From: Methanosarcina barkeri 3
GTDB lineage: Archaea > Halobacteriota > Methanosarcinia > Methanosarcinales > Methanosarcinaceae
Direction: 5' to 3'
Assembly (NCBI RefSeq): GCF_000970305.1
Contig: NZ_CP009517.1
Span: 4,340,001-4,404,000, forward strand
DNA length: 64,000 nt
Shown: positions 1 through 64,000 of the stretch, piece by piece
How positions within the stretch are numbered: position 1 is the stretch's first letter
Layout of the letters: each line of letters begins with the position of its first letter
Notes under the pieces: generated by a model
Seen by the model: the letters and a program-made list of their open reading frames with translations, nothing else
Database searches by the model: none
Told to the model about the DNA's origin: nothing
Position numbers and translations under genes: made by a program

Positions 1-1
1 T

Positions 2-451
2 ATATATGTGGTACTTTCCAGGGACAATGTGAACGAGCTTGAAGAACTATATGCTCTTTCATCGGAACTTGGAGTCCATGAACTCTCCTTCTACGAAATA
101 GTCCCTACGGGCAGGTGGATGGACCATGCATCTGAAATCATGACCCCAAAAGACATGAGAAAATTTGAGAATTTCGTGTCCGGAGCCAGGGAGAAAGAAG
201 GCCCAAGAATATTTCCTATCCCTCAGGTCATGAAGACAACAGGCTGCATGGCAGGCCGGAAGTGGCTCCATATAACTCCGGAAGGAGATATTCTACCCTG
301 TGCCTGTATCCCGATTCCTTATGGAAACGTCCATAGAGACAGGATAAAGGATGTCTGGAAAAAGATACGGGAAGATCCTGCATATAATGCAAAGTGCTGC
401 CTTATGAGAAACCCCGAATTCAGGGAGAAGTACCTGAAGCTTTCAGAATAA
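2..451 (+). CDS. Radical SAM/SPASM-domain protein, C-terminal part
   Basis: The frame is open to the window edge, so the gene begins upstream and only about 149 codons are visible. The visible part has the layout of a SPASM or Twitch-type auxiliary iron-sulfur region: TTGCMAGRKWLHITPEGDI followed by LPCACIPIPYGNV, then a late pair of cysteines in KCCLM. The pattern of a Cys, a W..I.P.G.I.PC stretch, a GN(V/I) and a helix with I.DVW is characteristic of radical SAM maturases and haem-modifying or peptide-modifying enzymes. The CxxxCxxC radical SAM core is not in the window, so the substrate cannot be stated. No downstream partner on the same strand is visible. Confidence 0.75.
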   Translation: MYVVLSRDNVNELEELYALSSELGVHELSFYEIVPTGRWMDHASEIMTPKDMRKFENFVSGAREKEGPRIFPIPQVMKTTGCMAGRKWLHITPEGDILPCACIPIPYGNVHRDRIKDVWKKIREDPAYNAKCCLMRNPEFREKYLKLSE

Positions 452-726
452 ATTGAGGGCGACTATTGAAAGTTTCGGAATAAAGTGTGAAGAAAGTTAT
501 AGTTCTGCTATTAGAATTCCTTTCTTAAACTAACAAAGTGATAGCTAACATAGCTTGAGCTGTCTGGAATATAGTCTAGAATATAATAGCAAAGTACAGA
601 ACAGCTAGTCAAACAAAAACAAAATGTACAACAATACAGGATGGAATGAACCCAAAAAATAGGGATGCAGGTAAATATACCTGCAACGGAAATTAAAACT
701 TTTCAGCTAATTGTTTATGAGACAAA

Positions 727-1584
727 TCAGACTAAACCGGACCTCTGAAGAGTCATAAGGTCTTCGGTAGTGAGTTTTGCTCCGCCCTTGAACTTTTCGA
801 AGATGGATTTAGCATCCTTCTGAAGTTCGGACTTGACAACGCGGGATTTCCCTTCTTTGTCTTTCTTCTTGAGCTTGAAGATTTCTTTGTCAAGGTCCCG
901 GATTTCCTTCTGGGCATTGATGAAAGCCTTATGCTGTTCGTCAGCTGCTTCCTGGGCTTTTACAAACTCTCTGTGGGCAACGTCAGACTCTGCCCTGGTT
1001 TTGTCAGCCTCTTTGAAAGCTGCAATCATCTTTTCATGATATTCCTGAGCCTGTCTGGCGTACTCGGCCAGTTCAGTATGGAATTCTGAAGCTTCATCTC
1101 GGATTTTCTGGGCTTCGTCCAGGAGATCCTTTAGTTCGGAGTTGCTCTCGAGCTGGACTTTTTTGACATGATACTGCTTTTGGAGCTGAGTGATCTTCCC
1201 AACGAGTTCCCTTTCCTTGCTTGTACTCAGGACTTCAGTCTGCTGGGCAAATTCAAGGCGATCAATATCTTTTCTCAGAGCTTTGATCGAAGGGCCACCC
1301 ATATTGCTCTGCTTCCTGATGGAGTCAGCCTTTGAGAAAAGCTCGTTTGCCTTAGCATTAGTGTCATCGCGCTTATTCTTGTATTCGCTGACCTTTTCAT
1401 TAATTTCATCCCTGAGGACTTTTAGTTCCTGGGCTTCATTAATAAGGTCTTTTGTCTTCTTGTTCAGGTCGTTACGCTTTGCAGCGAGTACACTGGCCTC
1501 TGCGTTTAAAGAATTCCTTTTTTCCTTGGCTTCCTCAGAAATGTCTTTCAAATCTGATCTTTTTTTCTGCAGTTCCTTTAGCAT
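727..1584 (-). CDS. COG1340-type coiled-coil protein
   Basis: This is a 285-residue protein that is almost wholly charged heptad-like sequence (Lys, Glu, Asp, Ala and Leu rich), predicted to form a long coiled coil broken near residues 94-105 by a short SNMGGPSIKAL segment. There is no signal peptide or membrane span. The C-terminal 35 residues (FKGGAKLTTEDLMTLQRSG) are less charged and may form a small separate motif. It resembles the archaeal coiled-coil family COG1340, whose function is unknown. The ATG start follows a clear GGGAGG ribosome site. It lies 49 bases downstream of serB on the same strand, so the two are probably co-transcribed; whether that has functional meaning is not known. 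Confidence 0.8.
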   Translation of the reverse strand: MLKELQKKRSDLKDISEEAKEKRNSLNAEASVLAAKRNDLNKKTKDLINEAQELKVLRDEINEKVSEYKNKRDDTNAKANELFSKADSIRKQSNMGGPSIKALRKDIDRLEFAQQTEVLSTSKERELVGKITQLQKQYHVKKVQLESNSELKDLLDEAQKIRDEASEFHTELAEYARQAQEYHEKMIAAFKEADKTRAESDVAHREFVKAQEAADEQHKAFINAQKEIRDLDKEIFKLKKKDKEGKSRVVKSELQKDAKSIFEKFKGGAKLTTEDLMTLQRSGLV

Positions 1585-1633
1585 CTCTTATTGTGCCTCC
1601 CGATCCAGCAAAAAAGCTGGCATTTTAGTAGCT

Positions 1634-2326
1634 CTATTGTTCGATGTCGACATGCTGTGCCTGATTACAACATTGATAAGAAAGAGATTCAAGAACAGGG
1701 ATAACGGCTTTAAGATCCTTTTTTATTATGACCACGTCCGCATATTCCCTCAGGATGGGCTTGGGATTGAAAGCTATGGCAAAACCTGCTCTCTCAAAGA
1801 CACAGGCGTCGTTTGCGCCGTCCCCGACAACTACACATTGCTCTGGCCGAACCCCATTTAGTCGGGTGAGTTCTTCGAACACCTTTGCTTTGGAGTCGCT
1901 CTGTGTTATTGGGCCGACAACTTTGCCTGTAAGGCAGCCGTCTTCCACAAGCAGTTCGTTGGAAACAATGAAATCAATGCCAAGCATTTTGCCTATTGTA
2001 TCGGCGCAGATAGTAAATCCACCGGAAATCATCGCAGTTTTATAGCCCCTACTTTTAACATAGAGGATAAGTTCTACCGCTCCCGGCATTAGATCTATCT
2101 TGTTTACCGCACTAAGGGCAGTTTCGATGGAAAGGCCCTCTAGAAGTCTGACCCTTTCAATAAGCGCTTGCTCAAAATCAAGATCTCCATACATCGCTTT
2201 CTTCGTAATCTCCTCTACTTTGCTTACAACACCTGCAGCCCTGGCGAGCTCATCGATAGTCTCAGCGTCTATAAGGGTGCTATCCATATCAAAAACAATC
2301 ATTTTGTTTCCAGTAAAATTATGCAT
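1634..2326 (-). CDS. serB: Phosphoserine phosphatase SerB
   Basis: HAD-superfamily phosphatase of about 230 residues, predicted to hydrolyse O-phosphoserine to serine in the last step of serine synthesis. Motif I, FDMDSTLID, holds the nucleophile and general acid/base aspartates (about residues 13 and 15). The SGGFT segment near residue 105 is motif II, a downstream lysine lies in DSKAKVFEEL, and GDGANDACVFERAG near residue 170 is motif III/IV. The open frame reaches a GTG at 2338, but the ATG at 2326 (MHNFTGNKMIVFD) has a GAGTGA ribosome site eight bases upstream and is preferred. It is followed by the COG1340 coiled-coil gene. Confidence 0.93.
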   Translation of the reverse strand: MHNFTGNKMIVFDMDSTLIDAETIDELARAAGVVSKVEEITKKAMYGDLDFEQALIERVRLLEGLSIETALSAVNKIDLMPGAVELILYVKSRGYKTAMISGGFTICADTIGKMLGIDFIVSNELLVEDGCLTGKVVGPITQSDSKAKVFEELTRLNGVRPEQCVVVGDGANDACVFERAGFAIAFNPKPILREYADVVIIKKDLKAVIPVLESLSYQCCNQAQHVDIEQ

Positions 2327-2741
2327 AGGACAGTTCACTCAATCAAAACCTGGACCTGAATAACTATTAGATATAGCGGGATAATTTCCCGAAAAAGGGC
2401 ATGCTGCCTGGTGTACCTTCTTCAGGGGTACCCCTGCAATTTAATATAATACATTTGCCCTGACATTAAAAGCCCACCAACGGATAAAGTTTTCAAATTA
2501 TAATACGGGTTCTGTGAAACAATACCACAAAACAACACATTGATGTCAACGTTTTTGAGTGAAATAAATCACATCCTTTTTAAGCTTTTCGGAGGGGCAG
2601 AGAAAGATATTGAATAATAATTATATATTCAATATATATTTATAAAATAAAGTTGACAAGGATATAACCTGCCAAAAGGATTATAAACCCATTAGGAATT
2701 CCATTATTGAAGAAATTGGTTAACACAGGATATTGAGAAAA
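2327..2741. promoter_or_regulatory. Intergenic region between serB and mtd with AT-rich promoter
   Basis: No gene is seen here. It holds the divergent promoters of serB and mtd. An AT-rich block at about 2618-2645 (ATATATTCAATATATATTTA) is a plausible TATA region for mtd, which would give a leader of roughly 70-100 bases. A perfect 12-base palindrome AGGGGTACCCCT lies near 2424-2436 and might be an operator or hairpin; its role is unknown. Confidence 0.4.
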
Positions 2742-3572
2742 ATGGTCAACATAGGTTTTATAAAAATGGGCAACCTGGGAATGAGCCAGGTTATCAATTT
2801 GATTCAGGACGAAATTGCAGCAAGAGAAGGAATTACTGTACGCGTATTTGGTACAGGTGCCAAGATGAGCCCTGCCGAAGCTGCAGCTTCTGAAAGTTTT
2901 AAACAATGGAATGCAGATTTTGTGATAATTATTAGCCCTAACGCAGCAGCCCCGGGTCCCACTGCAGCTCGTGAGATATGGAAGGACGTTCCCTGCATTG
3001 TGGTCTCAGATGGTCCAACAAAGAAAGAAGCCAGAGAGACTCTTGAGAAGGACGGTTTTGGATACATCATCCTCCCAGTAGATCCTCTTATCGGAGCCAA
3101 GAGAGAGTTTCTTGACCCTGTAGAGATGGCATCCTTCAATTCCGACGCAATGAAAGTATTATCCGTTTGTGGTGTTGTGAGACTCATCCAGGAAGAACTG
3201 GACAAAGTAACAGACCAGGTTGCTGCCGGAAAATCAGGAAAAGACCTGGAGCTTCCACACATATTTGCAAAACCTGAAAAGTGCGTTGAGCATGCAGGCT
3301 TCGCAAACCCTTATGCAAAAGCAAAAGCTCTTGCTGCCCTTCACATGGCTGAAAAAGTAGCACAGGTTAACTTCCCCGCATGTTTCATGTTGAAAGAAAT
3401 CGATCAGGTGTGCCTGACAGCTGCAGCCGGGCACGAAATAATGGGAGCCGCTGCACAGCTTGCAACACAGGCGAGAGAGATTGAAAAATCTAATGATACC
3501 GTGTTCAGGCAGCCCCATGCAAAGAACGGCACTCTTTTGAAGAAAGTAAAACTATACCAGAAGCCAGAGTAA
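2742..3572 (+). CDS. mtd: F420-dependent methylene-tetrahydromethanopterin dehydrogenase
   Basis: The enzyme reversibly reduces methenyl-tetrahydro(sarcina)pterin to the methylene form with reduced coenzyme F420, a core step of methanogenesis from CO2 and of methyl oxidation in Methanosarcina; it is cytoplasmic. The protein is 276 residues, the usual size for Mtd, and begins MVNIGFIKMGNLGMSQVI. Family segments include FGTGAKMSPAEA, the IISPNAAAPGPTAAREIW block, IVVSDGPTKK, and the C-terminal HAGFANPYAKAKALAALHMAEK. The frame is open to a TTG at 2733, but the ATG at 2742 gives the family N-terminus. It is a single-gene unit followed by the palindrome AAACCTTAAGGTTT. Confidence 0.96.
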   Translation: MVNIGFIKMGNLGMSQVINLIQDEIAAREGITVRVFGTGAKMSPAEAAASESFKQWNADFVIIISPNAAAPGPTAAREIWKDVPCIVVSDGPTKKEARETLEKDGFGYIILPVDPLIGAKREFLDPVEMASFNSDAMKVLSVCGVVRLIQEELDKVTDQVAAGKSGKDLELPHIFAKPEKCVEHAGFANPYAKAKALAALHMAEKVAQVNFPACFMLKEIDQVCLTAAAGHEIMGAAAQLATQAREIEKSNDTVFRQPHAKNGTLLKKVKLYQKPE

Positions 3573-3575
3573 GGC

Positions 3576-3602
3576 CGGAAAACCTTAAGGTTTGAACCGG
3601 AA
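3576..3602 (+). terminator. Palindrome after mtd, possible transcription end
   Basis: A stem formed by CCGG-AAAACCTTAAGGTTT-GAACCGG starts a few bases after the mtd stop codon. It includes a perfect 14-base palindrome. It is not followed directly by a long T run, so it may be a processing or stability hairpin rather than a true archaeal terminator. Confidence 0.35.
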
Positions 3603-3688
3603 GCTTAAATGGAGGAAAGAGTAATTCCCCCGAAAAAATAAGAGGGAACTAATCCTCCAATATCCATTTTTTTCAATTATGGAGTGTT

Positions 3689-3861
3689 GGTAATATTTTA
3701 TATTATCCAAATATCAGGTAATACTCTATATTATCCAAATATCAGGTAATACTCTATATTATCCAAATGTCAGATAATACTCTATATTATCCAAATGTCG
3801 GTAATATTCCAATATATTATTCAAATGTCAGGTAATATTCCAATATATTATCCAAATGTCA
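3689..3861. repeat. Six-unit tandem repeat, about 28-31 bp period
   Basis: Six head-to-tail units begin with GGTAATA and end with CCAAAT(A/G)TCA. The first three are 28 bases, the fourth is 27, and the last two are 31 bases with an inserted AAT. The block fills most of the 407-base space between mtd and the DUF2111 gene. No gene is seen in that space. The unit sequence is AT-rich and has no spacers, so it is not a CRISPR array. Confidence 0.9.
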
Positions 3862-3979
3862 GTAATCCTTCATGTTCAATTTTATCACCTGCGGTACGGT
3901 GAGTAGGACCTGCATGATTTGCCGCTATTAGACGGTAGAATTATTCCGGAGACTGCTAACTCTTTAGCTTAGCTATGGT

Positions 3980-4399
3980 TTACTTCTTAGCATCTTCAAC
4001 TTCTTCGAGTACCGATGTATATTCCTGAAAAACAGATTGGAGATCTATAGTAGCCAGTATGTCCACAACTCCAAGAGCTGCAACAATTTCCCCGTCTTTC
4101 GAGTGAATAGGAGCAACAACCACATGTTTTCCTCTATACACGCCTTCTGTAGGAACTTTGTGGACAATTTTGTTTGTTTTCAATACTTCTTCGAGTACAG
4201 GCCCAGTATAGTCCCTGTCAAGGATTTGACCTTTTTCCAGACGAAGTCCTTTTCGCTTGAGACTGCGAATGGTTGTAGGAAGTCCGATTACCGAGTGTAC
4301 TGCAACTGCTAGTGTCTCAAGGTCTTCAGACCCTGAATCTTCTGAGATTGTTAGGGTAGTAATTTTTTCACCCCCGTAATTACAGACCGGGAAGGGCAC
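3980..4399 (-). CDS. DUF2111-family protein
   Basis: This small cytoplasmic protein matches the methanogen-specific DUF2111 family as I know it: an N-terminal LTISEDSGSEDLETLAVAVHS helix, GLPTTIRS, an LRLEKGQILDRDYTGPVLE segment, and a C-terminal VVVAPIHSKDGEIVAALGVVDI strand region that resembles a PAS or GAF-like sensor fold. Function is unknown. The frame opens at a GTG (4399) with no evident ribosome site. A strong GGGGGTGA site instead sits just before an ATT codon (ITTLTIS, 4363), which may be the real start and would give 127 residues. The frame is intact either way. Confidence 0.75.
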   Translation of the reverse strand: MPFPVCNYGGEKITTLTISEDSGSEDLETLAVAVHSVIGLPTTIRSLKRKGLRLEKGQILDRDYTGPVLEEVLKTNKIVHKVPTEGVYRGKHVVVAPIHSKDGEIVAALGVVDILATIDLQSVFQEYTSVLEEVEDAKK

Positions 4400-4494
4400 A
4401 AGGGAAGGACATAAAGGAAGAGCTTCTCAGAAGTGAAAAGCTGGACCCGACTTTCCGGCCATATTTAGAATATCTTTTTTCAAAGAATATATAA

Positions 4495-5157
4495 TCACTC
4501 CTCATTTTCAAGGGCTTTTATAAATGCTTGTTTATGCAGTTCTCCTGACTCATGGATTCCCCCAATATCTCCGCGCGTCGCCCGACAGGGGTAATGCTGG
4601 ATCAACAGCCCGGCTTTTGGAGGTGCGTCTTTTATCTCCAGTCCAACTATTTCCTTTGCCATATACCAGGTACTACCACATGGAGCACCTTTTATTACCT
4701 TGACATCGGTAATTTTTCCATCTTTTGTTTTTACCTTTAAGATCGGAGACCCAAAGAGTTCCGTAAACGGTCTGTTGAAAGCATTGGGTTCAAGACTACA
4801 GCAGATCTCATCTACCTCGATATCCATACCTGAAACTTCAGATATTTTTTTAAGTTCGGGAACTGAAGCTCTGGATGGCCCACCCGGTACTATAAGAGAA
4901 CGAACACCGGCTTCTGCCGCAAGCTTTGCAATTGCGGATGTCAAATCCGGATGCAGAGAATAAGTAATTATAATTTCGGCAGAGAAAACATGTTTGTTGA
5001 AGTTAAGAGTTTCCAGAAATTCATCAGGCTCTTCGATGAATACAGGCACGAACTCAGGAAGATCAGCAGTTACGATTGAAAAATCACTGTGTTCCCTGAC
5101 AGTCTCAATAAGACGGTGCCCGTACTTGCCCCGGGTAATTACTCCTATTACAGTCAT
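4495..5157 (-). CDS. DUF166-family protein
   Basis: This 220-residue cytoplasmic protein resembles DUF166, a family nearly restricted to methanogens and related archaea. Visible features are an N-terminal Rossmann-like strand (MTVIGVITRGKYGHRLIE), the segment SLIVPGGPSRASVPELKK, an ICCSLEP Cys pair, APCGSTWYMA, and the C-terminal QHYPCRATRGDIG with another cysteine. The conserved cysteines suggest either catalysis or metal/cluster binding. Members have at times been labelled thymidylate synthase. The neighbouring divergent gene is dTMP kinase, which is suggestive but not proof. The ATG start has no ribosome site, so a leaderless transcript is likely. Confidence 0.75.
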   Translation of the reverse strand: MTVIGVITRGKYGHRLIETVREHSDFSIVTADLPEFVPVFIEEPDEFLETLNFNKHVFSAEIIITYSLHPDLTSAIAKLAAEAGVRSLIVPGGPSRASVPELKKISEVSGMDIEVDEICCSLEPNAFNRPFTELFGSPILKVKTKDGKITDVKVIKGAPCGSTWYMAKEIVGLEIKDAPPKAGLLIQHYPCRATRGDIGGIHESGELHKQAFIKALENEE

Positions 5158-5333
5158 ACTATTCTAAGTTATTTTTTAATATTGCATAAATAGATGCTTA
5201 TTTTGTCTGGAATTCGGTCACGACTCGCCATCTATACATGGAATTGGGACCTTATCACGAACTCGGAAAACCTTAGAATATAAATACAGATAACGCGTTT
5301 CACTAGAAACCTCTAAAGAAAAAGACGATAATT

Positions 5334-5951
5334 ATGAGAGGAAAACTGATCACATTTGAGGGCATTGACGGCTCAGGCAAAAGCACAGTTGTAGAAAAAC
5401 TTCAGAAGGACCCTGAAATTAAAGCCTTTAAACCAGTTTTTACCAGGGAACCAACAAGAGGCACTCTGACTGGAAATGCCGTGGAAAAAGCTATCCAGTC
5501 AGATACTGACCAGCTGGCCGAACTCTTCCTTTTTACAGCTGACCATGCCGAACATCTAGCAAAACTTATAAAGCCTGCACTTGAAAATGGAAAGATAGTA
5601 ATTTCTGACCGTTATTCCGACAGTCGATATGCTTACCAGGGCATAACCTTGAAAACTCGCCTGGAAAACCCTCTTGAATGGATAAAGGATCTACACCGAG
5701 GCTGGACTGTTATTCCAGATTTAACCTTTCTCTTAGATATCAGGCCCGAAATCTCAATTGAACGCTGTGGGAAGAGAGGAGAACAAAGCAAGTTCGAGAA
5801 ATTAGAATTTTTGCGAGGAGTCAGAGAGATTTTCCTCAAACTTGCAGCAGACGATCCAGAACGCTTTGTTATAATCGATGCTTCCTGTTTTCCTGAACAT
5901 GTAGAAAAGGAAGTTGCAAAAAAATTACTGGAGTTCCTGAACAGGAACTGA
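5334..5951 (+). CDS. tmk: Thymidylate kinase
   Basis: dTMP kinase phosphorylates dTMP to dTDP in the dTTP pathway. The 205-residue protein begins MRGKLITFEGIDGSGKSTV with the P-loop GIDGSGKS at about residues 10-17. It then shows the TREPTRGT segment and the DRYSDSRYAYQG motif near residue 86, which is the DR(Y/H) signature of the family, plus a LID-like arginine-rich helix (RCGKRGEQSKFEKLEFLRGVR). Length is normal. A TATA-like AATATAAATAC lies at about 5276-5286, giving a short leader. It is divergent from the DUF166 gene. Confidence 0.95.
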   Translation: MRGKLITFEGIDGSGKSTVVEKLQKDPEIKAFKPVFTREPTRGTLTGNAVEKAIQSDTDQLAELFLFTADHAEHLAKLIKPALENGKIVISDRYSDSRYAYQGITLKTRLENPLEWIKDLHRGWTVIPDLTFLLDIRPEISIERCGKRGEQSKFEKLEFLRGVREIFLKLAADDPERFVIIDASCFPEHVEKEVAKKLLEFLNRN

Positions 5952-5997
5952 CCAGACGTAAGGATTGAACCGGAAAATTTCATTCAAAAGAAATGTC

Positions 5998-6084
5998 CTT
6001 TAAAGACTATTATTACCAGCAAAATTCTTTAAAGACCATTATCGTCAGCAAAATTCTTTAGAGACCATTATCATCAGCAAACTT
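5998..6084. repeat. Three 29-bp tandem units duplicating a gene's 3' end
   Basis: Three units of 29 bases (5998-6026, 6027-6055, 6056-6084) begin CTTTA(A/G)AGAC. The third unit covers the last eight codons and stop of the minus-strand gene that ends at 6058. The other two lie beyond its stop codon. A slippage or unequal crossover event appears to have copied the gene's end twice into the downstream region. Confidence 0.85.
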
Positions 6085-6318
6085 GATCAGGGCTTCTCCT
6101 AACATCCTGACATGAGTGGGATTAAGGTTAAACCTGGATCTCTTTACGCCTCCCCGCTCCTTTGCAAGTTCGACATACTCTTTCTCGAAGCGGTCACTGT
6201 GTGCTAGGGAGATTGTCATGTACCAGCCTCCTCCCATCTTAATCTCCACATATCCATCCCCGCTTGTCTCCTCAGTGCTTTCTTCGATATTCTCTTCAGA
6301 TATATCCTTCTTTACCAT
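6058..6318 (-). CDS. Small acidic protein of unknown function
   Basis: An 86-residue protein, not recognised as a named family. The first 20 residues are acidic and Ser/Thr rich (ISEENIEESTEETSG). The rest looks folded: IKMGGGWYMTISLAHSDRF followed by two helices, ending NPTHVRMLGEALIKFADDNGL. There is no signal peptide or membrane segment. The frame opens at a TTG (6324), but the ATG at 6318 sits six bases after a GAGGT ribosome site and is chosen. The last codons are repeated downstream in tandem. Confidence 0.7.
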   Translation of the reverse strand: MVKKDISEENIEESTEETSGDGYVEIKMGGGWYMTISLAHSDRFEKEYVELAKERGGVKRSRFNLNPTHVRMLGEALIKFADDNGL

Positions 6319-6511
6319 ATGCAAACCTCATAATTTCGTGATTTTAAATGGAATCTATACTCTTTCTTAATACTAAAGTACTAGATTATATACAAGGCAT
6401 ATAGAACTGAAATAAAAGTGATTCTCAGGTTAATAGTTATTTTTATCATTCAATTTCATTTTACTGCCTGATTTTACTTTGAGTTATAGATTTTGTTTTT
6501 AATCATCAATG

Positions 6512-7246
6512 TTATTTTTCGTCATTAGATTTAAACCCTGAACTCAGCACGGCTGGAGGAACCATACCGGAGTGAATGGCAGTTGCGACCAGAGCTCCTT
6601 TTATTCCGAGCTTATCAAGAGTGAAGAGATCCTCCATGTCCTTGACACCCCCGGCAAGCAGCACATTGTGCCTGGAACATTCAACCAGTTTTCGAAGGAA
6701 TTCAGGGTCAAAGCCTGAGGCTGTTCCAACCCTATCAAGGTCAAGGAAAATAAGGTCTTTTAAGGGTAAATCATTTAACAGTTTTACTATTTCAAAAGGA
6801 GACTCCGGAAGTTCAGGATCATTTTTCATGACCTTACCATGCTTTATATCAATGCTAACACTAATCCTTCCGGAGTTTCCATATGCTATGTCCTTTATTG
6901 CCGAAAGTGTACCAGTCTCTGTGCCTATAACGGCAGTTCCTGCAATAGAAAGAGATTTGTCCGCGTCCTTTGAAGACGATATTCCGAAATCAAGCATTGT
7001 GTCTGCCTTTAAGCTTACTTCACGAATCACTTCTACATTCGTTTCGAGAGACTCTTTGCCCTGAAGCACATTAAGGTCGGCAATATAGACTTCCTTTGGA
7101 TGCAGGAGTTCCACTATTTCAACAGGATCCGAACTGCTACATACAGTACTTGTATCTGAAACCGGACGATATTTTTCCCTGACACCGCCCTTTGCAAGGA
7201 CTACGCTACGGTTAAATATATCCATCACAAAAATTACGCGGAACAT
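6512..7246 (-). CDS. HisA-related TIM-barrel protein (COG1411-like)
   Basis: The 244-residue protein resembles the HisA/HisF barrel but is not a standard HisA. It keeps MDIFNRSVVLAKGG at the N-terminus (HisA has a D.. .G..V....G pattern), IADLNVLQG, FLDLDRVGTASG at the point where HisA has D..RDGT, and LLAGGVKDMEDL as a C-terminal phosphate-binding segment. The family is known from methanogens as related to proFAR isomerase. It is divergent from mfnB across a 112-base promoter region, so a role near methanofuran or another furan/sugar-phosphate pathway is possible, but this is inference. Confidence 0.8.
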   Translation of the reverse strand: MFRVIFVMDIFNRSVVLAKGGVREKYRPVSDTSTVCSSSDPVEIVELLHPKEVYIADLNVLQGKESLETNVEVIREVSLKADTMLDFGISSSKDADKSLSIAGTAVIGTETGTLSAIKDIAYGNSGRISVSIDIKHGKVMKNDPELPESPFEIVKLLNDLPLKDLIFLDLDRVGTASGFDPEFLRKLVECSRHNVLLAGGVKDMEDLFTLDKLGIKGALVATAIHSGMVPPAVLSSGFKSNDEK

Positions 7247-7358
7247 ACTTATTCAATAGCTACATCATCCTATAAAAGAATATAAAATAAAGAATATTGT
7301 ATAAAAAGAATAATATTCATAGTAAGATTTCAATTCAATGTTCAATTAGAGGATTTTT

Positions 7359-8063
7359 ATGAAATTGCTTATAAGTCCAATCAATAAAGAGGAAGCAATA
7401 ATTGCTTCCAGAGGCGGCGCAGACATTGTAGACGTCAAGAACCCGAAAGAAGGTTCCCTTGGTGCGAATTTCCCATGGGTAATAAGGGACGTAAAAGAAG
7501 CTGTAAAAGGCAGGCAGCCGATAAGCGCAACCATAGGAGATTTTAACTATAAACCAGGAACGGCTTCCCTCGCAGCATTCGGAGCAGCCGTTGCAGGAGC
7601 GGATTATATTAAAGTTGGCCTTTACGATATCCAGACTGAAGACCAGGCCTTTGAACTTATCACAAAAATAACACAGGCTGTAAAGGACTATGACTCAACA
7701 AAGAAAGTTGTTGCCTCAGGGTATTCGGACTACAAGCGTATCAATTCAATTTCTCCATTACTGCTTCCCTCAATCGCCGCAAAAGCTGGGGCAGATGTGG
7801 TGATGGTTGACACGGCAATTAAGGATGGGAAATCCACCTTCGAATTCATGGATGAGAAAGAACTTAAAAAATTCACGGATCTTGCCCATGGATGCGGACT
7901 TGAAAACGCGATTGCAGGTTCCCTGAAGTTTGAAGATCTTCCAGTGCTTGAGAGAATCGGACCGGATATCATCGGAGTCCGAGGCATGGTCTGTGGAGGG
8001 GATAGAACAACTGCGATCCGTCAGGAACTGGTAGAAAAGCTTGTGGCTGAATGCCAGGTTTAA
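7359..8063 (+). CDS. mfnB: (5-formylfuran-3-yl)methyl phosphate synthase
   Basis: MfnB (formerly DUF556) makes 4-(hydroxymethyl)-2-furancarboxaldehyde phosphate from two glyceraldehyde-3-phosphate molecules, the first committed step of methanofuran synthesis. The 234-residue TIM barrel starts MKLLISPINKEEA. It has GADIVDVKNPKEGSLGANFPW with the catalytic-type lysine and aspartate, ATIGDFNYKPGT, ADYIKVGLYD, and a phosphate-binding C-terminus IIGVRGMVCGGDRT. Length is normal. The ATG follows a GAGGA ribosome site. A GC-rich hairpin follows the gene. Confidence 0.94.
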   Translation: MKLLISPINKEEAIIASRGGADIVDVKNPKEGSLGANFPWVIRDVKEAVKGRQPISATIGDFNYKPGTASLAAFGAAVAGADYIKVGLYDIQTEDQAFELITKITQAVKDYDSTKKVVASGYSDYKRINSISPLLLPSIAAKAGADVVMVDTAIKDGKSTFEFMDEKELKKFTDLAHGCGLENAIAGSLKFEDLPVLERIGPDIIGVRGMVCGGDRTTAIRQELVEKLVAECQV

Positions 8064-8096
8064 AAAACTCTTTTTGATCTCGACTAAAATTTTATG

Positions 8097-8124
8097 CCGG
8101 CAGGTCATCAGGCAGGCCTGCCGA
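8097..8124 (+). terminator. GC-rich hairpin after mfnB
   Basis: CCGGCAGG (8097-8104) can pair with CCTGCCG (8117-8123). A 12-base palindrome GGCAGGCCTGCC overlaps the right arm, and AAAAAG follows. It stands out in an otherwise AT-rich spacer and lies 36 bases before the next gene. Confidence 0.4.
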
Positions 8125-8159
8125 AAAAGAATTATAAATAAATAACTATTTTTGGTCTG

Positions 8160-8690
8160 ATGTTTATTTTCGGACATGTTGGGATTACTCTGGGGATCTT
8201 TTATCTCCTGAGCCGCGTATTTTCAAAAAATAACTTCTGGGTAATGGTTCCATGGATTGCATTCGGAGCGCTCCTGCCAGATTTTATCGACAAACCTCTT
8301 GGCAGGATAATTCTTGCTGAAACAATAGGAAGCGGGAGAATTTTTGCCCATACTCTACTTTTTAGCCTTTTGCTGGGCCTAACAGGGTATTATTTATATA
8401 ACAAGGGTAAATCTGAACTCCTGATTATTGCAGGAGCATCTTTTTGCCACATTTTTGAAGATCAGATATGGAATAGCCCTGAAGTATTTTTCTGGCCATT
8501 TCTGGGTTGGGAATTTCCTAAAGACACCATTTCAGCAAGTTTTATTGAGTATCTTATGATAATTCTTAGCAGATCGTACGACCTCGGATTTACAGACGTT
8601 TTTATTTCAGAGATCGTCGGAATGATTATAATTGTCCTTCTTACTGGTAAATACATTAGCGAAAAGAGAAAGATAATTCGTAATCGATAA
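8160..8690 (+). CDS. YdjM/DUF457-like membrane protein
   Basis: A 176-residue integral membrane protein with about four spans. It has the pattern of the YdjM/DUF457 group (often named membrane-bound metal-dependent hydrolase): a histidine in the first span (FIFGHVGITLG), GALLPDFIDKPLG after the second span, HTLLFSLLLG, and CHIFEDQIWNSPEVFFWP. The conserved His and Asp residues could bind a metal within the membrane. Real activity is unproven for the family. It is co-directional with mfnB but has its own upstream AT-rich region. It ends convergent with the next gene. Confidence 0.75.
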   Translation: MFIFGHVGITLGIFYLLSRVFSKNNFWVMVPWIAFGALLPDFIDKPLGRIILAETIGSGRIFAHTLLFSLLLGLTGYYLYNKGKSELLIIAGASFCHIFEDQIWNSPEVFFWPFLGWEFPKDTISASFIEYLMIILSRSYDLGFTDVFISEIVGMIIIVLLTGKYISEKRKIIRNR

Positions 8691-8787
8691 AAGGAGAAAA
8701 ATTCAAACCTCTAAAGATAATTCAAATCTTGAAAAACTGGAAGTTACCTTCTTAAGAGACCTGACCTCCAGACAAAACTGATAGGGT

Positions 8788-10560
8788 TCACGGGATATGT
8801 TCATAAATTTCTATGTTAAGGGAATCATAGATCTTATGAGCAGGACAAACAGCTTGGGCCTTGAGGGAGTTTTCTCCCTTAGAAACTGAGGTTTCATTGG
8901 ATTTCTGCGCCCTAGCAGCCTCAGCAAAAGTGGTTCCTACAATATAGAAAGGCTCTTTTTCTGCTGCTTTTTCTACATATGTTCCTTCTTTAGAATCATT
9001 TTTAGAGGCATAAAGAGGATTTTGGGAAACCTTAGCAAGTCCAGCAGGGCTTATGATTCCAGACTGAGTGATTATTCCATCCTTATCTGTGCAAGACATA
9101 ATATATGGATAATTTTCACTCACGCCGGATAACCACTGAATCCCACCTGCCTCATTTTCCGAAATTGCTTCAGAAACTCCACCTGTATACGGAGAACTGA
9201 AGCAGGTGAAGAATCCCAGTGTCCAGAGAAGACAAAGGATCAGCACCGCAGAGCCAAGGCCAAGAGTATATCCTTTCCTAAGGAAAATAACGTAAAGAGA
9301 ATACCCTAATAAAGGAATCTGGGCAAAAATAATGAAGCTTAAATTTTCAAACTTATCTAGAGGATAAGAAATGAAGGGGTTTAAAAGGAAAGCAAATTCC
9401 AGGAAAAAGGTTACTATATAGAGAACCAGGAAACGGGGGTATCTACGAACAAAATGGTGACAAAATCTTTTACGATTCTGCCATACAATTACGGAATTAA
9501 TCAGGATGAAAATCAAAGGAATGTAGTATTTGCCATAGTAGAGATTCAAGAGATGCACAAATTCAAAAAATCCGTTTTCAGTTGACGGAAACGTGGAAAA
9601 GCCTACATTGACTAGCATTTTAGCGCGCAGGATAAGGTTTGAACTAGATATATTAAAGAACTGAAGAATATATTTCGCACAAATCAGGAAGCCTATCGAG
9701 GTAATTGACAGGAAGACAAACATGGGCATTTTTCTTCCTGCAGGGTGGGAGGCATTAGAGAAGAAAGAATTGAGACTTAGAGTTTCATGGAGAAATCCGG
9801 GCTTTAGTATTTTGCTCGAGAAAGCCAGGAACAGGGAGAAACAGGCAAGATATGCAAAAATAAAAGGATGAGCTAAAGGAATTAAAGGTATCATGAAAAG
9901 AAGGCAAACAGCCATTGCCCTGTTTTTGTCCGAAATTGCACTTCTTAACACAAGAAGGTATAGAGGGATCAGGCAAAAGCAAAGATAATAAGGAATCGCT
10001 GAGGTCTGAAAATGGCCAAAATATGGAATAAGAGAGGAGAGAAAAGCTGTTAAAACTAATTTTTCTCTGCTCATGAAAAGCCGATAGAACAGAAACATGC
10101 CAGTAATAAATATTATTGAAAAAAATACTGGCAAGAAGTACGAAAGTGCCGATGTTTCCAGGCCTGAAACCTGAGCCAGGGCTGAAACGAACAGAGGACC
10201 TGTGGGAGAAAGATTGGAAAAGCCCGAGAGTTTACAACCCTGTCCTGCAAGCCCGAGATACGAAAATGCATCTCCTCTACCTATTGAAACATAGCCAAGC
10301 ATGTGAGGAGTTATCAGTACTATAGTATGAACAAGAAACAGTATAAGAACTGCACTCATTTTTCTATATGCGAGTAGTAGAACACAGGCTGAAATGTAGC
10401 AAAGAAGTAGAGTAAGATAAAAGTGAAAAGGAAGCTGTTCATAGATATCGACTGTATACCCTTCAGGCTGAATTCCCTTGAGAATAAAAAGACTGTAAAC
10501 TAGTAGTAATAGAGAGATTGATGTTATAAGGTTTAATATGTTATTAGTGGTTTTAGACAA
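8788..10560 (-). CDS. Large polytopic membrane protein, GT-C-like
   Basis: 590 residues with roughly 12 predicted spans and a C-terminal extracytoplasmic tail of about 130 residues. After the second or third span it has YVSIGRGDAFSYLGLAG, an acidic motif in the first large loop, followed by SNLSPTGPLFVSAL. This layout recalls GT-C transferases that use dolichyl-phosphate sugars. Two other proteins in the window (18444-20390 and 46598-48583) have an equivalent acidic motif. The TTG start follows a GGGGGA ribosome site. It marks the left end of the polysaccharide region. No substrate can be assigned. Confidence 0.6.
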   Translation of the reverse strand: MSKTTNNILNLITSISLLLLVYSLFILKGIQPEGYTVDIYEQLPFHFYLTLLLCYISACVLLLAYRKMSAVLILFLVHTIVLITPHMLGYVSIGRGDAFSYLGLAGQGCKLSGFSNLSPTGPLFVSALAQVSGLETSALSYFLPVFFSIIFITGMFLFYRLFMSREKLVLTAFLSSLIPYFGHFQTSAIPYYLCFCLIPLYLLVLRSAISDKNRAMAVCLLFMIPLIPLAHPFIFAYLACFSLFLAFSSKILKPGFLHETLSLNSFFSNASHPAGRKMPMFVFLSITSIGFLICAKYILQFFNISSSNLILRAKMLVNVGFSTFPSTENGFFEFVHLLNLYYGKYYIPLIFILINSVIVWQNRKRFCHHFVRRYPRFLVLYIVTFFLEFAFLLNPFISYPLDKFENLSFIIFAQIPLLGYSLYVIFLRKGYTLGLGSAVLILCLLWTLGFFTCFSSPYTGGVSEAISENEAGGIQWLSGVSENYPYIMSCTDKDGIITQSGIISPAGLAKVSQNPLYASKNDSKEGTYVEKAAEKEPFYIVGTTFAEAARAQKSNETSVSKGENSLKAQAVCPAHKIYDSLNIEIYEHIP

Positions 10561-11379
10561 TGTGTCCCCCGTCCTTTTTGAAAATTACAGAGTCCAGTTT
10601 TCGCACCTAAATATGATATCCCTGAAAACTTGGTTTTACTCTTAAAGAGTTTTTGCAGGTAGCACACAGGATCAAAAACTTTCGTTCTTAAGATTTCGTT
10701 TGTTTCTCCTCTTATCGTATTCTTCATATATTCAATCGGCCCAACAAATAATTAATGGTTGTGCCTTAAGCGCAGTTTGATATACTGCCTTAACCTAATT
10801 AATGTTTTGATGAGTTAAAATTATTCAACAATTAAAGGCTTTCGCGTACTATACTTCTTTCCAGAAACCTTAGTATTTCTGTCATAGCAATTTGCAATAT
10901 ATTTACATATATTCTTCCTGAATACACACATTTTCAATATATTTACGCATATCCTTCCTGAGTACATATATTTACAGTATATTTACGTATATCTTTCCTG
11001 AGTACACATCCTGCGAATACTATATTCAGTTTTGGCCTTACGGAATGAACATCATTTATTAGATTTATTTGTTATTCCTGCCAACATTTACATGCCCTAA
11101 ATCAGTCCTCCATAAGAAACTATGCATTTAAGATCGAAGTAACTAGATTATTTTCATGGAAAATAAATAAACTAGGAAATTTAGGAAGGATTATGCTATA
11201 TAATCATACAATTAGATTATAAATAAACCGGTTTGAAGTAATCCTTAAATATTAGCCTTCAAGAAGTAAATATTAAAATTATTATATCACTTCTCACTAA
11301 TTGAAGAAATTAAACACGAAATAATGGGGTTTGAAATTATAGGTTGCCAAAACTTTTGATTATGATATAGAAGTAAATT
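10561..11379. other. Intergenic region, no gene seen
   Basis: AT-rich space of about 820 bases with no convincing open frame. It contains a three-unit 40-bp tandem repeat (listed separately) and otherwise only homopolymer-rich sequence. Confidence 0.6.
10895..11014. repeat. Three 40-bp tandem repeats
   Basis: Units at 10895-10934, 10935-10974 and 10975-11014 each begin CA(A/G)TATATTTAC and carry (A/C/T)TTCCTGA(A/G)TACA in the middle. Divergence between units is modest. The units are contiguous with no spacers. Confidence 0.85.
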
Positions 11380-12282
11380 TTAAAGTTCATTTTCTTGGTA
11401 ATCTCTTAGGCACACTTTTTTAACATCACTCATGGATTTTAGAATGTGGCTAATTCTATGTTCTACAGGCTTTCCTTTCATGCACCAGTAAAATGGCCTG
11501 TTATTACCTACCGAAGGAAATTTAGTACAGGAAATATCAATTGGATGAAAATAAAAAATAGTATGTCCTCTTTTCAAACTCTGGATAAGCCCGTTTAATA
11601 CCAGAGGAGCTCCAAGAAAGCGAAGTATTGGGCCGCCTGATGCAGGAATTTTAAGTACATTTTGATAATATGCCCAGGGAAATTCAATAAAGTTTCTATC
11701 ATCACCTACCTCAAGCCCGTTCTCTATAGGGTAGTAAGGAAAAGATGAGACTGTCTTAAGGGATGAATCTGTTTTATTATAAAGAGAATTCACGGAAACT
11801 GAAGAATCATATTTGAATCCGATGTTTTCAAGTGAATCTAGCATCCAACCACCTACAAAGGCATTTGGTGCCCTGTAGCCTACTACCTTCTCTCCACCGA
11901 CTTTTTCAAGAATTCTTTTTGCAAGCAATGTTTTCTGTTCAAACTCTTCATTACTCATTAATGGCTCCTTTGTCTCAGGATCAATTTTACAGGCATGATG
12001 CAGACCATGACATGCAATTTCATGCCCTCTTTCCGCAATTGACTCGACTAGTCCTGGATAGTGTTCGACAATATCCGCGACTACAAAGAAAGTAGCAGTT
12101 ATATTGAACTCATCGAGAATATCCAGTGACCTTTTTGTAGGTTCAGTCAGGTAATCGTACCTGCCCTCCCATTTTTCAAAAAACTCATTAACAGTCCTAT
12201 AAACCGCATAAGGAGAACTGCAGACTGAAGGAATATGATACCAATCTTCAATATCCACTGTAACTGAAAAACTCCCCCTCAT
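11380..12282 (-). CDS. Polysaccharide deacetylase (NodB domain, exosortase-locus type)
   Basis: 300-residue NodB-fold enzyme predicted to remove N-acetyl (or O-acetyl) groups from a polysaccharide. Motif 1 is SVTVDIEDWYHI with the catalytic/metal aspartates. Motif 2 is HEIACHGLHHACK, containing the two metal-binding histidines. A later VGYRAPNAFV matches the RAP motif. The C-terminal region FPWAYYQNVLKIPASGGPI then LRFLG resembles the DUF3473 tail of deacetylases found in bacterial exosortase-linked polysaccharide loci. No signal peptide is visible, so it acts in the cytoplasm or exits by another route. The ATG at 12282 is preferred over the TTG at 12303. It stands alone on its strand. Confidence 0.88.
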   Translation of the reverse strand: MRGSFSVTVDIEDWYHIPSVCSSPYAVYRTVNEFFEKWEGRYDYLTEPTKRSLDILDEFNITATFFVVADIVEHYPGLVESIAERGHEIACHGLHHACKIDPETKEPLMSNEEFEQKTLLAKRILEKVGGEKVVGYRAPNAFVGGWMLDSLENIGFKYDSSVSVNSLYNKTDSSLKTVSSFPYYPIENGLEVGDDRNFIEFPWAYYQNVLKIPASGGPILRFLGAPLVLNGLIQSLKRGHTIFYFHPIDISCTKFPSVGNNRPFYWCMKGKPVEHRISHILKSMSDVKKVCLRDYQENEL

Positions 12283-13348
12283 GAGACCCCGCCACGCGAC
12301 CAAATGCGCTTACAATTACATAACAAATTTCTGACTTTATAGTGAAACTACATGCGAATGGGAATAAATGAGAGTTCCACTTTAGAAAAAATTTGATATT
12401 TAGAAAAGGGAGATAAGAGTATAAAAAATTTTTTGATGAATCGATTAAAATAAAAAGTAAAGGATAATCTTGAAAGAAATTTTTGAACTTAACATTGTAA
12501 ATATAATTATTAATTCAAAGGTACAGATAGATATAAATGAAGAATCAATAAACAGACTGTTTATTTTAGGGCCTCGAAAAATCATGAAATTTAATACGAA
12601 ATATCTTATATATCCTAATTAATTACTTGAAAATGAAGGATGTTTCTTTTTTAGTATTTCCTGGTCATGTCAGAGTCCTACAGAGTAAGCTACAATGTAA
12701 TATTGGTACTTAGGAGACGGTAAAAGTTGAAACCGGAACAAGTGTTACTATTTTGCAGGATTGTAGAAACAGCTAAGAACACATTAATAGACCTAACTCC
12801 CTTACATCTAAGAATAAACCAACTGTAAAAATTTATTAATTGATGATATTCACTCAAAAATCTTTTTTAATAAGCTTTAACTATTTCATATCAAAAATGT
12901 AGGCAGGACAATATTTATTTAATTATCAAACCAAGTGGAAGATAGAATGGAAAAACTTTCAAGTTATTCTGAAAATATTTTTTATTTTGCTCTAACATGT
13001 TATATAAATTGTTAGCTTATTTGACATGAAAGTTCTTTTTAGAGTAAGAGTGCGTTTTATAAGAACTACTTATATAGCTAGTTTTACTTCAACACAGATG
13101 AAATTACCTGGCGATTTTTAAATTCAATAACTTAGAACTAAATAAACTTAAAAATCCGGATTTTCCGTGAGTGGTTTAAATTAATATTTAATGTTTAAAA
13201 ACCGTTCTAAAATTAAAACCCTTGAATTATATCCATGAAATTTGAGTGTCTGGAAGAATATAAATATTTTCAAAGGGATTTATGTAGCCCTGAAAAGATA
13301 ACTTTTTTTAATCTTGAAGATTATAGTTCAATGTATTGGGGATTTGAA
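12283..13348. other. Long AT-rich intergenic region
   Basis: About 1 kb between divergent genes. No gene or RNA was recognised. The open frame of the next gene extends back to 13235, but the stretch 13235-13348 is probably untranslated because the better ribosome site lies at 13338. Confidence 0.55.
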
Positions 13349-14887
13349 ATGAGTGGAAAAAGGCTAATGTATAAGTGGGGAAACCGAAAAAAGTTACTGT
13401 TTCTTTGTATAATTTTTATAGCTCTAATCGCGAGTATAATCTTCATCTTATCAAAGCCATCCAATACAACAATTTATGTTGCTACTAATGGAAGTGGAAA
13501 TTTTAACTGTGATGGAAGTGACGACCAGATAGAGATAAACAAAGCTCTTGCATATGTTGCAGAAAATCCAAAATTCACAACCGTCCATCTGGAAGGCCCC
13601 AATACCTACGTCATTTCGGACAGTATCTACATTGGAAATGAAACTATTCTAGAAGGAGATTCAACAGCTGTAATTAAGCTTGAAGATAAAGCGGATTGGC
13701 CTCTAGAAAAACCTATGATTACGCAAATGGATAGTGCCGGAAATCATGATATTAATATAAAGGGATTTGAGATTGACGGAAATCATGACAAAAATAATGG
13801 AAAAAGTAGAGGGAAAGGTTATCACAATTTGATCTATTTCCTTAACTGCGAGAACATACAGGTTCACAGTATGTATATGCATGACAGTCACGGAGATGGA
13901 CTTAAAGTCGTAAAATGTTCAGGTATTAAGTTTTACAATAATAGGGCATATAAGTTAGGGCATGATGTTCTCTACGTCATCTATTCTTCGAATATAGAGG
14001 CCTGGAATAATGAAATAACGTGTAGAACAAATAGTGGTTTGAGAATTTACAACACAAACCATGTAAAATTCTATAACAATAAGATTGACTCAAAAGGAGA
14101 AGGTGGAGCAGGGATTGAAATCCAGAAAATTGGCCAGTCAACTACAATGAATGATATTGAAATCTACAATAACCTGCTATATAAGACGAACGCAGCAGGT
14201 ATATGGATTACAGGTTATGGGCCAAAATATTCAAAAGACTCTGCAAAAGATATATTAATTTATCATAACAAATTTTATAAAACCGGAACTAGTAAAGGCG
14301 CGAGCTGGGCAGGAGGCATAGTGCTCAATGGTTTCCAAAATACAGTGATAGAAAATAATAAATTCGACGGATGCTATGGTGCTGCTATTGCCCATAAACA
14401 GGTTAATGACGAGTTTTCAGCTCCAGGTTCAGGCTACACAACCGTCGTGAGAAATAATATAATAATTAACACACAGTCTAGTCGTGCAGCTGGTGAAGGA
14501 TATGCTATATACAACCAGCTAAAAAATACACATTCCTTTATCCTGGAAAACAACTGCCTTTCAGGCAACGTCGGTGGAAATTATATGGATGCAAGTTCCA
14601 CCTCAGACGTTAAAGCTGACTCCGAACTTGCTGCAAAGTTGAACACCAATGGGTCTTTGGATAAGGATTTTCCCTGGAATGAAGCTATGTGTGCTGGACC
14701 ACAGATGTCTTATGAAATAAACGAAAGTGTAGTCCAGACCGAACAGGAAGAAGGCTTTGCGACGAGTTTTAAAAGAGTTTTTTCGGAGTTTATAAGAACC
14801 TTGAAAAGATTCTTTTTGAGCCTTTCGATACAATATGAGAAAGTTGATAACCTTAAAACTGCTTTACCCTTGATTGCTTCTGATTAA
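13349..14887 (+). CDS. Membrane-anchored beta-helix protein, disaggregatase-related
   Basis: A GGGGAT ribosome site precedes the ATG at 13349, giving 512 residues; the frame is open to 13235. The N-terminus has a short basic leader and one hydrophobic span (LLFLCIIFIALIASIIFILS), so the protein is probably held on the outer face of the cell membrane. Then follow TIYVATNGSGNFNCDGSDDQ and about 350 residues of right-handed parallel beta-helix repeats (N.V...N..I, YNNK, RNNIIIN). It aligns along its length with the three secreted paralogs at 34-43 kb. It lacks their CIDAG...NIGRYGNTIYAS tail and has a C-terminal amphipathic region instead. A polysaccharide lyase or hydrolase role is likely; substrate inferred only. 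Confidence 0.82.
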   Translation: MSGKRLMYKWGNRKKLLFLCIIFIALIASIIFILSKPSNTTIYVATNGSGNFNCDGSDDQIEINKALAYVAENPKFTTVHLEGPNTYVISDSIYIGNETILEGDSTAVIKLEDKADWPLEKPMITQMDSAGNHDINIKGFEIDGNHDKNNGKSRGKGYHNLIYFLNCENIQVHSMYMHDSHGDGLKVVKCSGIKFYNNRAYKLGHDVLYVIYSSNIEAWNNEITCRTNSGLRIYNTNHVKFYNNKIDSKGEGGAGIEIQKIGQSTTMNDIEIYNNLLYKTNAAGIWITGYGPKYSKDSAKDILIYHNKFYKTGTSKGASWAGGIVLNGFQNTVIENNKFDGCYGAAIAHKQVNDEFSAPGSGYTTVVRNNIIINTQSSRAAGEGYAIYNQLKNTHSFILENNCLSGNVGGNYMDASSTSDVKADSELAAKLNTNGSLDKDFPWNEAMCAGPQMSYEINESVVQTEQEEGFATSFKRVFSEFIRTLKRFFLSLSIQYEKVDNLKTALPLIASD

Positions 14888-15278
14888 TAATTCCTGAAAA
14901 AATTCTGACATTTGGAAATTAAACCGGATTATATTTAGTGTTTAGGCTTATAGACCTCAATTGAGGGTTCTTGTATATCCGAGATGTATCGCTGTTAGAG
15001 CTCTTCTGCCTAATTTAACACAAACTTATAAGGAAAAACTGACTTTGCTTCTATCCTTGCAAACTTACGGACTATAGACCGTATAGTAATATTCTATTAT
15101 TCTTATTTTATAACTCTTGCTCTGAGGGGTTACCTAGACTGAGTAAAGGAATAGTAAATAGAAAAGTTAGAATAAAAAACTAGAAGTTAAAAATGGATTC
15201 AAAGAGTAACGGATAAAAAGATATGAATTTAAAATAAAAAATTCAAAATAAAAATATGGAAGAATAATCTTCCAAGTC
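14888..15278. other. Intergenic region between convergent genes
   Basis: No gene is seen. It contains the perfect palindrome CCTCAATTGAGG at 14955-14966, which could act at the 3' end of the upstream gene. Confidence 0.5.
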
Positions 15279-16880
15279 TTAACGAGCAAGTCCTACTCTT
15301 TCATTCCTTTTCTTCTCGACCTGCATATCGAAAAGCATTCCGAAAAGAAGCATCTGAAGACCCGTACCCAGTACGAGGAAACAAAGCAGAGGGTAGTAGG
15401 AAGGAAGAAAATTTTGTAACAAAATCTGCAAAAAGCCCCACAGTCCTAAAAGAACACCAGCAGGCAAGGCAACCATTCCAAGGAAATAAAATAGTACAAG
15501 TGGGTGGAAATCCAGTACTGTATATTTGACCCTCAGCCTCCATAAAAAACCTCTAAAGATCATGGGAGCTACTTTGCGAATAAACTTGCCGTAGTTAATC
15601 TTTGATCTCTCTCTACCGTACCGAGCAGGCATTACTACGTCCATTACTCTCATTCCAAAGGCATTAAGCTTGATCAACAGATCGTTACAATAACCATAAT
15701 AAGGATAAACTGAATCCAGATCAATAACCTCGAGGGCCTGCCTGGAAATAGCTGTATATCCATTCTGAGGATCCATAACCTGCCAGTAACCACTACCTAT
15801 TTTTGTGATGAAGCTGAGGAGAAGATTTCCAAAAGATCTCCATTTACTCATCCCGGTCATAAAATCGTCAGTAAGTAATCTATTGCCTTTTGTATAATCA
15901 GCCCTTCCCTCAATGATTGGGAAAATCAACCTGGGAAGCTGGGCAGGATCCATTTGATTGTCTCCGGCCATAACCGCAATGATGTCCATCTCATCTTTTA
16001 GGGCAAGTTTATACCCGTCAATAATTCCTGCACCTACTCCTTTGTTTATTTCATGGCGCAGATAAACGATTCTAGAGTCTCCGAACTTTTTTACAATTTC
16101 ACCTGTTCGATCTATACTACCGTCATCGATCACATAAATTCGGTCCACATATTCAGGGATACCGCTTAGGGTCTCGCTTATAAGTAGTTCTTCATTATAA
16201 GCAGGCACGACAACTCCTATACGGGTGCTCTCAAGCTTCCTGAATATAGGGTCTACATCAAAACTAAGATAGTTAACATTAAGACCTTCAGTTTTTGCTG
16301 CAGAAAGCAAGGATTTTAAAGTTAAGTGATCTCTGCCTGAATTGATCTTCTGTAATGAGTTTGCAGTTATTGCAAGGAAACCTATTTTTTCTTTAAAAGT
16401 ACTTTTCCCATTAAATAGCATTACTGTTTCTTGCTCACAAGAAATACGGCAGGGCCACGAACCCACTGATAGGTCAAATCCATGTCTTAAAGGCTCAAGG
16501 ACATGAGAAAGCAAATCTATATCCTGCATGCATTCCGGATAGATAAGAACCGCAAGTTCAGAATCAAGAGATGCCTTGTAGAGAACATCAAGTAACGCCT
16601 CCTCCCCACCAGAGATAGGAACAACTCGTGCCCCCCCCAAAGCAGCTACTTCCATAGTTCGATCGGTAGAACCTTCATCAAGAACAAGTACACGATCCGC
16701 GTAACTTGCCGCAATCAAGACTTTGCTTCCAATGGAAGTTTCCTCGTTGTGAGCTGGAATTAAAATAGTAAATTCATGCCTGATCAACCTATCAGAAAGC
16801 TGAGATGGCGAAGATACTATGCTCATAGGATCAGAGATTAGAGAATTAAGACTAAGTGTAAGGGCTGAAAACAAACCCAA
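15279..16880 (-). CDS. Double-domain GT2 glycosyltransferase with C-terminal spans
   Basis: 533 residues with two GT2-like domains in tandem. The first (residues about 35-170) starts FTILIPAHNEETSIGS but has DEGSTD where DDGSTD is usual, and no DxD after it (IYPECMQD). The second (about 220-400) is intact: VVVPAYNEELLISETLSG, YVIDDGSIDRTGE, HEINKGVGAG, VMAGDNQMDP. Two C-terminal hydrophobic segments follow (about 455-520). The second domain resembles DPM1-like transferases that charge a lipid carrier. The first is probably a non-catalytic relic. The TTG start at 16880 is the longest choice and is uncertain. It is a single-gene unit. Confidence 0.85.
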   Translation of the reverse strand: MGLFSALTLSLNSLISDPMSIVSSPSQLSDRLIRHEFTILIPAHNEETSIGSKVLIAASYADRVLVLDEGSTDRTMEVAALGGARVVPISGGEEALLDVLYKASLDSELAVLIYPECMQDIDLLSHVLEPLRHGFDLSVGSWPCRISCEQETVMLFNGKSTFKEKIGFLAITANSLQKINSGRDHLTLKSLLSAAKTEGLNVNYLSFDVDPIFRKLESTRIGVVVPAYNEELLISETLSGIPEYVDRIYVIDDGSIDRTGEIVKKFGDSRIVYLRHEINKGVGAGIIDGYKLALKDEMDIIAVMAGDNQMDPAQLPRLIFPIIEGRADYTKGNRLLTDDFMTGMSKWRSFGNLLLSFITKIGSGYWQVMDPQNGYTAISRQALEVIDLDSVYPYYGYCNDLLIKLNAFGMRVMDVVMPARYGRERSKINYGKFIRKVAPMIFRGFLWRLRVKYTVLDFHPLVLFYFLGMVALPAGVLLGLWGFLQILLQNFLPSYYPLLCFLVLGTGLQMLLFGMLFDMQVEKKRNERVGLAR

Positions 16881-17816
16881 TCCACCCCCCTATACATACG
16901 CATATGCTATAACCCCCTTTATCTGTATAAGTGGAAAAATATTAAAGGCTATCATACTAAAAATTATTAGATTAGGATATATATAAGGTTAACATCTGAG
17001 AAAAATAGTTCCGTAAAAATATAAATACGGAAAAAATTTTCTTACAAAAAATCTGTATGAATAAAATAAAAAAACTAATCGACTGGCAAGATCTCTTTAT
17101 TTCATGAAAAAGAGGCTTGAAGAACTAGTAAATAAAGAAAAAGAATCGAATAATAATCTAATATGGAAGAGCAAAGTTTACAACTTGATCAAGTGTTCAA
17201 ATAGGCACTAACATACTCTTTTAGTGCAATATTATAAGTTTAGCAAGAGTTTGACTAGTATATTGAGAAGGTTAGTGTCATATAGTATAGCAGGAGTTTG
17301 ATGTTATACCTGCAAATTATAAATTTCCAATCTCGGATAAGCCGGAACTTGCTGAACGACTTTCCAGATGACAGCTACAATCAGTAACAAGGTCAGGAAA
17401 TACTTAGTGACTCAAAATATCAACAGGCAAGTAGGTAAAATATTATAATAGTGATTAAACACAGAATAAATAATTTTAATCTTATACTAAAACATACATT
17501 CCAAGGATATTTAGTTATATAATGAAAAGACATTGTAAAATGATCAAAAATGTAATGAAACTGTAATATTTCTGTTTATTAAAAAAGCTTGGAGTATTTC
17601 TCCGATTCTGTTGTTACTTTCTTAGAGCAAAAAGTCAACATTTCTCATTTTTTATTTGAAGTATATAAAGTCTGTGAAAAAGTGAGTTCGAAGTTCCAGT
17701 AGATACGGGTTAACATGATAAGCCATATAGATATTCCTGAATGAGAAAGAAAAGTAGTAACTGAACCAAATATTTAATAAAGATGGAGATCCAAAAAGTA
17801 TGATTAAGGGGATACT
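16881..17816. other. Intergenic region, no gene seen
   Basis: About 935 AT-rich bases. No coding frame on either strand shows family features or good codon structure. It separates the double GT2 gene from a pseudogene. Confidence 0.5.
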
Positions 17817-18409
17817 TTGATCAAAAAAGTGAGACAAAATAAAGAGATGTGGGATCTGTTTACTAAAAGAGAAGAGTACGACCCTGTTCTTATAGAGAAA
17901 TACGAGAGCTTTTCCTATTACATTAATGGTCAAAAAAATAGTTTTGAGTCTGAAGTCCCGAGCTTTTTAGCAAAAAATGGCATGAATCCCGAATGTCCCA
18001 AAAGAAAGAAATTTGTTGCATGCCTCACTTATGACATTAATTTTGTATGTCTCTGGGCACTGAATACTGCATCCAGAAATTTAAAAGCTCTCAAAAAGGG
18101 ACACTTTCTACGGACCTCTACCTTTTCATCTTCAAGAGTAAAAAAAGTCAGGAGCCTTATATGGAGTATCAGGCAAATTATAGAATTGGAAGATAATTAC
18201 GGAATAAAATTCACTTTTTATTTTCGGACCCTTGGTTCGGGTAACGAAGACCATACATTCAACATTGAAGAACTGGAAGGAGAACTTTGTCATATTTCGG
18301 ATCAAGGATTCTTGACTTCAATCAGGCATGGAGGCTTAAGGAAAAGCTCATTGATAAAGTTGAGTGCTATAGAGTCTTACTTACGTTTCTTTGGCACAAT
18401 TTAGATTAG
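17817..18409 (+). pseudogene. Polysaccharide deacetylase remnant with internal deletion
   Basis: The open frame (17817-18404) is clearly related to the intact deacetylases at 25381-26430 and 59189-60235. It opens with KQNDELWDLF-like NKEMWDLFTKREEYD and later has PKRKKFVACLTYDINFVC where the relatives have AVCLTHDVDxIYP, so the motif-1 histidine is Tyr. After RHGGLRKSS the frame should continue for about 110 codons; instead the DNA jumps to the last part of the gene. Read in the next frame, 18341-18409 encodes EKLIDKVECYRVLLTFLWHN, which matches KVEQYNGVITILWHN of the relatives. It therefore has a deletion plus frameshift. The start codon is TTG in place of ATG. Confidence 0.85.
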
Positions 18410-18443
18410 AAAAACTATAAAGTTTATTGTGTTGTGGGGTTGT

Positions 18444-20390
18444 ATGGAAACTGCAAAAGGATACGCTGAGAGATTCACAACTAATCTTGATGTGATTTTC
18501 AGCGTAATGGGATTCGGTTTAGGGCTATTAATTGTTTCCTTGTACTATATCATCAACCTAAACCAGGAAGATATTGGAATTACCGTTCTTTCCGCCTGTT
18601 TGATCTACTTTGTATTTAGAAATAAATTTAAGAGTGAGGCCGCAATCTCTTCCCAAGAAAACAGGTTTAAAAGTATACTGGGTATCTCGTTTTATCTCAT
18701 TTTTCTGGCATGTGTTTTTATATATAGCACGAATCTGTACTACAGGCCCATATCTTCCTTTATATTGATATGTATTCTTGCAGCCGTTATCGCCTCCCAG
18801 ATTCTTTATGTTAGAGAAGGAGACGGAGTGACCTCCTTACTATTGCAAATATTCCTGCTATCAATTCTTATAAGAGTTGGAATTTTTTATAATTTCCCAA
18901 GTCTAATGGGCTATGATGCTTATTTCCATGCTAGTATGGCACGGGCAGTTACTGATACCGGGTTTGTTGCTCCGATTGAAACGAGCGGTAAGTACTTTTA
19001 CTACCCGCTTTTTCATATTTTTATCTCAATAATTCAGATAATAGGCGAAACCGATATCAAAGACGCAATATTTTATTCCATAGGATTTGCCAGCGTTTTA
19101 AGTACAGTAGGCGTTTACCTTGTAGGAAAGAAACTTGAGGGTGTTCAGATGGGGTTGCTGGCTACTTTACTAATAAACTTAAACAATCATAATATCGTTG
19201 CAGGAATTACAAATATAACTCCTGGTTCTCTTGTTCTTTGCTACTTTATATTCATTGTATACGCGATCTTTAGCGATAAACAGAGCTTGAGATATACAGC
19301 AGTTGTCCTGTTAATTACTATTCTAATGGTTCTGACTCATCAGTTGACAACTTTTGTAGTATTTCTTTCTTTAGTCTCAATTTGCGTAGGTAAATATCTG
19401 CATAATCGTGTATATAAGAGTTATTTCACGAAAGCAAATAGTTTTAATTATATACTTTTCTTTATAGTTAGTTTACAAACATACTGGATGTTCACATATG
19501 TTAATACAGATACTTCGTTTCTTGAAATGGTTCTCAGTCCTCTTATGGATGTCCTTCAAAGCGGATCAAGCTACTCAAGTACTGAACTTATTCTAGGTCC
19601 CGTATCTAATCAGGAAACACTGGAAACACTTCTACTTCATATAAGCTACCTTGCTCTACCTTTTTTCGCAATAGGAGGGGTATTAGCATGGTTTTCTCGC
19701 GAAAATGTCAAAAAAATCAATAAATTTTCTATTGCCTTAGTTGTTATAATCCTGTATGGTCTTGCTTATGGAATCCCTTTACTGGGGATGAGGAATTTCC
19801 TTACAAGCCGATGGTTCCCATTGATAGCAGTGTTCCTGGTACTGGTATCTGCCTCATATATGTTGAAATTAGTAAGTCTTTTTAACTCAAAAAAAGCAAA
19901 GATCCCCATAATGTTCACAATAATTCTTCTATTTTCGTTTGTAATGGTTACAACACCAGGCATAAATAAAGACAACCCACTTGTGGCAAAGGACACAACC
20001 GTAAGAAACCAGTTCAAAAGTATTGAAATAGAAGCTATTAAAACAGTAACCGCCAAGTACTCCGGAAATATCCTTATGGACTCTCCATATGATAGTTGTC
20101 TCTTTTACAGAGACAGGGGATATGATTCCAGTAACGCAACATATTTTAACATTCAGCATATACAGACTGGAGAGATTGATGGCAATCCGGTTGTTTTGCT
20201 GAGAAAGTCAACTATTAAAGAACCTATCTCTATTAATGACCCTGAACGTTATGGAGTAAATATTATCCAGACATTGCCAGAGGGATTTTTCAACGGATTC
20301 AAAGCACATGATTACGCCCGAGTATATGATAACGAAGAGGTATTTGCTTATACAAAGGAAGAAAAAAGACCAGAAACTAAGAGACCATGA
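18444..20390 (+). CDS. Large polytopic membrane protein, GT-C-like
   Basis: About 648 residues with roughly 12-14 spans and a C-terminal soluble tail of about 130 residues. The loop after the N-terminal spans carries FPSLMGYDAYFHASMARA, an Asp-containing motif with a following His, then KYFYYPLFHIFISII. This matches the layout of TDILPHIF and YFPLYHVFIAEAA in the protein at 46598-48583. The arrangement suggests an archaeal GT-C glycosyltransferase using lipid-linked sugars. The ATG at 18444 follows GGGGT; the TTG at 18429 is an alternative. It begins a short unit with the flippase downstream. Confidence 0.65.
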   Translation: METAKGYAERFTTNLDVIFSVMGFGLGLLIVSLYYIINLNQEDIGITVLSACLIYFVFRNKFKSEAAISSQENRFKSILGISFYLIFLACVFIYSTNLYYRPISSFILICILAAVIASQILYVREGDGVTSLLLQIFLLSILIRVGIFYNFPSLMGYDAYFHASMARAVTDTGFVAPIETSGKYFYYPLFHIFISIIQIIGETDIKDAIFYSIGFASVLSTVGVYLVGKKLEGVQMGLLATLLINLNNHNIVAGITNITPGSLVLCYFIFIVYAIFSDKQSLRYTAVVLLITILMVLTHQLTTFVVFLSLVSICVGKYLHNRVYKSYFTKANSFNYILFFIVSLQTYWMFTYVNTDTSFLEMVLSPLMDVLQSGSSYSSTELILGPVSNQETLETLLLHISYLALPFFAIGGVLAWFSRENVKKINKFSIALVVIILYGLAYGIPLLGMRNFLTSRWFPLIAVFLVLVSASYMLKLVSLFNSKKAKIPIMFTIILLFSFVMVTTPGINKDNPLVAKDTTVRNQFKSIEIEAIKTVTAKYSGNILMDSPYDSCLFYRDRGYDSSNATYFNIQHIQTGEIDGNPVVLLRKSTIKEPISINDPERYGVNIIQTLPEGFFNGFKAHDYARVYDNEEVFAYTKEEKRPETKRP

Positions 20391-20465
20391 TAGTCTCCGT
20401 TTACTTATTGCGAGATGAAAAAAAGCCCATATGTTGGGACTTATGTTTTAAAGTTGGAAGTAATT

Positions 20466-21941
20466 ATGTCATCAAACTTTATTGGTAATGTATTAAAACT
20501 CGTATCAGGAAGTGTTGCTGCACAGATTTTGGGTATACTTCTTGTACCAATAGTCACTAGAATTTATAGCCCTGACGATATGGGAGTCTTTCAGCTTTTT
20601 GTAGCAGTATCAGGTATACTGGTAATTTTCTCTACTTTTTCATACCAGTTTGCTATTATGTTGCCAAAATCCGAAGAGGATTCTGCAAATGTATTTTTCC
20701 TTTCTTCAGTTTTAGTTACTTTTATATCTTTACTCGTAGCCGTAGCAGTGATAATCTTTCCAGAAGACATTGAGCATGTTATTGAGTATATATTTCATAC
20801 TAAGGGATCCTCAAAATACTTAATCTATCTTCCTGCAATAGTATTCTTTAATGGCCTTTTTTTCGTGCAGAATTACTGGCTTTCAAGAAAACTACGTTTT
20901 GGAGTTGTTGCAGGATCTAGAGTGTTAAACGCTTTATCGACCAAACTACTTCAGTTAATTCCTTTCTGGACCGCATCACCTTTGGGTCTAATTGCAGGTT
21001 ATACTCTCGGATATGGACTTGCAGATCTGGCTATGCTCAAAGGCGTAAGAGAGGACTTGAAGGTCTTCAGGAAAGTATCAGTAAAAAAAATGAAAGAGGT
21101 GGCTATTGAATACAAAAATTTTCCTTTATTTAGTTCATGGTCTACACTTTCAAACACAATTTCTCCGCAGGTGCCTACTTTCTTGCTTGCATACTTTTAC
21201 AGCACAAGCGTTGTCGGATATTTCTCACTTGCGAATCAGGTAGTAAATATGCCCATGGGACTCATCGGGACAGCTATACAGCAGGTTTTCTTCCAGAAAA
21301 TCAGTGAGGTGAAAAATGGGAACTCAAGTGGCGATATGAAAGCTATTGTAAGCGAAGTTTACAAAAAGCTAATTTTAATAGGAATATTCCCTATGATACT
21401 CCTATTGATCCTGGGAGAAGAAATATTTACATCTGCTTTCGGGAAAAACTGGTATGTAGCAGGCACTTATGTAAAGATCCTTGTGCCGTTTATATTTCTT
21501 GTTTTCCTTGCCTTACCCATTTCAACTCTCTACAGTGTGTTTGAAAAGCAAAAAGTCTGGTTTACTTACAGCACGGCTCTTTTAATCTCAAGGTTCGTAG
21601 CACTTGCCATTGGAGGAGTTTACGCAAAAAGTGCTGAGTTTTCCCTTTGCTTGTTTAGCTTCACAGGAGTTATATTCGCTCTATGGAATAATGCATACTT
21701 ACTTAATCTTGTAGGAATTAGTAAAAGGGAAAGCCTGGAAATTCTCATTAAATATACAACAATTGGAGTAGTTATCTCAATCCCATTGGTTTTACTAGAA
21801 ACACTCTCTGCGAATTTTTATCTCATTATGCTTGCAGCTATCATCATAACCCCTATCTATTATGGGATAGCTCTTCATGATGATCCTACGTTCAAGAAAA
21901 TATTTTCATCCTTTCTTGTGAACATAAAAAATAGAACCTGA
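20466..21941 (+). CDS. Wzx-type polysaccharide flippase
   Basis: 491 residues with about 12-14 predicted spans, member of the polysaccharide biosynthesis/MATE-like export superfamily. The N-terminus NFIGNVLKLVSGSVAAQILG then LVPIVTRIYSPDDMGVFQLF is typical. The central TFLLAYFYSTSVVGYFSLAN and a conserved QVFFQKISE segment also match. It should flip lipid-linked oligosaccharides across the cell membrane. Its sequence is closely similar to the flippase at 60777-62270 (MPMGLIGTAIQQVFFQ against MPMSLIGGSISQVFFQ). The ATG at 20466 is preferred over the frame-open ATG at 20415, which lies in the upstream spacer. It lies 75 bases after the GT-C-like gene, so the two are probably co-transcribed. Confidence 0.9.
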   Translation: MSSNFIGNVLKLVSGSVAAQILGILLVPIVTRIYSPDDMGVFQLFVAVSGILVIFSTFSYQFAIMLPKSEEDSANVFFLSSVLVTFISLLVAVAVIIFPEDIEHVIEYIFHTKGSSKYLIYLPAIVFFNGLFFVQNYWLSRKLRFGVVAGSRVLNALSTKLLQLIPFWTASPLGLIAGYTLGYGLADLAMLKGVREDLKVFRKVSVKKMKEVAIEYKNFPLFSSWSTLSNTISPQVPTFLLAYFYSTSVVGYFSLANQVVNMPMGLIGTAIQQVFFQKISEVKNGNSSGDMKAIVSEVYKKLILIGIFPMILLLILGEEIFTSAFGKNWYVAGTYVKILVPFIFLVFLALPISTLYSVFEKQKVWFTYSTALLISRFVALAIGGVYAKSAEFSLCLFSFTGVIFALWNNAYLLNLVGISKRESLEILIKYTTIGVVISIPLVLLETLSANFYLIMLAAIIITPIYYGIALHDDPTFKKIFSSFLVNIKNRT

Positions 21942-22119
21942 AAGGGTTTAATTCCCTTTTAGAAAAACCTTACTGAAAGTTGATCTCTGAAGAAATCACG
22001 TTTATAGAAGAAAAGCAGAATTTCAGTCAGAATAAACCAGGTAAAGACCATTAGAAAAATAATAAAAAAATAATTTGGGGATATTCCCTAATTTTATATC
22101 TTTAAAATTTCGATTTTTA

Positions 22120-23127
22120 TCAGTAAATTTCTTTGTGAGTAGTTTTATACAGGGTTTTTGCAATTGAGTATTTTTTGCTCTCCAGAGTCACACTGTAATA
22201 AGGAATTAACTCAGGAGAAAAGCCCATTATGAAATCCGCAAATCTGGAAATGTTTGCTGCCATTACGTTCATGTACTCGAAGTTTCGGGATTTCAGGTCA
22301 AGAAATTCGTTATAATACAGAAGAGCGTTCGGACCCAACCGACCAAAGTCCGGGTTCAAGGCTGAGGTCCAGGTTATACTACACTTCTTTCCATACAGAT
22401 TTAAGTGAGCCGCAATAGCTTCGCCCTCAGGAGTCTCTGTGACAAACATATAGCCAATATCTTTTTCCTGAATTAGTTTAAACACTCTTTCGAAGAAACC
22501 TCTGGGAAGAGGAGGGGCTAATTTCTGTTTTTCGTAGACCATTGAGAGCAAATGGTAATATGTCTCAGGATCATTCCATATCCTGGTTTTAAGTCCTGCC
22601 TCATTTGCAGTTTTAAGTTCCCTTCGGATCTTTCTTGAAAGATTATTGTCTACATCTTCGTTGAGATTCAAATAATGGGTATAATGTACAGTGGAATCCC
22701 ATCCGTACCACGTAAAAGGTCTTACGTCTTTAAAACCTGGAGCAAACGTAAGGTGAATACTATCAAATCCCTGCTTACAAAGAAATTCTCTGAGAGGATT
22801 AAGAATATCGTGAATTTCCTGTACCTGTTTACTTGCTTTAGAGCTGGCACTCTCTTTTATAAGAGGCCCGCTGTAACTAGTCATATCACAGGTTGAATTC
22901 GCGATTCTAAGAGCCCCCTTAATATTTTTAATAAAAAGAGGACATCCTCCCACAAGCTCACCTTTTCTGAAACAACCATAAATTCTAAGTTCCTTTGCCA
23001 GAACGTCCCTGCAAATTCCAAGCCACTCACTTGTATGGAAGAGTGTACCAGGCTGAGCTTTTTCTACGAGCAAATCCCATTCATTATATTCAGATGGTGC
23101 TAGTTCTCTAACTTCAATTTCGTCCAT
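22120..23127 (-). CDS. FemAB/BioF2-like acyl- or aminoacyltransferase
   Basis: 335 residues with the double GNAT fold of the FemAB/Acetyltransf_6 group. The N-terminal half shows PGTLFHTSEWLGICRDVL and GELVGGCPLFIK; the C-terminal half shows RKIRRELKTANEAGLKTRI, GEAIAAHLNLYGKKCSITWTS and GPNALLYYNEFLDLKSRN. There is no signal peptide. FemAB enzymes move aminoacyl groups onto peptidoglycan precursors in bacteria, but related proteins occur in exopolysaccharide loci of organisms with other envelopes. Here it is the last gene of a five-gene unit and probably modifies a sugar of the polymer. Start ATG follows GGGGCTTAAA. Confidence 0.85.
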   Translation of the reverse strand: MDEIEVRELAPSEYNEWDLLVEKAQPGTLFHTSEWLGICRDVLAKELRIYGCFRKGELVGGCPLFIKNIKGALRIANSTCDMTSYSGPLIKESASSKASKQVQEIHDILNPLREFLCKQGFDSIHLTFAPGFKDVRPFTWYGWDSTVHYTHYLNLNEDVDNNLSRKIRRELKTANEAGLKTRIWNDPETYYHLLSMVYEKQKLAPPLPRGFFERVFKLIQEKDIGYMFVTETPEGEAIAAHLNLYGKKCSITWTSALNPDFGRLGPNALLYYNEFLDLKSRNFEYMNVMAANISRFADFIMGFSPELIPYYSVTLESKKYSIAKTLYKTTHKEIY

Positions 23128-23200
23128 TTTAAGCCCCGTACAAATAAATAATTATTCTCTGTGATGAGTTATAGGAAAACGTAAGACTGATTTTAAGCCT

Positions 23201-24418
23201 TCATTTCTCGGTCTCAAATGTTGATTTGCAGACTTCGTTAACCTTTTTCGCAACGCTGTACCAGCTGTAATTTTCAGTAACATAACTTAAACCTTTTGAA
23301 CCCAGTTCCATTCTTAAACCGGGATTTTCAAGCAGCTTTAAGATACCTTCTGCAAGAGCTTTCGGGTTCTCTGGAAGGACAGGAATTCCCCCTCCGGCTT
23401 CAAGTACTTCGTATACACCACTGATATTGCTTGCAACTACAGGTTTTCCGCAAGCCATGTACTCATATAACTTCAAAGGAGACAGGCCTATTTTTGCGTT
23501 TCTGGCAAATATAAAAGGAGCGGCACAGATATCGCTAGCATTAATGTATAGAGGCACGCGATCGTAGGCAATTACGCCCGTAAAAATGAACTTGTCCTCA
23601 ACTTCAAGTTCTCGGGAGAGCTTAATAAGATTGTGTTTCATGGCACCATCTCCGACAATCAAGAAGTGGCATTCCGGAAATGCGGAAAGGATATGTGAAG
23701 CTGCCTTTATCAGATACTCGACTCCTTGCCAGGGAGCAAGATTGCCCACAAAGCACACAAAAGGAGTTTTAAGGTCCAGACCAAGTTCTTTTCTGCATGT
23801 TTCCTGTTCTAGTGGCTGGAACAGAAAAGTATTTGCACCGTTAGAAACCACAAATATTTTTTCTCCAGGAATCTTATAGCCTTTCTCAAGATTTGATTTT
23901 ATTCCTGGAGTCACAGCAATGATTCTGTCCGAAAACCCCAGAGCTTTCTTGAGAATAAACAGTTTTAACCTGGCATGTGCGGAAAAATATCGGTTTGAGA
24001 AATTGTTTTTCTTTTCTGCATGCGGAAACTCATTTTCTTCAGATTTTTCCCTGAGGAGGTTCTTTTCGTCTTCAGGAATTCCGTTTAATTCATAAACAAT
24101 TCTTTTGCATCTGCTTTTACAGAATAATCCAGCAAGAAAGCCAAAATTGGGATTGCGAGTATATAGGACATCAAAAGTTTCGGAGCCCAGGAGACGTATA
24201 GAGATTTTTAAATAGTTAACAGTAAGTGAAAGGAAATTTCCAGGAGAGACATAATGGCTGTGAACGTTAGCCAGATTTGAAAAAGAGATCTCACCTACAG
24301 TAAAAATATGGACCTCATTGTCAAGCCTGGCAAGATTACTAACAAGCTCGTACCTGTGAATAAGTGAGCCATCAGCAAGAGAAAGAGGTCTTACCATATC
24401 CAGAAAAAGCATCTTCAA
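23201..24418 (-). CDS. Glycosyltransferase family 4 enzyme
   Basis: 405 residues, GT-B fold. The N-terminal acceptor domain starts MKMLFLDMVRPLSLADGSLI. The C-terminal domain has FVCFVGNLAPWQGVEYLI, HFLIVGDGAMK, the FTGVIAYDRVPLYINASDI segment, and the nucleotide-sugar site GLSPLKLYEYMACGKPVVAS with the EX7E-like glutamates. It is cytoplasmic and transfers a sugar from a nucleotide donor. It is strikingly similar to the GT4 at 43798-44982 (CFVGHLAAWQGVEFLI; GLSALKTYEYLACGKPIVAS). The TTG (24418) or ATG (24412) may start it behind AGGTGA. It is fourth in the five-gene operon. Confidence 0.9.
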   Translation of the reverse strand: MKMLFLDMVRPLSLADGSLIHRYELVSNLARLDNEVHIFTVGEISFSNLANVHSHYVSPGNFLSLTVNYLKISIRLLGSETFDVLYTRNPNFGFLAGLFCKSRCKRIVYELNGIPEDEKNLLREKSEENEFPHAEKKNNFSNRYFSAHARLKLFILKKALGFSDRIIAVTPGIKSNLEKGYKIPGEKIFVVSNGANTFLFQPLEQETCRKELGLDLKTPFVCFVGNLAPWQGVEYLIKAASHILSAFPECHFLIVGDGAMKHNLIKLSRELEVEDKFIFTGVIAYDRVPLYINASDICAAPFIFARNAKIGLSPLKLYEYMACGKPVVASNISGVYEVLEAGGGIPVLPENPKALAEGILKLLENPGLRMELGSKGLSYVTENYSWYSVAKKVNEVCKSTFETEK

Positions 24419-24464
24419 ATTATCACCTGTAAGTGAACTGCTCCTTCTAGAAGTTTGCTAATAT

Positions 24465-25391
24465 TCACTGCTCTCTCTCCTTTATGTCTCTTGAGTTTGA
24501 GCTAACGTTTTTCGAGATTCTGGATAACAGTCCTCCAGGTCCCTGGTTTTTGTAATAAGCCCTTACTTCAGGATCCTGAATTTTTTTATCCCTTCTAATT
24601 GCCGAGCTAAAATACCCCCAGCAGTAGGCAATGCCTGTATAGTAGGGAGACTTCACGGAAAGATGGAGTACATTTAAGAGGGCCATGAAAGAGTTTTTGC
24701 CAAGGTAATAAGCCATCCAACCATTTTTGAGATATCCGTTCCAGAGACCATTAGCTGCACTTGTTTTACGCTTTTGGATCTGGACTACCTCAGTATACTG
24801 CATGAGCCGCCAGCCTCTCAGGAGAGCCTTTATATTGGAAATTGAATCTGGAGACGGCTCAACCTGATAACCGCCAGTTTCAAAGAAACACTCTTTCTTC
24901 CAGATTCTTCCTGTACCTCGAGGAAGACTTTTTGCAGTTACTTCCAGGGAAAGTTTTCCGTCAGTATCATAATATATTCCCCCACTCACAATTCCTAGAG
25001 AATTATCCTTTTTAAGTTCAGACAGAAGTTTTCCAAAATAATTCTTTTCGAGAACTGTATCAGCATCCAGGAGGCCTATATACTCGAACTCGATATTATT
25101 TTTCTTAGAGTATTCAAGCGCATAGTCAAAACCCTGTTTGCAAACATAACTGTAGTGAAAAGTAATGTCTCTTGGCCTTGGAGGCAGTCTTATGCTCTGG
25201 ACCCAGGAACATTTTGACTGCAGGTCTTCAAGGATACGTGATGTTTCATCCGTACTTCCGTCATCGACTATAATCCATAACTCAGGTTTTAATTCCTGCC
25301 CTATTACAGCTTTTGAAACTTCCGGAAGATTTTGTTCTTCGTTCTTTGCAGGAGTAACCAGCAGATACTTTCCTTTTAATTCAGTTTCGAT
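24465..25391 (-). CDS. GT2 glycosyltransferase starting at a putative ATC codon
   Basis: The frame is open from a TGA at 25425-25427 down to 24465, but its first ATG, GTG or TTG is a GTG at 24989, far inside the enzyme. The upstream part of the frame encodes a full GT2 N-terminus: KGKYLLVTPAKNEEQNLPEV, LWIIVDDGSTDETSRI and YIGLLDADTVLEKNYF with the DxD motif. So translation must begin before 25370. An AGGTGGTG ribosome site (25404-25397) stands eight bases before an ATC codon at 25391. That start overlaps the stop of the upstream deacetylase by 11 bases and gives 308 residues. The C-terminus continues with GGYQVEPSPDS and one hydrophobic segment. Third in the operon. Confidence 0.85.
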   Translation of the reverse strand: METELKGKYLLVTPAKNEEQNLPEVSKAVIGQELKPELWIIVDDGSTDETSRILEDLQSKCSWVQSIRLPPRPRDITFHYSYVCKQGFDYALEYSKKNNIEFEYIGLLDADTVLEKNYFGKLLSELKKDNSLGIVSGGIYYDTDGKLSLEVTAKSLPRGTGRIWKKECFFETGGYQVEPSPDSISNIKALLRGWRLMQYTEVVQIQKRKTSAANGLWNGYLKNGWMAYYLGKNSFMALLNVLHLSVKSPYYTGIAYCWGYFSSAIRRDKKIQDPEVRAYYKNQGPGGLLSRISKNVSSNSRDIKEREQ

Positions 25392-26430
25392 CTGCCCACC
25401 ACCTGAAAATTTCTTCTCCGCTTGTCATCCAGGCTCCTTTGTCGAAGCAGTACTGAAGCACTTTCTCGTACAACTTTGCCCAATCGTTTCGGAAACTGCA
25501 ACCAAATACGAAATTATGCCATAGCAGTGTAATAACACCGTTGAAGCTTGCTGTAGTATCAATCAGATTTTTTGTGCGCTCCCAGGCCTCCTCGAAAGAT
25601 TTTGAAGTAGCAAAAAGCGCAACGTCCATAACGACAAGTGGGATTTCGAGAATATCTATTTCTTTTCCTCTGTCAAGGTTATATGGACTGAAAGGATGGC
25701 ACATTCCGTTCCTGAAGCCCGCACAATCATAGTACCCGAAAGTGGAGTCATAACTAAAACCGGCATCTGTAAGTATTTCCCAAGAGTCTGGAGTTTTGAA
25801 CCTTAAGTAATGATTACGAAAACCTATTACTTTTTTACCCAGAACGCCTTCAAGTCTTTGTTTTTCTTTTTTTATTTTTTCAGGGCTGTCGTATGAATAG
25901 TAACCTCCGTGAAGACCAACCTCCCCTCCCCTGTCTAAAATTTCTCCCAAATGATGTTCTATGTCTTCAATATCATACCTGAATCTTATTGGATCAATTT
26001 CTGAAGTAATGAAATAAAAAGAGGACTTTGCTTCAAAGCTGGCTTCAATATCCATAATTTTAGAAAAGTTGAGGTAAGGGGAGTGGTCTATTCCCTTCAG
26101 TTTCCATAGTAACTGATTTGCAGAATCCTTAAAATTTAACCGTTTAAAACTGTAAGCTGATGACAACAAGCTATGTGAAAGAGGTGGGTAAATATCATCT
26201 ACATCATGAGTCAAACAAACAGCAAATGTTTGATTTTCAGGGAATTCAACCTGCATCCCATTTTCTATAAGATATCTGGATACCTCAGGCTCAGAAGCGT
26301 TTCGGAGATATTTTTCAGAGAAAAGGAAACGCTGGTGTTTATCCAGCTTTTCAGGATAATACTCTTCTTTTCGGGTGAAAAGATCCCATAAATCCTGATT
26401 TTTCTTCAGTAATTCATACATAAGACTCAT
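25381..26430 (-). CDS. Polysaccharide deacetylase family protein
   Basis: 349 residues. It begins with a family-specific N-terminal helix region (NQDLWDLFTRKEEYYPEKLDKHQRFLF). The NodB domain follows, with AVCLTHDVDDIYP (motif 1), EVGLHGGYYSYDSPEKI (motif 2, with the HGG in place of HTxxH), VIGFRNHYLRF, and a late ITLLWHN motif. It is likely to deacetylate a sugar in the cytoplasm or on a lipid carrier. It is closely similar to 59189-60235 and to the pseudogene at 17817. It overlaps the upstream DUF354 gene by 17 bases and the downstream GT2 frame by 11. Second in the operon. Confidence 0.88.
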   Translation of the reverse strand: MSLMYELLKKNQDLWDLFTRKEEYYPEKLDKHQRFLFSEKYLRNASEPEVSRYLIENGMQVEFPENQTFAVCLTHDVDDIYPPLSHSLLSSAYSFKRLNFKDSANQLLWKLKGIDHSPYLNFSKIMDIEASFEAKSSFYFITSEIDPIRFRYDIEDIEHHLGEILDRGGEVGLHGGYYSYDSPEKIKKEKQRLEGVLGKKVIGFRNHYLRFKTPDSWEILTDAGFSYDSTFGYYDCAGFRNGMCHPFSPYNLDRGKEIDILEIPLVVMDVALFATSKSFEEAWERTKNLIDTTASFNGVITLLWHNFVFGCSFRNDWAKLYEKVLQYCFDKGAWMTSGEEIFRWWADRN

Positions 26431-27487
26431 CCGAAACTGAAGATAAAGAAAGTCCAGATTTTTTTTCAGGAAGACTTTCTATGAGTTTGACCACGAACTC
26501 TGTAACATTGATTTTATCCCTGAGAAGAGCAGCTCTTTTCAGGCTCCAGGTTTTCTTAAGTTCCGAATCTTTGAAAAGTTCTGTAATTTTTGTAAGGGAA
26601 GATTGCGAGTCGCTGTAGTTAAAAAGTAAACCGTATTTCTTCTCGAGTTCAGAAAAGTTCCCCATCGTTCCTGCAAGAGTGGAGATATAAATTGATGGAG
26701 TTCCCAGAATTGCACTCTCAACAGCCATCGTTGCTCCTTCACCTACATATAGAGTGGCATAATAGAGCAAGTGATGAATTTTTTCTGGGGAGACCCAGAT
26801 TCTATACTTCTCAAACTCTGTTTCCAGGGGGCCTTCTGAAGTTATGAATACTTTTCCATATTTTTCGGCCTCCTGAATAAGTGCTACTTTATTTTTGATT
26901 CCGTGTTGGCCTACATCATGGTGCGCACCCCATGAAACGAAGCGAAGGATTGTAAAAGGCTCCCCTTTCTCTACCCCAATATCTTTCAGAATTTCAGGAC
27001 GAGGAGTAAAATAAGATGGATGAAGATAAGCCAGTTCATGATACCCACAATACCTTATCTGTTTTCGTCCTTCATTTTTTAGATAGCATGAAGGAGTACA
27101 GATTATGTCACAAAAGGGATAGGTTAACTTCTGCGCCAATACTGCGTGTTCGGTGTCGTTAAAAATTATGGATTTTTTCCGTTGTATCCAGGCTACTTGA
27201 GCTATAGCTGGAGAAAGGATACCTATAAAAACATCAGGATCAAACTGTTGAGTAATTTTAAAAGTTTTGAACTCTCTTATAAACCATTCTTCAAGTAAAT
27301 TGATCTTTCCTGGTTTTACTTTACTCAAAACAGTATGCTGAATTCCATAAGCGTTCAAGAGCTCTATTACTACATCCTTGTCTCGCGAGACTACCATTAC
27401 TTGATGCCCTTTTTTCTCAAGACTCCATATAGTGTTTTTAAAAAAATGAACATGGGCTGGATGCCCTATATCGACAAGAACTCTCAA
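26414..27487 (-). CDS. DUF354-family protein, GT-B-like
   Basis: About 357 residues. DUF354 proteins resemble the MurG/UDP-GlcNAc 2-epimerase (GT-B) fold but their reaction is unknown. Visible features are LRVLVDIGHPAHVHFFKN at the N-terminus, FDPDVFIGILSPAIAQVA, IIFNDTEHA, IRYCGYHELAYLHPSYF, RFVSWGAHHDVGQHG and GEGATMAVESAILGTPSIYI. The frame opens at a TTG at 27502, but a GGGGAGTGA ribosome site precedes the TTG at 27487, which is chosen. It is the first gene of a five-gene unit running down to 22120. It probably acts on a nucleotide sugar or lipid-linked glycan of the same polymer. Confidence 0.87.
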   Translation of the reverse strand: MRVLVDIGHPAHVHFFKNTIWSLEKKGHQVMVVSRDKDVVIELLNAYGIQHTVLSKVKPGKINLLEEWFIREFKTFKITQQFDPDVFIGILSPAIAQVAWIQRKKSIIFNDTEHAVLAQKLTYPFCDIICTPSCYLKNEGRKQIRYCGYHELAYLHPSYFTPRPEILKDIGVEKGEPFTILRFVSWGAHHDVGQHGIKNKVALIQEAEKYGKVFITSEGPLETEFEKYRIWVSPEKIHHLLYYATLYVGEGATMAVESAILGTPSIYISTLAGTMGNFSELEKKYGLLFNYSDSQSSLTKITELFKDSELKKTWSLKRAALLRDKINVTEFVVKLIESLPEKKSGLSLSSVSDESYV

Positions 27488-28072
27488 CTTTTCACTCCCC
27501 AATTAATACTTTTTATAATTATAATGCACCGAAAGAAAGTCTGTCTGTTCGAGTAGTCTTTTGAGATTGAGAGGTCGGAAACGAACCCCCAACCTGATTT
27601 GAAAGTATATGAAACAAATTGATATCAACAAATCAGAAAATCTTCCTGCTTTATTCTCTCTTACTTTAACAAACGTGTTCAGTCAAATCCTGGTTTTCAC
27701 CCAACCCCAATTTCAAACTGTTCTATCAGATAGAACTCCCCGCCTTGTTCTACCTTAAAAAATAATAACTATTCTTCTCTAGCGGCTGAAGATCCCCTTA
27801 TTAGTGCCCCTATCAAATTCATTTTTTTAATTCAGTTATATGTATTAACAGACTAAATTATGATTAGAAGATAAATGGCTCAAGGATAAATAATTATGGA
27901 AAACATAGTTACTGAACTAAGATAACTAGAACCTTCATTGTTGAAAATATAGACAGGATATTCTCAAAAGTAGAAAATAAAAATTATTTAGCTTTTTTAT
28001 TTATACAAAAAAATAGACTTACTTAAAAGGAGAAGAAGTACTTAATAAATAAATTTATGAACTTTGAGAGGG
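27488..28072. other. Intergenic region, no gene seen
   Basis: About 585 AT-rich bases that must contain the promoter of the five-gene minus-strand operon. No open frame or repeat of note was found. Confidence 0.5.
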
Positions 28073-28351
28073 TTACTTTGCGAAAATTATCTTGAAGCCT
28101 GCAAAGAGAAAACTAGCAATAAAGCATATTACAAGAGGATAAATTCCCATATCCATTGAATCCACAGAAAACTCATCTTCTTCTCTGGAAGCCAGCAACA
28201 TCTCCTTCATACCCACAAGAGCAATTAGTCCCGCAACCGTTACTCGATAATATACAGGGATTCCAAAATCCGTTGAAAGAAAGCAGATTCCTAAATATGG
28301 AAGAGAATTCCCCGCTGTAAACTCTGTACCCAGGCCAAGTATTGAAAACAT
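28073..28351 (-). CDS. Small membrane protein, paralog of 53981-54244
   Basis: 92 residues from the ATG at 28351, which follows GGGGAT; the frame is open to a GTG at 28384. It has about three hydrophobic segments: GNSLPYLGICFLSTDFGI, VTVAGLIALVGMKEMLLAS, and MGIYPLVICFIASFLFAGFK. It aligns with the 87-residue protein at 53981: both share a GIP turn, an AS after the middle span, an S..MGI.PL motif and a final F-K. I know no named family. It sits alone before ugd. Function unknown. Confidence 0.6.
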   Translation of the reverse strand: MFSILGLGTEFTAGNSLPYLGICFLSTDFGIPVYYRVTVAGLIALVGMKEMLLASREEDEFSVDSMDMGIYPLVICFIASFLFAGFKIIFAK

Positions 28352-28581
28352 TATAAAATCCCCAAAATTTCTGTAAGGAATCACTAAACATGTATCAAAT
28401 CCTAACTATACAAGGTATAACCTTTAAACTATATAACATGTGAAGAATTATTTGGAACTTTGCACCAAAAACCATATAGATTGACAATTTTTAGAATGAA
28501 CCTGTAAAAGAGTTCCTATCAAAAAATAAATAAGAATTGGAATTGATTACTCTCCAATTCTCAATAAAGAGGTTCAAATTT

Positions 28582-29865
28582 ATGAAAATTTCCGTTATAG
28601 GGTCAGGATATGTGGGCTCGGTCACGGCCGCATGTTTTGCAGAAGTCGGGCATGAAGTAGTCTGCGTAGATGTCGACAAGAAAAAGATGGATCAGATAAA
28701 CGCAGGCATTTCTCCGATATATGAAGAAGGACTTGGAGAGCTTTTGCAAAAGTATGCCGGAAAAAGTCTCACTGCAACCACTGACTATGAATATGCGATC
28801 ATGAATACGGACATTTCCTTTATCTGTGTAGGAACTCCTTCTGCAGAAGATGGAAGCATAGACCTTTCAATCGTTCGTGCAGCAACAGCAAGTATAGGGG
28901 CAGTACTGGCAAAGAAAGAGGGATACCATGTAGTAGTCGTTAAAAGCACAGTTGTGCCCGAGACAACTGAAAAATTTGTCCTTCCTATTCTTGAAGAAAT
29001 TTCAGGAAAAATAGCCGGAAAAGATTTTGGAGTTGCAATGAACCCCGAGTTCCTTAGAGAAGGAAAAGCCGTCTACGACTTTATGCATCCTGATAAAATA
29101 GTTGTTGGAGCAATTGACAAGAAATCTGGAGATCTTGTCTCGGAACTTTACCGGACCTTTAAATGTGAGGTCACCCGCACGAGTCTATCAACAGCAGAAA
29201 TGATTAAATATGCAAATAACTCCCTTCTGGCAACCAAAATATCCTTTGCTAATGAAATTGGTAATATTTGCAAAAGATTAAATGTTGATACCTACGAGGT
29301 TATGGAAGCTGTAGGTAAGGACTCCAGGATATCTCCAAAGTTTTTGAATTCTGGAGCAGGATTTGGAGGGTCCTGTTTTCCAAAAGATGTAAAAGCACTT
29401 ATAGGTAAGGCAAAAGAAATAGGATATTCTCCAGATCTTCTAGAATCGGTAATTGCAGTAAACGAAAAACAGCCAATTCTTATGACTGAAATACTCCAGA
29501 AAAAAATAGGAAGCCTTACAGGCAAAAAGATTGCAGTCCTTGGGCTTGCATTTAAGAACGATACGGATGATATAAGGGAGTCCAGAGCTATCCCTGTCAT
29601 TGCTGAACTTCTAAGATTAGGAGCAGAGGTTTCGGCATACGATCCAATGGCAACCGAGAATATGAAGCGAATCTTTCCAACAATTGAATACTCCGAGAAA
29701 GCTAAAGACGCTCTTAAAAGTGCTGATGCTTGCCTTGTAATGACAGAATGGGATGAGTTCAATAAACTTGACTCTGAATTTGAAGGCATGAAGGAAAAGA
29801 TAGTAATTGATGGAAGACGGATAGTTAAAGCGAAAAATATAGATTGTGAGGGACTCTGCTGGTAA
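28582..29865 (+). CDS. ugd: UDP-glucose 6-dehydrogenase
   Basis: About 427 residues; oxidises UDP-glucose to UDP-glucuronate with two NAD+. The Rossmann start is MKISVIGSGYVGSVTAACFA, with a second-strand VCVDVDKKK acidic residue for NAD. Later FICVGTPSAEDGSID, VVVVKSTVVPETTEKF, the NPEFLREGKA segment, and GFGGSCFPKDVKAL with the catalytic cysteine near residue 258. The C-terminal domain has IAVLGLAFKNDTDDIRESRA. The ATG at 28582 follows GAGGT; the frame is open to 28537. UDP-GlcA is a direct precursor of glucuronate-containing polymers such as methanochondroitin. Convergent with galU-like gene. Confidence 0.95.
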   Translation: MKISVIGSGYVGSVTAACFAEVGHEVVCVDVDKKKMDQINAGISPIYEEGLGELLQKYAGKSLTATTDYEYAIMNTDISFICVGTPSAEDGSIDLSIVRAATASIGAVLAKKEGYHVVVVKSTVVPETTEKFVLPILEEISGKIAGKDFGVAMNPEFLREGKAVYDFMHPDKIVVGAIDKKSGDLVSELYRTFKCEVTRTSLSTAEMIKYANNSLLATKISFANEIGNICKRLNVDTYEVMEAVGKDSRISPKFLNSGAGFGGSCFPKDVKALIGKAKEIGYSPDLLESVIAVNEKQPILMTEILQKKIGSLTGKKIAVLGLAFKNDTDDIRESRAIPVIAELLRLGAEVSAYDPMATENMKRIFPTIEYSEKAKDALKSADACLVMTEWDEFNKLDSEFEGMKEKIVIDGRRIVKAKNIDCEGLCW

Positions 29866-29934
29866 AACCGGCAGAAATTATTTCCTTTTTTACACAAATT
29901 TATATATTTTAGCTTTACTGACCTTCAACTGCCT

Positions 29935-30831
29935 TTATAAGTCTGATTTGTCTGAAGGTTCCTCTACCGCGACTAGAATTTCTCTTAAGTACTCAAGTAC
30001 GTTTTCTCTAAGATTTTCATTCTCAAGAGCAAAATCTACTATTGATTTCACGTACCCCAACCTGTCTCCTGTATCGAATCTTTTTCCTTTGAACCTGCAT
30101 GCGTAGATCATTTGCGACCTGTTAAGAACCCGAATCCCATCAGTTAGCTGGATTTCATTTCCTACTCCTGTTCCGGCTTCTTTTATACAGTCAAATATTT
30201 CAGGAGTGAAAACATAGCGACCTATTGCTCCCAGATTGGAGGGAGCATTTTCAGGTGACGGTTTTTCGACAATGTCCTCAAGTACGTAGAGGGAATTATT
30301 AAGAGGCTTACCCTTTATAATTCCGTAGCTACTTAATTTTTCACGAGGAACTTCTTCCACTGCAAGCGTGGATCTCCCATATTTTTCAAAATTATCTATG
30401 AGCTGGGCAGTGCAGGGCTTGTCATTCACAATAATATCGTCTCCTAGAAGCACGGCGAAAGGTTCGTCCCCAATATGGTTTTCTGCCCTGAGAACCGCAT
30501 CTCCGAGCCCGTTAGGCTCTTTCTGGCGGATGTAGTGAATATCAACAAGGGAAGAAACGTCCCGGACAAGTTTTAGAAGTTCACTGTCATGTTTTTTCGC
30601 AAGATGCATTTCGAGTTCAGGAGAATCGTCGAAATAGTCCTCAATTGCTCGTTTCCCCCTGCCTGTAATAATGATTATATCTTCAATTCCCGAGGCAATA
30701 GCTTCCTCTACAACATACTGGATCACAGGTGTATCAATAATGGGAAGCATCTCTTTTGGCATTGATTTGGTGGCAGGTAGGAAACGGGTCCCAAGGCCAG
30801 CTGCTGGAATAAGCGCTTTTTTAACGGTCAA
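29935..30831 (-). CDS. galU: UTP-glucose-1-phosphate uridylyltransferase
   Basis: 298 residues; makes UDP-glucose from UTP and glucose-1-phosphate, feeding ugd and the epimerase. The N-terminus KALIPAAGLGTRFLPATKSM then PKEMLPI is the nucleotidyltransferase signature. Also IQYVVEEAIASGIEDIII, FAVLLGDDIIV (metal-binding Asp), GAIGRYVFTPEIFD and a C-terminal RFDTGDRLGYVKSIVDFAL are typical of bacterial-type GalU. The TTG start (30829-30831) is preceded by GGAGAG. Convergent with ugd and divergent from the epimerase gene. Confidence 0.94.
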   Translation of the reverse strand: MTVKKALIPAAGLGTRFLPATKSMPKEMLPIIDTPVIQYVVEEAIASGIEDIIIITGRGKRAIEDYFDDSPELEMHLAKKHDSELLKLVRDVSSLVDIHYIRQKEPNGLGDAVLRAENHIGDEPFAVLLGDDIIVNDKPCTAQLIDNFEKYGRSTLAVEEVPREKLSSYGIIKGKPLNNSLYVLEDIVEKPSPENAPSNLGAIGRYVFTPEIFDCIKEAGTGVGNEIQLTDGIRVLNRSQMIYACRFKGKRFDTGDRLGYVKSIVDFALENENLRENVLEYLREILVAVEEPSDKSDL

Positions 30832-31031
30832 AGTAAACTCTCCGGTAAAAGAATTCTGTGAGACGATTGTTCACATAGTTGGATTAAAAATACTTATTAA
30901 CCAGAGAATCTTTAATTTTCTCCGGTTGTTTACTCATCCCACCTATAGGGAAAGAAATAAAAGTATTTTCTGACCACTTTAAGACATAGTAGTAGAGTAT
31001 TAATCGAAAGAAAGACTATTTGGTATTTTCC

Positions 31032-31991
31032 ATGGCTGCAAAGAATAAAATACTTGTGACAGGGGGAGCCGGTTTTATAGGAAGCCACCTTGTAGACCGC
31101 CTTATAGAAAAGGGAGGCCAGGTCACTGTTTTTGATAATATGAGTTCAGGAAAAATGGAATTTATAGAAAAGCATCTTGAAAACCCGGACTTTACCCTGA
31201 TAAAAGGAGACCTGCTTAACCAGGAGGCGATAGAGAAAGCCTGTAAAGGTATTGATTTTATTTTTCATGTAGCTGCGAATCCTGATGTCAAGCTTGGAGC
31301 CTCCGATACAAGAATTCACCTAAATCAGAATATTATGGCAACCTATAATCTTCTGGAAGCAATGAGGAAAAACAATACTGAAAAAATTGCATTTACTTCC
31401 ACCTCGACAGTTTATGGGGAAGCGAGTATTATGCCTACTCCAGAAGATTACGGCCCTCTTATTCCTATATCTCTTTACGGTGCCTCAAAACTAGCCTGTG
31501 AAGCCTTGATTACTTCGTATTCTCATACTTTCGATATGCAGGCCTGGATATTTCGCTTCGCAAATATTGTAGGCCCACGTAGTACACATGGAATTACGGT
31601 TGATTTTGTAAAGAAACTACGAAAAAACTCTAATTTACTGGAAATCCTGGGTGATGGCAAGCAAGAAAAATCCTACCTCCACGTGTTAGAGTGTATTGAC
31701 GCAATATTGTTTGTAATTGAGAACAATAAAGAAAAAGTAAATATCTTTAATATCGGTTCCGAGGACACTATTAGTGTCATAGAGATAGGAAAGGCTGTTA
31801 TAGAAGAAATGGGTCTTTCTAATGTCAAATTTACCTATACCGGAGGAAATAGAGGCTGGAAAGGTGATGTGCCAAGGATGAGATTAGGGATTGAAAAAAT
31901 GAAGAACTTGGGCTGGAAGCCGGTCTATACATCGGAGAGAAGTATTAGAGAAACAGCAAGGGCATTACTTGATAAAAAGTTAGTAGAATAA
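31032..31991 (+). CDS. NAD-dependent UDP-sugar epimerase (GalE-like)
   Basis: 319 residues, extended SDR family. It begins ILVTGGAGFIGSHLVDRLIE with the NAD-binding GxxGxxG. Catalytic residues are seen as TSTSTVYGEA and YGASKLACEAL (YxxxK). The C-terminal half has RFANIVGPRSTHGITVDFV and VNIFNIGSEDTISV. Closest to UDP-glucose/UDP-GlcNAc 4-epimerases in archaeal polysaccharide clusters; either substrate is possible. With UDP-GlcNAc it would yield UDP-GalNAc, a building block of methanochondroitin. The ATG at 31032 is preferred; the frame opens at a TTG at 31020. There is no strong ribosome site. Confidence 0.88.
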   Translation: MAAKNKILVTGGAGFIGSHLVDRLIEKGGQVTVFDNMSSGKMEFIEKHLENPDFTLIKGDLLNQEAIEKACKGIDFIFHVAANPDVKLGASDTRIHLNQNIMATYNLLEAMRKNNTEKIAFTSTSTVYGEASIMPTPEDYGPLIPISLYGASKLACEALITSYSHTFDMQAWIFRFANIVGPRSTHGITVDFVKKLRKNSNLLEILGDGKQEKSYLHVLECIDAILFVIENNKEKVNIFNIGSEDTISVIEIGKAVIEEMGLSNVKFTYTGGNRGWKGDVPRMRLGIEKMKNLGWKPVYTSERSIRETARALLDKKLVE

Positions 31992-32050
31992 CTTATATTC
32001 CATTTTTCTTAAACAATTTTTTGTCAACAAGTATGAAAGTAAAGGTAAAT

Positions 32051-33519
32051 TTACTGCTTGACCTCGCTTTTGGCTCTGAATAAGTACCTTCGTATTAAAG
32101 AAAGTTCGTGGTCTGTGAATCCGCCTACTAAGAACATCATAACCAGATAAATAAGTACACCCATACCTGCAATCTCAAAGAGTTCAAAGATGCTTGAGAT
32201 AACGAAGTAGGAAACAAAGAGATACATAGTTATTGAGGACAGAACGCTTTTTACAATATCATGAAGATAAAAATCAAGTTTAAAATGTTTTAAGGAAATA
32301 TGCATACAAAGCACAGCCATTAAAAAGTAAGAGAATAAGGTTGAAAGTGAAGCTCCAACAATTCCAATGGAAGGTATCAGCAGAAGGTTGATCAATACAT
32401 TCGAAACTGCTGCAACAATATTGATGTAGGTCGTAGTCTTTGTTTCCTTGATAAGGAGCATTGTATTGACAAATATCTGGAAGATTCCTGCAGAAGACCG
32501 GAAAAAGCAATAATAGGAATTACAAACCAACCTGAAAGAAAATCATCAGTTGTAAGGATCCCAAGCAAAGGTTTCGCAAGAGCTGAGAGCCCGAAAACTG
32601 CAGGAATTGAGATAAGAAGGAAATATCTTAGAGAATGGGACATATAAATTCTTACTTCGTCTGTTTTATTCTCATCGAATAGTTTTGATAACTCGGGGAG
32701 AAGAATGAGCTGAAGAGAGCTTACAAAAAGCTGTATAAGACTGCCAATTGAACAGGCTGCCGAATATACGCCTACGCTTCTAAGACCGAGAAAATAAGTA
32801 ACCATATATCTGTCACTAGATTCCGTAATCCATCTAATAAGTGAATTGGGAGTTAGCGGTAGAGAAAATTGCAAGTACTCTTTTATGTAAGTAAACCGAG
32901 GGATTACGAATCCAATTTGTGACATAATCATCAGAAGAGAAATTAAAAAAATGGAACCCTGTACAAGTAGAGTAGCCGCAATTACGCCAAGAAGCCCATA
33001 CCCCATTTTAAGAAGAAAGAGAATAAAAAATAATTTTCCAAATGTTTCAAAAAGGGTTAAGTAAGAAAATGTCTGAATCTGTCTGAAAATCCTGAAATAA
33101 AAAAGAGATATTGACTCAATTACACTCAGGAGGATTAAAAGGGAACCTGCCTGAATAAAATAAGTTGCATGGGGGTCTTTAAAACCGAAGGTAGCAAGGG
33201 GCTCAGCAAACATATAGAGTAAAAATGAGGCAAACAGACCGGCTATAGTTACAAAAAAGAGAATGGAATATACTGCTTCCCTTATTATTTTTATTTCTGT
33301 TTCAGAGGATAAAAACCTGACAAAACCCATAGAGAGACCCATCAGTGCAAGAGGGGAGATGAGAGATACAGTGGTATTGATCTGAGCCCAGAGTCCGTAG
33401 TCGTATGTTCCAAGGGTTTTTGTGATTATCGGAAGTAAGAAGAAAGTTCCCAGACTTGTAAGTACCTGAACTGTCCCGATAAAACCAACATCCTTTGCAA
33501 ACTTTTGATATGACACCAT
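32051..33519 (-). pseudogene. Wzx-type flippase gene with a frameshift
   Basis: Two overlapping minus-strand frames together encode one flippase. The first (from 33519) runs MVSYQKFAKDVGFIGTVQVL through TTDDFLSGWFVIPIIAFSG; it then continues out of register (QCSLSRKQ...). The C-terminal part lies in the other frame as GIFQIFVNTMLLIKETK through FLVGGFTDHELSLIRRY, ending at 32051. The switch must fall near 32485-32497, around a CTGCAGGAATC sequence, where a one-base deletion or two-base insertion would restore a protein of about 490 residues. Span pattern is otherwise normal. It may be a true inactivating mutation, a programmed shift, or a sequencing error. Confidence 0.85.
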
Positions 33520-34299
33520 ATCACCTAAAAGAATCCGTTTTAAAGAATTTCCAATGAAAGAAGTCTTGAAAATAGTCTTACAAGAAAGTTTTTCTTACGA
33601 CTTGACCAGACTAACTATTCTAGCCCGAAATTTAAATCCTCGTGAATGCTGACCATTTTTTGGCTCAAGTTTTGATCTCTCAGTAGAAGTTTTATTTATA
33701 ACCTTATCATAAAAAATTTCATTCATGAAAAATACTTTAATTTTATTTCAAAAGCTTAGGTATATCTTTATTCATATTTAGTGTTAACTTTAAACTTGTT
33801 TAGGCTCATTTTTTTTAATAACAACCAAATTTTAGCTACCCCGAGTAAGAGATTTCTACAAGATAAAAGCCTTTGTGTTGGAATAAATTTTGTCAGAAGT
33901 TCAATGAATATCTAATTATGACTTCCTGAAAAATAGATAAAATAACTGAAATAAAAAGCATTAGGAATGCAAGTACCATAAGTTCTGAAATATCAGAAAA
34001 TCGAATTATAAATTTAAGCAACGTAGGCTGGATCCAAAAGAGATCCTGAGCTGGGAATAAAACTTTTACAGAGAAAGATAAATTTGATAAAGAAGAATAA
34101 TCTTGGGAGCAAAAATAAATAAGTTAATCCCGATTAGTAGGCCTAGAAATCATACTAACTTGCTTAAAATGATTCTCTGGATAATTTTTAAAATTTTATG
34201 TTTTTTTAGTAAATCTAAAAGAAAAAGTTCCAAAAACATCCGACAATAGAAGCTTGTTCCTGGGTCGGAAGTAATGGAAATCCTTGAGAATGCAAACTT
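33520..34299. other. Intergenic region, no gene seen
   Basis: About 780 bases of AT-rich sequence with no convincing frame. It lies between the frameshifted flippase and the first tandem disaggregatase-like gene. Confidence 0.5.
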
Positions 34300-37239
34300 T
34301 TACTTGTACACTAAACTCAGTTTTGGTACCTGACTAGTGTTTCCACAGTCAGCACTATAGAAGGCGATATAGTTACCATTTTCGTTGCGGGCTTTTAGAA
34401 GAAAACCTGTGTTTTCGTACTTACCACTGACATATTCTTTTACGAGATCGGTTACATTGAGCTCGTAGTACCTGTTATCCGGCAAGCTACTGGCTTTCAG
34501 GGTTAATGTAGCATATGGAGTACTGCCCCGGAAGACACCATTTTTATCGTACCAGTCTCCTCCGGCATTATTCCATGCAATATTTGCATTCTTTTTATTC
34601 CAGCTCACATACTCAGGGTTCCAGGAAGCAGGCCTGTAAACCTCGATAACAGTATCATTTGGTCGTGTACTGGAAGGATAATACCAGAAAAGAGAAAGAG
34701 TTGCACTATTTACCTCTGTGCCACTGGTATACTCACTTAAGTTAAATGACATAACAGCCCTATACTTTCCAACATCACTTAGTTCTCCCACATCGATAAA
34801 TGATGTATCAGAATAGACTCCTTCAGGTGAGGTTTCACGCAGACGGTTGTCTTTTGCACCAGTAATAGTTGCATTTACAGTTACCCTTTTCTTAATATTA
34901 AGCTTTGGTACCTGGCTTGTATTTCCGCAGTCAGCACTGTAGAAAGCGACATAGTTATCATTTTCATTGCGGGCTTTTAGAAGGAAACCTGTGTTTTCGT
35001 ACTTACCACTGACATATTCTTTTACGAGATCGGTTACATTGAGCTCGTAGTACCTGTTATCCGGCAAGCTACTGGCTTTCAGGGTTAATGTAGCATATGG
35101 AGTACTGCCCCGGAAGACACCATTTTTATCGTACCAGTCTCCTCCGGCATTATTCCATGCAATATTTGCATTCTTTTTATTCCAGCTCACATACTCAGAA
35201 TTCCAGGAAACAGGCCTGTAAACCTCGATAACAGTATCATTTGGTCGTGTACTGGAAGGATAATACCAGAAAAGAGAAAGAGTTGCACTGCTGATTTCAG
35301 TAGTATTGGTGTATTCACTTACGTTAAACCATACAAGGTCTCTGTATCTGCCAACACTGCTCATTCCTCCTACATCAAGAAATGTTTTATCCGGAAAGAC
35401 ATCCTCAGGAGATGCTTCACGTATGCGGTTATTGTATATCTCACCAGAGAGATTCAAAATGACACTTATTTTTGCAACTTCAGAATCATTGAGCTTACCA
35501 TCACTCACTTTAAAAGATATCGTGTAAACACCTTCCTGATCATTTACCGGCCTCCAATTAAAAAGCCCTGAATTTCCGTCAAAACTTGAACCTGCAGGAA
35601 GGCCTGAAGCTGAGTATGTAAGGCTGTCTCCATCCTTATCAGAAGCTTTTACTAGAATACTCAGTTTCTCTCCAGCTTTTACCGTAACCGCAGAAATAGG
35701 ATTCATTATAGGAGCATGATTTACCTCAGAAACCCCAGAAAGAGATGCATAGATCGTGTTTCCATATCTTCCTATATTGATTCTGTTTCCATTATCTTCA
35801 GGCTCATTAGAATAGTTCGAAGATGCATATCCGGCATCAATACAAGGAGAGCTAACTTTGTCCTTAACCCAGGTTTTCCCGTTCCAGCGACCTGAGACCG
35901 ACTGAAGATGATAGTCATGGTTTTTCGGATCTGCAAAAAGAGGGTCTACATAGATATCAGTTGTCGATTTGCAGTTTTTATAGTTACCTGCCGAGTTATT
36001 GTAAAGGCAGTTATTCTCCAGCACAAAAGAGTGTGTTTGAGGTAGATAATTCATAATTCCATATCCGGTCCCACTCGGAGAATTTGTGCGTATCCTGGTA
36101 TTTACAATTATGTTGTTACGGACAATTGTTGTGAATCCATCACCTGCTGGTACATAGGTTGGAGAATAACTATTGATATACATGTTGGCGATTGCAGCGT
36201 GATATATTCCGTCAAAAACATTGTTTTCAATGACAGTATCCTCGAATCCACCTGTTATTATGCCACCTACCCAGGTAATGCTAGGATTAGTGCCAGTGTC
36301 ATAGAAAACATTGTGATGAATATAGACATTTTTCGCCTTGTCTCTAGTAGCAGAAGAGCTATCATAGTTAAAAAGCCAGATGCCAGGACAATAAGTATTA
36401 TGGATAGTGTTATTGTAAATCTCTACATCGTCCATAACACCTGCAGACTTTTCGATCTGAATGCCTGGACCGCCTGCACTCCAGTGGTAGAAAGAATCAA
36501 TTAAGTTGTCATGGAATTTTACGTGGTTTGAGTTCCAGATTCTAAGACCGCTGTTAGTCCTGCAGGTTATTGTGTTATTCCAGGCTTCAACGTTCTGACA
36601 ATCAATTGCGAACAGACCGTCGTGTCCAAGCTTGTAGATAGTATTGTTATAAAACTTGACATTTTCTCCATACTTTATCCTCAGCCCGTCTCCATGACCA
36701 TCGTGCATATACATATTGTATACGGTTACGTTTTTGCAGTAAAGAAAGTACATTATATTATAATATCCATCACCCTTAGCAAACTCGGTGTTACCGTCAT
36801 GGTTCACATTAACCTCAAAACCCCTTATTACAATATTATTATTCCCGGAATTGCTCATCTGCTTGATCAAAGGTTTCATTGGAACCCAGCCTGCATGATC
36901 AACAAGTTTGATAACAGCATTTGAATCCCCTTCAAGAATAGTATTGCTACCGATGAGAAGAGTATCATCAATAACATATGTAAAAGGACCTTTAAGGTGG
37001 ACAGTGGTATATCCGGAGTTATCGGCCACAAACTTAAGGGCCTGGTTTATCTGTACATGATCATCTTTTCCATCGCAGTTAAAATCTCCACTACCGTCTC
37101 CTGCTACATAAACAGTTGGTGCAGGACTCCGGCATAAAGCAGTAGGAACGTTTGCAAGAATAAGACAACTTACCAGGAAAAATATCCCTAATTCTCGTTT
37201 TAATACCGAGATTACCTGGGATTGATCACAACAGCGCAT
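34300..37239 (-). CDS. Disaggregatase-like secreted protein, full-length form
   Basis: About 979 residues from the ATG at 37239 (frame open to 37335). Order of parts: signal peptide (LGIFFLVSCLILANVPTALC); right-handed beta-helix with repeats such as MYMHDGHGDGLRI, YNNTIYKLGHDG and CRTNSGLRIWNSNH; a disaggregatase-associated segment ending SPCIDAG and NIGRYGNTIYAS; a cadherin/He_PIG-like Ig domain (YTISFKVSDGKLNDSE); and two copies of the DNRLRE/disaggregatase repeat (YYELNVTDLVKEYVSG). In Methanosarcina such proteins dissolve cell aggregates by cutting methanochondroitin. At the paralogs' ATG this gene has GTA, so its true start is unclear. It is downstream of two shorter copies. Confidence 0.88.
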   Translation of the reverse strand: MRCCDQSQVISVLKRELGIFFLVSCLILANVPTALCRSPAPTVYVAGDGSGDFNCDGKDDHVQINQALKFVADNSGYTTVHLKGPFTYVIDDTLLIGSNTILEGDSNAVIKLVDHAGWVPMKPLIKQMSNSGNNNIVIRGFEVNVNHDGNTEFAKGDGYYNIMYFLYCKNVTVYNMYMHDGHGDGLRIKYGENVKFYNNTIYKLGHDGLFAIDCQNVEAWNNTITCRTNSGLRIWNSNHVKFHDNLIDSFYHWSAGGPGIQIEKSAGVMDDVEIYNNTIHNTYCPGIWLFNYDSSSATRDKAKNVYIHHNVFYDTGTNPSITWVGGIITGGFEDTVIENNVFDGIYHAAIANMYINSYSPTYVPAGDGFTTIVRNNIIVNTRIRTNSPSGTGYGIMNYLPQTHSFVLENNCLYNNSAGNYKNCKSTTDIYVDPLFADPKNHDYHLQSVSGRWNGKTWVKDKVSSPCIDAGYASSNYSNEPEDNGNRINIGRYGNTIYASLSGVSEVNHAPIMNPISAVTVKAGEKLSILVKASDKDGDSLTYSASGLPAGSSFDGNSGLFNWRPVNDQEGVYTISFKVSDGKLNDSEVAKISVILNLSGEIYNNRIREASPEDVFPDKTFLDVGGMSSVGRYRDLVWFNVSEYTNTTEISSATLSLFWYYPSSTRPNDTVIEVYRPVSWNSEYVSWNKKNANIAWNNAGGDWYDKNGVFRGSTPYATLTLKASSLPDNRYYELNVTDLVKEYVSGKYENTGFLLKARNENDNYVAFYSADCGNTSQVPKLNIKKRVTVNATITGAKDNRLRETSPEGVYSDTSFIDVGELSDVGKYRAVMSFNLSEYTSGTEVNSATLSLFWYYPSSTRPNDTVIEVYRPASWNPEYVSWNKKNANIAWNNAGGDWYDKNGVFRGSTPYATLTLKASSLPDNRYYELNVTDLVKEYVSGKYENTGFLLKARNENGNYIAFYSADCGNTSQVPKLSLVYK
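34386..35288 (-). repeat. Two near-identical DNRLRE-domain repeats, 582-bp spacing
   Basis: Within the gene, about 320 bases at 34386-34706 recur at 34968-35288, offset by 582 bases (194 codons), with only a few differences. The flanking parts of each unit (for example NRLRETSPEGVYSDTSFIDV against NRIREASPEDVFPDKTFLDV) differ much more, which suggests recent gene conversion between the two domain copies. Confidence 0.85.
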
Positions 37240-37360
37240 ATTTTTGATTTTCATAGGTAGATATTCAAGTGGTGACGTATCAATATCCCCGTAAAATTTA
37301 TTATTATTTGCCAAAAGTTTACTTAAATCTAACATTTTATTTCTCGTAGACTAGACAGAA

Positions 37361-37620
37361 TTTTTCAGGTAGTATTCACTCTCCGACGTTAAAGGCTATA
37401 GAAAAGTTCTGGAGAGTTTATTCATGGCAAATGCTACTGAATCCAATAAAATGTAATAAATTAGTGACTCTGAATAAATCTCCCTGATATTCAGGCCAAT
37501 TCCTCGAACTCACCTAATTCCCCCCTGAAACATAGTGAATAAGCTGAGATTAGCCTTCAATTAAATTTCTATAGTCAACACTGTAAACTATATCTTGATG
37601 TTATAAAAGTATTTGTGCAA
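37361..37620 (-). promoter_or_regulatory. Leader and promoter region shared by two disaggregatase paralogs
   Basis: This block is similar over its length to 40491-40750, which lies upstream of the next paralog. Shared segments include CACTCTCCGAC, AAGGCTATAGAAA, AGGCCAAT, AGTGAATAA and TTAAATTTCTATAGTC. At the far end is a TATA-like box (TTATAAAAG, 37601-37609; minus-strand CTTTTATAA). This would give a conserved leader of a few hundred bases. No other gene is seen in 37336-38331. Confidence 0.65.
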
Positions 37621-38129
37621 ACTATATAAATATTTAAGGAGTTGCATAGTGTTAGAAAGAACAAATAAGTCTTTAAGATGAAAAAACCAAGATTAGAATA
37701 TGATTTATTAAAACTACTAAACAAATAAATTTGTTGAGTAAGATCAAGATTCTCGATTTTAATAGGATGCTCTCTTTTGATAATATAGTAACATAGCTTT
37801 GGCAAAGTCAACTTTTTGTTTTACCTTAAAAGAGAGAATTATACATTTTAAAAGGCAGTTTTAAATTGTCAAATATCAAAAATGTATAGATTAAGACTCC
37901 ATAAAGGATAGAAAATTGCCAGGAAATACCCGGAAAATAGAAAAGATTATAGAAGTAAGAAAGGAGTGTAGAAGTTAGGCATAACCCTCTAACATATCAT
38001 AAGAGTACTGTCAGATTATGTTACTCCAATATCATTCTTGCAATTCCGTTATAGCTACGTTTTCAAAATATTCCGACCAGTTTTCCCAAAAAGCGCTTGT
38101 TTTATCCAGTGCATTGGTCCCATAATTTC

Positions 38130-38217
38130 AATAAACCACGGATAAACACAGATGAACGCAGACAGTTCAATTTGTATTTATCCTTGTTCATCTGTAGTTT
38201 ATCGTGGGAAGTTTATT
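38130..38217. repeat. Imperfect inverted repeat of about 30-bp arms
   Basis: The left arm (38130-38160: AATAAACCACGGATAAACAC then AGATGAACGCA) pairs with the right arm (38185-38217: TGTTCATCTGTAGTTTATCG then TGGGAAGTTTATT). The loop is about 24 bases. The ACCACGGATAAACACAGATG sequence is of a type I associate with repeated intergenic elements of Methanosarcina genomes. It lies just after the 669-residue paralog's neighbour region, between genes. Confidence 0.7.
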
Positions 38218-38331
38218 GATCAGCGTCAATTTTAAGGTTCAGTCCTATTTCCATAATTTGGAACCGATGCACTAGAGCTAGTTTTACCACAAGCTGCGAG
38301 TTTTTTGAGTATACTAGAGCTTATTAAGCAT

Positions 38332-40341
38332 TTATAATTCCTCCAATCTAAGAAATAAATTATTCACATAAAGACCTTCAGGAGAAACTTTGTAAAGATA
38401 GCTGTCGCATATGCCAGAGAGATTCAAAGGAGCTTTTTCAACTACGCTTGAGAGATTCAAGGGAGTTTCTTCAATCACGGTTATTATTGCAACTTTAGAA
38501 TCACTAAACATACCATCACTTACTTCAAAAGATATAGTGTAGAGTCCTTCCTGTCCGTCTGTAGGTGCCCAGCTAAAGAACCCTCTTTCGTCAAAACTTG
38601 CACCTTCAGGAAGATCAGATGCTGAAAAGGTAAGGTTGCCTCCATTAATATCAGAAGCTTTCACTGTAAAGTTTAAAGTTTCTCCAATCTTCACTGTGGC
38701 ATCAGGAACAGATTCAATAACAGGTCCCTGTATGTCGACAGAGAGATCTTCTGAGTATGTGAAGTTATCTTCGTCCCCTTCAAGAACTTCCGCCGTGAAG
38801 TTAAGATCTTCGTCAGTCTCATTCGTAGCCTCGGAGATCGAACCTACTAATGAAGACTGCATAGTCTTTACTCGTGAACTCGGTGACAGAGACGCATATA
38901 TTGTATTTCCGTATCTTCCTATGTTGATCCTATTTCCATTGTTTTCAGGTTCTTTAGAATAATCCGAAGAAACGCACCCGGCATCAATACAGGGAGAACT
39001 CACTTTGTCTTTTACCCATTTTCCATTCCAGTGACCTGTAACCGACTGAAGGTGATAATCATGGCTTTTCTGGTTTACAAATAACGGATTTAAGTAGATG
39101 TCAGTTTTCGAGGTGCAGCCTTTATAATTGCCTGCTGCATTGTTGTAGAGGCAGTTATTTTCCAGCACAAAGTTATGGTTCTTGGAGAGGTAATTGATCA
39201 CTGCATACCCTGTTCCACTTGGGGACTTCGTACGTTTCTGGGTATTTACGATTATGTTGTTGCGGACAATTGTTGTGTACTTTGATGAGTAACTTGGAGA
39301 GTAAACTTCCGGATACATGTGAATAACAGCAGCATGGTATACACCGTCAAAAACATTATTTTCAATTAAAGTATCATGGAACCCACTAGCTACAATACCT
39401 CCGACCCAGGTAATGCTAGGATTGGTACCTGTACTATAGAAGACATTATGATGAATATGGACATTTTTTCCTTTATCTCTAGTAGCAGAAGAACTATCAT
39501 AGTTGAAAATCCAGATTCCAGGGCCATAAGTGTTAGATATAGTATTATCATAGATATCTATATCATCCATAATACCTGCAGATTTTTCGATTTGAACAGC
39601 TGATCCACCTGCACTCCAGTGGTAGAAAGAATCGATTACATTATCATGGAATTTTACATGGTTTGAGTTCCAGATTCTAAGACCGCTGTTAGTCCTGCAG
39701 GTTATTCTGTTGTTCCAGGCTTCAACGTTCTGACACTGAATTGCGAACAGACCGTCATGACCAAGCTTGTAGATCTTATTGTTATAAAATTGAATATTTT
39801 GACCGTATTTTATCCTCAGCCCGTCTCCGAGACTATCGTGCATATACATATTGTATACTTTTACGTTATTACAGTTAGTAAAGTAAATCACATTATAATA
39901 TCCATCACCCTTAGAAACTTTGGGATTACCGTCATGGTTTCCATTAACCTCGAAACCTCTTATTACAATGTTACTATTCCCGGAGCTGCTCATTTGCTGG
40001 ATCATAGGTTTCATTGTGACCCAACCTGCGTTATTAGCCAGTTTAATAACAGCATTTGAATCCCCTTCAAGAATAGTATTGCTGCCAATGAGAAGAGTAT
40101 CATCAATAACATACGTAAAAGGACCTTTAAGGTGGACAGTGGTATATTTGGAGTTACTTGCCACAAACTTAAGGGCCTGGTTTATCTGTACATGATCGTC
40201 TTTTCCATCGCATTTAAAATCTCCACTACCGTCTCCTGCTACATAAACAGTTGGTGCAGGACTCCGGCATAAAGCAGTAGGAACGTTTGCAAGAATAAGA
40301 CAACTTACCAGGAAAAATATCCCTAATTCTCTTTTTAGCAT
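38332..40341 (-). CDS. Disaggregatase-like secreted protein, truncated after Ig domain
   Basis: 669 residues. The N-terminus MLKRELGIFFLVSCLILANV is a signal peptide behind an AGGTGATATGA ribosome site. The beta-helix (MYMHDSLGDGLRI, YNNKIYKLGHDG, CRTNSGLRIWNSNH) and the SPCIDAG...NIGRYGNTIYAS segment match the full-length paralog. A short acidic linker and one He_PIG/cadherin-like domain (YTISFEVSDGMFSDS) follow. The DNRLRE repeat then starts (YLYKVSPEGLYVNNLFL) but stops after RLEEL, so about 350 residues of the paralog's C-terminus are missing. The truncated protein may still be secreted and active on its beta-helix alone. Confidence 0.85.
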   Translation of the reverse strand: MLKRELGIFFLVSCLILANVPTALCRSPAPTVYVAGDGSGDFKCDGKDDHVQINQALKFVASNSKYTTVHLKGPFTYVIDDTLLIGSNTILEGDSNAVIKLANNAGWVTMKPMIQQMSSSGNSNIVIRGFEVNGNHDGNPKVSKGDGYYNVIYFTNCNNVKVYNMYMHDSLGDGLRIKYGQNIQFYNNKIYKLGHDGLFAIQCQNVEAWNNRITCRTNSGLRIWNSNHVKFHDNVIDSFYHWSAGGSAVQIEKSAGIMDDIDIYDNTISNTYGPGIWIFNYDSSSATRDKGKNVHIHHNVFYSTGTNPSITWVGGIVASGFHDTLIENNVFDGVYHAAVIHMYPEVYSPSYSSKYTTIVRNNIIVNTQKRTKSPSGTGYAVINYLSKNHNFVLENNCLYNNAAGNYKGCTSKTDIYLNPLFVNQKSHDYHLQSVTGHWNGKWVKDKVSSPCIDAGCVSSDYSKEPENNGNRINIGRYGNTIYASLSPSSRVKTMQSSLVGSISEATNETDEDLNFTAEVLEGDEDNFTYSEDLSVDIQGPVIESVPDATVKIGETLNFTVKASDINGGNLTFSASDLPEGASFDERGFFSWAPTDGQEGLYTISFEVSDGMFSDSKVAIITVIEETPLNLSSVVEKAPLNLSGICDSYLYKVSPEGLYVNNLFLRLEEL

Positions 40342-40490
40342 TCATATCACCTGAAATTACTATAAAATTTTATTTACTAGTTTGCAGAGTAAGAACCGGG
40401 TAAAAAATGCTCATTAATCTACAGAAATTAAAATTATCTATGAAATAGTTAGACAACTTTCTTACTCAGTTCACTGAATGACAGATGGGA

Positions 40491-40750
40491 TTTTTCAAAT
40501 AGTGTCCACTCTCCGACATTCAAGGCTATAGAAATTTTCAGGAAAATTATTCATAGTGGAAGCTACTGAATCCTGTTAGAGAAACAAGTAAGAGATCCAG
40601 AAAAATCTCCATTTTTTTCAGGCCAATCTATCAAATTCACCCAAGTCCCCCCATGAAACAGAGTGAATAAACTGAGTGTTAACCATTAATTAAATTTCTA
40701 TAGTCTACTGTGTAAATTATATCGTAGTGTTATAAAAATATTTGTGTAGT
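40491..40750 (-). promoter_or_regulatory. Second copy of the disaggregatase leader/promoter region
   Basis: Similar to 37361-37620 with nearly the same length. The TATA-like box lies at 40729-40738 (plus-strand TTATAAAAAT). The gene start at 40341 implies a leader of roughly 350 bases. The third paralog (start 42884) lacks this block. Confidence 0.65.
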
Positions 40751-40927
40751 TTTTTTAAATTTTTATCCAGTGTTCAAAATTGTAAGAAAAATTAGAGAAT
40801 ATTTTGGAAAAAAAGAGAAATTAGAAACAGCTTTATTAAAATTTAGTGGTGGTCTCAAAAACCTAATACTTCCTATAATTGGAAGGGAAGGACAATTTCA
40901 ATATAATTGAGATGGAAATTATTCCAA

Positions 40928-41018
40928 GGAGGACTTCGATAAACCCAGCTTTTTGGCTAGTTGCTTATAATGGATATATAAGTAATATGTTGAAATCAGA
41001 GGTTTATCGAAGTCCTCC
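40928..41018. mobile_element. MITE-like element with perfect 18-bp inverted ends
   Basis: GGAGGACTTCGATAAACC (40928-40945) is repeated exactly in inverted orientation at 41001-41018. The 91-base element contains no gene. A target duplication is not obvious. It could be a MITE or a long hairpin at the end of a transcript. Confidence 0.55.
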
Positions 41019-41129
41019 AAGATTTATGTAGGATTTACCTTTCTCGTCAACAAAAGAGTCCAATTATAGAACTAAATGTCATTTTGAGATAAACTGTACC
41101 ATATCAATAAAGAGTATTATTACACTATG

Positions 41130-41225
41130 AGCTTATCCCAAAACCACTTTCATTCCCAAATTTATACTTTTTTCATGTTTAGAAATTAGAGCAATTATTC
41201 AAAATTCAAGGTTTTGGGATAGGCT
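41130..41225. mobile_element. MITE-like element with IS5-like inverted ends
   Basis: AGCTTATCCCAAAACC (41130-41145) pairs with GGTTTTGGGATAGGCT (41210-41225) with one G-T type mismatch. The ends resemble the (G)AG-CCTATCCCAAAA ends common in some IS5-related insertion sequences. The 96-base body has no frame. Confidence 0.55.
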
Positions 41226-41396
41226 CTGTATTAACAATATTATATAGAGTCTTTTTCAAATTCCTCCAAATTAGAGTTCTCAACGACGTATCTAGTTTCT
41301 CCTCCATAACTGCTATAGTACTTATATCAATGTTAGTTTATTAACGCAACCTCAAGTATCTGGACTTACGATATAAAAAATAAACATATCGATGCA

Positions 41397-42884
41397 TCAG
41401 TGTTTTGATTTCGATGCATAGATTGTGTTCCCATACCTTCCGATGTTGATCCTGTTTCCATTATCCTCAGATTCTTTGGAATAGTCAGAGGACGGATCGC
41501 CTGAATCAATACAAGGGGAACTCACTTTATATTTAACCCAGGTTTTCCCGTCCCAACTTCCACCTCTTGATTGAAGATGGTAATCATGGTTTACCTGGTC
41601 TACAAATAATGGGTTTAAGTAAATATCGGTTTTTGAGGTGCAGTCTTTATAGTTACCTGCTGAGTTCTTGTAAAGGCAGTTATATAGAGTTGTAAAGGAG
41701 TGTGTTTTAGGTAGATAGTTAATAATTCCATATCCTGTCCCACTTGGGGACTTTGTGCGCATCTTGGTATTCGTGATTATGTTGTTACGGACAATTGTTG
41801 TGAACCCGTCACCTTCTGGCACATAGCTTGGAGTGTAACTGTTGATATACATGTTCGCGATTGCAGCGTGATATACTCCGTCAAAGACATTATTTTCAAT
41901 TAAAGTATCCTCGAATCCACCTGTTATTATGCCACCTACCCAGGTAATGCTAGGATTAGTACCAGTGTCATAGAAAACATTGTGATTAATATCGACATTT
42001 TTTGCCTTGTCTCTGGTAGCAGAAGAGGTATCATAGTTAAAAAGCCACATTCCGGGTCCATAGGTGTCATAGATAATATTATCGTAGACCTCTACGTCAT
42101 CCATAGTGCCTGCAGACTTTTCGATCTGAATACCCGGCCCACCTGCACTCCAGTGGTAGAAAGAATCGATTACATTATCATGGAATTTTACATGGTTTGA
42201 GTTCCAGATTCTAAGACCGCTGTTAGTCCTGCAGGTTATTCTGTTGTTCCAGGCTTCAACGTTCTGACACTGAATTGCGAACAGACCGTCATGACCAAGC
42301 TTGTAGATCTTGTTATTATAAAACTTGATATTCTCTCCATACTTTATCCTCAGCCCGTCTCCATGACCATCGTGCATATACATATTGTATACGGTTACGT
42401 TCTTGCAGTAAAGAAAGTACATTATATTATAATATCCATCACCTTTAGCGAACTCGGTGTTACCGTCATGGTTTACATTAACCTCGAAACCTCTTATTAC
42501 AATGTTACTATTTCCGGAACTGCTCATCTGCTGGATCAAAGGTTTCATTGGAACCCAGCCTGCATGATCAACAAGTTTGATAACAGCATTTGAATCCCCT
42601 TCAAGAATAGTATTGCTGCCGATGAGAAGAGTATCGTTAATAACATATGTAAAAGGACCTTTAAGGTGGACAGTGGTGTATCCGGAGTTATCAGCCACAA
42701 ACTTAAGGGCCTGGTTTATCTGTACATGATCATCTTTTCCGTTGCAATTAAAATCTCCACTACCGTCGCCTGCAACATAAACAGTTGGTGCAGGACTCCG
42801 GCATAAAGCAGTAGGAACACTTGCAAGAATAAGGCAACTTACCAGGAAGAGGATTCCTACTTCTTGTTTTAACATCGATATCAT
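41397..42884 (-). CDS. Disaggregatase-like secreted protein, short form
   Basis: 495 residues: signal peptide (VGILFLVSCLILASVPTALC), beta-helix and the SPCIDSG...NIGRYGNTIYAS segment, ending there with SKSKH. There is no Ig or DNRLRE domain. Stretches of the helix match the full-length paralog (EFAKGDGYYNIMYFLYCKNV, MYMHDGHGDGLRI, GGIITGGFEDT); others match the 669-residue paralog (NKIYKLGHDGLFAIQCQNV, NRITC, KTDIYLNPLF). About 150 bases around 42160-42312 are identical to 39620-39777. It may be a minimal catalytic or binding unit. Start MISMLK; ATG at 42884 or 42875. Confidence 0.85.
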   Translation of the reverse strand: MISMLKQEVGILFLVSCLILASVPTALCRSPAPTVYVAGDGSGDFNCNGKDDHVQINQALKFVADNSGYTTVHLKGPFTYVINDTLLIGSNTILEGDSNAVIKLVDHAGWVPMKPLIQQMSSSGNSNIVIRGFEVNVNHDGNTEFAKGDGYYNIMYFLYCKNVTVYNMYMHDGHGDGLRIKYGENIKFYNNKIYKLGHDGLFAIQCQNVEAWNNRITCRTNSGLRIWNSNHVKFHDNVIDSFYHWSAGGPGIQIEKSAGTMDDVEVYDNIIYDTYGPGMWLFNYDTSSATRDKAKNVDINHNVFYDTGTNPSITWVGGIITGGFEDTLIENNVFDGVYHAAIANMYINSYTPSYVPEGDGFTTIVRNNIITNTKMRTKSPSGTGYGIINYLPKTHSFTTLYNCLYKNSAGNYKDCTSKTDIYLNPLFVDQVNHDYHLQSRGGSWDGKTWVKYKVSSPCIDSGDPSSDYSKESEDNGNRINIGRYGNTIYASKSKH

Positions 42885-43797
42885 CTGAAGGTGATCAGAA
42901 TAAAATTTATTAACATTTTTTGTAGTTAAATATTTGTAGAGTGACGTATCTACACCTCTGCAAAATTTATGGAAGTTTTTTAAAAAAATTTCATTCGTGT
43001 GTCGGTTTTTTAGATATATTGGCCAAGTTATTGCAAATACTAGATACTTTCAGAATTCAAAGACTTTATAAACGCAAATGCATTTCTGAAAGCGTAAAGA
43101 GTAAATATGTAAGGACGCTTTTAAAGATAAGGTAACTCATCAATAAAAAGATTCCTGATCCTCGGTATAACATAGAAATTTTTTAGTATTAATCATAACA
43201 AAATTAATAATTATCTCTTCTAGATAGATATTTGTCAAGTAACGCCGTTATACAGTTACAAAATTGTTATGGTTTGCTAAAATTTCGTATAAATTTGTTA
43301 GTCTTTTGTGTATGAGATAAGTTTTGCACGCAATATATGAGAGCTCAATGCCTGTAGAAAAAAGCAAATTTATTGTATACCTCATGAAATTGTATGGGTA
43401 AAAGTAAATTTCATACACTTGCTAAGAATTTAAAAATTTAACCAAGTCAGAAACATACTAAAGAACGCATTAAACATAATAACTGTATGATAAATTTATT
43501 TTATAATTATCTAGCTAGAAAACTCTCCCTTAAGTTGAAGAGAACACGATTTATCAGTTTCTAATCAACTCCTCGCAATAAAAAGTGGGATCAAGATAAA
43601 TACCAATTTCTTGACTCTGTTACGGTAGAGCTATAATAGTTAAACTAACGAAAAACTGCAGAGTGAAGATTGGCAGTTTACTCAAGTCAGAAAACGGCAT
43701 AAGTTATAAAACTACCTTCTCAGCCTGCATTTGATCGATAAAATATAAACATGGATAAAGTTGCAGATTTTACTTTTTACATGTTTATAGGTATTGA
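42885..43797. other. Long AT-rich intergenic region
   Basis: About 900 bases, no gene recognised. The 60 bases next to the short paralog (for example GTGACGTATC and CAAAATTTAT) resemble the sequence just upstream of the full-length paralog at about 37260-37310, which suggests that both lie in leader sequence. Confidence 0.5.
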
Positions 43798-44982
43798 TTA
43801 AACGATGTCTTTGCATATATCCAGAATTTTTCTTGCAACTCCGTCCCAACTGTGATTCTCAACGACATATTTTCTGCCTCTCTCTCCCATAAGGGTTCTG
43901 GTACTCTCATCGAGAAGTAATTTTACTACAGCAGTCGCAAGTTCTTCAGGACTCTCAGGAGTTACTGAGAGTCCACCACCTGAAGCTTCAATTAAGTCTT
44001 TAACTCCTGAAATACCACTCGCAACAATAGGCTTCCCACAGGCAAGGTATTCATAAGTTTTCAACGCTGAAAGCCCTATCTTCGAGTTTCTTTCCTTGAT
44101 AAAAGGAGCAACGCAAACATCGGCCGCATTGATGTAGAAAGGAACCTGTTCATAGGGAACTCTTCCGGTGAAAGTAAATTTATCCGAAAATCCTAAGTTA
44201 GAAGCTGTTTCCATCAGTTTATCCTTCATAACTCCGTCCCCGACAATAAGAAAATGAACATCAGGACATTTTTCCAGAATTAGAGGAGAGGCATGAATGA
44301 GAAATTCAACTCCCTGCCAGGCTGCAAGATGACCGACGAAGCATACGTATTTCTTTGAGCTTTCAAGCTGCAGCTTTACTCTTACCTGTTCGGGATCTAG
44401 AGGCTTGAACACATCAGTGTTTGCCCCATTATTAATAATATGGATTTTACTCTCAGGAATAGAGTATAGTCTCACAAGTTCATCCCTGAGTTTATCCGTG
44501 ACAGAAACAATTCTGTCGCAATGCCTGTAGTTAAAGTTTTCAGACCGAAGTGCAAGGTAAGAGAAAACTCTATACGCAAAGGACTGTGAATTTGGATCTA
44601 CCTTTAACTCATCCAAAACTATCCCATTAACTTCTACAATGGAAGGAATTTTTAAAATTTTACATAAAATTATTGGAAAGAATGGAAAAGAGTTCTGGCG
44701 AAGATAGAGCACATCCGGCCTATTTTTTATGCAAGAGTAAAGAAGGTAAAAAGAAAGCATGAATTCGTAAGAGGGCTGTACAAGATATTTATTGTCTATT
44801 ACAGGCACATATTTTATCCCTGAAAGAGAACGGTCTACACTCTTCTGTCCGGGTGCAAACAGGACTATATCAGTATGCTTTTTTAAATTTCTTAGGAGTT
44901 CAAGAATGTGGATATTCGAACCTGATTTAGTATTAAAAGAGCCATAATAAACCAGGAAAATGTTATTTACTTTTTTAAACAT
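43798..44982 (-). CDS. Glycosyltransferase family 4 enzyme
   Basis: 394 residues, GT-B fold. N-terminal acceptor domain MFKKVNNIFLVYYGSFNTKS with SNIHILELLRNL; C-terminal donor domain with KYVCFVGHLAAWQGVEFL, HFLIVGDGVMKDKL, FTGRVPYEQVPFYINAADV and GLSALKTYEYLACGKPIVAS. It is the closest relative in the window of the GT4 at 23201-24418. No ribosome site is seen before the ATG, so it may be leaderless. It is cytoplasmic and adds a sugar to the growing lipid-linked glycan; sugar unknown. Confidence 0.9.
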   Translation of the reverse strand: MFKKVNNIFLVYYGSFNTKSGSNIHILELLRNLKKHTDIVLFAPGQKSVDRSLSGIKYVPVIDNKYLVQPSYEFMLSFYLLYSCIKNRPDVLYLRQNSFPFFPIILCKILKIPSIVEVNGIVLDELKVDPNSQSFAYRVFSYLALRSENFNYRHCDRIVSVTDKLRDELVRLYSIPESKIHIINNGANTDVFKPLDPEQVRVKLQLESSKKYVCFVGHLAAWQGVEFLIHASPLILEKCPDVHFLIVGDGVMKDKLMETASNLGFSDKFTFTGRVPYEQVPFYINAADVCVAPFIKERNSKIGLSALKTYEYLACGKPIVASGISGVKDLIEASGGGLSVTPESPEELATAVVKLLLDESTRTLMGERGRKYVVENHSWDGVARKILDICKDIV

Positions 44983-45187
44983 AATGGTAGCCGGTTACCA
45001 GAATAGCGAAAGTAGTTAATTAGTTTATCCCACGACTTTAGTTATTATCTCCATCACCTCAAGGACAATGGCTTAGCATAAAACTTAAGGATAAAAATTA
45101 AACACGTTTTGGAGAGAAGTATTTATAGGATTAACTCTCTCCTCTGTCTGCTTTTGATGCATCCGAAGCGAAAACGAGCAAAAGATT

Positions 45188-46408
45188 ATGAAAGTACTGG
45201 AAGCATGTCAGGAATTTCCTAACAGGTATTATCCTCAACTTGGAACATTCATAAAACAGAGTATAGACTCAATTGCAAATCAGGGAGTAGATGTTACTGT
45301 TATTTCCCCAAAACCTTTTGTCCTTCCTGTTTCTGCATTTCCATATTATAACTTTTTTAAACTGCCAAAGATTGAGCATACCACAAAATATGACCTTCAT
45401 TATCCACGCTATGTTTATGCCGTTCCCAAAAAATATTTTTATCCAATAACAGGGTTCTCATACTCTCACTTTGTTTTTGAATACGCGATAAAAAATATAA
45501 AGCCCCAGCCAGACCTGATCCATGCACACTTTTCATATCCTGACGGATATGGGATGATGAAGCTTGCAAAGAGATGGAAAGTTCCTCTTGTAATAAGTGC
45601 GCTGGGTACAATAGAAAGAAAAACTGCTTATGAAGGCTCCTATACATCTAGACAGATTATAGAGGCAATGAATTTTGCAGATAAAATTCTTTCTGTCAGT
45701 GAAGACCTCAAGCTTCATATAACAAATCTGGGAATAAACGAAGAGAAAGTTCATGTGGTTCCAAACGGAGTTGATACAGCAAAGTTCAAACCTGCAGGAA
45801 AAGCACATGCAAGAAATCTTTTAAATCTACCGCAGGATAAAAATATTGTTCTCTTTGTTGGAGCTCTTAGGAAAATAAAAGGTGTGGACTACCTGATTGA
45901 AGCTGCAAAGGATTTTGTGAACACGAACACCGCTCTTTTTATGGTAGGCAGAGACGACGGCTTGAGAAAAGGTCTGGAAAAAAGAGCACAAGAACTCAAA
46001 ATTGCAGATCACATTAGATTCACTGGGCCCGTAGACCATGAAAAGATCCCGCTCTGGATCTCAGCTTCTGACATCCTCGTATTACCTTCTCTTTCTGAGG
46101 GCAGACCAAATGTAGTACTCGAAGCCCTTGCCTGTGAAGTACCGGTCGTGGCAACCAATGTAGGTGGGATACCTGAGCTCATGATCGATGGGGAAACAGG
46201 CTACCTGGTGCCTTCAAAAGATCCTATAGAGATATCCAAAAAAATTAATAAATTGCTTGAGAATAAAAGCCAGAGAGAAAATATGGGGAAGCTAGGGCGT
46301 AAAAGCATAATTCAGAGAGGACTGACCTGGGAAGCCCATGCAAAAAAGACTGTGAATATATACTCAGAACTTTTGGAGAAAGCTTCAAAAACAAAAAACA
46401 GTACATAA
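45188..46408 (+). CDS. Glycosyltransferase family 4 enzyme
   Basis: 406 residues. The N-terminal domain begins MKVLEACQEFPNRYYPQLGT with IHAHFSYPDGYGMMKLAKRW and LVISALGTIE. The donor-binding domain has VVPNGVDTAKFKP, IVLFVGALRKIKGVDYLIEA, IRFTGPVDHEKIPLWISASD and VLPSLSEGRPNVVLEALAC with the EX7E glutamates, then VPVVATNVGGIPELMIDGET. It differs from the other two GT4s and is closer to PimB/WcaL-like enzymes. It is a single gene divergent from the GT4 at 43798. Confidence 0.92.
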   Translation: MKVLEACQEFPNRYYPQLGTFIKQSIDSIANQGVDVTVISPKPFVLPVSAFPYYNFFKLPKIEHTTKYDLHYPRYVYAVPKKYFYPITGFSYSHFVFEYAIKNIKPQPDLIHAHFSYPDGYGMMKLAKRWKVPLVISALGTIERKTAYEGSYTSRQIIEAMNFADKILSVSEDLKLHITNLGINEEKVHVVPNGVDTAKFKPAGKAHARNLLNLPQDKNIVLFVGALRKIKGVDYLIEAAKDFVNTNTALFMVGRDDGLRKGLEKRAQELKIADHIRFTGPVDHEKIPLWISASDILVLPSLSEGRPNVVLEALACEVPVVATNVGGIPELMIDGETGYLVPSKDPIEISKKINKLLENKSQRENMGKLGRKSIIQRGLTWEAHAKKTVNIYSELLEKASKTKNST

Positions 46409-46597
46409 ACTCAGATGTACGGGAAAAACAGGATCATAAAACTCTTTTTTCACTTTAATTTTTTATGCTTCTGTCAAATTAGGGGAATAAAAGATAGATG
46501 TTCGTAAAAGTTTTTACTCACGTACAATGCCTGCTGTACCAGTTCATCTAGAAGTAAAATAAGGTTGGGGAAAAAAGGGATCTTTAAAAAATAAATT

Positions 46598-48583
46598 TCA
46601 GGGATTATTTAATCCCTGATGCGGAATATAAATATTTACTGATGGATTTGAATAAATTTTGTCAAGGCCTTTGAGGTTGCTCTCTAGCTTAAGCTCGTTT
46701 TCGGGTATCCCCTGATAGAAATAGTTGGCAGTATCTTTCAGGGTGCTTTCCTCACTGCCAAAATATAATCCACTCCTGAGAAACTCCCTGGTTCTTAGAA
46801 CTACATAACCTTTGTACTCCGGGAGTTTATTTACATCACCGATTCTGTAATTATCGTAAGATGAGATATTCAACTCCGCGGATTTCGAAGGTATCAGCGG
46901 GACATAAAAGAATCTTGAAGCGTAATAATCGGTGTAAACAGACTTAGTTGAGGAATTGACAGGAACATACTTGAAAACATGATTAAACCCACTTAACTCT
47001 TCGGAAGTAAAGTATTCATGTTTTGCTTCTTGACCAAGAAAACTCGAATCTGAAATACTGTAGACCGAAGAAACTAAAATAAAAATAGAGAACAATAAGG
47101 TCACTAATAGAGCGGAGTTCGATTTCTTAGAATATTTAATTATATAATTCCAGAATATGTACAATCCGTATCCCATTATGAAAGCCATAAAGGGACTGAC
47201 GAAAAGCATAAATCGATCAACTCTAAAGAGGACTTTGAACTGCCAGATAGTATTGAGGGGATTGGGAATATAAAATATAAGAGTTAACAGAGCAAATAAC
47301 CCTATAACGGCAGCATAATTCTTCTTGTAATTTTTCAGAAGAAAACCTATTCCTATCAAGGTAAAGAATAAAAATACCGATTTATCCAGAAGTCCTATTA
47401 AGTCAATCAAGCTTTCCTGAAGAACTTCTGAACCTCCGGCAGTTAGAACTACAGAATCCAAAAACTGACTCTGCAAACGGGGAGCCAGGCTCCTCTGTAC
47501 AAACACATACGCTACGAAGAACCAGTAAGCAGAAAAAATAACATTAAGCAGTATAAAGAAGGGCTTGCTGATATAACTATTATTTCCTATTACATATTCC
47601 GATGCAAGAAGAATAATTAGCAATAGAACAAGCTGTGGAAGGGAAACATTGTGAACTAAAGTTAAAAAAACTGCAACAATTACCGAGAGAGTTTTTAAGG
47701 ATAGTTTATCCTTTTTGAAATTGACACTGTAAATCAGGTACAATAATACAACGAACATTATGAATGCCATTGTACGGGTGATTACGTTTGTACCATAATA
47801 AAGCACGGTAGAACTTGCGGAGAACAGTACGCACGAGAGGAGTGAAATCTGCCTGTTGTTTGTTATATAGTTAATAAGGTAATAAAGGAAAATAATAGTT
47901 ATTGCATAGACAGGTGCAGTTACCAGAAAAAGTGAATTCTTTACGCTTATTTTCAAGATCTCAGCAGCTTCTGCAATAAACACGTGATAAAGAGGGAAGT
48001 AAGCGTAATCGCTTAAGGAGGTAGGAATTGTTTTCCCGGTCAGTGCAGTGACTTCCGAAATAAAAATATGGGGCAGAATATCTGTGGTACCGACATAGAA
48101 ATCATAATTTAAAGTCACACTGAATATTAAATTAAGCGCGATTAAGACAGATTCAGCCAGAACAAGGGAAGGGTTTATGTCTTCAGAGAAAATTTGGAAG
48201 AATACAGACAGATAAAGTCCTAAAATAAAAAAGAAATAGTATAGAGGTCTGCTTCCTGGAGACAGCATAAGTACAACTAGGGAACCAATATAAAATGTCC
48301 CAAAAAGGTACGTAAGGGACTTTGTACTCAATGATGGGAAGATATCTATATCATGTAAACTTACATCTTTTTTGTAAATAAATAATATGAAAAGACAGGA
48401 TAGTATTGCAGGTACTCCTGTAAACAGCCCCCGAAGTGCATAACCGAACTTTTCGGTTGCAAACATCCATAAGAACGCGAATATTACTGCGAAAATGATA
48501 GCTAACGGAAACAGAAAAGAAATTAACCTCATTAAACGGTTATTATCTAATCCGGGTCCTGCTTCTTTGTTTAATCCGAACAT
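46598..48583 (-). CDS. Large polytopic membrane protein, GT-C-like
   Basis: 661 residues with about 13-14 spans and a C-terminal soluble tail of about 130 residues. The first large loop contains FYVGTTDILPHIFISEVTAL followed by YAYFPLYHVFIAEAAEI. This equals the MGYDAYFHASMA and YFYYPLFHIFISII region of the protein at 18444, so they are the same family despite low overall similarity. A GT-C transferase, possibly adding the first or last sugar outside the membrane, is the likeliest role. Start ATG follows GGAGATAGT. Confidence 0.65.
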   Translation of the reverse strand: MFGLNKEAGPGLDNNRLMRLISFLFPLAIIFAVIFAFLWMFATEKFGYALRGLFTGVPAILSCLFILFIYKKDVSLHDIDIFPSLSTKSLTYLFGTFYIGSLVVLMLSPGSRPLYYFFFILGLYLSVFFQIFSEDINPSLVLAESVLIALNLIFSVTLNYDFYVGTTDILPHIFISEVTALTGKTIPTSLSDYAYFPLYHVFIAEAAEILKISVKNSLFLVTAPVYAITIIFLYYLINYITNNRQISLLSCVLFSASSTVLYYGTNVITRTMAFIMFVVLLYLIYSVNFKKDKLSLKTLSVIVAVFLTLVHNVSLPQLVLLLIILLASEYVIGNNSYISKPFFILLNVIFSAYWFFVAYVFVQRSLAPRLQSQFLDSVVLTAGGSEVLQESLIDLIGLLDKSVFLFFTLIGIGFLLKNYKKNYAAVIGLFALLTLIFYIPNPLNTIWQFKVLFRVDRFMLFVSPFMAFIMGYGLYIFWNYIIKYSKKSNSALLVTLLFSIFILVSSVYSISDSSFLGQEAKHEYFTSEELSGFNHVFKYVPVNSSTKSVYTDYYASRFFYVPLIPSKSAELNISSYDNYRIGDVNKLPEYKGYVVLRTREFLRSGLYFGSEESTLKDTANYFYQGIPENELKLESNLKGLDKIYSNPSVNIYIPHQGLNNP

Positions 48584-48775
48584 ACTATCTCCATGTCGTT
48601 AAATAATCATAATTTCATGAGTTCAGTAAATCTGGTATCCAAAAAGCTGTATTTCAAAATCAATGAGAGTTCATCAGGGCTTTATTGATTAAGAATATTT
48701 TGCCCTGAAAAGCCTCCCATATACTCAAGTGTTTCGGTTGCTTTTTCATTATATGAACGAATAAGTCTGTAATCA

Positions 48776-49837
48776 TTAAACATTATCCGAGCAGGAACGG
48801 GTTTTTGAGATAAGAGGAGAATTTGTAAAGCTGTACAAAAATCCTAGCCCATAAGCGATGTGTTGCACAGGAATTATAAAAAGGGCAAAAAGACCGTATT
48901 TTGATTTCATTTTGTAGGCAACCTGAATTGAGGTAACAAAGACAAGAATAAAATACACGGCCGTAAGTACAAGAAGAAGCAGGCTTGGAGTAGAGTACTT
49001 TATAGAAGCAATAAGCAAAGCAACTGCAAACACGATGGCAATTGAAGGCAAAAAAGCATACCAACGAACAAATTCTCCATGCTTTTTGAAAAGTTCTGCC
49101 ATCCACATTCCATATTTAAACATCCTTACGGAAAAGGACTTGAGAGTTCCTCTCCTATGATGCAGAACCTGCGCATTCGGGATATACAAAAATTTGTTAC
49201 CTTTCTTACCAATTCTGTAGTTAAGATCTCCGTCCTGACCTACCACAAACCGCTCATCAAAACCTCCAACTTCCTGAATTGCAGCTTTTTTGTACATTGC
49301 ATTGCAGTTAGGAAGAGAGCCAACATAATGTTTTTTTGTGGAGTTTTTAGACTGAGCCGAGCCTCCTGACCCCAAGAAAGATTCCTGGGCATAACCCACC
49401 ACCCTGCCAAATACAGGATCAGTGTCAAAGATCAGGTTTGGGCCTCCAAAACACACAACGTCCTCTGGAGAGGCTTGCATTTCATGAACAAGAGTTTTCA
49501 ACCACAGAGGATCGACCTTGCAATCCCCGTCAGTAAAGGCAATAAGTTCTCCCCTGGCATTCTTCACACCAAGGTTTCTTGCCGCAGCTACATTCTTTCT
49601 TTCATTTAAAAGAAGCTTGATAGGATATTTCTGTACTATATCGCGTGTTTTGTCGGTGGACATGCCATCAACGATAATAATTTCATAAGAATCTTTTGGG
49701 TAGTCTAGATTAAGAAGTGACTCAATACATTCTTCAATGAATTTTTCTTCGTTACGAATACCTACTATGACTGAAACAAAAGGGAATCTCATACAAATTG
49801 ACCCCGTTTTAACATTATTGTTTTCGGATATGCTCAT
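48776..49837 (-). CDS. GT2 glycosyltransferase with C-terminal spans (ExoA-like)
   Basis: Up to 353 residues. GT2 core: FVSVIVGIRNEEKFIEECIE, YEIIIVDGMSTDKTRDIV, AAARNLGVKNARGELIAF and FTDGDCKVDPLWL (DGD metal site), FGGPNLIF, then FDERFVVGQDGDLNYRIGKK (acceptor-site acidic residues). Two or three C-terminal hydrophobic segments anchor it. It resembles ExoA-type and related polymer-building transferases. It overlaps the upstream DPM1-like gene by 23 bases if started at the ATG at 49837; the ATG at 49792 after a GGGGT site is also possible. The two form an operon. Confidence 0.9.
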   Translation of the reverse strand: MSISENNNVKTGSICMRFPFVSVIVGIRNEEKFIEECIESLLNLDYPKDSYEIIIVDGMSTDKTRDIVQKYPIKLLLNERKNVAAARNLGVKNARGELIAFTDGDCKVDPLWLKTLVHEMQASPEDVVCFGGPNLIFDTDPVFGRVVGYAQESFLGSGGSAQSKNSTKKHYVGSLPNCNAMYKKAAIQEVGGFDERFVVGQDGDLNYRIGKKGNKFLYIPNAQVLHHRRGTLKSFSVRMFKYGMWMAELFKKHGEFVRWYAFLPSIAIVFAVALLIASIKYSTPSLLLLVLTAVYFILVFVTSIQVAYKMKSKYGLFALFIIPVQHIAYGLGFLYSFTNSPLISKTRSCSDNV

Positions 49838-50714
49838 TTAAAAATATCATCCTTGAAATGGCATGCAGTATTATTCCAGTAAACACCATAAAGGCTCCTA
49901 TAACCGTCAGCATTACCATAAGGAGTGTTGGCCCGAAGCGCAAGGATCCTCCCAGAAGAAAGTCCTGTAGAAATATCAGTCCCATAAGAAAGCCTGTAGA
50001 TGTCATAATCAGGCCAGGAACGGAGAAATAATACAGAGGCCGTCTATACTCCATATCTTTAAGGATGCGGAATAGGACTCTGGGTCCATGTATGAAAGGA
50101 TGCTCACTTGAACAGTCCTCAAGATCATACCTGCAATGGATTTCCACTTCAGTAAACTTCAGTTTGTAATCTTTGGCCTGAATCAGAATTTCAGAGCCCG
50201 CAGACATATCTGTACCATTTAAATTTATTTTTTCGATAGCTTTTTTCCCATAAGCTCTAAAGCCGCTCTGAGAATCGGTTACATTCAGACCGCCTGCAAT
50301 ATAAGTTGCGATATCAAGGACTTTCATCCCGAATTTGCGGTAAATAGGAACATTTTTACCGTTGCCATTGACAAATCTTGAGCCAATTACCAGATCAAAA
50401 CCATCTTTTAAGGGTTCAAGAAGCTTTGGAATTTCGGAGGGGTCATGTTGACCGTCAGAGTCAATTATGACCATAGCATTTGCATCGAGCTTACGGGCGG
50501 TTTCAAAACAGTTCCTGAGGGCTGCTCCATATCCCTTATTTATTTCATGACGAACTACATAGGCGCCAAGAGATTCGGCGATATCGACAGTATTATCGGT
50601 ACTTCCATCATCTACAACTACTACTCTGTCGACGTATTTTTTGCAACCCTTGATAACATCTGCAATGGCATGGGCTTCGTTATAGGCAGGCATGGCTGCA
50701 ATCGTAATGGCCAT
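49815..50714 (-). CDS. DPM1-like GT2 glycosyltransferase
   Basis: About 299 residues. ITIAAMPAYNEAHAIADVIK, VVVVDDGSTDNTVDIAES, HEINKGYGAALRNCFE, VIIDSDGQHDPSEIPK (DxD) and DLVIGSRFVNGN are the hallmarks of polyprenyl-phosphate sugar transferases (DPM1/Alg5/AglJ-like). Two C-terminal spans follow (MTSTGFLMGLIFLQDF and LMVMLTVIGAFMVFTGIILH). It likely makes a dolichyl-phosphate or diphosphate-linked sugar at the membrane. The ATG at 50714 sits after GAGGT; the ATG at 50720 is an alternative. First gene of a two-gene unit. Confidence 0.92.
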   Translation of the reverse strand: MAITIAAMPAYNEAHAIADVIKGCKKYVDRVVVVDDGSTDNTVDIAESLGAYVVRHEINKGYGAALRNCFETARKLDANAMVIIDSDGQHDPSEIPKLLEPLKDGFDLVIGSRFVNGNGKNVPIYRKFGMKVLDIATYIAGGLNVTDSQSGFRAYGKKAIEKINLNGTDMSAGSEILIQAKDYKLKFTEVEIHCRYDLEDCSSEHPFIHGPRVLFRILKDMEYRRPLYYFSVPGLIMTSTGFLMGLIFLQDFLLGGSLRFGPTLLMVMLTVIGAFMVFTGIILHAISRMIFLNEHIRKQ

Positions 50715-51623
50715 ATGCAATCATCTACCTCTTTGAAGATAAAGGTAAGAAGTCTCCTTAGTAACATAGTTTATTATAGAAGAATCAGTAAAAATTCCAA
50801 ATTCTGCAAATATATTTTTCAGAGTCATCGCTCCACAATTTTTAGAGGGTTTCAAAAGGTCTTTTACGACTACGTTTACAGAGAATCAGTTAGGGAAATT
50901 GTTCTCCTCTTTTTACCTAAAAGAAGGAACATAAATACTCCGTAAGTGAGTCACAGCGTTTAATACAAGACCTGTATCTGTTTTAATAGACGAGCTATAT
51001 AAGCGTTTAGACACGAAAAATAATTAATCAGTAACTTCAGTGACGAAAAAAGGTTAAATCTATATGAAGTTCCTGTTAATTGGAATAGTGGCTTAAAAAG
51101 CACCAATTATTTACTGGTGTAAGAGAATAATAAAATAAAAAATTACACAGATACAAGAACTCAAGGACTTCCTTGTATATGTCAGTGTTCATAACCCTAC
51201 AGACTCAACCCCTGCGGACTCAACCCCGAAAATGTATTTAAAAAATTAAAGAGATGGGACTCAAAAGACTAAAACTTCTTTAACAGAAATAGAAAAAAAG
51301 GGAAAAGTATTTTAAATAAAACTCAGGAAAAGGGAAAGATATTTTATATAACTAAGTAATTGAGTAGATCGGGTTAAAACATTCTTGAAAACGAATATAA
51401 TTCAGGAAATATATTCTGCTAAATCAGAAGAAAACCGAGATTAAAACTCGGAAAACTTTCACCTTTCCGGCGCACTTATTCGCAGTTAAAGATTAAAAGC
51501 CGGTGAGAGGAAATCGGAAGGTTTCCGAAAAACCTCATAAGGAACAGAGAAATTGGCAGATTAGCCCGAATAACGAAAAGGCTGGGAAGCCAAAAAACAT
51601 AAAACCGTTTTATGAGGAGTTAT
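50715..51623. other. Intergenic region with possible structured leader
   Basis: About 900 bases, no gene seen. The segment 51435-51528 contains several short hairpins (see separate entry), upstream of the DUF1616 gene. The rest is AT-rich. Confidence 0.5.
51435..51528 (+). promoter_or_regulatory. Possible structured 5' leader of the DUF1616 gene
   Basis: CCGAG (51435-51439) can pair with CTCGG (51447-51451), while CGGAAA (51449-51454) can pair with TTTCCG (51464-51469). The two stems overlap and exclude each other. A third stem, TCGGAA/TTCCGA (51514-51528, loop GGT), follows. They are richer in GC than their surroundings. A regulatory leader is possible but unproven. Confidence 0.3.
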
Positions 51624-52511
51624 ATGGCCGGAAACCAGAAGTTCCCATCTGACCTGTTGTTAGTAGCAGGCCTTGTAATTCTTATGGACATTTTCGTATT
51701 AATTCCTGTACTTAGCGGAAGTATTATTCGCACAGCTCTTGGTCTACCCCTAATACTCTTCCTTCCAGGGTACGCTCTCATAGCTATGCTTTTTCCGGAA
51801 AAAGGCGGACTTGAAGGGATGGAGAGGATAGCTCTTTCTATTGCAATGAGCGTCTCAGTTGTGCCTTTGATAGGACTTGCACTTAATTATACCCCCTGGG
51901 GAATCAAGGAGATGCCTCTCATTACAAGTGTCTCCATGTTTATCCTAACTGTGTTGGCAATAGCATACGTTAGAAGAAACTATCTACCTGCAGACAGAAA
52001 ATTTGAGGTCCCTTTCAGGGCTCTTACCCTAACCCTGCTATTAGGAATTACGGGAAAAACGGAATCAAAGACTGAGAAAAACCTCAGGATAATTCTAATT
52101 CTTTCTTTCCTTATCTTGATAGGAACTGGAGTTTACGTCATTCTGGTACCTCAGGACAAAGAAACATATACGGAGTTCTATGTCCTTGGAACCAACGGGA
52201 CGGCTAACAACTATAAAACAGATTATATACAGGGAGAAAGCGGGACCTACTTTATAGGAATAACAAATAATGAGTATAGAACAATGGACTATACAATGGA
52301 AGTAAGACTCGAAAATCAATCGCTGCCCCTTCCAGAAAATCTGCAGCATATCAGGCTTGCCAATAATAAAACCCTGGTAGAGCCTCTTGAGATTACGCCT
52401 TCTGTTGAAGGAGAGAATATGAAGCTTGAGTTCCTGCTCTTCAATGAAACTGAAAAGAATATACCTTACAAAGATCTGCACCTCTGGATAAACGTTGGAG
52501 AGGAGGTGTGA
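51624..52511 (+). CDS. DUF1616 membrane protein
   Basis: About 295 residues. It matches DUF1616, a family of archaeal membrane proteins: four N-terminal spans starting DLLLVAGLVILMDIFVLIPV, with GLPLILFLPGYALIAMLFP and ERIALSIAMSVSVVPLIGLA, then a fifth span (LRIILILSFLILIGTGVYVI) and an extracytoplasmic domain of about 130 residues (FYVLGTNGTANNYKTDYIQG) resembling a beta-sandwich. Function unknown; often in archaeal surface-glycan loci. The ATG at 51624 follows GAGGAG; the frame is open to 51612. It overlaps or abuts the CPBP gene. Confidence 0.87.
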   Translation: MAGNQKFPSDLLLVAGLVILMDIFVLIPVLSGSIIRTALGLPLILFLPGYALIAMLFPEKGGLEGMERIALSIAMSVSVVPLIGLALNYTPWGIKEMPLITSVSMFILTVLAIAYVRRNYLPADRKFEVPFRALTLTLLLGITGKTESKTEKNLRIILILSFLILIGTGVYVILVPQDKETYTEFYVLGTNGTANNYKTDYIQGESGTYFIGITNNEYRTMDYTMEVRLENQSLPLPENLQHIRLANNKTLVEPLEITPSVEGENMKLEFLLFNETEKNIPYKDLHLWINVGEEV

Positions 52512-52513
52512 GG

Positions 52514-53356
52514 ATGGGAGCATTTGAGAGTGCTAACGTGGAGACCCCGGAAGGCATAAAAACGGAGATGTCTGAGGATCTGAAGGAAAAAACACCTGAG
52601 ATAGAAAACAAATGGGTTTATCTATCAATCCCGATTATAGCTATCACTCTTGCTGAACTGATGATATATTCGGGAAGAAAACTCGAAGCTATGGAAATAT
52701 ATGCATTAGTTCTGCTCGGGCTTTCCTTATCCATAATATATATAAAAAATAAGGATATTCAGAAAACCTATCAGAGTTTTCTCCTTCTACCGCTCCTGCG
52801 TCTGGTGGATTTTTCAATGCCCTTTTTCTATGAAGAGAAACTTTACAATCTTATTTTTATATACTGTCTGATGGCAATTCCTGTAAGCATTGCAGCTATT
52901 AATCAGGAGTTCACTAGCACACAGCTTGGGATAACTTTCAAAAAAATAGGGTTATACATTCCATTATCAATATTCATGGGCCTTTTATTAGGAGCAGGAG
53001 AATATATTATAGTCGGAAAAAATCCTCTTATTCAGGATCTTTCAATCCTTAACCTCCTGAGCCTCACCGTAATTATGGTCCTTCTTGTGAGCCCTATAGA
53101 GGAGATGATCTTCCGTTCAATCCTGCAGAATCGACTAGAAACAGTAGTAGGCGGCCGGAAAGCGCTAATAGTTACAAGTATTTTATTCGGGTTAATGCAT
53201 TCAGGATATGGGAGCGTTTACGAGATATTTTATATAACTTTAGTAGGTGCTGTTATAGGCTACCTGTTTTACGGAACCCGGAGCCTACCACTTGTTGCAT
53301 TAATTCACGGGTTTATGAATGTATTCTTTTTCGGGATTATCCCCCTTCTCCTTTAA
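52514..53356 (+). CDS. CPBP-family intramembrane protease-like protein
   Basis: About 280 residues with an acidic cytoplasmic N-terminus (about 35 residues), then eight or so spans. CPBP/Abi (Rce1-like) motifs are present: SPIEEMIFRSILQ (motif 1, Glu-Glu and Arg), FGLMHSGYG (motif 2, His) and LIHGFMNVFFF (motif 3, His and Asn). Members are glutamate-type intramembrane proteases. The gene begins a few bases after the DUF1616 stop, behind GGAGGTG, so the two are co-translated. A joint role in processing a surface component is possible. Confidence 0.88.
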   Translation: MGAFESANVETPEGIKTEMSEDLKEKTPEIENKWVYLSIPIIAITLAELMIYSGRKLEAMEIYALVLLGLSLSIIYIKNKDIQKTYQSFLLLPLLRLVDFSMPFFYEEKLYNLIFIYCLMAIPVSIAAINQEFTSTQLGITFKKIGLYIPLSIFMGLLLGAGEYIIVGKNPLIQDLSILNLLSLTVIMVLLVSPIEEMIFRSILQNRLETVVGGRKALIVTSILFGLMHSGYGSVYEIFYITLVGAVIGYLFYGTRSLPLVALIHGFMNVFFFGIIPLLL

Positions 53357-53980
53357 CTCTCTATGTCCATTAACGTATCCCGAAAAAGAAAAAGTAGCTT
53401 AATCAAAGAAAACTAAACCAAAGGCGAAAGCCTCGATATAGTCGGGAACTCTTTTCTGGACTATTCTCGTAATATAGTCAGAAAAACTCACTCATGTTTC
53501 TATAATATGGAAAATACAGAGTAAAGTAAATATAAAAGTTTCCCATGTTTTTCTCATTTTTCATATTTTTCATATTTTCAGAATTAACCAGAGAGTGAGA
53601 TATGAACTGTATTCCACCATAATAAAAAATAGACGAAACTCATCAACTGCCAAGTATAATTGAAATTGTCCCCTATAGCAAAAATTAAGTCATTTACGAT
53701 TTTTAAAAAAGTATTATTAAAAAGCATTATAAAAAAAGTATTATTAAAAAGTGTTATTAAAAAGTGTTATTAAAAAGTGTTATTAAAAAGTGTTATTAAA
53801 AAAGCATTAGTAAAAAGTATTATTATATTTAGAAACTTCTTGATACAAGACCACTGTTACTTGCCTATAATTCAGTTCTCATGGAAACAGAGTGGAGTGA
53901 AAATATCAGTACACTGTAAAGCCGCAAAACTTGTTGAGATGGAGATCGAGCGAACACTTAAACAGCAGCCCGCTGAAAAG
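53357..53980. other. Intergenic region with 13-bp tandem repeat
   Basis: About 620 bases. A repeat block occupies 53711-53826. A 71-codon frame crosses the repeats on the plus strand but its first third is repeat-derived and it has no ribosome site, so it is not called as a gene. Confidence 0.5.
53711..53826. repeat. About nine units of a 13-bp tandem repeat
   Basis: Units of (G)TGTTATTAAAAA or GTATTATTAAAAA, with two longer variants containing GCATTA, are joined head to tail. The four central copies (53750-53803) are identical. Low complexity; likely formed by slippage. Confidence 0.85.
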
Positions 53981-54244
53981 TCATTGAAATAATGCAACAA
54001 CCTTAAAGAGAATGATTGCACCAAAGGAAAACATCAGTGGAATAATTCCCATATTCAAAGAAACCTTTACCGTACTTTCCCAATGTTTCGATGCAGGAAG
54101 GAAGTCCCTGAGCAAAAGCAATAAAAGTAAAACTGCCGCAGCCACAGATGCGCCTTCAGGAATTCCCGGTGTTACGGTAGTTACTGAGAGCATGCCTGAA
54201 GAAACGGAGTTAGACGTGATTAAACTTGTAAGAATAGTCAGCAC
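53981..54244 (-). CDS. Small membrane protein, paralog of 28073-28351
   Basis: 87 residues from a GTG at 54244. It has two strong hydrophobic segments (ASVAAAVLLLLLLL and MGIIPLMFSFGAIILFKVVA) separated by a basic/polar stretch, RDFLPASKHWESTVKVSLN. The GIP, AS, S..MGI.PL and F-K features match the protein at 28073. The same DNA could encode a plus-strand frame, but that one lacks any recognisable feature. Function unknown. Confidence 0.5.
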   Translation of the reverse strand: MLTILTSLITSNSVSSGMLSVTTVTPGIPEGASVAAAVLLLLLLLRDFLPASKHWESTVKVSLNMGIIPLMFSFGAIILFKVVALFQ

Positions 54245-54764
54245 TCCTCGAGTTGATTAGCATATTACAGGAACAAATATGCGATAAGATATAAAAATCC
54301 TCCTCATACAAATTGATAAACATCAGGAGAGAAGGAATTAAACTCGAATTTTAGAAAAAAGTAGGAAGTTCCCTTAATAGATAATGAAAATACTGTAAGT
54401 TTGAGTTCGCAATCAAAGAATCAAAATTATATTGTAAAGTTAGAGACTCAAAATATAAATTAAATAATTCTTGAAAAGATAGAAGAGAAGAGTAGAAAAA
54501 TAAACCAAATCATTAAATAATTAAAAAGCCCTCTAAAATAAAAATTAAGGATAGTTAGAAAAAATCAAGAAATGAAAATGGAAAAAGTAATAACAATATC
54601 TTGGGTTTGTCCTGAGAGGTTTATTTAACCCGATTATCGGGCAGATAAAAAATGAAAAACTATGAAATGAAAAGCTATTTAAAACTGCAAAAAATAAGTG
54701 GATGTTTTTATGCTCCAACAGAAAGTTTATCTGGCTAACAAACACCAGAAAAACGGGGGGAACA
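54245..54764. other. Intergenic region, promoter of the wbp-like operon
   Basis: About 520 AT-rich bases with no gene seen. They must contain the promoter of the cluster starting at 54765. Confidence 0.5.
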
Positions 54765-55433
54765 ATGAACTCGACTGAATTTAAGATTCACAATTCTTCT
54801 AAAATATATGGAACCTCTGTAATTGGAAAAGACACAGTAATAATGGAAAATGTGATTCTAGGATACCCTGAACACAGAATTCTAATGGAAATCCTGAAGC
54901 AAAACAAGGAAATTGAAAACTTCGATTTTCCAGGGTGTACGATAGGCCCGAACTCAATGGTAAGGGCTGGATCAACGATATTCTCCAACGTAAAAACCGG
55001 AAAAAACTTCAAAACAGGGCATAACGTAATGATTAGAGAAAATACAGAAATTGGAAATAATGTTCTTATTGGAACTAATGTTATTATAGACGGAAACGTG
55101 AAAATAGGAAATAACGTCAGTATCCAGGGAAATGTCTACATTCCAACCAATGTTGTTATCGAGGACAATGTATTTATCGGGCCCTGTGCTGTTCTGGCTA
55201 ACGATAAATATCCTATTCGAAAGAAATACGAATTGAAGGGTCCTTTCTTGAGAAAAGGTGCATCTATAGGTGCAAACGCTACCCTGCTTCCTGATGTTGA
55301 AATAGGCGAGGGAGCAATGGTTGCAGGAGGAGCACTCGTTACAAAAAATGTTCCCGCCTGGAAACTTGCAATTGGAGTGCCTGCCAGAATACAAGAACTT
55401 CCAAAAGATTTAAAGGAATTGAATCTAATATAA
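54765..55433 (+). CDS. wbpD: UDP-3-amino sugar N-acetyltransferase (WbpD-like)
   Basis: About 222 residues with left-handed beta-helix hexapeptide repeats (IGKDTVIMENVILG, TEIGNNVLIGTNVIIDGNVK, NNVSIQGNVYIP), ending GAMVAGGALVTKNVPAWKLA with IGVPAR. Predicted to acetylate the 3-amino group of UDP-GlcNAc(3N)A. The ATG at 54765 (MNSTEFKIHN) follows a GGGGGGAACA ribosome site; the frame is open to 54702. First gene of a four-gene cluster whose members match the four enzymes needed for UDP-GlcNAc(3NAc)A. Confidence 0.85.
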   Translation: MNSTEFKIHNSSKIYGTSVIGKDTVIMENVILGYPEHRILMEILKQNKEIENFDFPGCTIGPNSMVRAGSTIFSNVKTGKNFKTGHNVMIRENTEIGNNVLIGTNVIIDGNVKIGNNVSIQGNVYIPTNVVIEDNVFIGPCAVLANDKYPIRKKYELKGPFLRKGASIGANATLLPDVEIGEGAMVAGGALVTKNVPAWKLAIGVPARIQELPKDLKELNLI

Positions 55434-55493
55434 AGTTGTAAAAATCAAGCTAAGTAAGATTAATTTTATCAAGATTATTAAAGAGGTTCCAAG

Positions 55494-56576
55494 ATGATCC
55501 CAATTGCCAAGCCCCTTATGGGTAAGGAAGAGATTGATGCAGTGACAGAGGTCCTGAGGTCAGGTATGATTGCACAGGGTCCAAAAGTCGAAGAGTTTGA
55601 ACTTGCTTTTTCTGAATACACTGGCTGTGAGTATGGAGTTGCTGTGAACTCTGGAACTGCAGCTTTACACATTGCGCTTCTTGCCCATGGTATAGGAAAA
55701 GGTGATGAAGTGATTACAAGTCCCTTCAGTTTTATTGCAACAGCAAACAGCATCCTTTATACCGGGGCAAAACCTGTTTTTGCAGATATTGATTTAGACA
55801 CATACAATATGGACCCTGAAAATATCAAAGAGAAAATAACTTCAAAAACCAGGGCTATTTTGCCTGTTCATCTTTATGGTCACCCTGCAGATATGAAAGC
55901 GATAATGGAAATTGCAGATGATAATAAGCTCATTGTAATTGAGGATGCCTGCCAATCACACGGTGCAGAATACCTTGGAAAAAAAGTGGGTAGCTTCGGA
56001 ACAGGAGCATTCAGCTTTTATCCTACAAAAAATATGACAACCAGCGAAGGTGGAATGCTCACTGCAAATGAGAAGGAAATTGCAGAGAAGGCAAAGATGA
56101 TTCGGGCCCATGGCTCAAAAGTTCGATATCTGCATGAAATGCTAGGTTTCAACCTGCGCATGACTGATATTGCAGCTGCAATCGGACTTGTACAACTTGG
56201 AAAACTGAACGGATTTACCTCAACCAGACAAAAAAACGCAGAAATTATTTCAGCAGGGTTAAAGAACATACCCGAAATTGTGCTACCTGTAACAAAAGCC
56301 GAATGTACCCATGTATTCCACCAATATACGGTCAGAGCAGAAAAAAGGGATCAATTGGCAACTTTCCTGAAAGAAAAAGAAATAGGAACAGGAGTTCACT
56401 ATCCTATATCCATTCACAAGCAACCTTTCTACAGGGAACTTGGATATACGGATTCCTTACCGGTCTCGGAAAAAGCAGCGGAAGAAGTATTATCTCTCCC
56501 TGTGCACCCTTCATTATCTAGAACCGATTTGCAGAACATAATCGAAGCGACCAAAGAATTTTATGCAAAAGACTGA
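55494..56576 (+). CDS. wbpE: PLP-dependent UDP-3-keto sugar aminotransferase (WbpE-like)
   Basis: 360 residues, DegT/DnrJ/EryC1/StrS family. [20 protein letters not shown] is the cofactor-phosphate site, [20 protein letters not shown] contains the PLP-binding aspartate, and [15 protein letters not shown] contains the Schiff-base lysine. Predicted to place an amino group at C3 of the UDP-3-keto-GlcNAcA made by the following dehydrogenase. The ATG is preceded by GAGG. It is 60 bases downstream of wbpD and 45 upstream of wbpB. Confidence 0.92.
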
Positions 56577-56621
56577 TCATTTTTCCAGCCACCGCATTCT
56601 CATAACCAGGAAGTGAGATTT

Positions 56622-57557
56622 TTGATAAGAGTAGGAGTTATAGGTACAGGTGCTATGGGACAGAACCATGTAAGAATTTATAGTGAAATGAATAACGTAG
56701 AACTTGCCGGAATCTCGGATGTAGACCAGAAGCGTGTAGAAGCAATGGCTACGCAATTCAAGACAAAAGCCTTTACAGATTATAAGAAAATGTTAGCAGA
56801 AGGGCTTGATGCGGTAAGTGTTGTTGTACCTACCAAACTGCATAAGCAAGTTGTACTTGATGCTCTTGAGGCAGGCGTACATGTCCTTGTAGAAAAGCCG
56901 ATTGCAGACACAACTGAAAACGCGGACCTGATGATAGCAGCTGCACAAAAAGCGGGAAAAATCCTTATGGTTGGACACATCGAACGCTTTAACCCTGCAG
57001 TCATAAAACTCAAAGAGATTATAAACTCAGGTACTTTGGGAAAAATAGTCTCGATCTCAACCAAACGAGTAGGGCCATATAACCCGAGAATAAGAGACGT
57101 GGGAGTAATCCTGGATATTGGTGTCCATGACATAGATGTAATTTCATATCTTTACGGCAAGAAAATAAATAGTGTTTATGCTATTGCAGGTGCAGATATT
57201 CACTCATTTGAAGACCATGCCTCAATTATTCTGCGTATGGACCATAATTTTGCAGGGGTCGTGGAAACAAACTGGCTGACTCCACACAAGATAAGGCAGC
57301 TAACAGCAATAGGAGTTAAAGGGGTTGCCTATCTGGACTACATTAATCAAACAGTACAGTTACACGATAACGAATGGATAAGAAAAGCCAAAGTAGAACA
57401 GAGTGAACCTCTGAAAAATGAACTCACATATTTCATGGATTGCGCTGCAAATGGTAAAAGCCCTAACCCCTGTGGAGAAGATGGAAAACACGCCCTTGAA
57501 GTGGCAATGGCAGCTATAAAGTCCTACGAGGAAGGAAGATTAATTGAAGTAGGATAA
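56622..57557 (+). CDS. wbpB: UDP-GlcNAcA 3-dehydrogenase (WbpB-like, Gfo/Idh/MocA)
   Basis: About 311 residues. IRVGVIGTGAMGQNHVRIY is the Rossmann start, VLVEKPIADTTENADLMIAA contains the EKP motif, and GHIERFNPAV and DIGVHDIDVISYLYG follow. Predicted to oxidise C3 of UDP-GlcNAcA. The TTG at 56622 is preferred because a GGAAGTGAG site lies four bases upstream and the protein then begins MIRVGVIG; the GTG at 56613 is possible. Followed by a three-unit 25-bp repeat in the spacer to the next gene. Confidence 0.9.
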   Translation: MIRVGVIGTGAMGQNHVRIYSEMNNVELAGISDVDQKRVEAMATQFKTKAFTDYKKMLAEGLDAVSVVVPTKLHKQVVLDALEAGVHVLVEKPIADTTENADLMIAAAQKAGKILMVGHIERFNPAVIKLKEIINSGTLGKIVSISTKRVGPYNPRIRDVGVILDIGVHDIDVISYLYGKKINSVYAIAGADIHSFEDHASIILRMDHNFAGVVETNWLTPHKIRQLTAIGVKGVAYLDYINQTVQLHDNEWIRKAKVEQSEPLKNELTYFMDCAANGKSPNPCGEDGKHALEVAMAAIKSYEEGRLIEVG

Positions 57558-57570
57558 TAAGCCGGAAAAA

Positions 57571-57645
57571 GATCTGAAGAAATAATATCTTGAAAGATCT
57601 GAAGAAATAGTATCTTAAAAGCTCAAAGAAGTAATATCTTAAAAA
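57571..57645. repeat. Three 25-bp tandem units between wbpB and wbpA
   Basis: Units at 57571, 57596 and 57621 read as G(A/C)TC(T/A)(G/A)AAGAA(A/G)TA(A/G)TATCTT(G/A)AAA. They fill most of the intercistronic gap and could form no strong hairpin. Confidence 0.8.
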
Positions 57646-57704
57646 TTTTGAAAAAACAAAAGAATTTGAAAAAAATCTGAAAAACAATTTGGAAAGTGAT
57701 GAAT

Positions 57705-59132
57705 ATGAGTAAATTAGAAAAACTTATCGTTGACAGAGGCCCAATAAAAGAAATAGGAGTACTTGGAATGGGCTACGTAGGTATTCCTTCAGCCGTTCTT
57801 TTCGCAGATGCCCCATGTTTTACTAAAGTTCTTGGTTTCCAGCGTAATTCAAAAAGCTCAAGTTACAAGATTGATATGCTCAATCGTGGAGAGAGTCCTC
57901 TCAAAGGAGAAGAACCCGGTCTTGAAGACCTTATTAGCAAAGTTGTAAAAGCCGGCAAGTTTGAATGCACTCCCGATTTTTCAAGAATATCAGAACTTGA
58001 TGCCGTCACTCTTGCAATCCAAACTCCTTTTGCAAATCCTAAAGATTTGGAACCTGACTTTTCCGCACTTATTGAGGGTATCAAAAACGTAGGAAAATAC
58101 CTGAGACCAGGAATGCTCGTCGTTCTTGAGTCCACAATTACTCCTGGCACAACCGAAGGTATGGCAAAAAAGATTCTTGAGGAAGAATCAGGCCTGAAAG
58201 CCGGAGAAGACTTTGCCCTTGCCCACGCACCTGAAAGAGTAATGGTGGGCAGGCTTTTGAAGAACATCAGAGAACACGATAGAATCGTAGGTGGTATAAA
58301 CGAAACAAGTACCAGACGGGCTATCGAGCTCTATTCCCCTGTATTAACTGCGGGGAAAGTAATTCCTATGAGTGCAACTGCAGCTGAGGTAACGAAAACT
58401 GCAGAGAACACTTTCCGTGATCTCCAGATTGCAGCAATCAACCAACTTGCTCTTTACTGTGAAGCCATGGGCATAAACGTGTACGATGTAAGGACTGGAG
58501 TAGACAGTCTAAAAGGAGAAGGCATTACAAGAGCCATACTCTGGCCAGGAGCAGGCGTTGGAGGTCACTGCCTTACCAAGGATACGTACCACTTGGAGAG
58601 AGGAGTTAAGATCGGTAATGGGCAGCTTGACTATCCAGAAGGTTCAGACTCAATCTACGTGCTCGCAAGAAAAGTCAATGATTTCATGCCTGTCCACATG
58701 TACAACCTGACTGTTGCAGCCCTTAAAAGGATTGGAAAGGAGATGAAAGGCTCAAAGATTGCAATGCTCGGGTGGGCTTTCATCCGAGATTCGGATGATG
58801 CGAGGAATACGCCTTCAGAACCTTACAGGGACCTCTGCCTTAAGGAAGATGCGACAGTTAATGTGCATGACCCTTATGTCGTGAACTATCCCGGAATTGA
58901 GATCTCGGATAACCTTGAAAATGTTGTCAGAAACGCGGATGCTGTGGTTATTCTTGCAGGGCATAGTGTATACTCTGATATAAAAGCCGATTGGGTAAAG
59001 AGAATTACAGGCAAGGAAAACCCGGTTATTGTGGATGGAAGAAATATAGTTGAACCAGACGAATTTATTCGCAATGGATTTGTCTATAAGGGGATTGGAA
59101 GAGGCGATAAAAACGAACATTTATTAATGTAA
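57705..59132 (+). CDS. wbpA: UDP-N-acetylhexosamine 6-dehydrogenase (WbpA/WecC-like)
   Basis: About 475 residues. Rossmann start KEIGVLGMGYVGIPSAVLFA, LVVLESTITPGTTEGMAKKI, HAPERVMVGRLLKNIREHDR, the VTKTAENTFRDLQIAAINQL helix, and GVGGHCLTKDTYHLE with the catalytic cysteine. The C-terminal domain has IAMLGWAFIRDSDDARNTPS. Clearly distinct from the ugd at 28582. Predicted to oxidise UDP-GlcNAc to UDP-GlcNAcA; UDP-ManNAc is possible. The ATG at 57705 is chosen among GTG/ATG/ATG options because GGAAAGTGAT spaces best to it. Confidence 0.9.
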   Translation: MSKLEKLIVDRGPIKEIGVLGMGYVGIPSAVLFADAPCFTKVLGFQRNSKSSSYKIDMLNRGESPLKGEEPGLEDLISKVVKAGKFECTPDFSRISELDAVTLAIQTPFANPKDLEPDFSALIEGIKNVGKYLRPGMLVVLESTITPGTTEGMAKKILEEESGLKAGEDFALAHAPERVMVGRLLKNIREHDRIVGGINETSTRRAIELYSPVLTAGKVIPMSATAAEVTKTAENTFRDLQIAAINQLALYCEAMGINVYDVRTGVDSLKGEGITRAILWPGAGVGGHCLTKDTYHLERGVKIGNGQLDYPEGSDSIYVLARKVNDFMPVHMYNLTVAALKRIGKEMKGSKIAMLGWAFIRDSDDARNTPSEPYRDLCLKEDATVNVHDPYVVNYPGIEISDNLENVVRNADAVVILAGHSVYSDIKADWVKRITGKENPVIVDGRNIVEPDEFIRNGFVYKGIGRGDKNEHLLM

Positions 59133-59188
59133 ACTAAGATCTCTTTAAAAAACTACTTCAGACTTTAAAATCTGGAAAAGGAAGAGAA

Positions 59189-60235
59189 ATGATCGAGAAA
59201 TTGAAACAAAACGATGAACTCTGGGATCTATTTAGCAAAAAAGAAGAATACAATTTGACCTTTTCTGACCAGCATGATAGGTTTCCTTACTATCTAAGTA
59301 GCCAGAGGAATGTTTTTGATCCCAGAGTTTCCAGGTTTCTAGTAGAAAAGGGATTACACCCTGAGTACCCAGGCGGAAAAAAATTTGCAGTCTGCCTTAC
59401 TCATGATATTGATGTGATATATCCGGAAAAACTCTACCCGATCATTGGAACTGCCAAAGCCTTTGCTAAAGGGAACTTAACAGATACTATAAAGACACCC
59501 TTTTGTAGAATTTGCAAGAAGTTTAACCCTTGCTGGAATTTTAGAGAAATAATGGAGCTGGAGGCAAAATATAATGCAAAATCCAGCTTTTATTTTCTGG
59601 CCTTGAGGCCTGGAGAGAAAGACTTCAACTATGAAATCGAGGATCTTGAGGCCGAATTGAAGTTTATATCCTCTCAGGGATGGGAAGTAGGACTACATGG
59701 AGGGCACAAATCCTACAGCAGCCTGGAAGATATAAAAGAAAAAAAGCAGAGACTTGAAAAAGTATTAGGCAAAGAAGTTATAGGGTACAGAAATCACTAT
59801 TTAAAGTTTAAAGTACCGGACACATGGGAATTATTAAGCAAAGCAAACTTTAAGTATGACACAACATTCGGGTACCCAGATTGTGCAGGCTTTAGAAACG
59901 GTATGTGTCACCCCTTCAGGCCTTATAATATAAACACCGGAAAACAAATCGAGATCATAGAACTTCCTCTCATAGTTATGGACAGGACTTTATTTAGAGA
60001 CTACATGAGACTTGACGTTAAAAAGGCCTGGGAACTAACAAAAAGTCTTGTTGATAAGGTTGAACAGTATAATGGTGTGATCACGATTCTATGGCACAAT
60101 AACACATCTATTGAAGGAAAAGGCCTTAAATATTACGAAAAATTCCTCAAATATGTTTCCAGTAAAAAAGCCTGGATTACAAATGGAAAGGAAATATATA
60201 ACTGGTGGTCTACCAATATTGAACCGCGGTACTGA
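59189..60235 (+). CDS. Polysaccharide deacetylase family protein
   Basis: 348 residues, close relative of 25381-26430. N-terminal NDELWDLFSKKEEYNLTFSD, then FAVCLTHDIDVIYPEKLYP (motif 1), EVGLHGGHKSYSSLED (motif 2), VIGYRNHYLKFKVPDTWELL, and a late GVITILWHNNTSIEG. The conserved His and Asp residues suggest a metal-dependent deacetylase. It follows wbpA after 56 bases behind GGAAAAGGAAGAGAA, so it is probably part of the wbp-like operon and acts on the same sugar or polymer. Confidence 0.88.
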   Translation: MIEKLKQNDELWDLFSKKEEYNLTFSDQHDRFPYYLSSQRNVFDPRVSRFLVEKGLHPEYPGGKKFAVCLTHDIDVIYPEKLYPIIGTAKAFAKGNLTDTIKTPFCRICKKFNPCWNFREIMELEAKYNAKSSFYFLALRPGEKDFNYEIEDLEAELKFISSQGWEVGLHGGHKSYSSLEDIKEKKQRLEKVLGKEVIGYRNHYLKFKVPDTWELLSKANFKYDTTFGYPDCAGFRNGMCHPFRPYNINTGKQIEIIELPLIVMDRTLFRDYMRLDVKKAWELTKSLVDKVEQYNGVITILWHNNTSIEGKGLKYYEKFLKYVSSKKAWITNGKEIYNWWSTNIEPRY

Positions 60236-60776
60236 AAAAACCAGATATAAGATAGGGGCCAGTTAATAATCGTCAAAGTTACTAAATAAGATAGTACGAA
60301 TTAAACCAAGCACTTAACAAATCAAAAAATAGTAATCAACACTGTAAATAAGTTTGATTAATAATTTTTATAGTTATTGAGTACTTCAGATAGGATAGTT
60401 AATATAATTCTGGAACTGAAATTCTTAAAAGTTAGTATTAACATTGTATTAAAAATTTCATCATGAACGGAATCCTGCCAGAACCTATATAAGAAAATAT
60501 AATAAAGTAATTCTAAGGATAATTGAAGAGAAAAATAGATTCGTGAGAACTCATATAGTTCTAATTGTTAATTTTTATATAGATTAAGAACACCGACAGA
60601 TTTATTTCATAGTGTTTGTTTATAGAGGGGTTTAGAGGGGAAGAAGTCCTTAATATTCAGCATCAGCTTGAGAACATAGTACCCTATAATTTCATTTTCA
60701 AAGGTGTAAAAATAGCTTGAAATGAAGGACTAAACGGAGTTCAGCTCTAAAAGAAATTTCTTTTAAGGTACCGGAA
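60236..60776. other. Intergenic region, no gene seen
   Basis: About 540 bases of AT-rich sequence between the deacetylase and the flippase genes; likely promoter of the latter. Confidence 0.5.
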
Positions 60777-62270
60777 ATGGATGAAATAACAGCAGATGCA
60801 GTAGAGAAACGGTCTGATAACAGCAAAAAGGAAAGCTTTATTTTTGATGTGCTAACACTTGCAGGCGGGACAACCTTTGCTCAAATTCTTACAGTTTTAG
60901 CTGCTCCTATACTGACCCGTCTCTATGGACCTGATGATTTTGGAGTTTGGGCTATATACCTTTCTATCACCAGCATTATCAGTGTCATTGCCTGCATGAG
61001 ATACGAATATTCTATAATGTTACCTGAATCGAGTGAAGAAGCTGTAAACCTGTTGGGACTGAGTTTTCTAGCAGTGCTGCTCGTGACAGGCTTAACCTTT
61101 CCAGTCATATGGTGCTTTAAAGAGCCGATAGTTAATATTTTGAACTCTCAGCAGATAGGAAATTATCTCTGGCTTGTACCTCCTTTTATTTTTGTGAACG
61201 GGTTATTTCTTGCACTAAATAGCTGGAACTCAAGAACAAAACTTTTTAAAAGACTTTCCCTTTCAAGAGTTTTCAGTTCGGTTTCTAGTACTGTAACACA
61301 GATAGGCATAGGGTTTATGGAAAAAACCGGAGCAAGCGGATTAATAGTTGGCAGCCTTGCTGGCCAGTCTATTGCAACATTTGTGCTTGGAGGACAGATC
61401 TGGAGAGATGATAGGAAATTAATTGTGAAAAATCTGAGCTGGGAAAAAATCTATGAAGGATTTAAGAAGTACCGCAAGTTTTCGCTTGTAGATACCTGGG
61501 GTGCCCTCATGAACTCAATCTCCTGGCAGCTTCCTGCCTTCCTTCTTTCGGCTTTCTTCACTCCTGCAGTGGTAGGTTTTTATTCTCTCGGCTTTCGCCT
61601 TCTGCAGATGCCTATGAGTTTAATAGGAGGTTCGATTTCACAGGTTTTCTTCCAGAGAGCCTCAAGAGCCTTTACCGAGGGCACTCTTGCTTCCCTTGTT
61701 GAGGATGTGTTCAGAATGCTTGTGGTTATAGGTATGTTCCCTATACTTATCCTGACAATTGTCGGCAGCGACGTTTTTACGGTTATTTTCGGAAAAGGCT
61801 GGACAGAAGCAGGCATCTACGCTCAGATTCTTAGTCTCTGGGCTTTCGTATGGTTTATCTCCTCTCCGTTAACTGCTATATACGTAGTAGTCAAAAAATA
61901 TCACTTCGGTTTCCATTATAATTTTTTCAATCTGATAACACGACTCCTTTCCCTTACAATCGGCGGCTTGCTAGGAAATGCACGTACGGCACTTATTCTT
62001 TTTTCACTATCAGGTATTGCGGTATATGGTTACCTTTGCCTGAAAATGATGTCTTATGCCGGAGTAAAGACCTCTAAAGTCATGAAAATAGTAATTTCAA
62101 ATTTTATTCTCTTCGTTCCTGCAGGAACCGTTATTATTACCCTTAAAATCTTAGAAATAGACAAGATATTACTTGTTATCTTTTCCGGCATGATTGTCTG
62201 TCTTTACTATGTATATATATTGAAAAATGATGCACAAGTGAAAAAGATAATTGGAGAGTTCAGAAATTGA
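60777..62270 (+). CDS. Wzx-type polysaccharide flippase
   Basis: 497 residues with about 12-14 spans. A hydrophilic N-terminal tail (DEITADAVEKRSDNSKKES) precedes FDVLTLAGGTTFAQILTVLA then PILTRLYGPDDFGVWAIYLS, and later LPAFLLSAFFTPAVVGFYSL and MPMSLIGGSISQVFFQRASR. Same family as the gene at 20466. It should export the glycan built by the wbp-linked enzymes. Start ATG follows TTAAGGTACCGGAA. Confidence 0.92.
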   Translation: MDEITADAVEKRSDNSKKESFIFDVLTLAGGTTFAQILTVLAAPILTRLYGPDDFGVWAIYLSITSIISVIACMRYEYSIMLPESSEEAVNLLGLSFLAVLLVTGLTFPVIWCFKEPIVNILNSQQIGNYLWLVPPFIFVNGLFLALNSWNSRTKLFKRLSLSRVFSSVSSTVTQIGIGFMEKTGASGLIVGSLAGQSIATFVLGGQIWRDDRKLIVKNLSWEKIYEGFKKYRKFSLVDTWGALMNSISWQLPAFLLSAFFTPAVVGFYSLGFRLLQMPMSLIGGSISQVFFQRASRAFTEGTLASLVEDVFRMLVVIGMFPILILTIVGSDVFTVIFGKGWTEAGIYAQILSLWAFVWFISSPLTAIYVVVKKYHFGFHYNFFNLITRLLSLTIGGLLGNARTALILFSLSGIAVYGYLCLKMMSYAGVKTSKVMKIVISNFILFVPAGTVIITLKILEIDKILLVIFSGMIVCLYYVYILKNDAQVKKIIGEFRN

Positions 62271-62470
62271 AGAACTCATTTAAACAATAAAATTTAAAAA
62301 CTTAAAATCAGGCTTCAACTCAGGAAGCTCCGAGAAAGTCTGTTCAAGTGAACTAAAAGAGAACAATTCTTTTAGTTCGCACAACATAGAAGCGATTTTC
62401 TTCTCTCACTTTTTAATAATAACAAGTTTATACTTGACGATTTTCCAGAGTAATCTTGAGTAATTATATA

Positions 62471-63436
62471 TTACGTAGCCTCAGTTTGAGCCACCTCAGC
62501 CATGGAATGCATTACAATTCCTGTCACTGTCATATATACACCGGCAACAGATAGAAAAACCATTATAAGTATATACCATAAATGAAGACTTTCGATTCCA
62601 AAGACCAGGTCTTCAAGAAACTTCAAACCCATATAAAAACCGCATGTGGCAAGGGCAAAACCTGGCACTGCATAGAAGTATAGTGGCTTATTTACCTCTA
62701 TGTCTCTTACTACACCTCTCAGTACTCCAAGAACATACTTGCCTGGAGCTTGCACCCGATCTTCAAATTTATAATGGGTACCTATTTCAACTTCTTTTAT
62801 GCGAAGACCGGATTTGCATGCGTTTACAAGCATCTCGTCTTCTTTTGCCAGATCATTGGCATCAAAGTGTATTATATCTTTTGTAGAGGCTGCGAAGGCA
62901 CGAAAAGGAGTTTGATAATCTCTAATTTTGCCAGATTTTTTATTGGCGAATCTGCCCAAAATCGTTTGCCCAACACGACGGTAAACAGGAGTGTTCCAAT
63001 CCACACTATTTAAATATCTAGTTCCATTGACCACATCTGCAGTTCCTGTTACTATCGGGTCAATGAGCCTGGGGATGTCATCAGGGTTATGGCGACCTCT
63101 TGAATCCATTGTCACAATTATATCAGCGCCGAGATTGATTGCAGATTTAAAACCTGTTTCGAGAGACGCACCTTTTCCTTTATTAGTCTTGTTTATAATC
63201 ACTTCAGCCCCAGCTTTTTTTGCTATCTCGACTGTTTGATCTGAACTGGCATCATCAACCATAATCACCCTATCAGCGTAGAGCCTTGTGAGAAGTATAA
63301 TGCTTCCTATAGACGTTTCTTCATTGTAGGCAGAAAGGACAACTATGACATTTTTAGAGGCTCTGCTGATAGTACATTTATTTCTTTTATTTATTATTGA
63401 CCCTGTGCCAATTTCCATAAGTAGCTGATCACTCAT
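62471..63436 (-). CDS. DPM1-like GT2 glycosyltransferase with altered DxD
   Basis: 321 residues. NVIVVLSAYNEETSIGSIIL, VIMVDDASSDQTVEIAKKAG, NKTNKGKGASLETGF and DVVNGTRYLN are typical of DPM1/Alg5-like enzymes, and two C-terminal spans follow (KPLYFYAVPGFALATCGFYM; ILIMVFLSVAGVYMTVTGIV). The metal site reads TMDSRGRHNPDDIP where the relative at 49815 has IDSDGQHDPSEIP, so the second Asp of DxD is Arg. It may use the other aspartate, or be impaired. Single gene, convergent with the flippase. Confidence 0.87.
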   Translation of the reverse strand: MSDQLLMEIGTGSIINKRNKCTISRASKNVIVVLSAYNEETSIGSIILLTRLYADRVIMVDDASSDQTVEIAKKAGAEVIINKTNKGKGASLETGFKSAINLGADIIVTMDSRGRHNPDDIPRLIDPIVTGTADVVNGTRYLNSVDWNTPVYRRVGQTILGRFANKKSGKIRDYQTPFRAFAASTKDIIHFDANDLAKEDEMLVNACKSGLRIKEVEIGTHYKFEDRVQAPGKYVLGVLRGVVRDIEVNKPLYFYAVPGFALATCGFYMGLKFLEDLVFGIESLHLWYILIMVFLSVAGVYMTVTGIVMHSMAEVAQTEAT

Positions 63437-64000
63437 TCTTGATAACCCCCATTGTATAGCTATGTAAATATTAGAGTAAGTTTAGTTATAAAAGTTCTAA
63501 AAAATCATTAAATAAGGAAGAGATTGAACCTTTTAAATATTACCGAAATATTAGTTTTTTAAAGTAAAATTTGGAAGATACATATATAAATTTATTGACA
63601 GTTGAACTTTAAAAAAAATAATATACAGTGTATGCCAGTATGCTGCGGCACTATACTATTATAAATATAAATTTGGCCAATTGAAATAACGACTATTGAA
63701 GATATGTGTTAACTGATAAAGTGGAAAAATATAGATAAATAAATAAAAAACAAGCTTGAGAATCAATAGTAAGGAAGCCCAACGTTTAGGATTTCAGTCC
63801 CGCAACTTATGGAGCTTTTTGATAATCCATTAAGAAATACCTACAGTTTCAAAATTGGATTACTTCTACTAGCGACTTGCCGCAATTTTTAATATAGAAA
63901 AATGAGAAGTACAGAAAGTTGTAAGATATAAAACAAACTGTATAGTTTATCTTACCTATAGAAGAGAATTATTAAAAAGTGAAATATGATTAGTATATTT
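63437..64000. other. Right-edge intergenic region, no gene seen
   Basis: About 560 AT-rich bases to the window edge; no frame, RNA or repeat was recognised. Confidence 0.5.

What the first reader, a model, noticed from the sequence alone, without database searches (positions are those of the whole stretch)
37361..40750. Conserved long leader upstream of two paralogs
About 260 bases before each of two disaggregatase genes (37361-37620 and 40491-40750) stay similar, with shared motifs CACTCTCCGAC, AAGGCTATAGAAA and CTATAGTC and a TATA-like box at the distal end. The conserved part seems non-coding and would give leaders of several hundred bases, so it could be a regulatory RNA or operator cluster. 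Recent duplication alone might also explain it.
Basis: partly seen in the sequence, partly recalled or inferred. Interest (0 to 1): 0.55.

Follow-up and report, generated by a model that had tools for sequence, protein, structure and literature searches.

The report
Conserved disaggregatase mRNA leader, Methanosarcina
Two neighbouring genes for enzymes thought to dissolve the cell-clump matrix in a Methanosarcina archaeon share an old, strongly conserved stretch of promoter and long mRNA leader that recurs before the same kind of gene across the genus, so it is probably a shared control element, though how it works is not yet shown.

Summary
Confirmed and extended. Blocks 37353-37640 and 40490-40765 are 77% identical; both genes are on the minus strand, so the blocks are upstream. 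Conservation starts at a TATA box and runs ~250 nt into the predicted transcript. Recent duplication does not explain it: cores match orthologs at 83-96%, each other at 79%, with 49% in flanking DNA and 70% at four-fold sites. A sequence profile finds the module in 26 of 30 Methanosarcina genomes and weakly in 4 of 4 genomes of another genus, nearly always before secreted disaggregatase-type genes. Five genomes carry two modules in series. No Rfam match. The core is more self-complementary than shuffled alignments or coding blocks, but equally so on the antisense strand; the predicted stems passed no tree-based covariation test, and no RNA-strand signature appeared. Verdict: a genus-wide cis-regulatory promoter/leader module. 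RNA-level action is the likelier reading but unproven; a new member of a known kind, the long regulatory leaders of Methanosarcina.

The parts
37601..37608 (-). TATA box (TTTTATAA) of copy 1
   Evidence: position; upstream edge of the conserved block in 36 aligned copies
37560..37576 (-). most conserved element GACTATAGAAATTTAAT, at the predicted transcription start of copy 1
   Evidence: 0.84 mean pairwise identity window; only two exact matches of ACTATAGAAATTTAATT in the genome, both here; start inferred from TATA spacing
37389..37578 (-). core leader of copy 1 (span of model R2)
   Evidence: 202.2 bits (this copy is in the training set); conserved across the genus
37394..37404 (-). downstream arm TTTCTATAGCC, complementary to the start element (possible closing stem P1 or inverted DNA site), copy 1
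37357..37387 (-). GTCGGAGAGTG motif block at the 3' end of the conserved stretch, copy 1
   Evidence: position; identity 0.69-0.73
34300..37335 (-). disaggregatase-type gene 1 (beta-helix, Disaggr_assoc, two Disaggr_repeat stretches); true start codon uncertain
40730..40737 (-). TATA box (TTTTATAA) of copy 2
40689..40705 (-). GACTATAGAAATTTAAT element at the predicted transcription start, copy 2
40519..40707 (-). core leader of copy 2 (span of model R2)
   Evidence: 185.2 bits (in the training set)
40524..40534 (-). downstream arm TTTCTATAGCC, copy 2
40486..40517 (-). GTCGGAGAGTG motif block, copy 2
40346..40351 (-). Shine-Dalgarno-like GGTGAT before the ATG of gene 2
   Evidence: sequence
38332..40341 (-). 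disaggregatase-type gene 2 (beta-helix, Disaggr_assoc; no Disaggr_repeat domain found)
41397..42884 (-). third paralog; no recognisable leader copy upstream

Best explanation
The two blocks are copies of one cis-regulatory module: a core promoter followed by a long 5' leader shared by a subset of the secreted disaggregatase-type genes of Methanosarcina. Transcription is inferred to start at or near GACTATAG (about 37576 and 40705), giving leaders of about 240-340 nt for gene 1 (its start codon is uncertain) and about 365 nt for gene 2. The first ~220 transcribed bases are kept by selection. Most likely they act in the mRNA: the leader folds, with its 5' end able to pair to a site ~170-180 nt downstream and with internal hairpins, and is read by a protein or small molecule that sets how much of the enzyme is made, so that several paralogs respond together when aggregates should disperse. 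Shown: position, conservation, distribution, gene association, excess self-complementarity. Inferred: transcription start, RNA-level action, the enzymes' activity on the matrix, the trigger and the output.
For: Profile of 36 copies: 0.06-0.48 in the 11 windows upstream, 0.60-0.84 across the TATA box and start, 0.59-0.73 for the next ~200 nt, then 0.24-0.55. In 15 parsed pairs the core exceeds four-fold sites in 13 and the upstream flank in 14: own copy 1 vs G078 0.91 against 0.75 and 0.75; own copy 2 vs G077 0.83 against 0.68 and 0.52; own copy 1 vs copy 2 0.79 against 0.70 and 0.49. Module in 26 of 30 Methanosarcina genomes, 67 matches at E <= 0.001 (29 copies trained the model), and in 4 of 4 genomes of another genus, E 1e-4 to 8e-7. 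Downstream genes, judged by the printed N-termini: 42 of 43 readable loci disaggregatase-type; 16 of 23, plus 5 from the other genus (Pfam run on two of these). TATA plus start motif at fixed spacing over 84,980 species genomes: 14 matches, 11 in Methanosarcina contigs, 10 of these before a disaggregatase-type gene. Five genomes have two modules in series; the downstream one does not match the promoter part. Consensus folding energy against column shuffles: 36 copies z -5.1, 17 type-I -5.4, 9 type-II -5.2; coding blocks of the same loci z -0.6 to +1.1. Precedent for regulatory long leaders in Methanosarcina: PMC3600222, passages.
Against: No transcript data. The stems of the predicted fold pass no tree-based test (best helix E = 0.2; best pair E = 2). 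The antisense alignment is at least as self-complementary (z -8.0 against -5.6 sense). Strand-neutral counts show no preference for G-U over A-C changes, which RNA helices should show. The 5' arm of the closing stem is intact where the 3' arm has decayed (L042, L045, L050), and in L087 the reverse. In 37 held-out rows the type-I structure is paired in 64% of cells (slid registers 31-48%) but does not exceed shuffles as a whole (201 of 1000 reach it); only two hairpins do (17 and 5 of 500). The shuffles do not keep dinucleotides, and the coding controls are more conserved. Genes and leaders were copied together, so the gene association is partly descent. Four of 30 genomes have the gene family but no module. 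In L001/L029 and L039/L090 the core is less conserved than four-fold sites.
Confidence: 0.57

Rival explanations
1. DNA-level control: an extended promoter with protein-binding sites at and downstream of the transcription start. The two inverted CTATAG elements (+1 and about +175) are paired operator sites, and the conserved blocks between them are further sites.
For: The GACTATAGAAATTTAATT element sits where a repressor site overlapping the start would; it stays intact in copies where its partner decays; inverted repeats equally strong on both strands and without G-U bias fit DNA dyads.
Against: Conservation spans ~220 bp downstream of the start with almost nothing upstream, unusual for operators (inference). 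Second copies without the promoter part persist further into the transcribed region. The start motif shows no excess elsewhere in this genome: two exact matches, 90 in all with up to 3 mismatches against 105 for the reversed control (where the relaxed matches lie was not examined).
Confidence: 0.27
2. Recent tandem duplication: the leaders are similar only because gene and leader were copied together not long ago.
For: The genes are tandem paralogs and a 300-nt N-terminal coding stretch is 90% identical. Leaders are exchanged between paralogs in some genomes: L035/L086 core 0.94 while four-fold sites are 0.64, and in G078 the paralogs L030/L062 (0.88) are closer than the between-species pair L061/L062 (0.82).
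Against: Each window copy is closer to its counterpart in other species (0.83-0.96) than to its neighbour (0.79); the sequence just outside the core is unalignable between the two copies (0.49 and 0.44).
Confidence: 0.04
3. Coding: the conserved stretch is an upstream open reading frame or the N-terminus of the gene.
For: After the core, GTCGGAGAGTGGATACTATTTG reads (M)SESGYYL, in frame with the gene in several relatives; its sixth codon is a leucine codon in 29 of 36 copies.
Against: No excess change at third codon positions (0.24, 0.20, 0.23); frames are closed and most indels are not in threes in the 190-nt core. At most the last ~30 nt and the stretch beyond could be coding in some lineages.
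Confidence: 0.04
4. The promoter and core encode a separate small RNA that merely lies upstream of the gene.
For: Own promoter and a ~220-nt conserved transcribed unit; M. mazei has many small RNAs (PMC3600222 passages).
Against: I saw no T-run shared after the core in the printed alignments (not tested systematically). The distance from the module's start to the signal-peptide codons is 424-455 nt in 16 of 17 parsed rows.
Confidence: 0.06

Closest known systems
Long regulatory 5' leaders of Methanosarcina (CODH/ACS and methanol methyltransferase genes; PMC3600222, passages)
   Same: Archaeal mRNAs of the same genus with unusually long 5' leaders that control expression.
   Different: Different genes; the profile finds only the two disaggregatase leaders in the window's genome at E <= 0.1; here the leader sequence is shared by a paralog family across species. 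The known leaders themselves were not compared directly.
Riboswitch-type cis-regulatory RNAs (including tandem arrangements)
   Same: Noncoding, predicted to be transcribed, upstream of related genes, predicted to fold, sometimes in series.
   Different: No significant covariation of the predicted stems, no known ligand, no Rfam match.
Archaeal operator sites overlapping the transcription start (recalled, no call)
   Same: Inverted sequence element at the predicted start site.
   Different: Far larger conserved span, almost all of it downstream of the start.

Membership tests
Any Rfam 15 family | score at or above the family's gathering cut-off | tested here: not met
   0 matches in the window and 0 in L002, L043, L155; the five below-cut-off matches do not overlap the leaders
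Riboswitch / structured cis-regulatory RNA | conserved secondary structure supported by compensatory changes | tested here: inconclusive
   Alignment folds far better than shuffles, but tree-based and strand tests do not support the stems. On a 24-row subset: 12 double-change cells vs 4.5 shuffled and covariation score 0.174 vs 0.152 (0 of 500 as high for both), 7 double-change pairs vs 3.8 (22 of 500), further pair types 36 vs 35.4 (237 of 500); the tool warns that relatedness alone can beat such shuffles
Riboswitch / structured cis-regulatory RNA | binds a ligand and switches expression | not testable with these tools
   needs biochemistry
Long regulatory 5' leader (Methanosarcina kind) | transcription starts several hundred bases before the start codon | not testable with these tools
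   inferred from TATA box position; no transcript data held
Long regulatory 5' leader (Methanosarcina kind) | leader conserved beyond neutral expectation | tested here: met
   core above four-fold sites in 13 of 15 parsed pairs (exceptions L001/L029, L039/L090)
Operator cluster of a DNA-binding regulator | same site at other promoters of the regulon in the genome | tested here: inconclusive
   exact motif only at these two genes; relaxed matches no more than the control, but their places were not examined
Recent duplication only | copies within the genome closer to each other than to orthologs | tested here: not met
   window pair 0.79, orthologs 0.83-0.96

The most novel reading that the evidence does not exclude
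A new class of archaeal leader RNA, found in Methanosarcina and one other genus of its family, that senses a signal of aggregate life (for example a methanochondroitin breakdown sugar, salt or growth phase) and switches a family of matrix lyases together. It may choose between two alternative folds in which the AUUGGCC and GGGAGAUUU strands swap partners, and some genes may stack two sensors in series. It would be an RNA switch between multicellular and single-cell life in an archaeon.
Probability: 0.17. Interest if true: 0.85.

Novelty: new member of a known kind. Interest (0 to 1): 0.47.

Why it matters
Disaggregatase lets Methanosarcina mazei leave its polysaccharide-bound clumps and live as single cells; outside M. 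mazei the activity has not been shown, only related domains (PMC12369344, passages). A shared conserved leader before these genes gives a concrete, testable handle on how an archaeon might control that switch, and would add to the few archaeal cis-regulatory leaders known (the last point recalled).

Tried and rejected
Rfam searches: nothing relevant. Unbiased pair covariation with a tree-based null (best pair E = 2), helix event scores on 36 and 62 copies and window co-evolution: nothing for the candidate stems. Two results there I set aside: one register (columns 95-99 with 184-188, and its 7-bp extension) reached E = 0.00 and 0.03 against 40 simulations, but only 65-67% of its cells pair and it has 20-32 breaking against 2 compensating events; the strongest window pairs (z -5.8, t -3.1) are not stems of the fold and were not followed. 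Strand-specific G-U versus A-C test: one search left too few pairs, one search was negative. A covariance model with the type-I structure (R2) scored many held-out copies higher than the sequence-only model R3, e.g. 108.5 vs 91.9 bits for L090, but others lower (L045 52.4 vs 61.9; L153 second module 43.5 vs 52.3). The models carry different information content (0.59 vs 0.38 bits per position), so I did not use this as evidence. uORF / N-terminal extension: no codon-position signal. General operator motif: no excess elsewhere. Literature: six searches listed 8 of 8, 8 of 8, 12 of 508, 15 of 16, 10 of 17 and 10 of 41 papers; no listed title or shown abstract start describes this leader. The library holds only open-licence papers. 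Within PMC12369344 a term search found no 'UTR' or 'leader'. The paper that identified the M. mazei disaggregatase gene is not held, and I did not compare the window's genes with that gene.

Rows dropped before counts: weak hits L051-L057, L079, L098, the N-containing L088 and contig-end L047, L093 were left out of the main alignments (still had L047 and L093); L064, L091, L092, L095-L097 also out of A2 (36 rows). A5 used 24 rows (type I and near relatives, with L064 and L088 brought back). One search used 62 of the 64 rows of A4, 60, 55. In one search, 6 of 21 pairs failed to parse. Three loci (L149, L155, L170) overlap loci.
Full report
What was claimed.

The observation. It holds. The three motifs occur exactly twice each on the + strand of the window, at the stated places, and TTATAAAA sits at the distal end of each block. 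A genome-wide search with block 1 finds block 2 at 77% identity and E = 1e-49; the remaining 26 matches have E of 0.0135 or more. Both genes read on the minus strand, so the blocks are upstream of them. Pfam places gene 1 (34300-37335) and gene 2 (38332-40341) in the disaggregatase-related families with a right-handed beta helix; so does a third paralog (41397-42884), which has no recognisable leader. Nearby genes code for polysaccharide building: a UTP-glucose-1-phosphate uridylyltransferase, a sugar epimerase/dehydratase, a flippase-like protein and glycosyltransferases; one more (46598-48583) matched no family.

Which organism. Contig lengths of several relatives equal those of records titled Methanosarcina (for example 47,673 bases, M. 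spelaei MC-15), so I call the window's genus Methanosarcina by inference.

Extent. In an alignment of 36 copies, mean pairwise identity per 20 nt is 0.06-0.48 in the eleven windows furthest upstream, 0.60 and 0.78 at the TATA box, 0.84 over GACTATAGAAATTTAATT, 0.59-0.73 for the next 200 nt and 0.24-0.55 after the GGAGAGTGG block. With normal archaeal spacing from the TATA box (recalled), transcription would start at or next to GACTATAG. The conserved block would then be a core promoter plus the first ~220 bases of the transcript. No sense frame is open in any copy and most indels are not multiples of three, so the core is not coding.

Not simply a recent duplication. Own copy 1 and copy 2 are 0.79 identical in the core, 0.49 just upstream, 0.44 between core and gene, and 0.70 at four-fold sites. 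Copy 1 matches its counterparts at 0.84-0.91 and copy 2 at 0.83-0.96. Over 15 parsed pairs the core exceeds four-fold sites in 13 and the upstream flank in 14; the exceptions are L001/L029 (core 0.88, upstream 0.93, four-fold 0.92) and L039/L090 (core 0.76, four-fold 0.91). Between orthologs the stretch from core to gene is about as conserved as the core (for example 0.84 against 0.83 for L002/L061); between paralogs it is mostly not (0.44-0.57, but 0.93 in L035/L086). Leaders are exchanged in places: L035/L086 have core 0.94 but four-fold 0.64, and the G078 paralogs L030/L062 (0.88) are closer than L061/L062 of two species (0.82).

Distribution. Block 1 as a DNA query matches 30 of 111 genomes of the family at E <= 0.01, several of them weakly; block 2 matches 24 of 30 in the genus. 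A sequence-only profile (R1) matches 26 of 30 Methanosarcina genomes with 67 matches at E <= 0.001 (29 copies trained it) and, more weakly, all four held genomes of a second genus (E 1e-4 to 8e-7; E-values are for one genome). Scattered weaker matches in other genera (E 0.001-0.1) were not followed. All 30 Methanosarcina genomes carry the PF08480 gene family; the window's genome has 9 such genes but only 2 modules, and four genomes (two of them incomplete) have the genes without a module, so the module marks a subset. Of 45 loci above noise, 43 had a readable downstream gene, and by the printed N-termini 42 were disaggregatase-type; the other (L076) was a different beta-helix protein. Of 23 loci, three of which overlap, 16 precede disaggregatase-type genes and 5 (second genus) precede secreted proteins, two of which I tested and which have a beta helix plus the disaggregatase repeat domain. 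L156 has no such gene, and L159 only a signal-peptide-like start without a Pfam match. A spaced pattern (TATA box, 23-27 bases, ACTATAGAAATTTA) over 84,980 species genomes gave 14 matches: 11 on ten Methanosarcina contigs (one titled only Euryarchaeota archaeon), of which 10 precede a disaggregatase-type gene and one lies at a contig end, and 3 in unrelated bacteria (judged by the printed protein ends).

Modules in series. In G077, G078, G094, G099 and G101 two modules lie in series before one gene. In all five the downstream one does not match the promoter and first transcribed bases. The upstream one includes the TATA part in G078 and G094 and is only partly matched in the other three. Duplication of the transcribed part fits a function in the leader but does not prove one.

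Is it a structured RNA? For: the core alignment folds to a consensus energy far below column shuffles (z -5.1 for 36 copies; -5.4 for 17 type-I and -5.2 for 9 type-II copies alone; with the promoter included -4.4, -3.7 and -2.8), while coding blocks of the same loci are at z -0.6 to +1.1. The shuffles do not keep dinucleotides and the coding blocks are more conserved, so this is not a matched control. The type-I fold is a closing stem (CUAUAGAAA with UUUCUAUAG), a long-range stem GGCUAAU/AUUGGCC around a hairpin UUCAC/GUGAA, and GGAGA..UUAUUC/GAAUAA..UCUCC around CUGAAUCC/GGAUUCAG. On 24 rows 92% of cells pair, with more double-change cells than shuffles (12 vs 4.5, 0 of 500), but only a mild excess of double-change pairs (7 vs 3.8, 22 of 500) and none of pair types (237 of 500); the tool warns that relatedness can produce such excesses. 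Single copies are mildly more stable than shuffles on the sense strand (mean z -1.53 over 55 copies) and slightly less so on the other (-1.11). Against: no stem of the fold stands out in tree-aware tests on 36 or 62 copies (one unrelated, poorly paired register did) or in the window co-evolution test. The closing stem's arms decay independently (L042, L045, L050 on one side, L087 on the other). In 37 held-out copies the type-I structure does not exceed shuffles as a whole (201 of 1000), though two hairpins do (17 and 5 of 500). A strand-neutral comparison shows no excess of G-U over A-C changes, and the antisense alignment has an even stronger z (-8.0 against -5.6). The self-complementarity is thus real, but it could be RNA structure or DNA dyads. 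The data hold about 4 (36 copies) to 8 (62 copies) changes per column, so power is limited.

Reading. The safest statement is that this is a cis-regulatory promoter-plus-leader module under selection. I put about 0.57 on action through the transcribed leader, 0.27 on DNA-level control, and the rest on other readings. Disaggregatase breaks methanochondroitin and turns aggregates into single cells in M. mazei; elsewhere in the genus only related domains are known (PMC12369344, passages), so calling the window's genes matrix lyases is inference. M. mazei has long leaders, and leaders of two other gene sets in the genus are regulatory (PMC3600222, passages). A shared leader would let several such enzymes be raised together at dispersal; this last step is inference too.

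Novelty. No Rfam family matches, and the papers listed by six searches, four of them capped lists, show nothing on this leader. Long regulatory leaders in Methanosarcina are known, so this is a new member of a known kind unless the RNA-switch reading is proven.

Noticed in passing
L149, L151, L152, L153, L155 (G094, G099, G101, G077, G078): Two leader modules in series before one gene; the downstream one does not match the TATA box and start element.
   Followed up: partly
L035 and L086 (genome G086); L030 and L062 (G078): Leaders of paralogs unusually alike (0.94 with four-fold sites at 0.64; 0.88): a sign of gene conversion of the leader.
   Followed up: partly
window 38332-40341: Gene 2 has no Disaggr_repeat domain; it ends in a short stub that resembles the start of one.
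   Followed up: no
window 34300-37335 and relatives L029, L030, L032, L033: An open N-terminal extension runs ahead of the signal peptide, with no ATG at the usual start in four of these five rows, so the true start codon is unclear.
   Followed up: partly
window 38136-38207: Inverted repeat (CCACGGATAAACACAGATGAAC and partner, 28 nt apart) in the gap between genes 1 and 2.
   Followed up: no
L076 (genome G083, C1:917047-917303): The same leader precedes a different secreted beta-helix protein with no Disaggr_assoc match (the gene runs off the locus).
   Followed up: partly
L042-L050 (type-II clade): Around the G-run several of these copies form a different and longer hairpin (UUUCCAAU...AUUGGGAA) than type I, so the fold may have shifted register between clades.
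   Followed up: partly
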